Assembly: GCA_903908495.1 (NCBI GenBank)
Contig: CAIVSK010000025.1
Coordinates: forward strand, 1 to 46,357
Source of the DNA: Akkermansiaceae bacterium
GTDB lineage: Bacteria > Verrucomicrobiota > Verrucomicrobiia > Verrucomicrobiales > Akkermansiaceae
Length of the DNA: 46,357 nucleotides
Direction of reading: 5' to 3'
Below are positions 1 to 46,357 of the stretch, in pieces. A model generated the notes under the pieces. The model was not told the DNA's origin and made no database searches. It saw nothing but the letters and a program-made list of their open reading frames with translations. Every line of letters starts with the position of its first letter. The stretch's first letter is position 1. The position numbers and the translations under genes were made by a program.

Positions 1-2864
1 AGATCGACCTGGTGGCGCTCCTGGATCGTGTTGGAGATATTTTCGAGGTGGAGGTCGAGCTTGGTGGCGGCGATTTCCTCGCGGCCCTTTTGATCGGACA
101 CGCGGGAGTGGTCGCGGCGTTGGGTGGCGAGGGCGATTTCCGCGGCTTCGATGGTTTCCATCAAGGCGGTGCGGCCGCCGGAGCGCGATTCAATTTCCTC
201 CTGGAGGTCGTCGGCTTCGGCGCGGTGGGTTTCGCATTCCTCGGCGAGGCGGGCATTTTCGGCGATGGCCGCCTCGATGCGTTGGTCGAACGACGCGATC
301 TCGGTCTCGCGGCGGATGGAAATTTCGCGCAGTTCGGCAAGGCGCGCCTCCATCGGTTTTTGCTGTTCTTCGGCGGCTTGTTTGGCCCGCCGCTCGACGG
401 CGAGGACGGTGCGCACTTCGCTGAGGGCGTCCGCCAGGTCCTGGTTGCGCCGGGCCACGTCGTCCGACTCGCTTTGGAGGCGGCGGGTGGCGGTTTCGAG
501 CGCTTCGAGCCGTTCGCGGGCGGCGCTGAGCTCGCCTTCGAGGTGTTGGCGGCTGGCGGTGGCGGCGAGTTCGCGCTTTTCGAGTTCGCCGCGTTCCCAG
601 CGGACGTTTTCGAGCTTGGTATCGAAATTTTCCACTTCGCGGGTGGCGAGGCTGAGTTGGCCTTGGAGGGTCGAGAGGTCGACTTTCTGGCGTTGCAGTC
701 GTTCGCGCGACAATTCGACTTCCTCGCGTTGCTCCTCGAGCTGGGTTTCAAAGTGGAGGACGCGGGCGCGGGCGGCGTCATCGGCGGCGCTCAGGTCGGC
801 GACCTCGATGACGAGGGCGCGCACCTCGTTGCCGCGTTCGAGGACGGAGGTGCTGCCCTCGGCGGCGACGCCGCCGCGCAGAGTGCCGATTTCATCCAAC
901 AACTCACCGGCGGGCGTGGCGAAGGTGACACCGGGGAGGGTCGGGCGGAGCCGCAGGGCGGTGGCGAGGTCCGGGACGATGAGGACTTTTTCGAGCAGGC
1001 GCTCGGTGATGGCGGCGATTCGGGGGTCGGATTTGACGCGGTCGAGCGCCCAGGCGATGGCGTCGGGCGGGAGGGATTCCACTTGGGTGCCGCTGGCGTG
1101 GCCGGTGAACGACTCGGGCAGGACGGCGGCGAGGCCGAGTTTTTTCTCGGTGAGGCGTTGGATGATGGCTTCGGCGACGGCTTGATCGCGGACCAGCACG
1201 GCCTGGAGGTTGGCACCGAGGGCGGCTTCGATGGCGCGGGCGCAGGAATTGTCGGCCTCGATGAACGAGGCGAGGACGCCGTGGATGGCGGGTTGGAATT
1301 GGGCGGGCTGGTCGAGGCCGGCGAGGACGCGCTGGGTGCCTTTGGCAAAGCCTTCGCCGCTTTCGACGAGTTGGCGCACGGCATCGAGGCGGGCGGCGCG
1401 TTGGGCGAGGAGTTTTTGGCTGGCGGTGGCGGTGCTGCGGGCAGCGTCGAGGTCGCCGCGAGTGTGCTGGTAGGCGCGTTCGGCGCAGTGAAAGACCTCT
1501 TCGAGGGTGCCGAGTTGGGAACCGGTGGCCTCGACGTCGCCGGCGATGCGGGCCTGTTCGGAGCGGAACTCCTCGAGCTCGAGGCTGAGGCGTTGTTCCT
1601 CGTCGGCAAGTTGGCGGGCGCGGTCGCGGGTGCCTTCCAGCTGAGCGAGGGCGCTTTCGATTTTCGCCTGCATGGAGGCGACGAGGGTCTGGCAGCGGGT
1701 GGCTTCGCCACGGTTTTCGCGCAGGGTGGCCTCGATGGCGTCGCGTTCTTCGCGGGTCGAGCGGGTGCGGGTTTCCTGGTCGGCGAGCAGCAACTCCTGC
1801 TCGGCGATGCGGCGAATCAATTGGTCGAGGGCCTCGGTGGCGGCGTTGACCTCGCATTCCTGCTGCGCGAGTTTCTCGCGGGTGGCGTGGATTTCCTCGT
1901 GGTTTTGGCGGATGCGCGATTCCAGTTCGGCCTTGCGTTCCTCGTTGAAGGCGGCGCGGCCGGCGGCGGAGTTGAGGGCGTTGCGGTGTTCGTTGAGGTG
2001 TTGGCGGAGTTCGGCGAGCTCCCCCTCGAAGGCGCGGGCGGCGGCGCGGGCTTGGGCGACGGCCTCTTCCTTGGCGGGCAACAGGCGCTCCAACTCGGTG
2101 TCGCGCACCTCCAGGCTGCGGATCGAGATGGTGAGTTCGGCGCGCTCGGCACTCAGTTCGGTGAACCGCTTGTGGCCCAGGTGGGTATCGAGCACCCGCA
2201 CGTCGGCCGCCAGCGCCTGATAGCGGCGGGCTTTGGCGACCTGCCGGCGGAGCGAATTCATGCGCCGCTCCTGCTCGGCGAGCACGTCGGAAACGCGCAG
2301 TAAATTCGCCTCGGTGTACTCGAGTTTGCGCAGGGCTTCCTTTTTTTCGCGTTTGAATTTGGTGATACCGGCGGCTTCCTCGAACACCGCGCGGCGCTCC
2401 TCGGGCTTGGACGAGAGGATTTGGTCGATTTGGCCCTGCGCCATGATCGAGTAGGCGGTGCGGCCGATGCCGGTGTCCATGAACAGGTCGTGAATGTCCT
2501 TGAGGCGGCACAGCGTGCCGTTGATGCGGTATTCAGAGCGGCCATCGCGAAACACCCGGCGGCCGATCGCCACTTCGTTGAAGGCGACTTTCAAGAGCCC
2601 TTCACAATCGGCCATGGTGAGGGTGACTTCCGCCATGCCCAGTGGCTTGCGCTTCTCGGTGCCGTTGAAAATCACGTCGGCCATTTCGCCGCCACGCAGG
2701 GCTTTGGCGGACGTTTCCCCCAGCACCCAGCGGATGGCGTCGACCACGTTGGACTTGCCGCAGCCATTGGGGCCGACGATGCCGGTGACGCCTTGGGCGA
2801 ACTCGAGCACCGTCTTGTCGGCGAACGACTTGAAGCCGTGGATTTCCAGAGTCTTTAGATACAT
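1..2864 (-). CDS. smc: Chromosome segregation protein SMC, C-terminus off the window
   Basis: SMC is the ATPase of the bacterial condensin complex (with ScpA and ScpB) that compacts and separates chromosomes. The reading frame is open from the ATG at 2864 to the left edge, about 954 codons. The N-terminus starts MYLKTLEIHGFKSFADKT and carries the Walker A motif GPNGCGKS at about residues 31-38. The Q-loop region follows (AYSIMAQGQIDQI), then a long Glu/Arg/Ala-rich coiled coil, a globular hinge around residues 480-690, and the returning coiled coil. The signature motif, Walker B and D-loop are missing because the gene leaves the window; a full SMC has roughly 1,200 residues. The start is chosen because homologues begin with this exact sequence. 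No Shine-Dalgarno sequence precedes it; the sense strand instead reads CCTCCT. It is divergent from the que operon across a 339 bp gap. The identification is firm. Confidence 0.95.
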   Translation of the reverse strand, partial: MYLKTLEIHGFKSFADKTVLEFAQGVTGIVGPNGCGKSNVVDAIRWVLGETSAKALRGGEMADVIFNGTEKRKPLGMAEVTLTMADCEGLLKVAFNEVAIGRRVFRDGRSEYRINGTLCRLKDIHDLFMDTGIGRTAYSIMAQGQIDQILSSKPEERRAVFEEAAGITKFKREKKEALRKLEYTEANLLRVSDVLAEQERRMNSLRRQVAKARRYQALAADVRVLDTHLGHKRFTELSAERAELTISIRSLEVRDTELERLLPAKEEAVAQARAAARAFEGELAELRQHLNEHRNALNSAAGRAAFNEERKAELESRIRQNHEEIHATREKLAQQECEVNAATEALDQLIRRIAEQELLLADQETRTRSTREERDAIEATLRENRGEATRCQTLVASMQAKIESALAQLEGTRDRARQLADEEQRLSLELEEFRSEQARIAGDVEATGSQLGTLEEVFHCAERAYQHTRGDLDAARSTATASQKLLAQRAARLDAVRQLVESGEGFAKGTQRVLAGLDQPAQFQPAIHGVLASFIEADNSCARAIEAALGANLQAVLVRDQAVAEAIIQRLTEKKLGLAAVLPESFTGHASGTQVESLPPDAIAWALDRVKSDPRIAAITERLLEKVLIVPDLATALRLRPTLPGVTFATPAGELLDEIGTLRGGVAAEGSTSVLERGNEVRALVIEVADLSAADDAARARVLHFETQLEEQREEVELSRERLQRQKVDLSTLQGQLSLATREVENFDTKLENVRWERGELEKRELAATASRQHLEGELSAARERLEALETATRRLQSESDDVARRNQDLADALSEVRTVLAVERRAKQAAEEQQKPMEARLAELREISIRRETEIASFDQRIEAAIAENARLAEECETHRAEADDLQEEIESRSGGRTALMETIEAAEIALATQRRDHSRVSDQKGREEIAATKLDLHLENISNTIQERHQVD

Positions 2865-2959
2865 GGTGACAGGAGGGGTTAGGGGTTAAACCCGGGAGGG
2901 AACGGGCGGCCCCAGACTAGGGGGCAGCACCGGTCTTCGCAATCCAGGATGCGGAAAAC

Positions 2960-3005
2960 CACTAAATATTGTGGCTTAAGGCAGACTTAGCCACAATAAG
3001 TAGTG
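2960..3005. repeat. Long imperfect inverted repeat between smc and queF
   Basis: A dyad in the 339 bp gap between divergent smc and queF. The outer arms CACTA/TAGTG (2960-2964, 3001-3005) enclose an asymmetric AAT/AAG loop. The inner arms ATTGTGGC/GCCACAAT continue, after a single bulged T, into TAAG/CTTA around a five-base loop. It is markedly AT-richer than its surroundings and has no T-run, so it is not a typical terminator. It could be an operator or an RNA leader structure for the que operon. I looked for preQ1 riboswitch motifs in the gap and did not find them. The rest of the gap (2865-2959 and 3006-3203) shows only a doubled GGGGTTA near smc. Confidence 0.6.
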
Positions 3006-3203
3006 TTTAGCGGTATTTCGGAAAGGTGAAGGAATTTGCGCATGGGGGGCTTGTTGCGGCGGTCTGTGACTACTTTTCCCATGCGGGAAAAGCCGCAGGC
3101 GAAAGAATGGGCGCTTCATTGGCTCGCGACGCTCACAGAGCGCCGCCCACAATCCCTGGAAGAAAGGAATCGACGTGGCGGCGGGACGGGGCAGAATCCG
3201 GGC

Positions 3204-3635
3204 ATGCCCGCGCGTGAGGATTTGAAGAATTTGTCGTTACTAGGAACCTCGGAGAGCCGTCTGCCGGCCAATCCGGATGAGGCTCGCCTGGAGACATTTG
3301 AGAACCAGCGGGTGGGGCGGCGCTATTGGATCACGCTCAATTGCCCGGAGTTTTCCTCGCTGTGTCCGGTGACCGGTCAACCTGACAGCGCGCGATTGGT
3401 GATCCGCTACGTGCCCGGCGAGCGCTGCGTGGAAACCAAGAGCCTGAAATTTTACCTGGCGTCGTTTCGCAACCAACCGGCCTTCAACGAGGAGATCGTC
3501 AATCGCATTTTGGACGATCTGGTGGACGCGCTGGCACCGGTGGAAATGATTGTGCGGGGCGAGTTTGCGCCGCGCGGGGGGATTCAGTTGACGACGGAAG
3601 CGACGTTTCCGGATGCAGCCGGGGTGAAGCCATGA
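3204..3635 (+). CDS. queF: NADPH-dependent 7-cyano-7-deazaguanine reductase QueF
   Basis: QueF reduces the nitrile preQ0 to the amine preQ1 with NADPH, the last step before the base is inserted into tRNA. The 143-residue product matches the short, single-domain QueF type. It has the catalytic cysteine in SSLCPVTGQPD (Cys54, with Asp61 nearby) and the family motif ETKSLKFYLASFRN (about residues 77-90). I chose the ATG at 3204 because the upstream frame back to 3036 encodes low-complexity sequence not seen in the family, and 3204 gives the usual length. The stop overlaps the queC start by four bases (ATGA), so the two are translationally coupled. This is the first gene of queF-queC-queE-queD; the transglycosylase tgt and queA are not in the window. 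Confidence 0.95.
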   Translation: MPAREDLKNLSLLGTSESRLPANPDEARLETFENQRVGRRYWITLNCPEFSSLCPVTGQPDSARLVIRYVPGERCVETKSLKFYLASFRNQPAFNEEIVNRILDDLVDALAPVEMIVRGEFAPRGGIQLTTEATFPDAAGVKP

Positions 3636-4321
3636 AAGTTTGCGTGCTGCTGAGCGGTGGGATGGATTCGGTGACGGCGTTGTACGAGGTGCGGCGCAAC
3701 CATCAGGTGGTGGCTGCGCTGTCGTTTGATTACGGAGCCAAGCACAACGCCAGCGAACTCGGCTGGGCGCGGATGCACGCGGCACGGCACGGGCTGCGGC
3801 ACGAGGTGGTGGCGCTGGATTTCATCAACGAGCTTTTCACCTCGGCATTGTTGCGTTCGGGCGGTGAGATTCCCGACGGTCACTATGCGGAGGCGACCAT
3901 GCAGCAAACCGTGGTGCCATTTCGCAACGGCATCATGCTCGCCATCGCGGCCGGATTCGCCGAGAGCATCGGAGCGGAAGGCTTGGTGATTGCCGCGCAC
4001 GCCGGGGATCACGCGATTTATCCGGACTGCCGGGAGCCGTTCATGCGCGCCATGGGCGAGGCGATGAGCGCGGGAACCTACGCCAACATCCAATTGCTGC
4101 GGCCGTTCATTGCAGCGGACAAGGCCGGGATTGCCCGGCGCGGGGCGGAGTTGGGCATCGATTACGCGGAAACTTGGTCGTGTTACAAGGGCGGGCTGAG
4201 GCACTGCGGGGTTTGCGGGACCTGCGTCGAACGGCGCGAGGCATTCTTGGTGGCGGGCTTGCCCGATCCAACCGACTATGAGCAAACTCCCGCCTTGCCG
4301 CCAAGTCCGCTGCGGTCCTAA
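3632..4321 (+). CDS. queC: 7-cyano-7-deazaguanine synthase QueC
   Basis: QueC converts 7-carboxy-7-deazaguanine and ammonia to preQ0, using ATP. The 229-residue protein has the N-type ATP pyrophosphatase loop SGGMDS at residues 8-13. Near the C-terminus it has the family's zinc site, four cysteines in C-x7-C-x2-C-x2-C spacing (about 184, 192, 195, 198) within WSCYKGGLRHCGVCGTC. Length and motif order are normal. The start overlaps the queF stop, and queE begins four bases after the stop, consistent with one transcript. Confidence 0.96.
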   Translation: MKVCVLLSGGMDSVTALYEVRRNHQVVAALSFDYGAKHNASELGWARMHAARHGLRHEVVALDFINELFTSALLRSGGEIPDGHYAEATMQQTVVPFRNGIMLAIAAGFAESIGAEGLVIAAHAGDHAIYPDCREPFMRAMGEAMSAGTYANIQLLRPFIAADKAGIARRGAELGIDYAETWSCYKGGLRHCGVCGTCVERREAFLVAGLPDPTDYEQTPALPPSPLRS

Positions 4322-4325
4322 CGCC

Positions 4326-5021
4326 ATGTTGATTTCCGAGATTTTCCATTCGATCCAAGGCGAGGGCGAGCTGACGGGTGTGGCTTCGGTGTTTGTGCGG
4401 ACCAGCGGCTGCAATCTGCGCTGCGCGTGGTGCGACACGCCCTACGCCTCGTGGCAACCGGAAGGCCAGGAAATGAGCGTGGAGGAGGTCCTGCAACGGG
4501 TCCTGGCATTCCGCTGCCGGCACGCGGTTCTAACCGGCGGCGAGCCGCTGCTCGCCCGCGGCATCCGGGAACTGGCCGCCGGCCTGGCGGATTGCGGGAT
4601 CCACACCACCATCGAGACCGCCGGCACCGTCCCGCCGGCTGGAATCCGCTGTGATCTGGCGTCGATCAGTCCGAAACTGGCCAACTCCACGCCGCGAATC
4701 GAGGATGTTGGCGCGGCCTGGTTGGAGCGCCACGAGAGCACCCGGCTGCAGCCGGCCTGCCTGCGCGAGTGGATCACCGGCTACCCCTACCAGCTCAAAT
4801 TCGTGGTGGCCGCGGCGGCCGACGTGGACGAGATCCGGCAATTGCTGGATCTGCTGGCCTGCGACGTGCCTGCGGCCAAGGTGTTGCTGATGCCGGAGGG
4901 GATCGCGGCGGAGGCATTGGCGGCGCGGCGCGACTTTGTGGTGGCCGCCTGCAAGCAACATGGCTACCGCTACTGTCACCGCCTGCACGTCGAGTTGTTC
5001 GGCAACACCCGCGGCACTTGA
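4326..5021 (+). CDS. queE: 7-carboxy-7-deazaguanine synthase QueE (radical SAM)
   Basis: QueE rearranges 6-carboxy-5,6,7,8-tetrahydropterin to 7-carboxy-7-deazaguanine using S-adenosylmethionine and a 4Fe-4S cluster. The 231-residue product begins MLISEIFHSIQGEG, the usual QueE N-terminus. Its cluster motif is C-x3-C-x2-C (Cys29, Cys33, Cys36 in SGCNLRCAWCDTPY), followed by the SAM-binding LTGGEPLL. An upstream in-frame ATG at 4278 would overlap queC by 44 bases and add 16 unconserved residues, so 4326 is preferred. It is the third gene of the que operon. Confidence 0.95.
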   Translation: MLISEIFHSIQGEGELTGVASVFVRTSGCNLRCAWCDTPYASWQPEGQEMSVEEVLQRVLAFRCRHAVLTGGEPLLARGIRELAAGLADCGIHTTIETAGTVPPAGIRCDLASISPKLANSTPRIEDVGAAWLERHESTRLQPACLREWITGYPYQLKFVVAAAADVDEIRQLLDLLACDVPAAKVLLMPEGIAAEALAARRDFVVAACKQHGYRYCHRLHVELFGNTRGT

Positions 5022-5045
5022 TCCGCACACACACTACCATCGCCC

Positions 5046-5501
5046 ATGTCCTATCGCATCTGCAAATCCATTGAGATTGAAAATGGCCACCTGCTCACCA
5101 AGCATCCGGACAAGTGCCGGTTTCCGCATGGCCACACCCGCAAGGTCGAGTTTGTGCTGGAAGCCGCCGAGTTGGATGAGAACCAGATGGTGTGTGATTT
5201 CAAGATCATCAAGGATGTGATCGGCGAGTGGCTGGACGGGTTTGACCACGCCCTGTGCATGAACACGGCCGACCCCGCCTACGCGGATTTCAAGGCGCGC
5301 TACGGCGAGCGGGTCATCGGGTTCGACAACCAGGATCCGACCACCGAATTGATGGCACGGACGATTTTTGATCACACGCAAAAGGCGCTGAGGGCCTACG
5401 CCGCGCGCCGCGACGGCAGCTACCATCTGGCCCCCGGGGTCCGGTTGGTGCGGGTGCGGGTGTGGGAGACGACCTCGTCGTGGGCGGAGTATGAGGCGTG
5501 A
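5046..5501 (+). CDS. queD: 6-carboxytetrahydropterin synthase QueD
   Basis: QueD turns dihydroneopterin triphosphate into 6-carboxy-5,6,7,8-tetrahydropterin, the first committed step of the queuosine branch after GTP cyclohydrolase. The 151-residue protein has the zinc histidines His15, His28 and His30 and the catalytic cysteine Cys24 (in HPDKCRFPHGH), the DHALCMN segment, and a C-terminal WETTSSWAEY that supplies the substrate-binding glutamate. It follows queE by 24 bp. With queF, queC and queE it completes the path from dihydroneopterin triphosphate to preQ1. The leader is C-rich with no Shine-Dalgarno sequence. Confidence 0.94.
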   Translation: MSYRICKSIEIENGHLLTKHPDKCRFPHGHTRKVEFVLEAAELDENQMVCDFKIIKDVIGEWLDGFDHALCMNTADPAYADFKARYGERVIGFDNQDPTTELMARTIFDHTQKALRAYAARRDGSYHLAPGVRLVRVRVWETTSSWAEYEA

Positions 5502-5513
5502 CGGGATGCGTGA

Positions 5514-5532
5514 CGGGACTTGGCAAGTCCCG
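5514..5532. repeat. Perfect 8 bp hairpin with TTGGCAA core
   Basis: The arms CGGGACTT and AAGTCCCG are perfectly complementary around a GGC loop. It lies just after the queD stop and before the preferred start of the NUDIX-type gene. A related core CTTGGCAAG appears at 11084-11092 in another gap, also followed by a GTTCCG/GCTCCG-like string. I read it as a small interspersed palindrome; it lacks a T-run. Confidence 0.55.
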
Positions 5533-5554
5533 CTCCGTCGTTATGCTCGGCGGC

Positions 5555-6178
5555 ATGTCGAAGTATGCTGGAGAAGAAGTATTGGTGGTGCCACGCGCCT
5601 TGCTGAATGAAATCGGTGCCTTCCAAGGGGTGAAGACCGCAGGATTGGATGCCGCCATTGAGCGTTTGTTGGACCCGCAGAGCCATTTTTTCATGGAGCG
5701 CTCGGCGGCCGAGGACGATCCGTCCCACAAGCAGCTCATTCCCTACTGCATCTTCCGCTGCGGCGAGCGCATCCTCCACTACACCCGCGGCAAAGCCGGC
5801 GGCGAGAGCCGGCTGCACGCGAAAATCTCCGTCGGCGTCGGCGGCCACATCAACCCGGTGGATACCGGCAACGGCCGCACCGGCCCGGACGCCTACCATG
5901 CGGCGGTGGCCCGCGAGATTGATGAGGAACTCGAGATAGCGGCCCATACCACCCGGCACATCATCGCCTTGCTCAACGATGAATCCAACCCGGTCGGCCA
6001 AGTCCACTTGGGCATCGTCCACCTCATCGAGTTGGATTCCACCGCGGTCAGCTCGCGCGAGGACGCATTGACGGATTTGTCCTTCACCCCGCTGGCAGAA
6101 CTCAACGGCGAGTTGTTCGATCGATTGGAAACTTGGTCGCAAATCTGCATCCGCCACCTCGCCGAGCGCAAAATTTGA
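5555..6178 (+). CDS. NUDIX-fold hydrolase-like protein
   Basis: The 207-residue protein starts MSKYAGEEVLVVPRALLNEIG and has a NUDIX-box-like segment (GGHIN followed by AAVAREIDEELEI, about residues 110-145). Its glutamates match the REx2EE core, although the spacing between the glycine part and the helix is stretched by a NPVDTGNGRTGPDAY insert. NUDIX enzymes hydrolyse nucleoside diphosphates linked to another group; the substrate here cannot be told. The conserved DPSHKQLIPY block suggests a distinct subfamily. An in-frame GTG at 5498 overlaps the queD stop (GTGA), but the extra residues fall on a hairpin and look unconserved, so 5555 is preferred. It may be co-transcribed with the que genes without sharing their role. 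Confidence 0.75.
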   Translation: MSKYAGEEVLVVPRALLNEIGAFQGVKTAGLDAAIERLLDPQSHFFMERSAAEDDPSHKQLIPYCIFRCGERILHYTRGKAGGESRLHAKISVGVGGHINPVDTGNGRTGPDAYHAAVAREIDEELEIAAHTTRHIIALLNDESNPVGQVHLGIVHLIELDSTAVSSREDALTDLSFTPLAELNGELFDRLETWSQICIRHLAERKI

Positions 6179-6286
6179 ACAATTCGTCGCGGAGAATGGT
6201 TGATCTGTATAAATTGGAGTGGCAAGCTTGCGGGGAATGCTGCAATTTGGCGGCGTAAGTTCCCACTGCCGTCCGCCTTCCCCGCC

Positions 6287-7972
6287 ATGCCCGCCGCCCC
6301 TAAGATCACCAAGCCCCGCATCCTGATCGTCACCCCGGAGATCACCTATCTACCGGCGGGAATGGGCAACATGGCGCAAGGCATGTCCGCCAAAGCCGGC
6401 GGCTTGGCCGACGTGTCCGCGTCCCTGGTGTCCGCCCTCTTCGAGCTCGGCGCGGATGTCCACGTGGCCATGCCGAACTACCGGCGGATGTTCCATGGCG
6501 ATGTGTTCAACCTGCATGAAAAGCAGTTGCGCAAGTACCATGAGGTGCTGCCGGAGTCTAACATCCACTTGGCGGAGGACCGGATTTTTTACTATCGGGA
6601 GCGGGTTTACAGCGACAGTTCGGAAGAATCGATGCGCATTGCGTTGATTTTCCAGCGGGAGGTGATCAACCACATCATCCCGCGGGTGCGGCCGGATTTG
6701 ATTCATTGCAACGACTGGATGACCGCCTTGCTGCCGGCCATGGCGCGGCGGCGCGGCATCAAGAGCCTTTTCACCGTTCACAACATCCACACCCGGCAAG
6801 TGACCTTGGCGCAAGTCGAGGAAACCGGCATCGACGCCGCGGAATTCTGGATGAACCTGTATTTCACCGGCCCGCCGTCGGGCTACGATCACGCCCGCTC
6901 GAATGTGTTGGTGGACATGCTCACGTCCGGCATTTTCGCCGCCCATTACATCAACACCGTCAGCCCGCGCTTCCTGTGGGAAATCGTCGAAGGCTGGCAC
7001 TCGGTGGTGCCGGATTCGGTGCGCTCCGAATTGCGCTACAAGTATGCGGCCGGCTGCTCCACCGGGATTCTCAACGCGCCGGACTCCTCGTACAATCCGG
7101 CCACCGACGATGCGCTGGTGCAACCGTTCAGCGCTGCGGACTTCCGCCCCGGCAAGACCGCCAACAAGTTGGCCCTGCAACGGGAGCTTCAACTCATCGA
7201 AGATCCCGCCGCCGCGATCTTTTACTGGCCCTCCCGCCTCGATCCCGTCCAGAAGGGCCCGCAGCTCTTCACCGCCATCCTCCATCAACTCGTCACCGAT
7301 TACGCCGAGAGCAACCTCCAAGTGGTGGTCGTCGCCAACGGCCCCCACGAGCGGCATTTCCACCACATCGTGCAGGAATTCGGCTTGCACGACCGGGTGG
7401 CGGTGGTCGACTTCGATGAACGCCTCTCGCGCCTCGCCTACGCCGGCTCGGACTACATGGTCATGCCGTCGTTGTTCGAACCTTGCGGCTTGCCGCAAAT
7501 GACCGCGCCGCTCTACGGCACCTTGCCCGTCGTGCATTCCACCGGCGGGCTCTACGACACGATCCGCCCGCTCGATGTGGACGAGTCCACCGGCAATGGC
7601 TTCCGCTTCGACCATTACGGCGCGGACTCGCTGCGCTGGGCGATTGATCGGGCGATGGATTTCCACGCCTTGCCGCAAGACCTCCGCGACCGCGAGATCA
7701 GCCGCATCATGCGCGAAAGTCTGGCCGAATTCAGCCACGAGAAGGTCGCCAAACAATACATCGCCATCTACGAGGAAATGCTCGCCCGGCCGCTGGTGGA
7801 GAAGGAAGCCGGCGAGGAATTGGCGAAACTCGCGGAGCAAGGGGAACTCCCCGCGCTTACCGAGGCCAAGGAACGCAAGCTCCACAAGGGGCCCAAGGTT
7901 CTGAAGGGAAAGCGGATGCCTAAGGGTGCCAGAGGACTCGCCGCCAAGGCCGCGCCACGAGGCCTGGCCTAA
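6287..7972 (+). CDS. glgA: Glycogen/starch synthase, GT5
   Basis: GT5 enzymes extend alpha-1,4-glucan from ADP-glucose or UDP-glucose in the cytoplasm. The 561-residue product has the N-terminal SAKAGGLADV loop, the counterpart of the classical KTGGL with alanine for threonine. It also has NDWMTALLP, VHNIH, and the C-terminal FEPCGLPQM...STGGLYDTI, which forms the GT-B acceptor and nucleotide site. The last ~45 residues are lysine-rich and glycine-rich (KGPKVLKGKRMPKG), an unusual basic tail. The ATG at 6287 is chosen because the family begins close to the PRILIVTPE strand; the frame extends back to 6200 without support. It converges on the DUF1460 gene, with a palindromic element between them. 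Confidence 0.9.
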   Translation: MPAAPKITKPRILIVTPEITYLPAGMGNMAQGMSAKAGGLADVSASLVSALFELGADVHVAMPNYRRMFHGDVFNLHEKQLRKYHEVLPESNIHLAEDRIFYYRERVYSDSSEESMRIALIFQREVINHIIPRVRPDLIHCNDWMTALLPAMARRRGIKSLFTVHNIHTRQVTLAQVEETGIDAAEFWMNLYFTGPPSGYDHARSNVLVDMLTSGIFAAHYINTVSPRFLWEIVEGWHSVVPDSVRSELRYKYAAGCSTGILNAPDSSYNPATDDALVQPFSAADFRPGKTANKLALQRELQLIEDPAAAIFYWPSRLDPVQKGPQLFTAILHQLVTDYAESNLQVVVVANGPHERHFHHIVQEFGLHDRVAVVDFDERLSRLAYAGSDYMVMPSLFEPCGLPQMTAPLYGTLPVVHSTGGLYDTIRPLDVDESTGNGFRFDHYGADSLRWAIDRAMDFHALPQDLRDREISRIMRESLAEFSHEKVAKQYIAIYEEMLARPLVEKEAGEELAKLAEQGELPALTEAKERKLHKGPKVLKGKRMPKGARGLAAKAAPRGLA

Positions 7973-7997
7973 CGGCTCACAAGCCCGCTGGCATCCT

Positions 7998-8160
7998 GCC
8001 CAATCCTGTCAGTTTAGAAGGAGGATAGGCTTCCAGCCTGTCATGCACGACGGGCTTCCAGCCTGTCGTTTCAAGCGCAGACAGGCTGGAAGCGCTGTCT
8101 TCCCTCACAGGCGGGACGCCTGTTTTCCGATCAGAGCGCGCTAAGTCAGCAGTATTGGGC
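7998..8160 (-). repeat. Palindromic interspersed element, copy 1 (full length, inverted)
   Basis: A 163 bp copy in reverse orientation to the other three, filling the gap between convergent glgA and the DUF1460 gene. The ends carry inverted repeats of about 20 bp (CTGTCAGTTTAG on the left; a diverged CTAAGTCAGCAGTATTGGGC on the right). Inside are four short hairpins built on GGCTTCCAGCC and GGCGTCCCGCC type words. ATCCT flanks both ends and could be a target duplication, but similar words occur inside the element, so this is weak. In this place it could act as a bidirectional terminator. Confidence 0.85.
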
Positions 8161-8182
8161 ATCCTTCCCGCCGCCGGGCCGT

Positions 8183-9268
8183 TCATTGGCTCACGGCTTT
8201 GCCTCTGCGGGCGGGATGGCTCGGGTCGCTGGTTTCGGTGGCCGTCGCCGGTTTTGGGTCCTGGGCGGCGATGGCTGGCTGCCACTGGGCCGAGGGTGGC
8301 AGATCGTCGGGGCGATAAATGATGATGCCGGCGTGGGTGGCGGAACCATTGAGATAATCCGTGATGGGACGGTCGATGATGATTTTGCGGCCCTTGTCGT
8401 GGTCCGATGTGGCATGGCTGAAGTACGCCCGGCCATTGACCCGCATGATCATGCCGACATGCGAGGTGTAGGCATCCAGGTCGGTGGTGGTGATCGCGCA
8501 CACATCCCCATCCTGCAGGTAGGCCTCCGCCGCGCGCACCTTTGCCTTGGGAATGTGCATGACCGGCAGTAGCGACACCCGCGCCTCGATCCGGCCCATC
8601 GGCTCGATCAACGAGGGATTCGAACGCAGGTAGCGGTAGCTCTTCCACGCCACCGTCATCTCGTGGATGTCACGCCGGAGGCGCACCGCGCCAGGCAGGC
8701 GGGCGGTGATGTTGGAGGCAAAGCCGCGCCGCTGGTTGTTGTCGAAAACCTCCTCCAACTGGTGCATCCGGCTGAGGTAGCTGCCGGTGCAGACGCCATT
8801 GCGATAGCGCTCGATCTCCACCATGTGGAGCATGTCCTGCGGTTGGTAGGGGCCGGGCTTGTAGTGCAACATGCGGGCGATCGCCAGGGCGTTCTCGTAA
8901 TAGGTCCAGCAATCCATCCCGGTGAGGTTGACCACGGGCGATTCGATCCGGTCATCCACTTCCAGCGTGTAGTTCACATACGGGGTGCCGACCAATTCCC
9001 GGGCGACCCGCATCGTCCGCTGGGCGAGTGGCAGCGCGCGCCAGTTCTCGCGTTCCGCCTTGGCCACGATCGCGCGAAATTTTGCCTCACCCTTGAAGAC
9101 GGTGCCCATCGCCAGGCGCGGCGCACTGGCTGGTGTCACCGACCGAGCACTGCTCGTGGCCACCTGGATATTGCGCGTACCGCCCATCGGCAGACCCTCG
9201 GTCTGGGAATATCCCGAGCTGGCGAGACATAAGCCGCCAAGCGAAATCACCACCAATCTGCCGTTCAT
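8183..9268 (-). CDS. Secreted DUF1460 (amidase-like) protein
   Basis: The 361-residue product starts with a signal peptide (MNGRLVVISLGGLCLASSGYSQ). The mature part matches DUF1460 proteins, an NlpC/P60-like fold often named N-acetylmuramoyl-L-alanine amidase-like. The catalytic cysteine is likely in NLTGMDCWTYYENALAIAR, and a histidine in YTSHVGMIMRV. It probably cleaves peptidoglycan or a glycopeptide in the periplasm; the substrate is not shown. The start at 9268 is chosen because it begins the signal peptide; an upstream ATG at 9304 would put residues before it. It lies 81 bp downstream of another NlpC/P60 gene on the same strand, so the two may share a transcript and a role in wall turnover. 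Confidence 0.82.
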   Translation of the reverse strand: MNGRLVVISLGGLCLASSGYSQTEGLPMGGTRNIQVATSSARSVTPASAPRLAMGTVFKGEAKFRAIVAKAERENWRALPLAQRTMRVARELVGTPYVNYTLEVDDRIESPVVNLTGMDCWTYYENALAIARMLHYKPGPYQPQDMLHMVEIERYRNGVCTGSYLSRMHQLEEVFDNNQRRGFASNITARLPGAVRLRRDIHEMTVAWKSYRYLRSNPSLIEPMGRIEARVSLLPVMHIPKAKVRAAEAYLQDGDVCAITTTDLDAYTSHVGMIMRVNGRAYFSHATSDHDKGRKIIIDRPITDYLNGSATHAGIIIYRPDDLPPSAQWQPAIAAQDPKPATATETSDPSHPARRGKAVSQ

Positions 9269-9349
9269 GCAGGCGACTTTAGCCGCAATTGCGGCAATTT
9301 GCAACGCCCGTCTTGCCCGCCGCCCGTCCCCAGGGTTGCGGCAGGGCCG

Positions 9350-9871
9350 TCAATATCCCACCGGGTGGCGCATCACGTAGCCGTCCGCTTGGCGGGATTC
9401 CGGCTTCCAGCGCGGCCCGCTGCGGGCGCCGCTGCCGCCGGTGTCGAGGCGCAATCCGGCAACCGTCATGAACACATGGCCGCGGCCGGCATAGATTGTG
9501 ATCCAGCGCCCCGGACCCGGGGCACCGTAATTCCAATATTCCCTGGATTCCATCGACCCGTCGATCAGACCGGCCGCCCGCAACACGTAGGACACGCTGC
9601 CGGAACAATCGTAGCCGTAATCCACCAACTGGGCATGACCGCCTCCCCACTTGTAGGGCAGGCGCTGCAGGCGGTTGGCGGCGGCAAACGCGTGCTTCAC
9701 TGCATCCGGCGCGTTGCTCGGTGGAAATGCGCGGCCGTTGGCCAGATCGGGTGAGTACCCGGGATCGTAACGATAGGACACCGGTTGCCTGGTGGTGACC
9801 TGATCGGAACAGGACACGAGGCCTGCTGAAAGGGTCACGAGGGCCAGAAAAAGGGAGGAGCTGCGGTTCAC
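9350..9871 (-). CDS. NlpC/P60-family lipoprotein peptidase
   Basis: The 173-residue product, read from a GTG at 9871, has a lipoprotein signal ending LSAGLVSC (Cys21). The C-terminal half is an NlpC/P60 domain: YDCSGSVSYVLRAAGLI holds the catalytic cysteine and GRGHVFMTVAGLRLDTG the histidine. Such enzymes cut gamma-D-Glu-diaminopimelate or related bonds in peptidoglycan. An ATG further upstream at 10081 opens the same frame but would overlap rdgB by more than 100 bases and bury the signal peptide, so GTG is preferred. Membrane-anchored in the periplasm is inferred from the lipobox. Confidence 0.82.
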   Translation of the reverse strand: MNRSSSLFLALVTLSAGLVSCSDQVTTRQPVSYRYDPGYSPDLANGRAFPPSNAPDAVKHAFAAANRLQRLPYKWGGGHAQLVDYGYDCSGSVSYVLRAAGLIDGSMESREYWNYGAPGPGRWITIYAGRGHVFMTVAGLRLDTGGSGARSGPRWKPESRQADGYVMRHPVGY

Positions 9872-9908
9872 GGGCGGGAGTTTTGCAAAAACGCTCAACA
9901 AGTTCAAA

Positions 9909-10538
9909 CTAATTTTCCACGTGGCCCTCGGGCATGGTGACGGTTTCCACGTGGCTCTCGAGCCAGGAGACGGCCTGGGCGAGGGCCCGAGCGCGGTGGC
10001 TGAGCAGGTTTTTGGTGGCATGGCCAAGTTCCGCGAACGTTTGGTTGTAACCGTCCGGGATAAACAACGGATCGTAGCCAAAGCCCTCCACTCCGTGTTG
10101 GGCCTCCGTCAGGCGGCCTTCGACCGTGCCGCAAAAGTCCGCCTGCGCGACGCCGTCCTTGGCCAGCACCATGGTGCAACGAAAGCGGGCAGCACGCGCA
10201 AATTGGCCGGACATATCAGCCAGCAGGCGGGCATTATTCTTGGCGTGGTTGCCTTCTTCGCCGCCGAAACTCGACGACCACACGCCGGGAGCGCCGCCGA
10301 GGGCGTCGACTTCCAAGCCGGAATCGTCCGCCAACACCCAGCCATCCACCAACCGGCTGATGCCCACGGCCTTGAGCAGGGCATTTGCCAAGAACGTGCT
10401 GCCGGTCTCCTCGATGGCGGGCAAACCCGGGAACGCGGTGACGTCCAGAACTTCAAAGCGACCCGCGAGCATCGTTCTGATTTCCAACGACTTATGAGAA
10501 TTTCGGGTGGCTACGATCAAGCGCGGCAGGGATGGCAT
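9909..10538 (-). CDS. rdgB: Non-canonical purine NTP pyrophosphatase (RdgB/HAM1)
   Basis: RdgB/HAM1 hydrolyses ITP, dITP and XTP to monophosphates, keeping deaminated purines out of DNA and RNA. The 209-residue protein has the N-terminal LIVATRNSHKSLEI (equivalent to LATxNxxKxxEI), the DDSGLEVDALGGAPGVWSS metal/substrate motif, and the C-terminal GVEGFGYDPLF...SHRARAL. The start at 10538 gives the family's usual beginning (MPSLPRLIVATRNS); the frame runs back to 10631 without conserved content. It leads a minus-strand group with the two peptidase-like genes and is divergent from the thioredoxin gene, whose ATG is 79 bp away. Confidence 0.93.
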   Translation of the reverse strand: MPSLPRLIVATRNSHKSLEIRTMLAGRFEVLDVTAFPGLPAIEETGSTFLANALLKAVGISRLVDGWVLADDSGLEVDALGGAPGVWSSSFGGEEGNHAKNNARLLADMSGQFARAARFRCTMVLAKDGVAQADFCGTVEGRLTEAQHGVEGFGYDPLFIPDGYNQTFAELGHATKNLLSHRARALAQAVSWLESHVETVTMPEGHVEN

Positions 10539-10617
10539 GGCCCACGCACTGTGCCAATTCCTCCCCGCCCGGCAAGAAATTTGAAATAATCCCCCTCGCA
10601 GGGACGCCTTATACGCG

Positions 10618-11076
10618 ATGAAAGCCGTCACTTACCTCGCTGTCTTCGCATTGTCCGCCACTGCCCTTGTCAGCCACGCCTTCGCCGAGCCTCTCAAAGG
10701 CTGGAGTGATGATTTGGACAAGGCACTTGAACAAGCCAAAGCCGAGCACAAAGCGGTGCTGGTGGAATTCACCGGTTCGGATTGGTGCCCGCCGTGCAAG
10801 ATGATGCGCGCAGGGGTCTTCTCCAAATCGGAATTCGTCGATGCCGCCTCCAAAAAGTACATTCTGGTGGAAATCGACATGCCCAAGGGTGACCAGACCG
10901 TGGCCAAGAAAAACCAGCCGACCATTGAGAAATACAAGATCGACGGCTTCCCGACGGTGATCCTGCTGAGTGCCGAGGGCAAGGAGTTCAGCCGCTTTTA
11001 CGCCAGCAAATACCCGAAAACCGACGATTTCCTCAAACACCTCGATTCCGAGTTGGATAAAAAGGATCTGGATTGA
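10618..11076 (+). CDS. Secreted thioredoxin-fold protein
   Basis: The 152-residue product has a cleavable signal peptide (cut probably after SHAFA, residue 23) and a thioredoxin-7 type domain. The redox motif is WCPPCK (Cys57, Cys60), and the cis-proline lies in DGFPTVILLSAEG. The SDWCPPC sequence is typical of periplasmic thiol-disulfide proteins rather than the cytoplasmic WCGPC thioredoxin. It probably reduces or isomerises disulfides of exported proteins. It stands alone, between rdgB (divergent) and leuS. Confidence 0.85.
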   Translation: MKAVTYLAVFALSATALVSHAFAEPLKGWSDDLDKALEQAKAEHKAVLVEFTGSDWCPPCKMMRAGVFSKSEFVDAASKKYILVEIDMPKGDQTVAKKNQPTIEKYKIDGFPTVILLSAEGKEFSRFYASKYPKTDDFLKHLDSELDKKDLD

Positions 11077-11112
11077 CACGACACTTGGCAAGCGCCGTTC
11101 CGCAGGCCGTGA

Positions 11113-11131
11113 TTGCTGCGTCTCGCAGCAA
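11113..11131. repeat. Hairpin with TCT loop, possible small repeat family
   Basis: The arms TTGCTGCG and CGCAGCAA form a perfect 8 bp stem around TCT, in the 191 bp gap before leuS. A second hairpin at 42938-42954 (CGCCGCG TCT CGCGGCG) has the same loop and the same CCGTGA lead-in, while its stem differs at paired positions. The upstream CTTGGCAAG (11084-11092) resembles the hairpin at 5514. No T-box or other leucine-responsive leader could be recognised here. Confidence 0.5.
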
Positions 11132-11267
11132 GCCATTCTTGCGTGTGGCTGCGCATCCTGCCCACAAGTGGGAAACTCTCGGGTTTTGGTCCGTTTGTTA
11201 GGCGCTGCTACGGGGTTTTGCTTTTCAAGCGGGTGGCCAGTACCCACAGTGCGGGTCTTTCACGCCC

Positions 11268-13865
<2,598 letters not shown>

Positions 13866-13902
13866 GCCCGGTTCGTGCGCCCCTGTGGTTTGATCAGGGA
13901 CT

Positions 13903-13920
13903 GGGGGACAGGTGCCCCCC
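13903..13920. repeat. G-run/C-run hairpin after leuS
   Basis: GGGGG and CCCCC(C) flank ACAGGTG, 40 bp after the leuS stop, with no T-run. It resembles in reverse complement the hairpin at 18290-18314, sharing GGGGGACA and GTGCCCC, which suggests a small dispersed repeat rather than a terminator. Confidence 0.4.
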
Positions 13921-14007
13921 CGTCCGCTAAGCCATCTGCTCAACGCTTTCACGGTACCAGCGCCCCCCTCCGGTCCAGCCCCGGGCTCGCGCCCTCCAAT
14001 CCAATGG

Positions 14008-15282
14008 CTAAGTCGTCGCCGGGCAGGATCCCGCGGGTGATGTGCCGAAGAAAGCTGCGGCCGCGCCCACGACGGATGCCCCGCAAGCGGCGTCGCGGCC
14101 CGGTACCGTCGCTGCTTCGGTCAATTGCCCCTGACGCGATCCTACCCCGGCCGGGGTCTGGATGCCTGAGGATGGATTGGCAGTTGGCAGCGTGAACCAG
14201 AAATTGCCACCCTGCCCGTGCTCGTCTTCCACTCCCATGGTGCCGCCTTGGGCCTCGATCGCAAGTTTGCAGAAAAGCAGGTCCAATCCGATAGAGGGTG
14301 GAGGTGGGTCCAGGGCCGCGTCATCGGATCCCAACAGCTCGAAATGCGTTTGGTCATCCTCGGCCATTCCCGGCCCTTCGTCGCGCACCCAAATTCTCAC
14401 GCCGTTGGGAACCGGCCCGGCCCAGAGCGAGATGTGAGTGCCTTCCGGCGAGCGCTTGAGCGCATTGATCACAAGCTCGGCGATCACGCATCCGCTCAAC
14501 TCCGGGTCGCAGAGGATGGCCGGACAACTGTCTGTGATGGTGGTGCTAATGCAGTGGGAGTCGATCGAATAGGAATCCTCAAAAGTCGCCGCCTGAAACA
14601 ACTCGGCCACGGGAATGGCCACGCGGTGCAGCGAGGTGCCACAGGAGACCAGACGGTTGACGCCGAGGCCGGTGTTTACCACATGGGTGAGCTGGCTGGT
14701 GCCTTCGACGATCGTTTTGAGGCAATCGGCACAGTTCGGAGTCTGGTTGATGGCGGATTGTCCGAAAACTCCAAGTTCCCTGTACATCGCGTCCATCGAC
14801 TGCTGCAGGTGGCGCAGCAACATCGTGGTGAGCAGGCCGCGGAGGTGTTCGAGCATGCGCAATTTCGCGTGCTCCGCAGCGAGATCGACGTAGGCTTGGC
14901 GCAGAGCCAGATGGGTGCGGACGCGGGCCAACACATCGGTCTCGCGGAACGGTTTGCAGATGTAGTCCACCCCGCCGCACTCGAATGCGGCGTCGATGGC
15001 GGGCGCGGCGGACAAGGCGCTGATGAAGAGGACCGGGATCGGGCGCAGGGATTCCTCCGCTTTGAACAGGGTGCAGACGTCGAAACCGTCGAGGTCGGGC
15101 ATCAGGATGTCCAGCAACAGCAGGTCCGGAGGATCCTGGCGCGCCGAGTCCAACGCCAGTTGGCCGCGGGGAAAAGCCCGCGTCCGCCACCCTTGCCGGC
15201 GCAGCATCTCGCCAAGCACTTCCAAATTGTCAGACTCGTCGTCGACGATCATGATGTCAGGTTTATGGCCGGGATTATTCAT
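14008..15282 (-). CDS. Response regulator receiver fused to a histidine-kinase ATPase domain
   Basis: The 424-residue protein has an N-terminal receiver domain: the acidic pair Asp14/Asp15, phosphoacceptor Asp58 in LLLLDILMPDLDG, and the conserved lysine in DYICKPF. The C-terminal half is a GHKL ATPase: an N-box ELVINALKRSP, a G1 box VRDEGPGM and a G2-like SIGLDLLFCKLAIEAQGGTM. The helical linker (about 130-240) has no clear HisKA phosphoacceptor histidine motif. It therefore looks like a soluble hybrid with sensing input through the receiver, not a full transmembrane kinase. Its partner and output are unknown. The last ~45 residues are alanine-rich and of low complexity. Confidence 0.82.
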   Translation of the reverse strand: MNNPGHKPDIMIVDDESDNLEVLGEMLRRQGWRTRAFPRGQLALDSARQDPPDLLLLDILMPDLDGFDVCTLFKAEESLRPIPVLFISALSAAPAIDAAFECGGVDYICKPFRETDVLARVRTHLALRQAYVDLAAEHAKLRMLEHLRGLLTTMLLRHLQQSMDAMYRELGVFGQSAINQTPNCADCLKTIVEGTSQLTHVVNTGLGVNRLVSCGTSLHRVAIPVAELFQAATFEDSYSIDSHCISTTITDSCPAILCDPELSGCVIAELVINALKRSPEGTHISLWAGPVPNGVRIWVRDEGPGMAEDDQTHFELLGSDDAALDPPPPSIGLDLLFCKLAIEAQGGTMGVEDEHGQGGNFWFTLPTANPSSGIQTPAGVGSRQGQLTEAATVPGRDAACGASVVGAAAAFFGTSPAGSCPATT

Positions 15283-15462
15283 AACTTATTGCTAGATATG
15301 GTCCGTCACTAGCGAATCAGCCGCCGTGGGCCTAGGCAATCACGGCCCGTGTAGGCCGACTAGCTATACTTTGGTATAATTCCGGGGTGGTCACGCTTGC
15401 ATTCGCCGGCCGGCTGGGGCATGCTCCGCGGGGCCGCGCCGCGCTGCGGGTCATCATTCGTC

Positions 15463-16389
15463 ATGCTCGCTTTTTCATCATGTTGGAACAACAGCCGCCA
15501 CACCGATGGGGAGGCGATGATCGAGGAGATCGTCGCGCTCGGCTTCCCGCACATCGAGTTATCCCACGGCATGAGCGTGGCGAAGGTGCCGGGCATCCGC
15601 AAGGCGTTCCAGCGCGGAATCTTCTCCTGCGCCGGCGTCCACAATTTTTTCCCCTCGCCGGTGGAGGTCATGATTGATGCGCCGGATGCCTATGAATTCA
15701 CCTCGCACCGGCCATTCGAACGGCAGCGCGCCCTCGATCTGACATTCCGTACCCTCGAACTGGCCGCCGAGCTCAAAGCACAGTACCTGGTGCTCCACAT
15801 GGGCTCGGTGCCGCTCAACCCGCGCAAGTGGAGCCAGCGCCTCACCGCGATGGTGGCCGAGGGCCGCCAGACCCAGCCGGAATACGTCAAGGCCAAGCTC
15901 GAGTTTGTCAGGAAACGCGAGAAAATCGGGCCACTCTACTTTCAGCGGGCGCTGGATGCCATTGCCGCGATCGCCGCGCGGGCCGCCACCCTCGGCGTCA
16001 GGCTGGCCATTGAGTCGCGCTCGCACTTTGAGGACATGCCCACCGAACGCGAGATGGCGCGATTGCAAGACCACTTCGCCGACAACCCGTGGGTCGGCTA
16101 CTGGCATGATTTCGGCCACGTCCAGCTCAAACACAACCTCGGCCTGCTCGATCACTACGAGTGGCTGGAACGCATCGCCCCGCATCTCATGGGCGGCCAT
16201 GTGCACGATGTCGAGTGGCCGGCCCGCGACCATCGCGTGCCGTTCTCCGGCACCCTCGATTACGCCGCCATCCTGCCATTTTTTCCCGCCGGGTGTCCGC
16301 TCACCTGGGAGATGAGTCCCAGCCGCGACGCCGATGACATCCGCGACGCGTTGGCCGTCTGGCAGGCGAGATTTCCGGCCAGATCGTGA
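15463..16389 (+). CDS. Sugar phosphate isomerase/epimerase (TIM barrel)
   Basis: The 308-residue protein fits the AP-endonuclease-2-like TIM-barrel family that includes xylose isomerase-type and hydroxypyruvate isomerase-type enzymes. Visible metal-ligand candidates include LGFPHIELSHG near the N-terminus, LVLHMGS, LAIESRSH (Glu), GYWHDFGHVQ (His/Asp) and GGHVHDVEW. The substrate cannot be read from the sequence. The ATG at 15463 is chosen because homologues begin with a short beta strand followed by WNNSRHTDG; the frame extends to 15397. A TATAAT at 15375-15380 may be a promoter -10 box, without a convincing -35. Confidence 0.78.
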   Translation: MLAFSSCWNNSRHTDGEAMIEEIVALGFPHIELSHGMSVAKVPGIRKAFQRGIFSCAGVHNFFPSPVEVMIDAPDAYEFTSHRPFERQRALDLTFRTLELAAELKAQYLVLHMGSVPLNPRKWSQRLTAMVAEGRQTQPEYVKAKLEFVRKREKIGPLYFQRALDAIAAIAARAATLGVRLAIESRSHFEDMPTEREMARLQDHFADNPWVGYWHDFGHVQLKHNLGLLDHYEWLERIAPHLMGGHVHDVEWPARDHRVPFSGTLDYAAILPFFPAGCPLTWEMSPSRDADDIRDALAVWQARFPARS

Positions 16390-16488
16390 GCGTCACGAGC
16401 GTCACGAGCGGCGCGATGGCATCAGGAAAATTACCTCATTATTTCACTTTGTGCTTGCTTGCTGCAACCGATGGGTATTGCCTGATTT

Positions 16489-16920
16489 ATGTTGCGTTAC
16501 GGAAAACTCGCCAGGCAGGCTGTGTCAGTAATCAGTTATCTTGCGGAGCGATATCATGAGGATGCACCAGCCATTTCCTCGAGCGAAATTGGCCGCGTAC
16601 GGAAGATTCCGGCGGCCTTGGCGGCCAAGTTGTTGAGCCAGGCCTCGTCGGCGGGATTGGTGTTGGGGACGACCGGGCCGGGCGGCGGCTACCGACTGGC
16701 CAAGCACCCGGCGGAGATCCGCTTGGTGGATATTGTCTCGTTGTTCGGGCGCTCGCAAGAGGAGAGCCTGTGTCCCTACAGTCTGGATTGGTGTGGCAAC
16801 GGCGAGCCCTGCCCGCTGCACGAGGGGTTTGTTAAATTGCGGGAAAATGCCCGCCTCTTTCTCGAGGAAACCACCCTCGCGGTGTTCTTGAATTCGCCGC
16901 AAGTGAATGGACCGAAGTAG
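16489..16920 (+). CDS. Rrf2-family Fe-S transcriptional regulator
   Basis: The 143-residue protein has the Rrf2 winged-helix DNA-binding domain (LARQAVSVISYLAERY, then ISSSEIGRVRKIPAALAAKLLSQASSAGLVLGTTGPGGGYRLAK). Three cysteines (95, 102, 108; C-x6-C-x5-C) sit where IscR and NsrR bind an iron-sulfur cluster. Family members sense nitric oxide, iron-sulfur status or redox stress. The neighbouring convergent gene is nnrS, a known target of NO-responsive regulators, so an NsrR-like role is the leading guess. IscR or another specificity cannot be excluded because no isc genes are visible. Confidence 0.85.
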   Translation: MLRYGKLARQAVSVISYLAERYHEDAPAISSSEIGRVRKIPAALAAKLLSQASSAGLVLGTTGPGGGYRLAKHPAEIRLVDIVSLFGRSQEESLCPYSLDWCGNGEPCPLHEGFVKLRENARLFLEETTLAVFLNSPQVNGPK

Positions 16921-16953
16921 CCCCGTGACGGCATGCGCGTCAAGCCAAGGGCA

Positions 16954-18210
16954 TTAACTTGACGCACCTGGCCGCCGCGGGCAGCCCGAGCGCTTCTTTG
17001 GCGCGTCATCGCGGTGCCACAGCCACCTGGTGAGAGCGACGAACCAAATCAACCCGCCCAGCGTCCACGCCCAGGCGGCATAGATGTGGTGGGAAACACG
17101 CACCGTCGGCAGGAAATCCGCGCTCATCCGGGTGGCCGCCGCCAATATCACCAATCCCGCCGCCCAACGCAACCAGCGCAGCCGGCCGACCAGCAAATCG
17201 TGTTTCCCGGCATGGCCGAGGACCACCCGCGTGCCCACCGCCAGCGTCACCAGGCCGAGGCCGGAAGCGAAAAACAGGTGCAGACCGCCGATCCGCGCGG
17301 CCGGCCAGAAGGCCGCCGCGCCCCAGCCCGCGAGCATGCCTGCAATAGCCACCCGCACCACATTGCCGGTAGTGGAGGAGAGTTTGCCGCGGCGGAAAAC
17401 CGGCGATTCCAAGGCAAACCAAACCCCGATGACCAGCGCCCGCAACAATTGCCCGATCATCGGATAGCCGTAAACCTCGAGCGCGAAACTCGCAACCAGA
17501 TGCAAGCCCCAAAACACCGCCGCCCCCACCCGCGCCCACCACCCCGCCGGCGGCCGCGGCGAATCATCGAACGCATGGCTGCTGGACAAGCCGAAAAAAC
17601 GCGGCAGCAAGTACGGCCCGATGCCCATCAATGGAAGCAGCAGCAAACCCTGAAACAACCACAGCTTCGCCCAGGCTTGGCCGTGCATGCCCAGCCACGT
17701 GCCATGCTCCCACGCCAGACTGGCCGCCGCCAGCGCTCCACCTAACAAGCCGACCAGCGCCAGCGCAAACCCCGGCGGCGGCGTGTCCCGATTGCCGCAG
17801 AGCCAGCGCAGCACCAACCCGCCCAACAGCACGCCCAGCAACACCGCAAAGGTGCCGTCCGCAGCCACCACCCCGCCCGTCGCCGCGCTCCACACCACCC
17901 CGGCCCAAAGACCTAGCAGCAGCAACAACTCCGCGCCAAACCAGCCGCGGTTGCCCGCCAAGCGCGGAAAGGCGGTGCCCAGGAAACCCAGCACAAAGGC
18001 CCCCAGAAATCCTTCGATCATCAAGCGCGGGTGGGCGTCGACGGGATTGTAGCCGAGCCATTGGGAGTAATACAACGGCCACAGCAGCACCCCACCCATC
18101 CCAGCCAGCATCCCCAACGGAAAAAACACCCGGTACGGCTCTTCCAAAATCATGCGCCACAAACGTGTCATTGCCCCCAAGACAAAGCCTGCTATCCCAT
18201 GATTAATCAA
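16954..18210 (-). CDS. nnrS: NnrS-family membrane protein
   Basis: NnrS is a polytopic haem- and copper-containing membrane protein linked to nitric oxide tolerance. The 418-residue product is very hydrophobic, with about twelve predicted membrane segments. It has the family's N-terminal EEPYRVFFPLGMLAG and the HPRLMIEGFLGAFVLGFLGTAFPRLAG block; histidines such as those in VSHHIYAAWAW may bind metal. In-frame starts at 18210, 18168 and 18150 are all possible; homologues begin close to the EPYRVFF segment, so 18168 is a good alternative. A TGATTAATCA palindrome overlaps the first ATG and could be an operator. The gene ends 33 bp from the Rrf2 gene, convergent with it. Confidence 0.83.
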   Translation of the reverse strand: MINHGIAGFVLGAMTRLWRMILEEPYRVFFPLGMLAGMGGVLLWPLYYSQWLGYNPVDAHPRLMIEGFLGAFVLGFLGTAFPRLAGNRGWFGAELLLLLGLWAGVVWSAATGGVVAADGTFAVLLGVLLGGLVLRWLCGNRDTPPPGFALALVGLLGGALAAASLAWEHGTWLGMHGQAWAKLWLFQGLLLLPLMGIGPYLLPRFFGLSSSHAFDDSPRPPAGWWARVGAAVFWGLHLVASFALEVYGYPMIGQLLRALVIGVWFALESPVFRRGKLSSTTGNVVRVAIAGMLAGWGAAAFWPAARIGGLHLFFASGLGLVTLAVGTRVVLGHAGKHDLLVGRLRWLRWAAGLVILAAATRMSADFLPTVRVSHHIYAAWAWTLGGLIWFVALTRWLWHRDDAPKKRSGCPRRPGASS

Positions 18211-18289
18211 GAATAAACTCTCGCGAATTATCGCCCGCCGCCCCAGCGCATCAAATGGAGGAACGATGCCAAGAGCGGCTCAGCGGAGA

Positions 18290-18314
18290 GGAGGGGCACT
18301 CTTGTCCCCCCTCC
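18290..18314. repeat. GGAGGGG/CCCCTCC hairpin upstream of the MBOAT gene
   Basis: The seven-base arms GGAGGGG and CCCCTCC enclose an 11-base loop. It lies in the leader region of the glycan operon and resembles the hairpin after leuS. It may simply be a dispersed repeat; a role in the operon leader is possible but unsupported. Confidence 0.4.
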
Positions 18315-18431
18315 AATCCAGCCCCCTGGCCGCGATCTATCAGAAACTCCGGATCTCCTGCGGGGCCGCCCGGTTGGCGGTTTGGCCTTGTGGAAGCCCG
18401 TTTCATGAACTATTCAGGCCTCCACCTCGTC

Positions 18432-19979
18432 ATGCTTTTCAGCACCTACACCTTCCTGCTGGTTTTCCTGCCGTTGACTCTGGCGGGTTATTTCCTGCTG
18501 GGGCGCTGGCATTGGCGGTGGAGCACCACCTGGCTGACGGGCTGCAGCCTGGCGTTTTACGCGTGGTGGAAACCCGAGGCTGACCAACCGTGGTCGCCGT
18601 GGTTTCTGGTGCTGGTGGTCCTCTCCTGCGCCGGCAACTACGCCTGCGGCAACACGATTGCCCGCTCGACCCACCCGGCAACACGCCGGGCGCTGGTCAC
18701 CCTCGGGGTGGCCGTCAACCTCCTGCTCCTGCTCCACTTCAAATACCTCGGCATCTTCGCCACCTGGTCACACGCTCTCACCGGATTCCCGCAGGTCGTC
18801 CCGCACTTGATCCTGCCGCTGGCGATCTCGTTTTTCACCTTCCTGCAAATCGCCTTTCTGGTTGATGTTTACCGGGGGGATCCGACCGGTTACAGCTTCG
18901 GGGATTACCTGTTGTTCGTCACGTTTTTCCCGCATTTGATTGCCGGTCCGATCGTCCACCACCGCGAGCTCATCAGCCAGTTCAAACCGCGCATCACCAA
19001 ACTCAACTCCAGTTATATTGCCATCGGGCTGACGGTGCTGGCCATCGGGCTGTTCAAGAAGGTGGTGATTGCCGACGGGCTGGCCAACACCGCGACACCC
19101 ATCTTTCAATTCGCCGCCACCACCACCCGCGCCCTGACCATGGGCGAGGCGTGGGTCGGCGCGATCGCCTATACCTTGCAAATTTATTTTGATTTTTCCG
19201 GCTACTCGGACATGGCGATCGGGGTTTCCTATCTGTTCGGAATCAAGTTGCCCCTCAACTTCAACTCGCCCTACAAGGCCACCTCGATCATCGAGTTCTG
19301 GCGGCGCTGGCACATGACGCTCTCGCGCTTCCTGCGCGATTACCTCTATATCCCGCTCGGCGGCAACCGCCGCGGCCCGCTGCGCCGCTACTCCAATCTG
19401 ATGGCCACCATGTTGCTAGGCGGGCTGTGGCATGGCGCCGGCATCACCTTCGTGCTGTGGGGCGCGCTGCACGGGATCTATCTGTGCATCAACAACGCCT
19501 GGCTCGGCCTGCGCAAATCGCGCGGCTGGCGCCCGTTGCCCAAGGCGGTGGCCGGTTTGCTCACCTTCGCGGCGGTGGTGTTCGCCTGGGTGCCATTCCG
19601 CTCCGGCAACTTCGAACTCGCCTCGGCCGGCAATGCCAAACTCGCCTGGCACACCAGCGCCCGTTTCTATCAAGCCATGGTGATCCCCCAGCGCGGGCCG
19701 CTGTGGACGCCCGTCGTCGATGGCGACATCATGAAGCCCCAGCGCGCGATCCGCCCGCTCATCTACAGCCTGCTCATCGCGTTCTTCCTGCCCAATACCC
19801 AGCAATTCCTCGGCCGTTTCTCACCGCATTTCCGCAGCGCCCGCGAGCCGGCCAACCGCCGCCGCCGGTGGTGGGGTTGGCGCCCTGTCCCGCTCGCCGC
19901 GGCGTTTGTTTTCATTCTTTTCCTGATCGTCACCCTGGAAATTGATAGTGGTGGTGAGTTCATCTACTTCCAGTTCTAG
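18432..19979 (+). CDS. MBOAT-family O-acyltransferase (AlgI-like)
   Basis: Membrane-bound O-acyltransferases of this group pass acyl, usually acetyl, groups across the inner membrane for polysaccharide decoration, as AlgI does for alginate. The 515-residue product begins MLFSTYTFLLVFLPLTLAGYFLL, the usual family start. It contains the FFPHLIAGPIVH segment, YFDFSGYSDMAIG, FWRRWHMTLSRFLRDYLYIPLGGNR, and the catalytic-type histidine in GGLWHGAG (about His334). Many membrane helices are evident. In-frame ATGs at 18405 and 18255 exist; 18432 fits homologues best. It is the first gene of a seven-gene plus-strand run, and the following gene is the likely periplasmic partner. Confidence 0.9.
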   Translation: MLFSTYTFLLVFLPLTLAGYFLLGRWHWRWSTTWLTGCSLAFYAWWKPEADQPWSPWFLVLVVLSCAGNYACGNTIARSTHPATRRALVTLGVAVNLLLLLHFKYLGIFATWSHALTGFPQVVPHLILPLAISFFTFLQIAFLVDVYRGDPTGYSFGDYLLFVTFFPHLIAGPIVHHRELISQFKPRITKLNSSYIAIGLTVLAIGLFKKVVIADGLANTATPIFQFAATTTRALTMGEAWVGAIAYTLQIYFDFSGYSDMAIGVSYLFGIKLPLNFNSPYKATSIIEFWRRWHMTLSRFLRDYLYIPLGGNRRGPLRRYSNLMATMLLGGLWHGAGITFVLWGALHGIYLCINNAWLGLRKSRGWRPLPKAVAGLLTFAAVVFAWVPFRSGNFELASAGNAKLAWHTSARFYQAMVIPQRGPLWTPVVDGDIMKPQRAIRPLIYSLLIAFFLPNTQQFLGRFSPHFRSAREPANRRRRWWGWRPVPLAAAFVFILFLIVTLEIDSGGEFIYFQF

Positions 19980-20007
19980 CTCCCGCCCCAGCTCCTTCCC
20001 ACTCGCC

Positions 20008-21246
20008 ATGTTCCGCCGTCCATTCTCCCGCTTCCTGCGTTGGTTCGCCGCGCTGATGGGGAGTTATCTCGTGATCACCGCGATTCTATCCACCACCGTC
20101 GACCCCTGGCGCATCAACGCCGCACCATGGGCGATTGCGGCCCTCGACGGGTCACGCGAAATCAGCCAAACCACCCGCGTCGGCAAGGCCGCCATCGCCA
20201 ATCGCGGCATCTGGCGCGCCGCCATCTTCGGCTCATCACGCCTCGAGAGCGGACTTGACCCGACCCACCCGGCGCTGCCGCCGCAGCGCACGGTCAATCT
20301 CGCGTTGTCCGGGGCCAGCTTGTTAGAAAACCTGGCGGTCGCCAACTACACGCTGGACCGCAACCCGCAGCTCAAGACGGTGATTTTCGGCATCGATCCG
20401 GGCGATCTGCACAGCGCGGGCGACAGTCGCGACTCCAATCACTTTTACCAGTCCCCGTTTGCCGACAACAACCATTCCATCGAGCGGGGCATCAACCAAG
20501 TCATTGGCTGGCATTCGTTCACCGACTCCATCGCCACGCTCAAGCGCCATTTCAACCGGGTTGCGCCCAGATGCAGCCCGTTTGGCCAAATGCTCCATCC
20601 GGCCGATCACGGCGATCTGCGGGCCTTCATCGAGCAGGCATTCATTGAAAACACCGCCGACCAGTGGGCGCTGCGCCCGCAGATCCTGCGTCAAAACAAG
20701 ACCGTTGGTCTAACCGAGTTCATCGAGCGGGTCCGGCGCGCCGGCATCGAACTCTTCATCATCATTCCGCCGCAGCATGCGTTGAAGCAAATCCATCCCA
20801 CCGCCGAGCGTCCGCAAGCCATGGGTTGGGAAACGGACCTGCTCGCGTTGATAGATATCTGCTCCAAGGCCAATGCCCTCGCAGCCCCCGGCCCGCCCGC
20901 CCGGTTGTGGAGTTTTCTCACCTTCAACACCGCCACCTCCACCCCGATGCCGCTGCCTGGTGCCGCGAGCCAAGCCATGCCGGGCTGGTTCGACCTCGGT
21001 CACGCCGGCAATGGCCTCGGCAACCAGGTGTTAGACACGCTCTTCGCCGGCCGGCCCGGTGCCACCGCCGTGAGCCCCCCGGTCGGCGTGAACCTGTTGG
21101 ATGGCGAGTGGAATGCCATTCGTACCACCTGGATCGATGGCCACCAAGCGTTCTGTGCCAGCCACCCGCAAGATGTGGCATGGTGGCGCAGCCTGATGGC
21201 CCGTGCCGCCGCCAAGGCCGATGCCGTAGCCCACAACCGCAGTTGA
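20008..21246 (+). CDS. Membrane-anchored SGNH-like partner of the MBOAT protein
   Basis: The 412-residue protein has one N-terminal membrane anchor (about residues 12-30), and the rest would lie outside the cytoplasmic membrane. It carries AAIFGSSRLESGLDP (GSSR at 75-78), the position of block I in SGNH hydrolase-like proteins, and later IIIPPQHA and a W-D-x-x-H-like GWFDLGHAG near the C-terminus, consistent with a Ser-Asp-His arrangement. AlgJ/AlgX/DltD-type proteins of this sort take acyl groups from an MBOAT partner and place them on a glycan. The gene begins 28 bp after the MBOAT stop, supporting that role. The frame opens earlier at 19942, inside the MBOAT gene, but that part is a serine run. 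Confidence 0.72.
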   Translation: MFRRPFSRFLRWFAALMGSYLVITAILSTTVDPWRINAAPWAIAALDGSREISQTTRVGKAAIANRGIWRAAIFGSSRLESGLDPTHPALPPQRTVNLALSGASLLENLAVANYTLDRNPQLKTVIFGIDPGDLHSAGDSRDSNHFYQSPFADNNHSIERGINQVIGWHSFTDSIATLKRHFNRVAPRCSPFGQMLHPADHGDLRAFIEQAFIENTADQWALRPQILRQNKTVGLTEFIERVRRAGIELFIIIPPQHALKQIHPTAERPQAMGWETDLLALIDICSKANALAAPGPPARLWSFLTFNTATSTPMPLPGAASQAMPGWFDLGHAGNGLGNQVLDTLFAGRPGATAVSPPVGVNLLDGEWNAIRTTWIDGHQAFCASHPQDVAWWRSLMARAAAKADAVAHNRS

Positions 21247-21252
21247 TCCCGG

Positions 21253-22332
21253 ATGCGTCCAGTACTAACAAACCAAGCTCCTCCACCCGACCGCGGCACC
21301 CGGCCACGGGTGGCGATCATTCAAAAAAGCAACGGACTGCTGACCTGGTGCACCGATCTGACGGCGGCATTCCGGGAGGCGGGAGCCACCACCCTGGCCG
21401 CCAATTCCCGGCCATCCTCCCTATCAGAACACTGGGCCCGGCACCGCAACAACCAGCGGCTGCTGTTGAATCCGGCAACCTCCCGCCGCCTGGCCAACAC
21501 CCTGTCCGGCTTTGCGCCGGATCTGGTCGTCATTCTCAACTCCCCCAGTCTCCCGCCTGCCGCCGAGGCCCTCATGCGCCGCGCGCTGCGTCCGGGCGTG
21601 CCAATTGTCGGTTGGCTGTGTGACAGTGTCGACGTGCTGCCCGCGGGCCATGACGCGATGCTCGATGGAGTTTACTATTTTGATTCGGCAAGTCTGCCGA
21701 CCTTGCTTGAGCACTACCGGGCAACGCCGGCGCGCTTGGAGTTTCTGCCGCTGGCGGCCAACCCGCGGCGCTATGCCTGCCAACCTATCAATATTCAAGC
21801 CCGCGGGCGCCACCTCGTCTTTGCCGGCAACTGCACGCCCGCCCGCCAGCGCTTCTTCGCCGACTACCGCAGCCTTGGCCAACGCCTGGATCTGTACGGA
21901 CTGCATGCCGGCAATTGGCCCCGGGTGTGGCGCAACCGCAAACTCTCATCCGCCGCCCTGGCACGGGTCTATCAACAATGCCTGGTCAACCTCAACCTGC
22001 TGCAGGCGGGAAACACCACCAACGGGCTCAATTTGCGGGCCTTCGAAATCCCCTGCGCCGGCGGCTTGGCATCCTATCCGGACGTGCCCGATCTCGCCCG
22101 CTGCTTCACGCCCGATGAGGAAGTCATCGTCTATCAGTCCGCCACGGATCTCGCCGAAAAGGTCGGCCACCTTCTGCGCCACCCCGAGCAAGCCCTGGCA
22201 ATCACGCTGGCAGGTCATCAGCGGGTGCTGCGGGAACACACGTTCTATCACCGGGCTGTGCGCATGTTGAATGATTGGCTCGGCTCGTCCTTCCGCCCTG
22301 AAATCCCCGACTACATCGCCTCTTCGCTATGA
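21253..22332 (+). CDS. CgeB-like glycosyltransferase
   Basis: The 359-residue protein resembles the GT-B glycosyltransferases grouped with the spore proteins CgeB and YkvP. The C-terminal domain has the characteristic string NGLNLRAFEIPCAGGLASYPDVPDLARCFTPDEE in two parts (about residues 255-290), then VIVYQSATDLAEKVGHLLRHPEQ and a closing HQRVLREHTFYHRA helix. The N-terminal half has PDLVVILNSPSLPP and GWLCDSVD. Donor and acceptor sugars are unknown. It starts six bases after the preceding stop and overlaps the next gene by four bases (ATGA), placing it within the glycan operon. Confidence 0.82.
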   Translation: MRPVLTNQAPPPDRGTRPRVAIIQKSNGLLTWCTDLTAAFREAGATTLAANSRPSSLSEHWARHRNNQRLLLNPATSRRLANTLSGFAPDLVVILNSPSLPPAAEALMRRALRPGVPIVGWLCDSVDVLPAGHDAMLDGVYYFDSASLPTLLEHYRATPARLEFLPLAANPRRYACQPINIQARGRHLVFAGNCTPARQRFFADYRSLGQRLDLYGLHAGNWPRVWRNRKLSSAALARVYQQCLVNLNLLQAGNTTNGLNLRAFEIPCAGGLASYPDVPDLARCFTPDEEVIVYQSATDLAEKVGHLLRHPEQALAITLAGHQRVLREHTFYHRAVRMLNDWLGSSFRPEIPDYIASSL

Positions 22333-23363
22333 CCGCTCCAAGCCCTGCCCCGCCCAATAGTGTCAATTTGGGGTGCCCTGACCGGACAACAGGCGTCCCG
22401 CCTGTGAGGGAAGACAGCGCGTCCCGCCTGTCTGCGCTTGAGACGACAGGCTGGAAGCCCGTCGTCCATGACAGGCAAGATGCCTGTCCTCCTGCTAAAT
22501 CGACAGTTTTGCCAGCCTCACCGACCCTCCGTCTCGCAGACGGCGTGCTGGTCATCAACCTCGACCAGCGCCCGGAGCGACTGGAGCGCTTTGCGGCAAT
22601 GGCGGCGCTGACAAGCGTGCTGGACGGCTGGCAACGCATCCCCGCAGTCAATGGAGTGGAGCTTCCCGGCTACGACCGGCGGCCCTGGTTCCGCCAGCGC
22701 AAACGCGACAAGTGCTGGGCCGGCAGGGCGGGCTGCACGCTGTCGCACCGCAAAGCCATCGCCTATGCCCGCGACGCCGGTTGGGACAGTGTCCTGATTC
22801 TCGAAGATGACGTCCAGCCGGGCGAGGGATTCGACGCCGCCGTGAAAAACTTCCTCGATGGCACTGCGGCTTGCCCCAGGCCGTCAAGCGCATGCTTCCT
22901 CGGCTTGTCCCAACAAGTCGGCCCCAGCCTCAAACTCCGCCGCCTGGATGACGTGCGCTCTATCTATCAAATTTTCGGTTGCACCGGCACCTTTGCCTAC
23001 ATTTTGCAACGCGACTCATTTGATTGGCTGCTGGCCAAGCTGCCCACCGCGGAGACCATTTGGCCGTGGGTGGCGCGCCACCGCGCGATCGACCGCTGGT
23101 ATGCCCGCAACCTGTCGGGCCGTTTCACGGTGCACGCGGTGTCCCCGAGCCTCATCGGGCACTACTCGAGCTTTTCGGACATCGGCCAGCGCGCCGGCGC
23201 CAACCTGCTCGTCGAGGAATCAGAACCCGAAGAACATGACCACTTGCGGCCTTGCGGCCCCATCGCGTTCAGCCTCGGTGCGGCGCTCCTGCGGATCCGA
23301 TTTTCGCTCACCAAACTGGTCAACCGCGTCCAGTGTGCAATCAAGCGCCAGCGCGGGTTCTGA
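22329..23363 (+). CDS. GT25 glycosyltransferase with an embedded palindromic element
   Basis: The 344-residue protein is a family 25 transferase, as used in lipooligosaccharide synthesis. Its core starts at VLVINLDQRPERLERF (residue 73) and has GCTLSHRKAIAYARDAG and the LILEDDVQ metal-binding motif (near 158). Residues 9-62 are encoded by the palindromic element at 22352-22513, read in frame without stops. The ATG at 22329 overlaps the previous stop (ATGA), which argues that translation really begins there and passes through the element. An in-frame GTG at 22545, just before the core, is the alternative. The element may have inserted at the 5' end of a working gene. Confidence 0.82.
   Translation: MTAPSPAPPNSVNLGCPDRTTGVPPVREDSASRLSALETTGWKPVVHDRQDACPPAKSTVLPASPTLRLADGVLVINLDQRPERLERFAAMAALTSVLDGWQRIPAVNGVELPGYDRRPWFRQRKRDKCWAGRAGCTLSHRKAIAYARDAGWDSVLILEDDVQPGEGFDAAVKNFLDGTAACPRPSSACFLGLSQQVGPSLKLRRLDDVRSIYQIFGCTGTFAYILQRDSFDWLLAKLPTAETIWPWVARHRAIDRWYARNLSGRFTVHAVSPSLIGHYSSFSDIGQRAGANLLVEESEPEEHDHLRPCGPIAFSLGAALLRIRFSLTKLVNRVQCAIKRQRGF
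22352..22513 (+). repeat. Palindromic interspersed element, copy 2, in frame in GT25 gene
   Basis: About 162 bp, exactly 54 codons, inside the 5' part of the GT25 reading frame. The left end is a diverged GCCCAATAGTGTCAATTTG and the right end CTAAATCGACAGTTTTGCC, complementary with mismatches. The four hairpins are intact, one now with an AGA loop. The encoded peptide includes TGVPPVREDSASRLSAL and TGWKPVVHDRQDACPP, closely matching the frames of copies 3 and 4. Confidence 0.85.
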
Positions 23364-23388
23364 CCCTATACTAACAAACACCTTGCCG

Positions 23389-24315
23389 ATGTCCATTATT
23401 CGAACATTTTCACTCCTTCACCACGCCAGCCACCAGGCGTTCCCCATCGGCAGAAACGGCAGCATCAGCAAACGGCTGAAATTCATCTGCCGCAGCTGGC
23501 CCAACCGCCACGCCAATCAGATCTGGTTCGAACTGCTGCGTGACGACCCGTTTCTGCGCCGCCTGGCGGACCACGATCACCGTATCTATCGGAAACTCTA
23601 CCGCCCGTACCTCTCGGCATCCTGGAGCAAGGAGCGCACCCTGGCGGCATTGAAGGCCAATTACGCCGTCCTGCAGGCGGCGATCATCCCAGCCACCTTG
23701 GAACGGATTTTTCTAACCGACTCGTTCTGCCTGGCGGAGTGGAGTGCCAACCGGACCTACCGGCTGCGGTTGACCCACGATCCGCGTTTCTATCAGGAGG
23801 GTGAACTCACCCTCAGCCTGCAATGTCCCGAACTGGGCGAAGGCGAACTCGCCCTGCTCTCCGCCACCCTCGCCCCAACCGAAGACGGGTCCCTGGCAAT
23901 GTACATTGGCGGCCTGCAGGGAGCCGAGCGCGCGCTGGGTGCGCCTGCCATCAAGGAGGCAGGGCGCGATTTGCACGGGTTGCGGCCCAAGAGCATGATC
24001 GTGATTGCCGCACAGTTGCTGGCAAATCACTTGGGATGCGGGCGCATCCTGGCCACCACCGCCGCCTCGCATGCCTACAGCACCGACGAGCGGCGACAGT
24101 CCGGCGAGCGCCAGAAGATGTTCTTTGACTATGACGCGTTTTGGGAGGAGTGTGGCGGCGTGGCCGAAGGCGGGGCGTTCCTGGCTCTGCCGCTGACCAC
24201 CGCCCGGCGCCCGCGCGAGGAGATGAAACCGCAGAAGCGCCCGATGTATAACCGCCGCTACGCGATGCTCGACGAGCTAGAGGCCGCCGTCGCCCAAGCC
24301 TTTTCAGTGATCTGA
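23389..24315 (+). CDS. DUF535 (VirK/YbjX-like) protein
   Basis: The 308-residue protein matches DUF535, the family of VirK and YbjX, which is associated with envelope stress and resistance to cationic peptides, although its biochemistry is unknown. Typical strings are GELTLSLQCPELGEGELALLSATL split over strands, AMYIGGLQGAERA, AIKEAGRDLHGLRPKSMIVIAAQLLA, and FFDYDAFWEECGG followed by AFLALPL. The start at 23389 lies 25 bp after the GT25 stop; the frame extends back into that gene but with alternate-frame sequence. Its place between glycosyltransferases suggests a role in assembly or modification of the same surface glycan. Confidence 0.82.
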   Translation: MSIIRTFSLLHHASHQAFPIGRNGSISKRLKFICRSWPNRHANQIWFELLRDDPFLRRLADHDHRIYRKLYRPYLSASWSKERTLAALKANYAVLQAAIIPATLERIFLTDSFCLAEWSANRTYRLRLTHDPRFYQEGELTLSLQCPELGEGELALLSATLAPTEDGSLAMYIGGLQGAERALGAPAIKEAGRDLHGLRPKSMIVIAAQLLANHLGCGRILATTAASHAYSTDERRQSGERQKMFFDYDAFWEECGGVAEGGAFLALPLTTARRPREEMKPQKRPMYNRRYAMLDELEAAVAQAFSVI

Positions 24316-24317
24316 CA

Positions 24318-25397
24318 ATGAGCACCACCAGCGGCAAGCGAATCCGGGTCAAGTTCCTGTCCAAATCGCAGGCATCCGACACCAATTATGACCTGTGGAT
24401 GAAGCGGTTTCCCAACCATGTGCCAAGTTGGGGTGCCTGTGACTTCATCTTTGACCAGCATTGCCACGACTATGACTGGTTGATGGTCTATGACGATCTG
24501 CCAAAAAGCGGTGACGAGCGCTTCCCTAACTGGTCTGAAAAACTGCCGTCGATCAGGGAGAACTCGCTGCTCATCACCGCAGAGCCGTCTGTCATCAAGA
24601 ATTACGGGCGCTCGTTCGTCAACCAGTTCGGCTGGATCCTCAGCAGTCAGGAGCCATGGGCCATCAAACACCCGAGGACCATCCTGTCCCAAACCGGATA
24701 CGTCTGGTTCTATGGCGGCAGCGGCGCGCGCGGCTCGTATGATGCGCTTGCAAGCCAGGTGCCGCCGCGCAAGACCTTGCCGATCTCCACGGTTTGTTCC
24801 ACCAAGCAGATGCGCCACACGCTGCATCACGCCCGCTATAAGTTCACCCAGGACCTCAAGGCCAGGCTGCCGGCGTTGGATATTTTCGGCCAGGGCGTGC
24901 GCCCAATCGACGACAAGGCCGACGCGCTGGATCCCTACAAGCTGCATCTGGCGATTGAAAACCATGTGTGTCCGCACCATTGGACCGAGAAGCTCAGCGA
25001 TCCGTTCCTCGGTCATTGCCTGCCTCTCTATCATGGTTGTCCTAACACCATGGAATACTTTCCGGAAGAGAGTCATATCCCGATTAACATCCATCACTTC
25101 GACGAAGCCTTCGAGCGCATCAAGCAGGCGCTGCAAGACCATGAATATGAAAAGCGGCTGCCCGCCATTCAGGAGGCCCGGCGCTTGATTTTGAATGAAT
25201 ACGCGCTGTTCCCGCTGGTAGCGCGCTTGATCGAGGAGCGCCACCAGATTCGCGGCGATGAACCGGTGGCCGCCCACTCGATCTGCAGCCGCCGCGCCGT
25301 GCGCAGGAAACAGCCCGTCTCCGCCGTCCGCGACGCCATCGATAAGACACTGCTGCGCCTCAGGCACAAGTTCATCCGGCCAGACGGTCCGACCTAA
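24318..25397 (+). CDS. GT10-like (fucosyltransferase-family) glycosyltransferase A
   Basis: The 359-residue protein carries the C-terminal GT10 signature at about residues 190-255: DIFGQGVRPIDDKADAL, YKLHLAIENH, HWTEKLSDPFLG and PLYHGCPNTMEYFP. GT10 enzymes classically move fucose from GDP-fucose; whether fucose is used here is unknown. The N-terminal half is less conserved, with DYDWLMVYDDLP and LLITAEPS. It starts two bases after the DUF535 stop. The next gene is a diverged tandem paralogue. Confidence 0.82.
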   Translation: MSTTSGKRIRVKFLSKSQASDTNYDLWMKRFPNHVPSWGACDFIFDQHCHDYDWLMVYDDLPKSGDERFPNWSEKLPSIRENSLLITAEPSVIKNYGRSFVNQFGWILSSQEPWAIKHPRTILSQTGYVWFYGGSGARGSYDALASQVPPRKTLPISTVCSTKQMRHTLHHARYKFTQDLKARLPALDIFGQGVRPIDDKADALDPYKLHLAIENHVCPHHWTEKLSDPFLGHCLPLYHGCPNTMEYFPEESHIPINIHHFDEAFERIKQALQDHEYEKRLPAIQEARRLILNEYALFPLVARLIEERHQIRGDEPVAAHSICSRRAVRRKQPVSAVRDAIDKTLLRLRHKFIRPDGPT

Positions 25398-25437
25398 CGA
25401 CAACATCATCGGCCTTTCAAGAAATCCTCCCCCCGCC

Positions 25438-26571
25438 ATGCCAAATACTGTCAGTTCAGCACACTCTGAGCGGAAAACAGGCATCCTGCCTGCGATGGAA
25501 GACAGCGCTTCAAGTCCGTCCGCGCATGAAACGACAGGCAGGATGCCCGTCGTCCATGCCAGGCAGGATGCCTATCCTCCTGACTCCTCCGCCCCTCCAC
25601 GCTTGCGGGTCGCCGTGACCACCACGGTGAGTCATGCGGACATGGACCGGCTCTGTCCCGAGCGCCAGACGCGTTGGGGCCGCTGTGAGTTTCTGCTCAA
25701 TCCGCCGCGGGGCAGCGCCTGCGATTATTGGATTGTGTTTGCGGGCAGTCGTGACCGCGACCTAATGCAGTGCGCGCCGGAGAACACCCTGTTCATTGCG
25801 GGCGAACCCCCATCCAAAAAAATCTATCCGCGGAAGTTTTACGCGCAATTCCACCGCGTCGTCAGCAGTCATGCCGCCGACCCCCATCCGCGGGTGACCA
25901 CCAGCCTGCCCGGGCTGAACTGGCACGTCGGGCTGTTCCGCGCCGCGGACCGCTACCACTACGGCTATGACGAGCTCAAGCGCCTGACGCCGGACGCCAA
26001 GACCAACCGGATTTCGGTGGTGTGCTCCAATCTAACCACCACGCCGGGCCAGCGCCAGCGGCTCGAGTTTCTCGGGCATCTCAAGGCGGCGCTGGGTGAG
26101 CGCCTGGTACATTACGGGCGCGGCTTCACCCCGATTGAGGACAAGATGGATGCGATCCTGCCGCACCGCTTGCATCTGGTGTTGGAAAATTCCTGTTCGC
26201 CCGACTATTGGACCGAGAAACTCTCCGATGCCTATCTGGGCTGGGCCTATCCGATCTACGCGGGCTGCCCGAATCTGGGGGATTATTTTCCCGCCGCGGG
26301 CTTCACCGCGGTGGACGTCACGCAGCCGCAACAAGCGGTTGACCTCATCCGGGGCATGCTGGCAGAAGAGCCGGGAGCGGCCGAAATGGCGGCCATCGCC
26401 CGCTGTCGCGACTTGATTCTGGACGATTACAACCCGTTCGCCCGTTTCGCCCATTGGGCCGAACTTTTCCATCAGCCAGGCACCCGCTCGCAAGCCATGG
26501 CCATCACCACCCACAAGGCATTCCGCCCGTTCCCCCGGGGACTTATCTATCGGCTGAGGCATGGCGGCTAA
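25438..26571 (+). CDS. GT10-like glycosyltransferase B with an element-derived N-terminus
   Basis: The 377-residue protein shares the GT10 signature with its upstream neighbour: YGRGFTPIEDKMDAI, HRLHLVLENSCSPDYW, TEKLSDAYLGWAYPIYAGCPN and DYFP (about residues 225-285). The two are likely a tandem duplication that has diverged to accept different substrates. The first ~50 codons after the ATG at 25438 are supplied by the palindromic element 25440-25590, in the same frame as in the GT25 gene. The core begins at LRVAVTTTVSHADMD. If translation instead starts at a TTG or GTG just before the core, the element is leader sequence. The frame also extends upstream to 25258 over the previous gene, which is unlikely to be used. 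Confidence 0.8.
   Translation: MPNTVSSAHSERKTGILPAMEDSASSPSAHETTGRMPVVHARQDAYPPDSSAPPRLRVAVTTTVSHADMDRLCPERQTRWGRCEFLLNPPRGSACDYWIVFAGSRDRDLMQCAPENTLFIAGEPPSKKIYPRKFYAQFHRVVSSHAADPHPRVTTSLPGLNWHVGLFRAADRYHYGYDELKRLTPDAKTNRISVVCSNLTTTPGQRQRLEFLGHLKAALGERLVHYGRGFTPIEDKMDAILPHRLHLVLENSCSPDYWTEKLSDAYLGWAYPIYAGCPNLGDYFPAAGFTAVDVTQPQQAVDLIRGMLAEEPGAAEMAAIARCRDLILDDYNPFARFAHWAELFHQPGTRSQAMAITTHKAFRPFPRGLIYRLRHGG
25440..25590 (+). repeat. Palindromic interspersed element, copy 3, right end decayed
   Basis: About 150 bp. The left inverted repeat (GCCAAATACTGTCAGTTCAG) is clear; the right one after CCTATCCTCCTGACTCC is largely lost. The hairpin words are of the GGCATCCTGCC/GGCAGGATGCC type, unlike the GGCTTCCAGCC type of other copies, yet each stem remains complementary. 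The second hairpin is the most decayed. It is read as SERKTGILPAMEDSAS and ETTGRMPVVHARQDAYPP in the GT10 B frame. Confidence 0.82.
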
Positions 26572-26634
26572 GCGAGCCGAAATTTTGCAAGGAGTTTACA
26601 GACAGACGCCTATGGATTTGCTATCCTGGTGGCG

Positions 26635-28326
26635 ATGAAGACTCCCACAATTGTTGTTTGGTCGCTGGGTTTCGCCGCGCTGGCGATGGCCGCGGAGGAA
26701 TCGATGGTCACGCCCACGATCGAATCGGTCGGTTTGTTCAAGAACGGACTCGCCGTGGTGCGCGCGTCCTTTCCGGTCAAGGGTCCGGGTGTTTACCGAT
26801 GGGACAAGGTGCCGCGGGTGGTGCATGGATCGTTCTGGGTCGAAAGCGATGGGGTGGTCGCCGTGCAGTCCGGGACCCGCCCGATCGACGATGCCACCGC
26901 CGAGGTGCCATCCGGCCAGTTGCAATGGGATCTGGCCGGCAACGAGGTGACGGTGACGCTCAAGACCACGGGCGGGGCCCAGAATCCGGTGCTCACCGGC
27001 AAGGTGTGGGAGATTCCCCCGCATGCGGCCGCGAAGACCTGGGACACCGATTACAGTTCGCTGAGCCCGGCGGCCGGCTCCTACTACGGGTATCGTGGTT
27101 CGGCCGCGGCCCCGCCCACCGGGCCGGGTGCCTTGCCAAACACTGGTAACTTTCTGGTGCTGCAGGACCCCGCCGGCAACCGCCGCTACGTTGACCAGTC
27201 GAGCATCGCCTCGGTCAGCATCAACGGCCCGTTCAAACCCGCCAAACACCCCGAGGACCGGCCGGTGCTGTTGTTCGATGTGCAGCAGGTCCCGGCCAGC
27301 GGCGGGGCGGTGCGGGTCACCTATCTGACCAAGGGACTGGCGTGGCTGCCGGCCTATCAGGTGGATCTGACCGATCCTGCGAACCTCGGAATCCGCCAGA
27401 ACGCCGTGGTGCGCAACGAAATGGGCGACCTCGCCGATAGTGAGATCCAGTTGATTTCAGGATTCCCCAACGTGCGCTTCGGCGCGGTCGATTCCCCGCT
27501 GTGGCCGGGCACCGGCTTGACCGCGTTTTTCCAACAAGTCAACCAGTCGGGCTCATCCGCCGGCGGCATTCTGAGCAACAACTCGCTGAGCCAGCAGATG
27601 GTCTTTTCTAACGGGTCATCCCGCGCGGACTCTTCGCCATTGCCCGAGGTGGCGGAACTCGGCAACACCAGCGATGACATTCATTACGAAAGCATCGGCA
27701 AGCACAGTCTGAAGGCGGGTGATTCGCTTTCGCTAGATATCGCATCGGCCAGCGCCGCCTACGAACGGGTGGTCGAATGGGTGGTGGCGGATCCGCGCGA
27801 CAGCAACGGGCGCTATCGCCGCGGCAATGGCAACGAGCAGGCCCGCGACGACCAGGCGTGGGATGCGGTGCGCTTTGCCAATCCGTTCAAGTTTCCGATG
27901 ACCACCGCATCCGCCGTGGTGATGGAAGGCGGCAAGTTCCGCGGCCAGTGCCTGTCGCAATGGGTCAACCCCGGCCAGCGCACCTGCATGCGCATCACCA
28001 AGGCCTTGAGCGTGCGTGCCGATTCCAGCGAACTGGAGGAAGAAGGCCAGCGTGAAATTGTGTGGATCGGCGGCAACGACTACCAGCGCACCAAGGTCAA
28101 GGGCCGCCTTGCGCTGCAGAATTTCCGCGGCAAGGAATTGACTCTGACGATCCGCTGCGAGTTCTCCGGCGAGTTGCTAGAGGCGGAGGCCGCCCCCGAG
28201 AAATCCCTGCTCACCGAGGGTGTCGCCAGCGTCAACCCGCGCCGCCAACTCGACTGGACCATCAAGTTGCCAGCCGGCCAGGAGAAGGTGCTCACGTATC
28301 GCTATCAGGTGCTGGTGCGCCGCTGA
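26635..28326 (+). CDS. Exported DUF4139 protein
   Basis: The 563-residue product has a signal peptide (about residues 1-20, ending ALAMAA). The mature protein matches DUF4139, a beta-rich family of unknown function often found on outer surfaces. Typical pieces are VTYLTKGLAWLPAYQVDL, VVRNEMGDLADSEIQLISGFPNV, and a C-terminal NPRRQLDWTIKLPAGQEKVLTYRYQVLVRR. It is serine- and glycine-rich in the middle (about 290-345). The ATG at 26635 is preferred over an upstream GTG at 26629. It converges with the SUMF1-like gene, with stops two bases apart. Confidence 0.82.
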   Translation: MKTPTIVVWSLGFAALAMAAEESMVTPTIESVGLFKNGLAVVRASFPVKGPGVYRWDKVPRVVHGSFWVESDGVVAVQSGTRPIDDATAEVPSGQLQWDLAGNEVTVTLKTTGGAQNPVLTGKVWEIPPHAAAKTWDTDYSSLSPAAGSYYGYRGSAAAPPTGPGALPNTGNFLVLQDPAGNRRYVDQSSIASVSINGPFKPAKHPEDRPVLLFDVQQVPASGGAVRVTYLTKGLAWLPAYQVDLTDPANLGIRQNAVVRNEMGDLADSEIQLISGFPNVRFGAVDSPLWPGTGLTAFFQQVNQSGSSAGGILSNNSLSQQMVFSNGSSRADSSPLPEVAELGNTSDDIHYESIGKHSLKAGDSLSLDIASASAAYERVVEWVVADPRDSNGRYRRGNGNEQARDDQAWDAVRFANPFKFPMTTASAVVMEGGKFRGQCLSQWVNPGQRTCMRITKALSVRADSSELEEEGQREIVWIGGNDYQRTKVKGRLALQNFRGKELTLTIRCEFSGELLEAEAAPEKSLLTEGVASVNPRRQLDWTIKLPAGQEKVLTYRYQVLVRR

Positions 28327-28327
28327 C

Positions 28328-29320
28328 TCATTTGAGGGGAACGAGGGCCGGCCGGAAGCCAACGTTGCGGCTCCGGCTCTCCGGGCCGAGGTAGCCCCGG
28401 TTGGCGGCGCGGCAGTCTGCCGTATCGCTATCCCAGGCGCCGCCGCGGGCGACGCGGTCGGAGCCGGTGGCCGCGCCGGCGGGATCCACACCGCCAGCCA
28501 GCGGGTCGTGATGCCAATCCGCGCACCACTCCGAAACGTTGCCATACATGTCGTAAAGTCCCCATGAATTGGGTTGTTTGGCGGCAACCTCGTGGGCGGC
28601 ACCACCGCTATTGCGGTTGTACCAGGCGATGGCTGCCAGCGAGCTTCCCGCAAACGGTCCGGTGGTGCCGGCCCGGCAGGCATACTCCCACTGCGCCTCG
28701 CTGGGCAGGGCGAATTTCCATCCAGCGGGAAGCCTGCTAGTTTGATTGAGTTGCATGATGAATGATTGTGCCTCGGCCCAATTCACCTGCGCCACCGGCA
28801 GCTCGTCGCTGCCGAAATAATGGCTTGTATTTTTCCCCATCACCGCCCGCCACTGGCCCTGGGTCACCTCTGTCCGGGCGAGCCAGAACGACTTGCTGAT
28901 CTGAACATGCACCTGTTTCTCATCATCAGCCCTGCCCTTCTCGGCTGGCGGACTGCCCATCTGGAAATCCCCTGCGGGACAACCGACGAAACGCATGAGG
29001 GTGCCATTGGGCAGGGCCACATCGAGTGATTTGCCGGCGGCAGCGGATTGCACCACTGCCGTTAGATCGATCAGGGCGGCGGATTTCTCCTGCTCTGAGT
29101 GCGGCGCGACCGGGGCGATTGCGGGCTGTGCCCGGGGCGCGGGCGTGGCCGTTTCATGCTCCGGTGGAGGCGTGGCGGCGACGTTGGCGGGTTTGGCCGC
29201 CGCGTGGGCCAACTGGGTTTTGGCGGCTGCTTCGCTTACCGCCGCGGTGGCCCGCTTCGAGCAAGCGGCTAGCAGGCAGGTGACAATAATTAGAAACGCG
29301 GTGAATGATTGGCTTTTCAT
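28328..29320 (-). CDS. SUMF1/FGE-domain lipoprotein
   Basis: The 330-residue product has a lipoprotein signal peptide ending LLAAC (Cys20). An alanine/proline-rich linker (about 25-90) leads to a formylglycine-generating-enzyme-like domain: GDFQMGSPPAEKGRADDEKQ, FWLARTEVTQGQW, LPSEAQWEYACRAGT, NSWGLYDMYGNVSEWCADW and RVARGGAWDSD...GFRPAL. The fold occurs in true sulfatase-activating enzymes and in many binding or structural proteins; the two active-site cysteines of FGE are not evident, so catalysis is doubtful. Anchored in the outer or inner membrane facing the periplasm is inferred from the lipobox. Confidence 0.85.
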   Translation of the reverse strand: MKSQSFTAFLIIVTCLLAACSKRATAAVSEAAAKTQLAHAAAKPANVAATPPPEHETATPAPRAQPAIAPVAPHSEQEKSAALIDLTAVVQSAAAGKSLDVALPNGTLMRFVGCPAGDFQMGSPPAEKGRADDEKQVHVQISKSFWLARTEVTQGQWRAVMGKNTSHYFGSDELPVAQVNWAEAQSFIMQLNQTSRLPAGWKFALPSEAQWEYACRAGTTGPFAGSSLAAIAWYNRNSGGAAHEVAAKQPNSWGLYDMYGNVSEWCADWHHDPLAGGVDPAGAATGSDRVARGGAWDSDTADCRAANRGYLGPESRSRNVGFRPALVPLK

Positions 29321-29641
29321 GGCAAGGCGGCCCGTCGGGGCGGCAGCGGACTGGGCGGGGGTGGATCCAACCAATGCTGCTCAAACCTGAAGATAGGCAT
29401 CCACATCCCCTTGCCAAGATATTTCGCTGGCACCGATGGCAAGGACGACGGGGGCAAGCCACAACAACCCGCGTCAATGAATGATGCGGGTTGGCTCAGG
29501 TAGAGCGAGCACCGGACCTGCTAGGGAATGCAGCTGCTTTTGTTGCCGCCGCCAGGGGGAAATCGCTTGCCAACCGGCGCGCCACGAATCACATTTGTCC
29601 GCGCCAACTAGTCCTTTGCCGATTCTATCGGGTAGCTGATC
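29321..29641. other. Intergenic gap with one hairpin
   Basis: This 321 bp gap lies between the divergent SUMF1-like and GH76 genes. It holds an inverted repeat at 29465-29493 (CAACCCGC and GCGGGTTG around 13 bases), without a T-run. It is expected to contain both promoters, but I could not place convincing -10/-35 boxes. No convincing gene or RNA is seen. Confidence 0.5.
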
Positions 29642-30757
29642 ATGAAATTGAAATTTGTCCGTCACCTTGTGCATCAGGCTTCGTGGAGACGCCGTGCCGT
29701 CTGGATTGCCATGTGCTGTGGCACACTGGGTGGTGATCTGGCCGGGGCCTTCACCCTGGCGGATGCGGACACGATATTTGATGCCCATACCAAGGCATTT
29801 TACCAGTTGGAGGGAGATCGCGGTCGACACAGAAAAAGCACCGATGCTGCCAAAAAAGCGGATTTCTGGACGCGGGCCGAAATGCTGGAAATGGTACTGG
29901 ATGTATACGCCAGGACGCGCGACCCGAAGCAGATCGAAATGTTTGCCCAACTGTTTCGGGGGTTCGTCGCGGATCATGGCAAAACATGGGAGCGCAACGA
30001 ATTCAACGACGATATCATGTGGCTGGTCATCGCCTGCTCGAGGGCGTATCTGGTCACAGGAAATATCGATTACCGCGATGTCGCGAAAGCCAATTTCGAC
30101 CTTTGTTATGCCCGCGCCATCTCGAAGGACCTCGGCGGCGGACTGTGGTGGAAGACGGACAACAAGTCTAAAAACGCCTGTGTGAATGGCCCGGGAGCGA
30201 TCGCAGCTTTCCTGCTGGGCCTGGCGACCCGGGATTCATCCTACACCGCAAAAGCAAAACTGCTTTTCCTATGGGAGCGAGACACCTTGTTCGATAAGAA
30301 AACGGGCCGGGTTGCCGACAACATTCACATCAGCGGAAAGCTGAGCACCTTCGCGCTCACCTATAACCAGGGCACGTTTGTCGGCGCGGCCAACCTGCTG
30401 GGTTACAACGACGAAGCCAAGCTTGCAGCCACCTTTACGATGAATCAATTGTGCAAGAACGGGTATTTCCCGGCCGCCGGTGAAAACGGCGACGGCGGCG
30501 GCTTCAATGGAATCGCCGTGCGGTGGATCGCGCGCTTTATGAAAGATCGCCGTGAACAGGCCACCTTTGAGCCATGGCTGCAGAAGAACGCCGAAGCAGC
30601 TTGGCAAGCCCGTCGTGCGGAAGATAATCTTTGCTGGTGCGCCTGGCCCAAACCGACACCAGCGGGGGTGAGATTCTCTTGGGGCTGCAGCGACGCGGTG
30701 GTGATCCTGCAGACGGTTCGTCCCACGGAACCGGTCAGCGGGGCGGATCCCCGGTGA
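29642..30757 (+). CDS. GH76 family alpha-1,6-mannanase-like enzyme
   Basis: The 371-residue protein has a probable signal sequence (hydrophobic stretch about residues 18-37, after a basic start). The rest matches GH76, an (alpha/alpha)6-barrel family that cuts alpha-1,6-mannan. The twin catalytic aspartates are likely in NEFNDDIMWLVIACSRAY; other family strings are GGGLWWKTDN, ALTYNQGTFVGAANLL, and GGGFNGIAVRWIARF. It could degrade yeast- or plant-associated mannan, or trim the cell's own glycan. No TonB receptor or other glycan-utilisation genes are next to it. Confidence 0.85.
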   Translation: MKLKFVRHLVHQASWRRRAVWIAMCCGTLGGDLAGAFTLADADTIFDAHTKAFYQLEGDRGRHRKSTDAAKKADFWTRAEMLEMVLDVYARTRDPKQIEMFAQLFRGFVADHGKTWERNEFNDDIMWLVIACSRAYLVTGNIDYRDVAKANFDLCYARAISKDLGGGLWWKTDNKSKNACVNGPGAIAAFLLGLATRDSSYTAKAKLLFLWERDTLFDKKTGRVADNIHISGKLSTFALTYNQGTFVGAANLLGYNDEAKLAATFTMNQLCKNGYFPAAGENGDGGGFNGIAVRWIARFMKDRREQATFEPWLQKNAEAAWQARRAEDNLCWCAWPKPTPAGVRFSWGCSDAVVILQTVRPTEPVSGADPR

Positions 30758-31005
30758 TTCCAACTCCGCTACGCCCGTGCAACTCAATACCGGACTGCCT
30801 CAAAGTTCGTCCTCAACGGCATTCTGAAGGCTGGCAGTGACGTTGCGAGCGCCCTCGCGGCGCTGAAGGGTTGTACGGGGGGGGAACCACGGCGGGCCGC
30901 AGGTCGCGCCTCGGTAGGGTTTCACCCCATGGCGGGAAAAGGATTTTGAAGCGAGCTTGCGGCTGATAATCAGCAGGCTTTCGGACCACCTTCTGTTGCG
31001 AAACT

Positions 31006-32187
31006 ATGGAACCTGAAAATTTGAGATTTCTTCGCCACCCCCCCGGCACCATGCCCTCTGCAGTTTCCCTTCCACCATGTGCCGCTTGGCAGGAGGATGG
31101 CGGCGATGTTGTTCTTGCGCTCTCAGGGGATTGGAAACGCGACGGTCCGCCCGCGACGGTCACAGGAATCTCACCCGATCGGCACCCCTCCCGCTATCAG
31201 GTGAGCGAACTCGGCAGCTATGACTCGACGTTGCCGGCATTCCTCTTTTCCCTGCTTCGATCCGCGACGGAATTGCCGGAGACAAAGGACAAGCCTGTTC
31301 CCGCTCTCGATGGTCTGCCCGAAAACCTCCGCGGCCTCCTGACGCTGGCACTGGCGGTGCCGGAGGAAAACGCCAGGCTAACAACACCACTCCATTCTTC
31401 GGAAATCCGCGAACTCGGCAAGATCACCGTGCAGCTCTGGGAAACCATCCGATCGCTGCTGGATTTCACGGGTCAAACCGTGTTGTCCCTCGCCCGGTTC
31501 TGCCGCGGAAAAGCCCGCTTCCGCTCCGCTGATTTCTGGTTGATTCTGCAGCAATGCGGTGCCCAGGCACTGCCCATTGTCTCTCTGATCAGTTTCTTAA
31601 TCGGAATGATTCTCGCTTTCGTGGGCAACGTGCAGCTCACCAATTTCGGGGCCAACCTGTTTGTCGCGGACCTGGTCGGCATCGCCATGGTTCGTGAAAT
31701 GGGCGTGGTGATGACCGCCATCATCATGAGCGGCCGGACCGGTGCGGCGTTCGCCGCTCTGATAGGAAGCATGAAGGTCAACGAGGAAATCGATGCTCTC
31801 CAGACGTTCGGATTCCTGCCGTTTGATTTCCTGGTGCTTCCCCGCTTGTTGGCGCTGCTGCTGATGATGCCCATACTCACCGTTTACGCCAACGTCGTCG
31901 GCATCCTCGGCGGCATGCTCGTCGGTGCCCTCGTCGGCATTCCGCCGGTGCTCTACTGGACGGAAACCCTCACCTCGGTGGACCTGACAAATTCATCGCT
32001 CGGCGTCATCAAGAGCGTCTTCTTCGGTGCCGCCATCGCCATCAGCGGATGCATGCAAGGGATGAAGGCGGGGAATTCATCCGCCGCGGTTGGCGAGGCC
32101 ACCACCCGCGCTGTGGTCGCCTCCATCACTGCGGTCATCGTGCTCGACTCCACCTTCGCTGCCATCTTCGCCCTGTTGAAAATCTAA
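31006..32187 (+). CDS. mlaE: MlaE-family ABC permease with N-terminal STAS-like domain
   Basis: MlaE permeases, with an MlaF ATPase and an MCE protein, move phospholipid between the inner and outer membranes. Residues ~150-393 form the permease: FRSADFWLILQQCGAQALPIVSLISFLIGMILAF in parts, GVVMTAIIMSGRTGAAFAALIGSMKVNEEIDAL and a run of C-terminal helices. The first ~130 residues (WQEDGGDVVLALSGDWKRDG, then ENLRGLLTLALAVPE) look like a STAS domain, as in MlaB. Permeases with a fused STAS domain are known, so this one probably needs no separate MlaB. It opens the mlaE-mlaF-mlaD-pqiC-like operon. The start is the first ATG of a long frame and could lie slightly later (31051). Confidence 0.88.
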   Translation: MEPENLRFLRHPPGTMPSAVSLPPCAAWQEDGGDVVLALSGDWKRDGPPATVTGISPDRHPSRYQVSELGSYDSTLPAFLFSLLRSATELPETKDKPVPALDGLPENLRGLLTLALAVPEENARLTTPLHSSEIRELGKITVQLWETIRSLLDFTGQTVLSLARFCRGKARFRSADFWLILQQCGAQALPIVSLISFLIGMILAFVGNVQLTNFGANLFVADLVGIAMVREMGVVMTAIIMSGRTGAAFAALIGSMKVNEEIDALQTFGFLPFDFLVLPRLLALLLMMPILTVYANVVGILGGMLVGALVGIPPVLYWTETLTSVDLTNSSLGVIKSVFFGAAIAISGCMQGMKAGNSSAAVGEATTRAVVASITAVIVLDSTFAAIFALLKI

Positions 32188-32190
32188 CAT

Positions 32191-32952
32191 ATGCCTGCCC
32201 GGATCACCATCAAAAATCTCACCATGGCCTATGGCTCGCTGGTGGTGATGCGCGATCTCAATTTTGAGATCCAGGACAAGGAGATCTTTGCGATCATGGG
32301 CGGCAGCGGCTGTGGGAAGAGCACACTCCTGCGCCATCTCATCGGTCTTCAGGAACCGACACAGGGCTCCATTCTCTACGACGGCAGGGACTTCACCGCC
32401 ACCGACCCAGCCCAGCGAGGACCGTTCATCCAACGCTTCGGCGTCATGTATCAATCCGGCGCCTTGTGGTCATCTCTAACATTGGGCGAGAACATTTCCA
32501 TGCCCCTTGAGGAGATTGCCCATATCCCTGCCAAGACCGTGCGCGATCTGGTTTCCTACAAACTTTCGCTCGTCGGGCTTGCCGGTTACGAGGACTACTA
32601 CCCGGCCGAAATCAGCGGCGGCATGCAAAAGCGCGCTGGCATCGCCAGGGCCATGGCACTCGATCCCGATATCCTTTTTCTCGATGAACCCGGTGCCGGC
32701 CTCGATCCCCTCAGTTCGCGCCGCCTGGACGATCTTATTCTGCGCCTGCGCGACAGCCAAGGGTCCACCATTGTCATTGTCACCCACGAACTCTCCAGCA
32801 TCTTCAACATCGCCGACAAGGTGATCTTCCTCGACACCGCCACCCACACCCAGGGCGCGTTGGGAAACCCCGCCGATCTGCGCGACCACTCGGACAATCC
32901 CGCCGTGCGGCTATTCCTGAATCGCGGCGAACATCCAACACCACCCCCATGA
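32191..32952 (+). CDS. mlaF: MlaF-type ABC ATPase
   Basis: The 253-residue ATPase begins three bases after the permease stop. It has Walker A GGSGCGKST (about residues 38-46), the Q-loop MYQSGALWSSLTLGEN, the signature ISGGMQKRAGIARAMALDPDI, Walker B ILFLDEPGAGLDP and the H-loop VTHELSS. The MYQSGALFxSLTV-type Q-loop and SGGMxKR signature are hallmarks of the MlaF/Ttg2A group. It should drive MCE-dependent lipid transport. It overlaps the MCE gene by four bases (ATGA). Confidence 0.94.
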   Translation: MPARITIKNLTMAYGSLVVMRDLNFEIQDKEIFAIMGGSGCGKSTLLRHLIGLQEPTQGSILYDGRDFTATDPAQRGPFIQRFGVMYQSGALWSSLTLGENISMPLEEIAHIPAKTVRDLVSYKLSLVGLAGYEDYYPAEISGGMQKRAGIARAMALDPDILFLDEPGAGLDPLSSRRLDDLILRLRDSQGSTIVIVTHELSSIFNIADKVIFLDTATHTQGALGNPADLRDHSDNPAVRLFLNRGEHPTPPP

Positions 32953-33959
32953 GCAAGAAAGCCAGCCCCACTCTGATCGGAATCTTCACCCTTGTCGGCA
33001 TCCTGCTAACAGGCGGAGCAATGGTTGTCTTCGGCGCTAGGAAATTTTTCGAGAAGAGCAGCAATGTCATTCTATACTTTGACCAGAGCGCCAATGGTCT
33101 GCTCGTCGGCTCGGAAGTAAGATTCGGCGGTGTCCGCATCGGTCGTGTGGCCTCCATCAAGGTGCTCATCGATCCAAAGGGAGACAAGAAGATCATCCCG
33201 GTTGTCGTCGAGCTATCGGAAAAGGATCTCAGGGATGTTGGATCCACTTCCGGCGGCAGCATCGATTTTGCCAGCGATGCAGGGGTCAAAATCGCGGTCG
33301 CCGCCGGCCTCCGTGCAAGGATGAAGCAACAAAGCCTGCTGACGGGACAACTTTACGTCGAGTTCGACATCATTCCTGGCACCCCGGGTTTCACCTATGT
33401 GCCGGACGTCAGTCCGCTCTACCCGACGGTTCCCACCATGGGCACGGAAATGGACGAGCTCATCGCCGGGGTGGCGGAGGGGTTGAAGAAATTCAACTCG
33501 CTCGACCTTGATAGCACGATGAAGGATCTGCGGGACGTCCTCGCCAGTGCCAAAAGCCAGATTGGAGCCCTCAATTTCAAGGCGATCAACGACAATCTGG
33601 TCGGCATCACCACCGACGTTCGGACTCTCACCAGCAACAAGAAACTCGGCCAAGCCATCGACAGCCTCGACGAGGCTCTAACTGGCATTGATGCTCTGAC
33701 GAAGAAGGCAAACGACGGGCTTGATCCGCTCATGAAGGATTTCGAGAATGTCATGCGGCAGGCCACCGCCGGGTTGGCGAAGATCGACGCAGCGATGGCC
33801 GATATTGCGAAAGTCACCAACCCCCGGGCACCGGTGATGCTGCGGGTTCAAAACGTGCTGGAGGAAGTGGAGCGCGCCTCTCGAGCCATCAAGGAACTGG
33901 CCAACGATCTCAAGCGCAACCCCGACGCTTTGCTCCGCGGAAAGATACCAAAACCATGA
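32949..33959 (+). CDS. mlaD: MCE-domain lipid transport protein (MlaD-like)
   Basis: The 336-residue protein has one N-terminal membrane helix (about 8-28) and a single MCE domain (about 35-125), with VILYFDQSANGLLVGSEVRFGGVRIGRVASI and the later SLLTGQLYVEFDIIPG. The C-terminal part (about 160-330) is helical and rich in leucine, lysine and aspartate, suited to a coiled-coil barrel. It is larger than Escherichia coli MlaD (183 residues) because of this extension, closer to tunnel-forming MCE proteins. It probably forms a hexamer that passes lipid through the periplasm. Confidence 0.9.
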   Translation: MSKKASPTLIGIFTLVGILLTGGAMVVFGARKFFEKSSNVILYFDQSANGLLVGSEVRFGGVRIGRVASIKVLIDPKGDKKIIPVVVELSEKDLRDVGSTSGGSIDFASDAGVKIAVAAGLRARMKQQSLLTGQLYVEFDIIPGTPGFTYVPDVSPLYPTVPTMGTEMDELIAGVAEGLKKFNSLDLDSTMKDLRDVLASAKSQIGALNFKAINDNLVGITTDVRTLTSNKKLGQAIDSLDEALTGIDALTKKANDGLDPLMKDFENVMRQATAGLAKIDAAMADIAKVTNPRAPVMLRVQNVLEEVERASRAIKELANDLKRNPDALLRGKIPKP

Positions 33960-34528
33960 AAATCTTCCTGTTTCTGCCGGGCCTGCTGATGTTCACATCC
34001 TGCGCTATGCTCACGCCCGTCAATGACGCCGCCGTCCATCACGTCCTTGACCCTCTGGTTCCCGACCGGGCTCTAACCGCATTGAATCCGTCCATGGCCA
34101 TCAGTCGACCTTCGATTCCCGGATTCCTCGACTGCCAGCAACTCGTCACCCATGCGGGCGGACAGCTCACGATTAGCAGCCTCGATCTGTGGGGAGAGCC
34201 GCTTGATGCCGCCATTTCCCGCGTCACAGCCAGCAACCTCAGCCGGCTCACCGGATCTTCTAACATCCAGCCGGTGGAGAATTTCGTCACTCTCGATTAC
34301 CGCATGCTGTTGGAGTTGAGAATCTCCCAATTCGAGCCGGACGCATCCCATCAAATGGTCTTGGAAGGCACGTGGAAACTCCAGCCTGTAACGGGAGGCC
34401 AAGCCCGCAGCCATTTTTTCCGCATCAGCGAATCAATCGCCCCCGGCTTGCCTCCGGTGACAGCTCGTGTGGAGGCCATGAACCAGTCCCTTGAGAAACT
34501 CGCCCGCCAGATCGCGGAGCAATTGTGA
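33956..34528 (+). CDS. PqiC-like ABC transport auxiliary lipoprotein
   Basis: The 190-residue product has a lipoprotein signal ending MFTSC (Cys16). It matches the ABC-type transport auxiliary lipoprotein family (PqiC/YmbA), with AISRPSIPGFLDCQQLVT, SSLDLWGEPLDAAISRVTASNLSRL and a C-terminal NQSLEKLARQIAEQL helix. PqiC docks MCE systems to the outer membrane, which suggests that this transporter has a fixed outer membrane contact. It overlaps the MCE gene by four bases and ends the operon just before a strong terminator. Confidence 0.86.
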   Translation: MKIFLFLPGLLMFTSCAMLTPVNDAAVHHVLDPLVPDRALTALNPSMAISRPSIPGFLDCQQLVTHAGGQLTISSLDLWGEPLDAAISRVTASNLSRLTGSSNIQPVENFVTLDYRMLLELRISQFEPDASHQMVLEGTWKLQPVTGGQARSHFFRISESIAPGLPPVTARVEAMNQSLEKLARQIAEQL

Positions 34529-34543
34529 ACCGCTGATGGGCCG

Positions 34544-34574
34544 GCGCTGTCACCTGAGGGACAGCGCAATTTTT
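34544..34574 (+). terminator. Rho-independent terminator of the mla operon
   Basis: A perfect stem GCGCTGTC/GACAGCGC (34544-34551 and 34560-34567) with an eight-base loop is followed at once by AATTTTT. It lies 16 bp after the lipoprotein stop. Confidence 0.88.
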
Positions 34575-34644
34575 GCGGTGGAAAACAGCAACGCCTCCAG
34601 TTATGTTCACGCCGCAAAGCTGTGGACAAACACCGAAAAACTCC

Positions 34645-35784
34645 ATGAATCTCAAACTCAATGATCGAGCGGCGGGTGCCGTGATGGGTGCCTTGATCGG
34701 CGACGCTCTCGGCGTCGGCCCGCACTGGTATTACGACCTCGACGAGATGCACCGCGACTACGGCACTTGGATCACCGGCTACACCGACCCGAAGCCGCAT
34801 CGCTACCACGCGGGCCTCAAGGCGGGACAGCTCTCCCAAGCCGGCATCATCACGACGATGTTGCTGCGCTCCACGGTCGCGAACGGCGGCTACGACGAAG
34901 CCGACTTTTGCCAACACCTGGACGAGGCCCTCTTTCCACTCCTCGATGGAACGCCGATGAGCGGTCCGGGAGGATACACCAGCCAATCGATCCGCGAAGC
35001 GTGGCGGCGGCGCGTGAAGCACGAAAAATCGTGGCAGGAAACCGGCGGCCATGCCGACACCACTGAAGCCGCCGAGCGAGCGCTGGTGCTGGCGGCGCGC
35101 TATGCCAGTGCGCCCGCAAAAGTCGCGCAAGCCGTCAGCGCAAACTGCCTGTTGACCCAGGCGGATGAAGCGATCGTAGCGATGACGACGGCGTATGGCT
35201 GCGTGCTGGCGCTGCTGGTGCAGGGCGAGAAGCTCGATGCGGCAATTTCCGACAAGCTCATGGATCTTGTGAAGCGGGGCGAACTACCATTTCACGCCGT
35301 CACCAGTGAGCGGCTAGGACCACCAAAGCCCGGCGATCCTGATCCGCCGCGCGTCGGGCGGTTCTCCTCACCGGATGCCCTGCTGACGCCTTCCTACATG
35401 GCAGAAGCCGCCCTTGACCCCGGCATCCGCATCGAACCGGCGTGGAAAGTCTCCATCGTCTATGGCATGCCTTGCGCGATCTATCACCAACTCCCGGCGG
35501 CCTACTATCTCGCGGCGCGCTTCTCCGATGACTTCGAGCAGGCGGTGCTCCACGCCATCAATGGCGGCGGTCAGAATCAGGCACGCGCGATGCTCACCGG
35601 AGCGCTCGTCGGGGCGCAGGTGGGACTCGCCGGTATCCCACAGCGATTCCTCGACGGGCTCGACAATGGCGCGGAACTCATCACTCTGGCCAGGCAACTC
35701 GGTGAACAGGCCGCAGGCTCGGACATCCTGACCTCTGAGGCTGCAACGCCTATGCCATGGATGGATCGAAGTCAGGCAGTTTGA
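34645..35784 (+). CDS. ADP-ribosylglycohydrolase-fold protein lacking metal ligands
   Basis: The 379-residue protein matches the ADP-ribosylglycohydrolase/crystallin J1 fold: N-terminal RAAGAVMGALIGDALGVG, central helices, and a C-terminal GGGQNQARAMLTGALVGAQVG followed by IPQRFLDGL. True hydrolases bind two magnesium ions through TDD near the N-terminus and GGDTDT near the C-terminus. Here these positions read LSQ (in KAGQLSQAGI) and GGQNQA, so the metal ligands appear lost. It may bind ADP-ribose or a similar molecule without cleaving it, like J1 crystallin. The start at 34645 is chosen because it gives the family's N-terminus; earlier ATGs overlap the terminator side. Confidence 0.82.
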   Translation: MNLKLNDRAAGAVMGALIGDALGVGPHWYYDLDEMHRDYGTWITGYTDPKPHRYHAGLKAGQLSQAGIITTMLLRSTVANGGYDEADFCQHLDEALFPLLDGTPMSGPGGYTSQSIREAWRRRVKHEKSWQETGGHADTTEAAERALVLAARYASAPAKVAQAVSANCLLTQADEAIVAMTTAYGCVLALLVQGEKLDAAISDKLMDLVKRGELPFHAVTSERLGPPKPGDPDPPRVGRFSSPDALLTPSYMAEAALDPGIRIEPAWKVSIVYGMPCAIYHQLPAAYYLAARFSDDFEQAVLHAINGGGQNQARAMLTGALVGAQVGLAGIPQRFLDGLDNGAELITLARQLGEQAAGSDILTSEAATPMPWMDRSQAV

Positions 35785-35836
35785 CCGGACTAACGGAAAA
35801 ACAGTTGCAGCGCCACTCAAGAACTGCCCCCACCGG

Positions 35837-37327
35837 TCACCCGTCGGCATTCCACTTCCAGCCGGGGTGCTTGACATACGCGAGAGCTTCCTCGGAGCGG
35901 ATGCCGCGGCTGGCGGCCTGGATGAATCCGTTCTTGCGCTGATTCCAGATGGCCAGTTCGGCGGGTGTCGCCTGGTGGTGCTTGTTGTAGGGAACCTGGT
36001 TGCCGACCAACATCACCAGGAAACCTTCCAGGCCGAAGTCGGTCTCGGTGCGCGGCAGCCGGTAGCGGCAGAACCCGGTGGGGCCGTTCTCCTTGTAGAA
36101 CTCCAATAGCTCGGCCAAGCCGGAGACATCAGTTTCGTCGCGGGCTTGCTGCCAAAACGGAGTGTCCAGCATGCCGTTGAACTTGTAGTGGAGCGCGAGG
36201 AAGTCGCGGATGTCGGTCCAACTGCCATGCGTTCGATCGTTGTAGAGATCGCGCATGGTGGGGGTGGGCTCGAGGTCGCTGTGGATGAGGAAGTCCACCA
36301 GCGTCCGGGTGTGGGAGCACAGGATCATGATGGCCGTGGATTCCAACGGCTCGACGAAACCGCCCGAATTGCCGAGGGCCACGACGTTTTCCACCCACTG
36401 TCGCTCATAACAGCCGGATCTGAATTTCACGATCTCGGGAGCCGACTTGATCTTCGGATTCTTTCGATAGAACTCGGCGGCGGCATCGTCGTCGGAGATG
36501 GCTTGCGAGCAATAGACATAACCGCGATTGACCAGATGCTCGTGGTCGATCTGCCAGGCCCAGCCGGAGTCCATCGTCTCGGCGGTGGTGTAGGGCTGGA
36601 TGAGATCGCTGCCACGCTCCCAACCGCCGATCACCGCGCGGTCGCAGAAGAGGGATTTGCTGAAACTCATGAAGGGCTCCGCCAGGGCCTTGCCCAGCAA
36701 TTCGCTGCGGAAGCCGCTGGCGTCGATGAAAAAGTCGGCGGCCAGGCGCTGACCGTCTTCGAGATGGATGCCGGCTATCCCGTTAGGACCGCGCTCGCTG
36801 CCGGTGACCTTGCCGTCGGTGAACTCGACGCCCTGCTCGCGGGCGACAATTTCGAGGATTTCCACGAACTTCTTGTTCTCGATGTGGAAGGCATGCCACT
36901 CGTGAATGTCGGGCGCGCCGTTAGGCTGGCGCGGAAACGCCATTTCCTGCCGCATCAGCGCGCCGGGCAGCGATGCGTTGTCAAAACTCTCATCGCAATA
37001 GAAGCCGGTGGGCTTGGCCAAGTCCGACCAATGGGAATCGAGCTGGAGATTGAACGTGTAATCGAAGCGCCCGCGGCTGCCCCACAGGAATTTGATCCCG
37101 AGCTTCCACGTCGGTTGGGCGAGTTCGTAGAAGCGCTTGCGGGAGATGCCGAGGTATTCGAAGAGATGGCGGGGGAAATTCGGCGTGGTGCTCTCGCCGA
37201 CGCCGATGACGCCGATGGAGGGGCTGCGCACGACCCGCACGTTGAGACGGGGGATTTTCCGCTTGAGGGAAATGGCGGCGATGAGGCCGGCGCTGCCGGC
37301 TCCGAGGACGAGGACGTTCTGGATCAT
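35837..37327 (-). CDS. Flavin-dependent tryptophan halogenase-family protein
   Basis: The 496-residue protein begins MIQNVLVLGAGSAGLIAAISLK, the FAD-binding GxGxxG (residues 9-14), followed by GVGESTTPNFPRHL. The family's catalytic-lysine region is represented by TWKLGIKFLW. The usual GWxWxIP motif reads GWAWQID, with aspartate for proline, and the later FVEPLESTAI corresponds to the EPLESTGI block. The substrate may be free tryptophan, a peptide or something else. Upstream starts at 37360 (ATG) and 37372 (GTG) are possible. It lies 61 bp behind nuoF on the same strand, an unusual neighbour. Confidence 0.87.
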   Translation of the reverse strand: MIQNVLVLGAGSAGLIAAISLKRKIPRLNVRVVRSPSIGVIGVGESTTPNFPRHLFEYLGISRKRFYELAQPTWKLGIKFLWGSRGRFDYTFNLQLDSHWSDLAKPTGFYCDESFDNASLPGALMRQEMAFPRQPNGAPDIHEWHAFHIENKKFVEILEIVAREQGVEFTDGKVTGSERGPNGIAGIHLEDGQRLAADFFIDASGFRSELLGKALAEPFMSFSKSLFCDRAVIGGWERGSDLIQPYTTAETMDSGWAWQIDHEHLVNRGYVYCSQAISDDDAAAEFYRKNPKIKSAPEIVKFRSGCYERQWVENVVALGNSGGFVEPLESTAIMILCSHTRTLVDFLIHSDLEPTPTMRDLYNDRTHGSWTDIRDFLALHYKFNGMLDTPFWQQARDETDVSGLAELLEFYKENGPTGFCRYRLPRTETDFGLEGFLVMLVGNQVPYNKHHQATPAELAIWNQRKNGFIQAASRGIRSEEALAYVKHPGWKWNADG

Positions 37328-37388
37328 GGGTTTGGGATTATTGATTGGGTGGAAATGCATCGAAGCTACCACACATCATGATAACCGT

Positions 37389-38723
37389 CTATCCGCCTTT
37401 CAAATCGGCCAGCAGTTCGTCGCGGAACTTCGCGACGATGGCTTCCACCGGCCAGGAGGACGCCTCCCCAAAGGCGCACACCGTCTTGCCGTCAATTTGA
37501 TAGGCGATGGCCTCGAGGGTGTCGAGGTCCGCTGCGGTCGCGTCGCCGGCGACGAGGCGGTCTGAGATTTTTTTCATCCAGGTGGATCCTTCGCGGCAAG
37601 GCGTGCATTGGCCGCAGGACTCGTGGGCGTAGAACGTGTTGAGGTTGTTGAGTACCCATGACATTTTGCGCGTGTCGTCCATGACGATGACGCCACCGGA
37701 GCCGGCCATCGAGCCGCAGGCGGCGATGGTGTCGAAGTCCAGCGGGATGTCCCAGAACGCGAGCTGGCGGCTGGAGCCGTCGACATTCTTGAGGGTGTAG
37801 GATTCCTCGCAGCGGAGGATTTTGGCGGACGAGCCGCCGGGAATGACTGCCTTGAATTCGCGACCGTCCTTGGGCCCGCCGCAGAGGTCGTATAACAACT
37901 CGCGCATCGTCAGCTTGCCGACTTCGATTTCAAAGTAGCCGGGGTTTTTGACATCGCCGGAGACGCAGAGGATGCGGGTGCCGGTGTTGCGGGGCACGCC
38001 GAGCTTGGCATAGGCGTCGCCGCCCATGCGGATGATGTGTTTGACGTGGCAGAGCGACTCGACATTGTTGACGATGGTCGGGCACATGTAGAGGCCGAGG
38101 GCGGCGGGGAAATACGGTGGCTTGATGCGCGGGTACGGGCGTTTGCCTTCGAGCGACTCGATGAGGCCGGTTTCCTCGCCGCAGATATAGGCACCCGCGC
38201 CGCGGTGGACATAGATTTCCAGATTAAAGCCGGAGCCGAGGACGTTGTTGCCGATGAAATTGCGGGCGCGGGCCTCCTCGATGGCGTGCTCGAGGATGAG
38301 GGCGGCGTGGGGGAATTCCTCGCGGACGTAGATATAGGCGATGTGTGCGCCGACGGCGAAGGCGGAGATGACCATGCCTTCCAGCAATTGATGCGGATCC
38401 TGATGGACGATGTAGCGGTCCTTGAAGGTGCCCGGTTCCGACTCGTCGCAATTGCAGATCAGATAGACCGGCTTGGTGTTGGCGGGCGGAATGAACGTCC
38501 ACTTCATGCCGGTGGGGAAGCCGGCACCGCCGCGTCCGCGCAGGCCGGATTTTTTCACTTCCTCGGTGATGTCCTTCGGTTGCATGGCGATGGCCTTTTG
38601 CAACTCGGCGTAGCCGCCGTCGCGCTGGTAGCAGTCGATGGACGCATCCCAGCCCTCGCGGTCCACGTTCTTGAAGATGAGCCGGTATTCGCGCGGGTGC
38701 GGGGGTTTGGTGTAGGTGATCAT
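37389..38723 (-). CDS. nuoF: NADH-quinone oxidoreductase subunit F
   Basis: NuoF carries the FMN and NADH sites and a 4Fe-4S cluster of complex I. The 444-residue protein has the NADH-binding GLRGRGGAGFPTGMKW (about 60-75), the FMN-binding CNCDESEPGTFKDR and GAGAYICGEETGLIESLEG, and the cluster cysteines in ESCGQCTPCREG plus a later CAFG. It is normal in length. On the minus strand it follows nuoE, but 401 bp of non-coding sequence with a palindromic element lies between, and nuoG does not follow. Confidence 0.96.
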   Translation of the reverse strand: MITYTKPPHPREYRLIFKNVDREGWDASIDCYQRDGGYAELQKAIAMQPKDITEEVKKSGLRGRGGAGFPTGMKWTFIPPANTKPVYLICNCDESEPGTFKDRYIVHQDPHQLLEGMVISAFAVGAHIAYIYVREEFPHAALILEHAIEEARARNFIGNNVLGSGFNLEIYVHRGAGAYICGEETGLIESLEGKRPYPRIKPPYFPAALGLYMCPTIVNNVESLCHVKHIIRMGGDAYAKLGVPRNTGTRILCVSGDVKNPGYFEIEVGKLTMRELLYDLCGGPKDGREFKAVIPGGSSAKILRCEESYTLKNVDGSSRQLAFWDIPLDFDTIAACGSMAGSGGVIVMDDTRKMSWVLNNLNTFYAHESCGQCTPCREGSTWMKKISDRLVAGDATAADLDTLEAIAYQIDGKTVCAFGEASSWPVEAIVAKFRDELLADLKGG

Positions 38724-38943
38724 GCGGGTGGAATCCGCCGCGAGAATGGCAGCGAATCGCGTCCTGCAAAACCCAAATTTTGCATAAATTCCCCGCGTGG
38801 GCGAATTCCGCGGCTAAACCCGCCCAAATCACCGTTGCGGCGGTCCGTCCGGGCGCACCCCAAGGACCGAGGGCCCCGACCCCGGCTGGGAAACGAGCGC
38901 ATTCAGGGAAAATGAATAGGCGGGTTTGGCTCGCGGACGGGAC
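38724..38943. other. Spacer upstream of nuoF
   Basis: This is the nuoF-proximal part of a 401 bp nuoE-nuoF gap; the rest is palindromic element copy 4 and 18 bp next to nuoE. It contains a locally AT-rich stretch (AAATTTTGCATAAATT, 38774-38789) that may hold a promoter for nuoF. I see no gene in it. Confidence 0.45.
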
Positions 38944-39106
38944 GCCCAAGACTGGCAGTCTAGCGCGCTCCGAGCGGAAAACAGGCGTCCCGCCTGTGAT
39001 GGAAGACAGCGCTTCCAGCCTGTCTGCGCATGAAACGACAGGCTGGAAGCCCGTCGTCCATGACAGGCTGGAAGCCTATCCTCCTTCTAAACTGACAGTA
39101 TCGGGC
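38944..39106 (+). repeat. Palindromic interspersed element, copy 4 (full length)
   Basis: A 163 bp copy between nuoE and nuoF, in a natural break of the operon. Its ends are GCCCAAGACTGGCAGTCTAG and CTAAACTGACAGTATCGGGC, near-perfect inverted repeats. Of the four hairpins inside, the first two have TCC loops and the last two GGA loops, so the element's halves can also pair with each other. It is stop-free in the same frame as copies 2 and 3 (read on the plus strand). Confidence 0.88.
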
Positions 39107-39124
39107 GGGCCGCCCCCCTGCCGG

Positions 39125-39694
39125 TCAGGGAGCGTAGGATTTCAGCAGTGCTCCGGCCTTGTCGGCTCCGACGCCCTCGTGAAAATCGTCGTTGACCATG
39201 CATACCGGGGCACTGCCGCAAGACGCCAGGCACTCGGCGAACTCGATGGAAAAATTCCCGCAAGGCGACACCGCGATGGGGTGGTGGTGGGGGTCGCACT
39301 GCGAGCGGTCGATGCCGGTGAGTTCGCACAGCCGCTCCATGAGCTCGTGGCTGCCACCCATGGCGCAGGAGAGCGTGCGGCAGACGCGGATGTGGTATTT
39401 GCCCGGGGCGGCCTGGCGGAAGCCGGGATAGAAGGTGACGACCTCGAGCACCTTGATCGGCTCGAGTTCGAGGCTGGCGGCGACCCAGTCGATGGCGGCG
39501 GCGGAGATATAGCCGAAGCGCTGTTGGACGATGTGCAGCAGCGGCAGGGTGGCGGATCGCTTGTTAGACGGGTAGTGGGAAATCCGCTCGGCCGCCTCCG
39601 CCTGCAAGTCCGGCGTCACTGCGAACGGCCTGAAGTGCTGCGTGCCGGGCGTTTCATGCGAGGCGATGGATTCATCAAGGATGGAATGTGACAT
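39125..39694 (-). CDS. nuoE: NADH-quinone oxidoreductase subunit E
   Basis: NuoE holds a 2Fe-2S cluster of the complex I NADH module. The 189-residue protein has the ligand cysteines in CRTLSC (C-x4-C) and CLASC (C-x3-C), and the conserved FYPGFRQAAPGKYHIRVC and APVCMVNDDFHEG. The ATG at 39694 gives MSHSILDESIASHE; the frame continues upstream through the heptanucleotide array as repeated VIGYWLL, which is an artefact of the repeat rather than real protein. It is separated from nuoD by that array and from nuoF by palindromic element copy 4. Confidence 0.94.
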   Translation of the reverse strand: MSHSILDESIASHETPGTQHFRPFAVTPDLQAEAAERISHYPSNKRSATLPLLHIVQQRFGYISAAAIDWVAASLELEPIKVLEVVTFYPGFRQAAPGKYHIRVCRTLSCAMGGSHELMERLCELTGIDRSQCDPHHHPIAVSPCGNFSIEFAECLASCGSAPVCMVNDDFHEGVGADKAGALLKSYAP

Positions 39695-39740
39695 GGACCG
39701 TAGCGGAGAATGAGTGAGTGGGCGTTGCGATTCTTTCCCG

Positions 39741-39844
39741 ATAACCAATAACCAATAACCAATAACCAATAACCAATAACCAATAACCAATAACCAATAA
39801 CCAATAACCAATAACCAATAACCAATAACCAATAACCAATAACC
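39741..39844. repeat. Heptanucleotide tandem array (AATAACC)n
   Basis: About 15 uninterrupted units of a 7 bp word (ATAACCA in this register; TTATTGG on the other strand) fill most of the nuoD-nuoE spacer, ending six bases from the nuoD stop. Units are identical, so copy number could vary between cells. Similar heptamer arrays are known in cyanobacteria as STRR sequences. Confidence 0.97.
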
Positions 39845-39850
39845 GGCACC

Positions 39851-41110
39851 TCAGCGGTCGCACTCGCCCATGACGAAATCCAGGGAGCCGAGAATGGCGG
39901 GCACATCGGACACCATGTGGCCGGGCAGCAGGCGCGAGACGATGGAGAGGTTGCAGAACGAGGGGCTGCGGATTTTCAAGCGGTAAGGCACCCCGCCACC
40001 TTTGGAATGAATATAGAACCCGAGCTCACCCTTGGGGTTTTCCGCGGCGAAATACACCTCGCCCGGCGGGGCGTCGATGCCTTGCGTGGCCACAATGAAG
40101 TGATGGATGAGCTCCTCCATCGAGGTGAGCACGCTCTCCTTGTTAGGCAGCATGCTCTTCGGCTCGGCGAGATTGACCGGGCCGGCGGGCATCTTGTCGA
40201 GTACCTGGCGGCAGATGGCGACGGCCTGGCGGACTTCCTCCATGCGGACGAGGTAGCGGGCGTAGCAATCGCCCTCATCGGTCACCGGCACGTCGAACTC
40301 GTAGTTTTCGTAGCCGAGGTAGGGGCTGTCCTTGCGCAGGTCGCGCGGCACCCCGGAGGCCCGCAGGTTCGGGCCGGTCATGCCCCAGGCAATGGCCGAT
40401 TCGCGGGTGATCACGCCGATATCCATCATGCGGTCGCGGAAAATCTTGTTTTTATCGAGCAACTTTGAAACCTCGCCGAGGGCGACCAGGCAGTCGGTCA
40501 GGAAGCTGCGGACCGCGGTTTCGAAGCCGGGCGGCATGTCGCGGAGTTGACCGCCGACGCGGGTGTAGGCGGTGGTGAAGCGCGCGCCGGTGAGTTGCTC
40601 GCAGAGGTTGTGGACCTTTTCCCGCTCCGTCATGGTGTAGAGGAACACGGTCATCGCGCCCACGTCCATGGCGCAAACACCGATGCCGAGCAAATGCGAG
40701 GAAAGCCGGGCCAATTCGCAACACAGCACCCGCAAGGCCTGACCGCGCGGCGGCAACGTCCAGCCCATGAGTTTTTCCACGGCACAGGCGTAAGCGACGT
40801 TGTTGGCCAGCGGTGCGAGGTAGTCCAAGCGGTCGGTGTACGGCACAAACTGGTTGTAGTGCATGCTTTCGGCGATTTTTTCATCGCCGCGATGCAGGAA
40901 GCCGACGTCCGGGGTGGCGGAGTGGATGATTTCGCCATCGAGTTCCAGGATGAGCCGGAGCACGCCGTGGGTGGCCGGGTGCGACGGGCCCATATTAAGG
41001 ACCATGCGTTCACCGACCATATCATGGGTTTCCGCATGATAGAGTTCGGTGGCCTTCGCCGCGCGGGCAAGGGGGTCGGGGGCGTTCAGTTCGGTATGGG
41101 AGGTGCTCAT
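39851..41110 (-). CDS. nuoD: NADH-quinone oxidoreductase subunit D
   Basis: NuoD is the 49 kDa-type subunit that forms the quinone pocket of complex I. The 419-residue protein has NMGPSHPATHGVLRLILELDGE, DVGFLHRGDEKIAE, YTDRLDYLAPLANN and ELARLSSHLLGIG, and ends GSLDFVMGECDR, all characteristic. It is first in its strand run; nuoA, nuoB and nuoC are not upstream, where a divergent secreted-protein gene lies instead. The nuo genes are thus split between loci in this genome, unless a second set exists elsewhere. Confidence 0.96.
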   Translation of the reverse strand: MSTSHTELNAPDPLARAAKATELYHAETHDMVGERMVLNMGPSHPATHGVLRLILELDGEIIHSATPDVGFLHRGDEKIAESMHYNQFVPYTDRLDYLAPLANNVAYACAVEKLMGWTLPPRGQALRVLCCELARLSSHLLGIGVCAMDVGAMTVFLYTMTEREKVHNLCEQLTGARFTTAYTRVGGQLRDMPPGFETAVRSFLTDCLVALGEVSKLLDKNKIFRDRMMDIGVITRESAIAWGMTGPNLRASGVPRDLRKDSPYLGYENYEFDVPVTDEGDCYARYLVRMEEVRQAVAICRQVLDKMPAGPVNLAEPKSMLPNKESVLTSMEELIHHFIVATQGIDAPPGEVYFAAENPKGELGFYIHSKGGGVPYRLKIRSPSFCNLSIVSRLLPGHMVSDVPAILGSLDFVMGECDR

Positions 41111-41358
41111 GCGTTTCGCCGTGCGAAGTAAGGAGCCAAAGCGGGGGGGGCGGCAAGGGGTTTGTGAAAATTATTCAGGGATCGGGGCAGTTCGATGGCC
41201 GTGGAATAATGGATCCGGCGCGAGAGTGCCTGTTGCCGCCAATTTTACAAGACCGGAGTGCCTGACTGGTGTCACGTTTTGCTTGCGCCCGGGGCGATTA
41301 CGACCATAGTCCAAGGCGCAAGCGCGGCGGTTCCGCGCCGTGTCCAAACCCGCTTTTG

Positions 41359-42285
41359 ATGTCCCTGCCCGTCTTTCGTCCCCTGCTCATGCTCTCGCTG
41401 GTGGTTGCGGCGGGCGATGGCTACGCTCAAAGCCCGGCGACGCCGCAGGCCGGGGTGCCGCGCGTGGTGGTGCCCGCCGGGAGCCGGCCGACGGCCCCGA
41501 CCGCATTGGTGCGCCCGCCGGTGCCGGCCGCGTCCGGGGCACTTTATCCGTGGCGGCTGCACGTGACCATCACCCTGTTTTGGATCGGCGAGTTGCCCTC
41601 GGAACACAATCCGGTACCCAACACCAAATCGTCCTGGGACGCAAACTGGATGGCCAACTTTGGCGGCTATGACGATCCGGAGCCGGCCAACCGGATTGCC
41701 AATTTCAGCAGCGGGGAATTCCGGCCCAAGGCGTTTGTGCCCAAGCTCAACCCGTTTTACGTGGCCCTGCCGTACAACGACGTGGCCGGCGGCGGTCAGC
41801 ACAAGGCCGAGGCGTCGCGGGTCATCCCGTGGTTTGAGCGCCTGCACCCCGCGCCGGGCGAAACCGTGTGCAAAGGCCGCTGGTTGCAAATCTACAATGG
41901 CAGCCGCAGTTGCTACGCGCAGTGGGAGGATTGCGGCCCGTGGCTCACCGACGACTGGCAGTATGTTTTTGGCAACAAGCCGCCCCAGACGGCCCACAAT
42001 GGCTCCGCCGGGCTCGATGTTTCCCCGGCGGTGCGCGATTACTTGAGCTTGGAATCCGGCAAAAAAGTCCACTGGCGCTTCGTCGAGGCCGCCGGGGTCC
42101 CTTATGGCCCGTGGAAAAAATACGGCAGCACCGCGGTGGCCACCAACCCGTCACCCGCGACGGCAGCCGGCCAACGCCCGGCCGACAACGCGGATCTGGA
42201 GACCCAGCGGCGCTACATGGAGTACCTGCGAAAACTCCGCGACGAGGACTATTTGAAGCGGCCATTGAGTGAGACGCAGCACTGA
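41359..42285 (+). CDS. Secreted protein, possibly double-psi beta-barrel (RlpA-like)
   Basis: I do not recognise a named family with certainty. The 308-residue product has a signal peptide (MSLPVFRPLLMLSLVVAAGDGYAQ) and a proline/alanine-rich linker to about residue 58. The core has ITLFWIGELPSEHNP, NPFYVALPYND, CYAQWEDCGPW and GLDVSPAVRDYLSL; the last resembles the aspartate-containing loop of RlpA/expansin-type double-psi barrels. Four cysteines may make disulfides. It may bind or cleave a polysaccharide outside the cell. The start at 41359 is chosen because it begins the signal peptide. It is divergent from nuoD. Confidence 0.65.
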   Translation: MSLPVFRPLLMLSLVVAAGDGYAQSPATPQAGVPRVVVPAGSRPTAPTALVRPPVPAASGALYPWRLHVTITLFWIGELPSEHNPVPNTKSSWDANWMANFGGYDDPEPANRIANFSSGEFRPKAFVPKLNPFYVALPYNDVAGGGQHKAEASRVIPWFERLHPAPGETVCKGRWLQIYNGSRSCYAQWEDCGPWLTDDWQYVFGNKPPQTAHNGSAGLDVSPAVRDYLSLESGKKVHWRFVEAAGVPYGPWKKYGSTAVATNPSPATAAGQRPADNADLETQRRYMEYLRKLRDEDYLKRPLSETQH

Positions 42286-42421
42286 AACCGGCGGATTAAC
42301 GGGCTGTGACCCGCTTTCCGCCTGCCAAAACGAAAATTGTGGGGATTTCCGGCGGCATTCTTCTTGACCGCGTTCGCGCGCCGGGCTAAACCGCCGTCCC
42401 GCAAATTTACCTCTCACTCCC

Positions 42422-42892
42422 ATGGCCAACGCACAAGTCATCCTCAAAGAAAAAATCGAAGGCCTCGGCCTGGAAGCCGATGTCGTCAAAGTCCGCGCCG
42501 GCTATGCCCGCAATTTCCTCATCCCGCAGGGCAAGGCCTATGAGGCGAGCCGGGCCAATTTGCGCCATGTGGAAGCCCTCAAAGTCTCCCGCGCCCGCCG
42601 CGAAGCTGCCGAATTGACCGTCGCGCAGGAACTCGCCACCCGCATTTCCAAGCTCAAGCCGAAGTTCACCCTCTCCACCGGCCAAGGTGGCAAGGCCTTC
42701 GGTTCGGTCACCAACATGGACATTCACAAGGAACTCGAGGCCGCTGGCATCAGCATCGACCGTCATGCCATCGAGCTCGATAAGCCCGTGAAAAAGTCCG
42801 GCAAGACCGAAGTGATCGTGCGCGTCCACCCACAGGTGACCGCCACCCTCACCATCACCGTCGACGCCGGCGAAGAAGAGCCCAAGAAATAG
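42422..42892 (+). CDS. rplI: 50S ribosomal protein L9
   Basis: L9 is a two-domain protein at the base of the L1 stalk that helps hold the reading frame. The 156-residue product starts MANAQVILKEKIEGLG and has the N-domain signature GYARNFLIPQGKAYEAS (about 27-43). A long helix connects to the C-domain. Both domains are present at normal length, with an acidic-lysine tail EEEPKK. It stands alone, without the usual rpsF, ssb or rpsR neighbours. The leader is C-rich with no Shine-Dalgarno sequence. Confidence 0.97.
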   Translation: MANAQVILKEKIEGLGLEADVVKVRAGYARNFLIPQGKAYEASRANLRHVEALKVSRARREAAELTVAQELATRISKLKPKFTLSTGQGGKAFGSVTNMDIHKELEAAGISIDRHAIELDKPVKKSGKTEVIVRVHPQVTATLTITVDAGEEEPKK

Positions 42893-42911
42893 CCCGGGTT
42901 TGCCCGTAGCT

Positions 42912-42954
42912 GCGGCGTCCCCGCCGCTGTCCGTGACCGCCGCGTCTCGCGGCG
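42912..42954. repeat. Two adjacent GC-rich hairpins after rplI
   Basis: GCGGCG TCCC CGCCGC (42912-42927) is followed by CGCCGCG TCT CGCGGCG (42938-42954). There is no T-run. The second matches the TCT-loop hairpin at 11113-11131 in layout. They may slow or stop transcription after rplI or be dispersed repeats. Confidence 0.55.
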
Positions 42955-43101
42955 AGTCCCCTCCACTGGGCCGCGTCCGCCCGGCCAGCGTCATTTCCCT
43001 TGCGCCGGCCACGCCTTTGCTCCATTCTCGGGTTGTGGAATCCACCCTGCTGCTGCGTCCGGAGCCGGGCTGGAATCTTAAACCAAGGAAAGGGCACAGC
43101 C

Positions 43102-43431
43102 ATGGATCCAGCAATGACGACAACAGCCTTCGCGCTTGACGGTTTTCGGATCACCAGGAACATCGGCGTGGTGCGCGGCATCACCGTGCGTTCGCGCTCG
43201 ATCTTCGGCACGATCGGCGGCAGTCTGCAGACACTCGTCGGCGGCAACATCTCGCTGTTCACCTCGCTCTGCGAAAAGACCCGCGCCGATGCCTACGAAT
43301 TGATGATCCAGCACGCGGAGCAATTCGGTGCCAACGCCGTGGTGGGCGTCCGCTACGACGCCACCGAGGTGATGCAGGGCGTCACCGAGGTGCTGTGCTA
43401 CGGCACCGCAGTGGTGATGGAGAAAGTTTGA
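43102..43431 (+). CDS. YbjQ/UPF0145-family protein
   Basis: The 109-residue protein belongs to the YbjQ (UPF0145) family, whose members form pentameric rings and have sometimes been linked to metal binding; the function is not established. Diagnostic strings are NIGVVRGITVRSRS, ADAYELMIQHAEQFGANAVVGVRYD and VTEVLCYGTAVV. The start at 43102 is one of the few in the window with a purine-rich Shine-Dalgarno-like stretch (AAGGAAAGG, 43084-43092). No operon partner is evident. Confidence 0.88.
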   Translation: MDPAMTTTAFALDGFRITRNIGVVRGITVRSRSIFGTIGGSLQTLVGGNISLFTSLCEKTRADAYELMIQHAEQFGANAVVGVRYDATEVMQGVTEVLCYGTAVVMEKV

Positions 43432-43592
43432 GCCGCGCCACCGTGATCCGGGCATCCTGCACGGATTCAAACCACTCCATCCATTTTCCCTGAACACGAT
43501 CCCCTCCCGAATAGGCTCAGGAGGTCTGGGGCTTTTGTGTTTCTTTTGTTAGATTGACGTGCCGCGCGGTCCCGCCCACGTTTCCAGCATCC

Positions 43593-44708
43593 ATGAATTC
43601 CCCTAGCCGACGTGATTTTCTGCGCAGTGGCGGTGCCTTTCTCGCGACCGGTGCCCTTGGCATCGCCGCCCCGCTGGAGGGACCGCCTGCAGCCAAGCCG
43701 GAACCCAAACCCCTCAAGCCGCCAGCGCCTGCGGCGGGGCCGTACGCCGACGCTGTATTTGTGGAAGGGCCGCCACCGCTTCCCGCCAAAGGCGCTTTCA
43801 CAATCGCCGTGCTGCCCGACACGCAATATTACCAAGGAGCGAACGCTGCGGGATTTGCCGCCCAGACGCAATGGATCGTCGACCAAAAGGCTGCCCGCAA
43901 CATCGCCGCTGTCCTGCATTTGGGGGATGTCACTAACGACAATCTGCCTGTGCAGTGGGAGAACGCCGCGCGTTCCATGCGGTTGCTGGATGGAGTGGTC
44001 CCCTATTTCATGGTGCCAGGCAATCACGACTACAGCAAGAATGGCGGGTCCATCGACCGGACCAGTCTGTTCAGCCAGTATTTTCCGACGACGGCATTTG
44101 CCCGCCTGCCCACCTGCGGCGGGTTTTATGACAAGGAGCCCGAGCGGATTGAGAACAGCTATCATCTGTTCGCCGCTGAGGGCCGCAAGTTCATCGTCCT
44201 GTGCCTGGAGTTCGGCCCCAGAATGGATGTGCTGCGCTGGGCCAATGAGATCGTTTCACGGCACCATGACCGGGATGCCATCCTGGTGACCCATGCCTAT
44301 ACCTACTCGGACAACACCCGCTATGATTTCGTCAAGTACGGCAACAAGCAGACCTGGAACCCACACACTTTTGGCTTGGCCGCCGCTAGCAACGACGATG
44401 TGACCGATGGCCAACAACTCTGGGACCTTCTTGTTAGCAAACATCCCAACTTCATCTTCACCATCAACGGCCACGTCGTCAATGACGGCCTGGGCCGCCT
44501 GACCACCGCCGACCCCGGCGGCCGCGACGTTCACCAGATGCTGGTGAATTTCCAAATGAAGCCTAACGGCGGCGACGGCTGGCTGCGCTTGCTCGAACTC
44601 CGTACCGATGGGTCCATGCACGTGCATGACTACTCGCCCACCCGCAATCAGACCAATGCGTCGGTGAAAAACCAGTTCATCGTGCAACTCGCCGCCCATC
44701 ATGCCTAA
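43593..44708 (+). CDS. Tat-exported metallophosphoesterase
   Basis: The 371-residue product has a twin-arginine signal (SRRDFLRSGGAFLATGALGIAA), implying export in folded form. A proline-rich linker precedes a calcineurin-like phosphoesterase domain with the metal-ligand motifs LPDTQYY (about 82-88), LHLGDVTND, VPGNHDY, THAYTY and a GHVV histidine. The substrate may be a phosphate ester, nucleotide or glycerophosphodiester. The start at 43593 places the RR motif close to the N-terminus, as expected. It is a single gene between ybjQ and a secreted peptidase. Confidence 0.88.
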   Translation: MNSPSRRDFLRSGGAFLATGALGIAAPLEGPPAAKPEPKPLKPPAPAAGPYADAVFVEGPPPLPAKGAFTIAVLPDTQYYQGANAAGFAAQTQWIVDQKAARNIAAVLHLGDVTNDNLPVQWENAARSMRLLDGVVPYFMVPGNHDYSKNGGSIDRTSLFSQYFPTTAFARLPTCGGFYDKEPERIENSYHLFAAEGRKFIVLCLEFGPRMDVLRWANEIVSRHHDRDAILVTHAYTYSDNTRYDFVKYGNKQTWNPHTFGLAAASNDDVTDGQQLWDLLVSKHPNFIFTINGHVVNDGLGRLTTADPGGRDVHQMLVNFQMKPNGGDGWLRLLELRTDGSMHVHDYSPTRNQTNASVKNQFIVQLAAHHA

Positions 44709-44852
44709 CCGCCATGGCCGGGCCACGACGCGGGCCCGTCAAAAACTCATTTTCTATCGGGAAATGGACTTGCCTTGCCTTGGACGGCTCCTACCATCCT
44801 GCCAGACCCGCAAGCGCGAGCCGTATTCTAACAAAATAAGAACGCCGTTCCC

Positions 44853-46268
44853 ATGATCCCACCGCCATTGGCCCGTTTCACCGCAGCTGCCACCCCCGCA
44901 AGCTTTTCTAACAATCGCCGGAGCTCCCTTTCCGCGCTCTGGCTTGGCGCTGTCGCCATCGCCGCGTGCCCGTCGCTGCAGGCTGCTCCAGTCGTGACGC
45001 AGGGTCATGGCGGGCCGGATGCCGCTTTCAGCCTCGCGCCGGTGCCGCCGCCAGCCATCAACGATGCGGCGGCCAAGGCGACATTTTCACTCGTCGACGG
45101 CAGCCGCGACGGCAGCAGCGGCGAGTTGGCGGTGCTGGCCGACGGCAAGCTGCCCGCTTCTGAGGATTCGCCAGCGGCCAACTTCTTTTTCGCCGATAAC
45201 ACCGACGGCGGCAGAATCGGAGTGGATTTGGGCTCCATCATCTCCGTCAAGAGTATCGGCAGCTACTCATGGCACGGCGGCGGTCGTGGTCCGCAGGTGT
45301 ACACACTCTTCGCCGCAGATGGCAAGGCGGAGCACTTCAATGCCGCGCCGAAACGCGGCACCGATCCAGCCTCCTGCGGCTGGCAGCGCGTCGCCGCAGT
45401 GGATACCCGCCCGCACGACGGCAAAGCCGGCGGCCAATATGCCGTTGAAATATCCAACAAAGACGGTGCGCCCCTCGGCGAGTTCCGTCACCTGTTGTTT
45501 GACGTCGCCAAAGCGGCCGCCGCCGACCCGTTCGGCAACACGTTTTTCAGCGAGATCGATGTCATCGATGCCAAGGGCCCGGCGGTGGAACGACTCAAAC
45601 CCGCGCTCCCGCTGGTCACCAACCATGTTTCCGCCGATGGCAAGGCGAGTTATAGCATCGACAGCAGCAAGGCCCCTGATCTAACCGAGTGGAGCGAGAA
45701 GGAACTGCTGCCCGTAATCGTGGACTGGTATCCGAAGCTCGTGGCGCTGCTGCCCAGCGAGGGCTTTCACGCCGCCACCGTCCTCAAGTTCGAGTTCCGC
45801 ACCGACATGGGTGGCGTGCCGGCCTACACCGCCGGCAATAAAATCTCCCTCAACGCGCCGTGGATCGCCGGACAACTGAAGGGTGAGGCCAAGGGTTGCG
45901 TGATCCACGAGATGGTTCATGTGGTGCAGGGTTATGGCAGAGGCCCGCGTGGTGCCAAGCCCGCGTTCGCTCCGGGTTGGGTCACCGAAGGCCTGGCCGA
46001 CTATGTCCGCTGGTATCTCTACGAACCGCAATCAAAAGGCACCGTGATCCGCGATCCCAAGCAGGCAAAGTACGACGCCAGCTACCGCGTGACGGCGAAT
46101 TTCTTCGACTGGGTCGTCACCACCCAAGACAAGGACCTGTTGCGCAAGCTCAACACCGCTGGCCGCGAGGCCCGCTATAGTGAGGATTTGTGGAAAACCT
46201 GGACAGGCAAGACGCTGGCTCAGCTCGGCGAGGAATGGAAAAAAGCGATCGCCGACGGCCGACGCTGA
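44853..46268 (+). CDS. Secreted basic-secretory-protein-type metallopeptidase
   Basis: The 471-residue product has an N-terminal signal sequence (hydrophobic stretch about 25-44). A beta-rich part (about 85-245; RIGVDLGSIISVKSIGSYSWHGGG) resembles a galactose-binding or discoidin-like domain. The C-terminal part (about 260-470) matches the plant and bacterial basic secretory protein family: zinc motif HEMVH (352-356), then GWVTEGLADYVRW with a further metal or catalytic residue, and TANFFDWV. These are thought to be extracellular peptidases. Its leader contains CTAACAAAATAAG before a C-rich TTCCC next to the ATG. Confidence 0.86.
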   Translation: MIPPPLARFTAAATPASFSNNRRSSLSALWLGAVAIAACPSLQAAPVVTQGHGGPDAAFSLAPVPPPAINDAAAKATFSLVDGSRDGSSGELAVLADGKLPASEDSPAANFFFADNTDGGRIGVDLGSIISVKSIGSYSWHGGGRGPQVYTLFAADGKAEHFNAAPKRGTDPASCGWQRVAAVDTRPHDGKAGGQYAVEISNKDGAPLGEFRHLLFDVAKAAAADPFGNTFFSEIDVIDAKGPAVERLKPALPLVTNHVSADGKASYSIDSSKAPDLTEWSEKELLPVIVDWYPKLVALLPSEGFHAATVLKFEFRTDMGGVPAYTAGNKISLNAPWIAGQLKGEAKGCVIHEMVHVVQGYGRGPRGAKPAFAPGWVTEGLADYVRWYLYEPQSKGTVIRDPKQAKYDASYRVTANFFDWVVTTQDKDLLRKLNTAGREARYSEDLWKTWTGKTLAQLGEEWKKAIADGRR

Positions 46269-46286
46269 GCTCTGGCCAATCGCAAA

Positions 46287-46357
46287 CGGACCACGGACCA
46301 CGGACCACGGACCACGGACCACGGACCACGGACCACGGACCACGGACCACTGACCAC
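46287..46357. repeat. Heptanucleotide tandem array (CGGACCA)n, running off the window
   Basis: About ten units of a 7 bp word, nearly identical (the last reads CTGACCA), begin 19 bases after the peptidase stop and continue to the right edge. Reading frames through it give repeated VRGPWSV, which is not real protein. It has the same period as the nuoD-nuoE array, with ACCA shared between the two unit words. Confidence 0.95.

Follow-up and report, generated by a model that had tools for sequence, protein, structure and literature searches.

A MITE-like repeat of IS4 type carrying four REP-like hairpins in an Akkermansiaceae bacterium

Introduction

REP sequences and REPINs, which are associated with RAYT (TnpAREP) transposases, are short hairpins found in inverted groups, and the published accounts, as far as excerpted here, describe sub-families of REPs with alternative complementary stem residues (PMC3733652, PMC6006769, PMC8266576). 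The repeat described here resembles them in both respects, and the occurrence of alternative complementary stem residues within REP families is thus already in print (PMC3733652). In the portion of PMC8266576 drawn on, the activity of TnpASm depends on the bases of the REP loop, and in the TnpAMb substrate the loop-closing bases T12 and A15 are complementary.

Insertion into palindromic repeats, a further point of likeness, is described for IS1397, IS621, ISKpn1, and ISRm22; targeting of REPs by insertion sequences, one of which (ISRm22) belongs to the IS4 family, has therefore been published as well (excerpts of PMC1525189). The IS4 family is characterized by a DDE transposase with a YREK-type signature and by a marked insertion preference, and its subgroup IS4 has ends of the -AATR type and a duplication class of 10–13 bp (PMC2266710, in part). 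Template switching in hairpins is predicted to give loop inversions and simultaneous complementary changes; the section of that report used here grades its own evidence for compensatory changes as circumstantial (PMC8794818).

The present repeat joins DDE-type MITEs and HUH-type REPs, usually treated apart, in one 157-bp unit. It is probably best explained as an IS4-type MITE filled with four REP-like hairpins whose tips are exchanged as words. What is new here is the presence of REP-like hairpins within an apparent IS4-type MITE that has these hairpin tips among its targets; no report of REP-like hairpins inside an IS4 MITE was found in the open-access literature, as judged from titles and abstract openings among the matches listed.

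The repeat element and its copies

The window, i.e. the whole analyzed stretch of 46,357 nucleotides, contains four copies of the repeat. Copy 1 (157 bp, positions 8001–8157, plus strand) is situated between two converging open frames, 6200–7972 on the plus strand and 8183–9304 on the minus strand. Judged by its sequence, it looks like a non-coding MITE of an IS4-type insertion sequence with four palindromic REP-like hairpins inside. The first-pass annotation had recognized the hairpin repeat and placed it at 7998–8160, which is nearly right but overlaps the target duplication by 3 bp at either end of the 8001–8157 core. It missed the IS4-type MITE identity, as well as the double role of GGC-N5-GCC as hairpin tip and as insertion target.

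The terminal inverted repeats are approximately 17 bp long. The left one, CAATCCTGTCAGTTTAG (8001–8017, plus strand), is common to an IS4-family element of the same genome; the right one (8141–8157) reads CAATACTGCTGACTTAG on the minus strand. Outside of these lie the two unstranded copies of an 11-bp target duplication, GGCATCCTGCC at 7990–8000 and GGCATCCTTCC at 8158–8168, identical at 10 of 11 positions. Module 1 (8024–8042, plus strand) is the hairpin GATAGGC-TTCCA-GCCTGTC with GGAG just before it; the loop-closing bases, termed X and X', are at 8031 and 8035. Module 2 (8049–8067, plus strand) is GACGGGC-TTCCA-GCCTGTC with X at 8056 and X' at 8060. Modules 3 and 4 are on the minus strand: module 3 (8080–8099) is GACAGGC-TGGAA-GCgCTGTC with one bulged base, as determined from sequence and pair counts, and module 4 (8106–8124) is AACAGGC-GTCCC-GCCTGTG when read on the minus strand. 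The aligned parts of the other window copies, all on the minus strand, are 22352–22506 (copy 2), 25438–25581 (copy 3), and 38940–39109 (copy 4 with flanks).

Two open reading frames from a mechanical listing, 22329–23363 and 25258–26571, begin ahead of a MITE copy and read through it; their true starts may be downstream. The window also carries two 7-bp tandem arrays, ATAACCA at 39741–39844 (about 15 copies, 100% matches) and ACGGACC at 46286–46357 (about 10 copies, reaching the contig end).

A search of the own genome (6.19 Mb, 432 contigs) gave 68 matches, which represent about 40 places together with the same copies on the other strand. This copy number is a lower bound, as 40 of 128 first-look candidates were scored; three of 72 loci (L102, L126, L130) showed no match on copy extraction. 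The MITE is present in six of 58 relatives searched (E-value 1e-10). These six belong to the same genus, and two have a single short match. Of 59 genomes searched for the exact hairpin core, 39 contain it, and the MITE is lacking in most of these; the named records that contain the exact module-2 pattern are MAGs of Akkermansiaceae or Verrucomicrobia.

Covariation at the hairpin tips

The first-pass annotation stated that X-X' is complementary in all 16 stems of the four window copies, and re-reading gives 16 of 16. These stems are not independent because copies 1 and 4 carry an identical set of four words. Two of the window stems have loops other than TCC/GGA, i.e. TCT (module ATCTT, copy at 22.4 kb) and TGA (module TTGAA, copy at 25.5 kb). 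With 40 copies of the own genome, X-X' is complementary in 151 of 160 stems, and one of the nine misses is a gap. The annotation had named independent variation of X and X' in a larger alignment as evidence against itself. In an alignment of 88 copies from the own genome and relatives, X and X' vary together, since they are complementary in 324 of 349 stems within modules (own genome 217/233, relatives 107/116) but only in 17–30 of 85–88 comparisons between modules. The 88 copies are the rows kept from 107 aligned, 19 having been dropped for less than 75% identity over the core; five partial matches were removed before alignment. The between-module controls, in which X was compared with the X' of a different module, gave 29/87, 29/85, 21/87, and 17/85, and a further set 30/88, 29/88, 18/88, and 17/88.

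The pattern CAGGC-N-TCC-N-GCCTG occurs 67 times genome-wide and is complementary at N-N in 60 of these; the same pattern read backwards occurs twice. In genomes of other families the hairpin pattern shows complementary X-X' in 64/66 (G058), 20/21 (G038), 14/14 (G049), 13/20 (G052), and 6/8 (G039) cases. G052 is the main exception, with six CAGGC-ATCCC-GCCTG among its 20 hairpins.

Complementarity of this order could mean that selection maintains the hairpins in folded form as functional RNA or cruciform elements, the X-X' changes being compensatory. It would agree with this that the two strands fold far better than shuffled sequences (z = −8.2 and −7.2 as RNA, −7.4 and −6.1 as DNA), and that a T.G pair common in module 1 and a G.T pair in nearly all module 2 sequences both fit the plus strand. 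However, good folding of both strands is expected of an inverted-repeat element, and the window copy folds best with module 1 paired to module 3, a pairing not conserved among copies. Covariation within the helices is restricted to the X-X' pair, with 106 double changes versus 19 broken of 349, whereas the other stem pairs show 10 double changes versus 193 broken among 2450 cells (module-4 pair 7, barely a pair at all, accounts for 71 of the broken ones). Compensation at these other pairs would be expected if the stems were kept by it, and its absence argues against this explanation. Private substitutions occur at similar frequencies in stems and spacers (own copies: stems 0.020, loops 0.026, spacers 0.028, ends 0.021; all rows: stems 0.033, spacers 0.039), and there is no Rfam match at the gathering score in the window or in four loci. 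Selection on folded strands, proposed in the first-pass annotation, is thus unsupported within the element, and a selected RNA or cruciform is quite unlikely. A selected RNA structure need not underlie almost perfect covariation in a bacterial repeat, and comparing the varying pair with neighboring pairs separates word exchange from compensation.

The alternative that the same annotation offered, exchange or module shuffling, appears to fit better. There are only three complementary X-X' words in the element (TTCCA, GTCCC, and ATCCT), and the 324 complementary pairs, in TCC orientation, consist of 147 T-A, 104 G-C, and 73 A-T, with no C-G. In addition, module 2 of copy L013 carries its word inverted in place. 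The matched tip changes are real, and they look more like swaps among three ready-made tip versions than a folded molecule being repaired stepwise. The favored source of the paired changes is therefore the copying of entire tips, either inside one hairpin or from one hairpin to another: X-X' would change in step when a whole word is copied among homologous modules or, alternatively, by template switching within the hairpin, rather than by selection repairing each folded copy.

Template switching at quasi-palindromes might also act alone, a change at X being copied to X' in one replication error. The available part of PMC8794818 describes such a route to both loop inversions and paired complementary changes, and the L013 word would be an instance of the former, yet it is the one inverted word among 88 copies. 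Template switching should also produce C-G pairs, which are absent even though C at X or G at X' does occur, in five of the 25 mismatched stems, and it should correct other stem pairs too, which are not corrected. As the sole source of the changes it is unlikely.

The number of independent paired switches is uncertain, and the trivial minimum of eight alone is trusted. A core-only tree (86 rows) gives 10 switches at SH-aLRT 90 and 33 at SH-aLRT 80, with only three branches having a support of at least 90; counts from the first tree, at least 29 (SH-aLRT 90) or 40 (SH-aLRT 80), were given up after the core-only tree. X columns are no more homoplasic than other alignment columns. The MITE copies constitute a family in which tip exchange could be measured.

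Ends, target sites and a related insertion sequence

The target duplication is 11 bp with the form GGC-N5-GCC. Both ends could be located in 38 of 112 extracted copies; among these 38, the flanks match at 9 or more of 11 bases in 24 (shuffled mean 5.3, maximum 12) and at 10 or more in 10 (shuffled mean 1.8, maximum 8). Alternative duplication lengths of 7–10 give none and a length of 12 gives one. Off-consensus copies such as L016, with GGCGGTGGGCG on both sides, vary in the GGC and GCC on both sides together, so these bases are part of the target. A 5-bp duplication was dropped in favor of 11 bp on account of this joint variation and because IS4-subgroup ends start at -AATR. Under the 5-bp reading, palindromes extending beyond GGC/GCC at the insertion sites are weak (63 of 147 outer positions complementary versus 49.0 in shuffles, P = 0.0028) and were not used.

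An IS4-family transposase open reading frame of 469 aa is found in the own genome (G000:C148) between matching ends about 1456 bp apart. The protein matches Pfam PF13006 and PF01609, scores 206 bits against the NCBIfam IS4 equivalog (cut-off 115), and has a sequence read as a YREK-type signature, Y-PE-R-WEI-E-LTIKES-K, as defined in the cited portion of PMC2266710. The size, ends, and duplication class of the C148 element appear to fit subgroup IS4 as described there. The CAATACTG... ends are found on the MITE copies and on contigs C148, C154, C202, C334 (a partial second copy of the insertion sequence), and C358. A chimera on C154 (L127:205–524) joins the MITE left end and modules 1–2 to the start of the IS4 transposase and the right end of the insertion sequence.

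The shared ends and the chimera suggest that the MITE was mobilized in trans by the IS4 transposase. It is well supported by sequence that such a transposase would recognize the CAATACTG... ends and insert the 157-bp unit into 11-bp GGC-N5-GCC sites, which it would duplicate. The interior of the MITE differs from the non-autonomous IS4 forms in the part of PMC2266710 at hand in that it is a REP-like hairpin array and not a shortened transposase gene. In the six MITE-bearing relatives, which are draft genomes, no close relative of the transposase was found at an E-value of 1e-20.

The flanks of the C148 element itself are unequal, with agreement at 8 of 11 bases. Between GGC and GCC (L157:241–251 and 1708–1718) they read AAGAT and ATCCT; AAGAT corresponds on the other strand to the module-1 word ATCTT, as though one C148 flank had been inverted.

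Because the REP-like tips are themselves GGC-N5-GCC, they would offer insertion sites to members of the same transposon family, and copies would come to lie inside one another. The cleanest nesting case is in a relative (L072), where a 288-bp element with IS-like ends is found in a module 1 tip with identical 11-bp flanks. The situation differs from that of IS1397, IS621, ISKpn1, and ISRm22, as excerpted from PMC1525189, in that here the non-autonomous relative itself bears the targeted hairpins and its copies nest.

One could turn this relation around and regard the module tips as leftovers of past insertions, with X-X' paired because the transposase prefers symmetric 11-bp targets. X-X' is indeed complementary in 19 of the 24 well-duplicated targets, and the contexts of modules 1–4 all recur next to element ends (with up to 5 mismatches allowed, 15 of 278 distinct ends, several of them weak). 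But the targets are mostly G-C (16/24) with a free middle and no T-A, whereas the modules keep TCC and use T-A most. The same words are also present in G058, G052, and G049, which have no related transposase at an E-value of 1e-20; REP-like tips thus occur in lineages without the insertion sequence. An origin of the tips as insertion leftovers is hardly credible.

REP-like hairpins and RAYT-type genes

Searches of four relatives belonging to other families of the order gave 55 Y1_Tnp matches, and 30 of these loci were examined. TCC-loop hairpins are found near RAYT-type genes in 14 of the 30, and in at least six of the 14 inverted hairpins lie on both sides of the gene. The commonest hairpin centers in the 30 loci are TCC and GGA, 19 each, the next having nine. 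Most RAYT-flanking hairpins carry CTCCG on other stems, and CTCCG is never found in the element. However, the RAYT loci L209, L229, and L232 carry words of the MITE, and L229 has its GTCCC hairpin exactly. The inner hairpins of the MITE may thus be derived from REP-like elements employed by RAYT-type Y1 (HUH) transposases, enzymes whose substrate is folded single-stranded DNA; support for this comes from the relatives only.

In the own genome none of the eight Y1_Tnp loci has such hairpins, and the foot of the hairpins is GGAG, seen at module 1 in the window, the GT[AG]G of REPs not being encountered. The modules are termed REP-like for these two reasons. The foot, the IS4-type ends lying outside, and the lack of a RAYT near the own-genome hairpins all set the element apart from the REP/RAYT systems in the parts of the literature cited above.

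The inverted arrangement of REP-like hairpins, together with the TCC-loop hairpins flanking RAYT genes in relatives, would also be compatible with a RAYT transposase moving the whole unit as a REPIN-like element, in which case its terminal repeats would be incidental. Against this are the 11-bp duplications, the eight own-genome loci without hairpins, and the occurrence of the same inverted ends on a DDE-type insertion sequence. The RAYT was rejected as mover of the whole unit on the duplications and these loci, and a REPIN-like nature of the unit is highly improbable.

For the MITE with IS4-type ends, a fuller history can be put forward tentatively, and it may well be wrong: a DDE (IS4-type) transposon would have captured a REP-like array once spread by an unrelated HUH transposase, would target those tips and grow by nesting, and three 5-base words would circulate between modules by copying within or between hairpins.

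Several further observations concern the relatives. G038 has 21 exact hairpin cores and no Y1_Tnp match at an E-value of 0.001; hairpins thus persist there without a detected RAYT. In G049 (L208, L212, L216, L220) RAYT genes are found between inverted TCC-loop hairpins with lineage-specific stems and a C-G closing pair, e.g. gcatccCTCCGggatgc.

In G058, RAYT-type Y1 transposase domains are found in frame within the uninterrupted open reading frames of three enzymes, alanyl-tRNA synthetase, carbamoyl-phosphate synthase large chain, and leucyl-tRNA synthetase. The loci of these domains are L229:1–3297 (C13), L232:1–3219 (C20), and L217:1–3186 (C12). Among the matches listed by a literature search there was no report of Y1 domains inside such enzymes. 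REP-like hairpins beside the in-frame domains are translated too. The G058 genome, which is 86% complete, yielded a single alanyl-tRNA synthetase, with its profile split at 377/379 around the insert; the profile is unsplit in G000 and G038.
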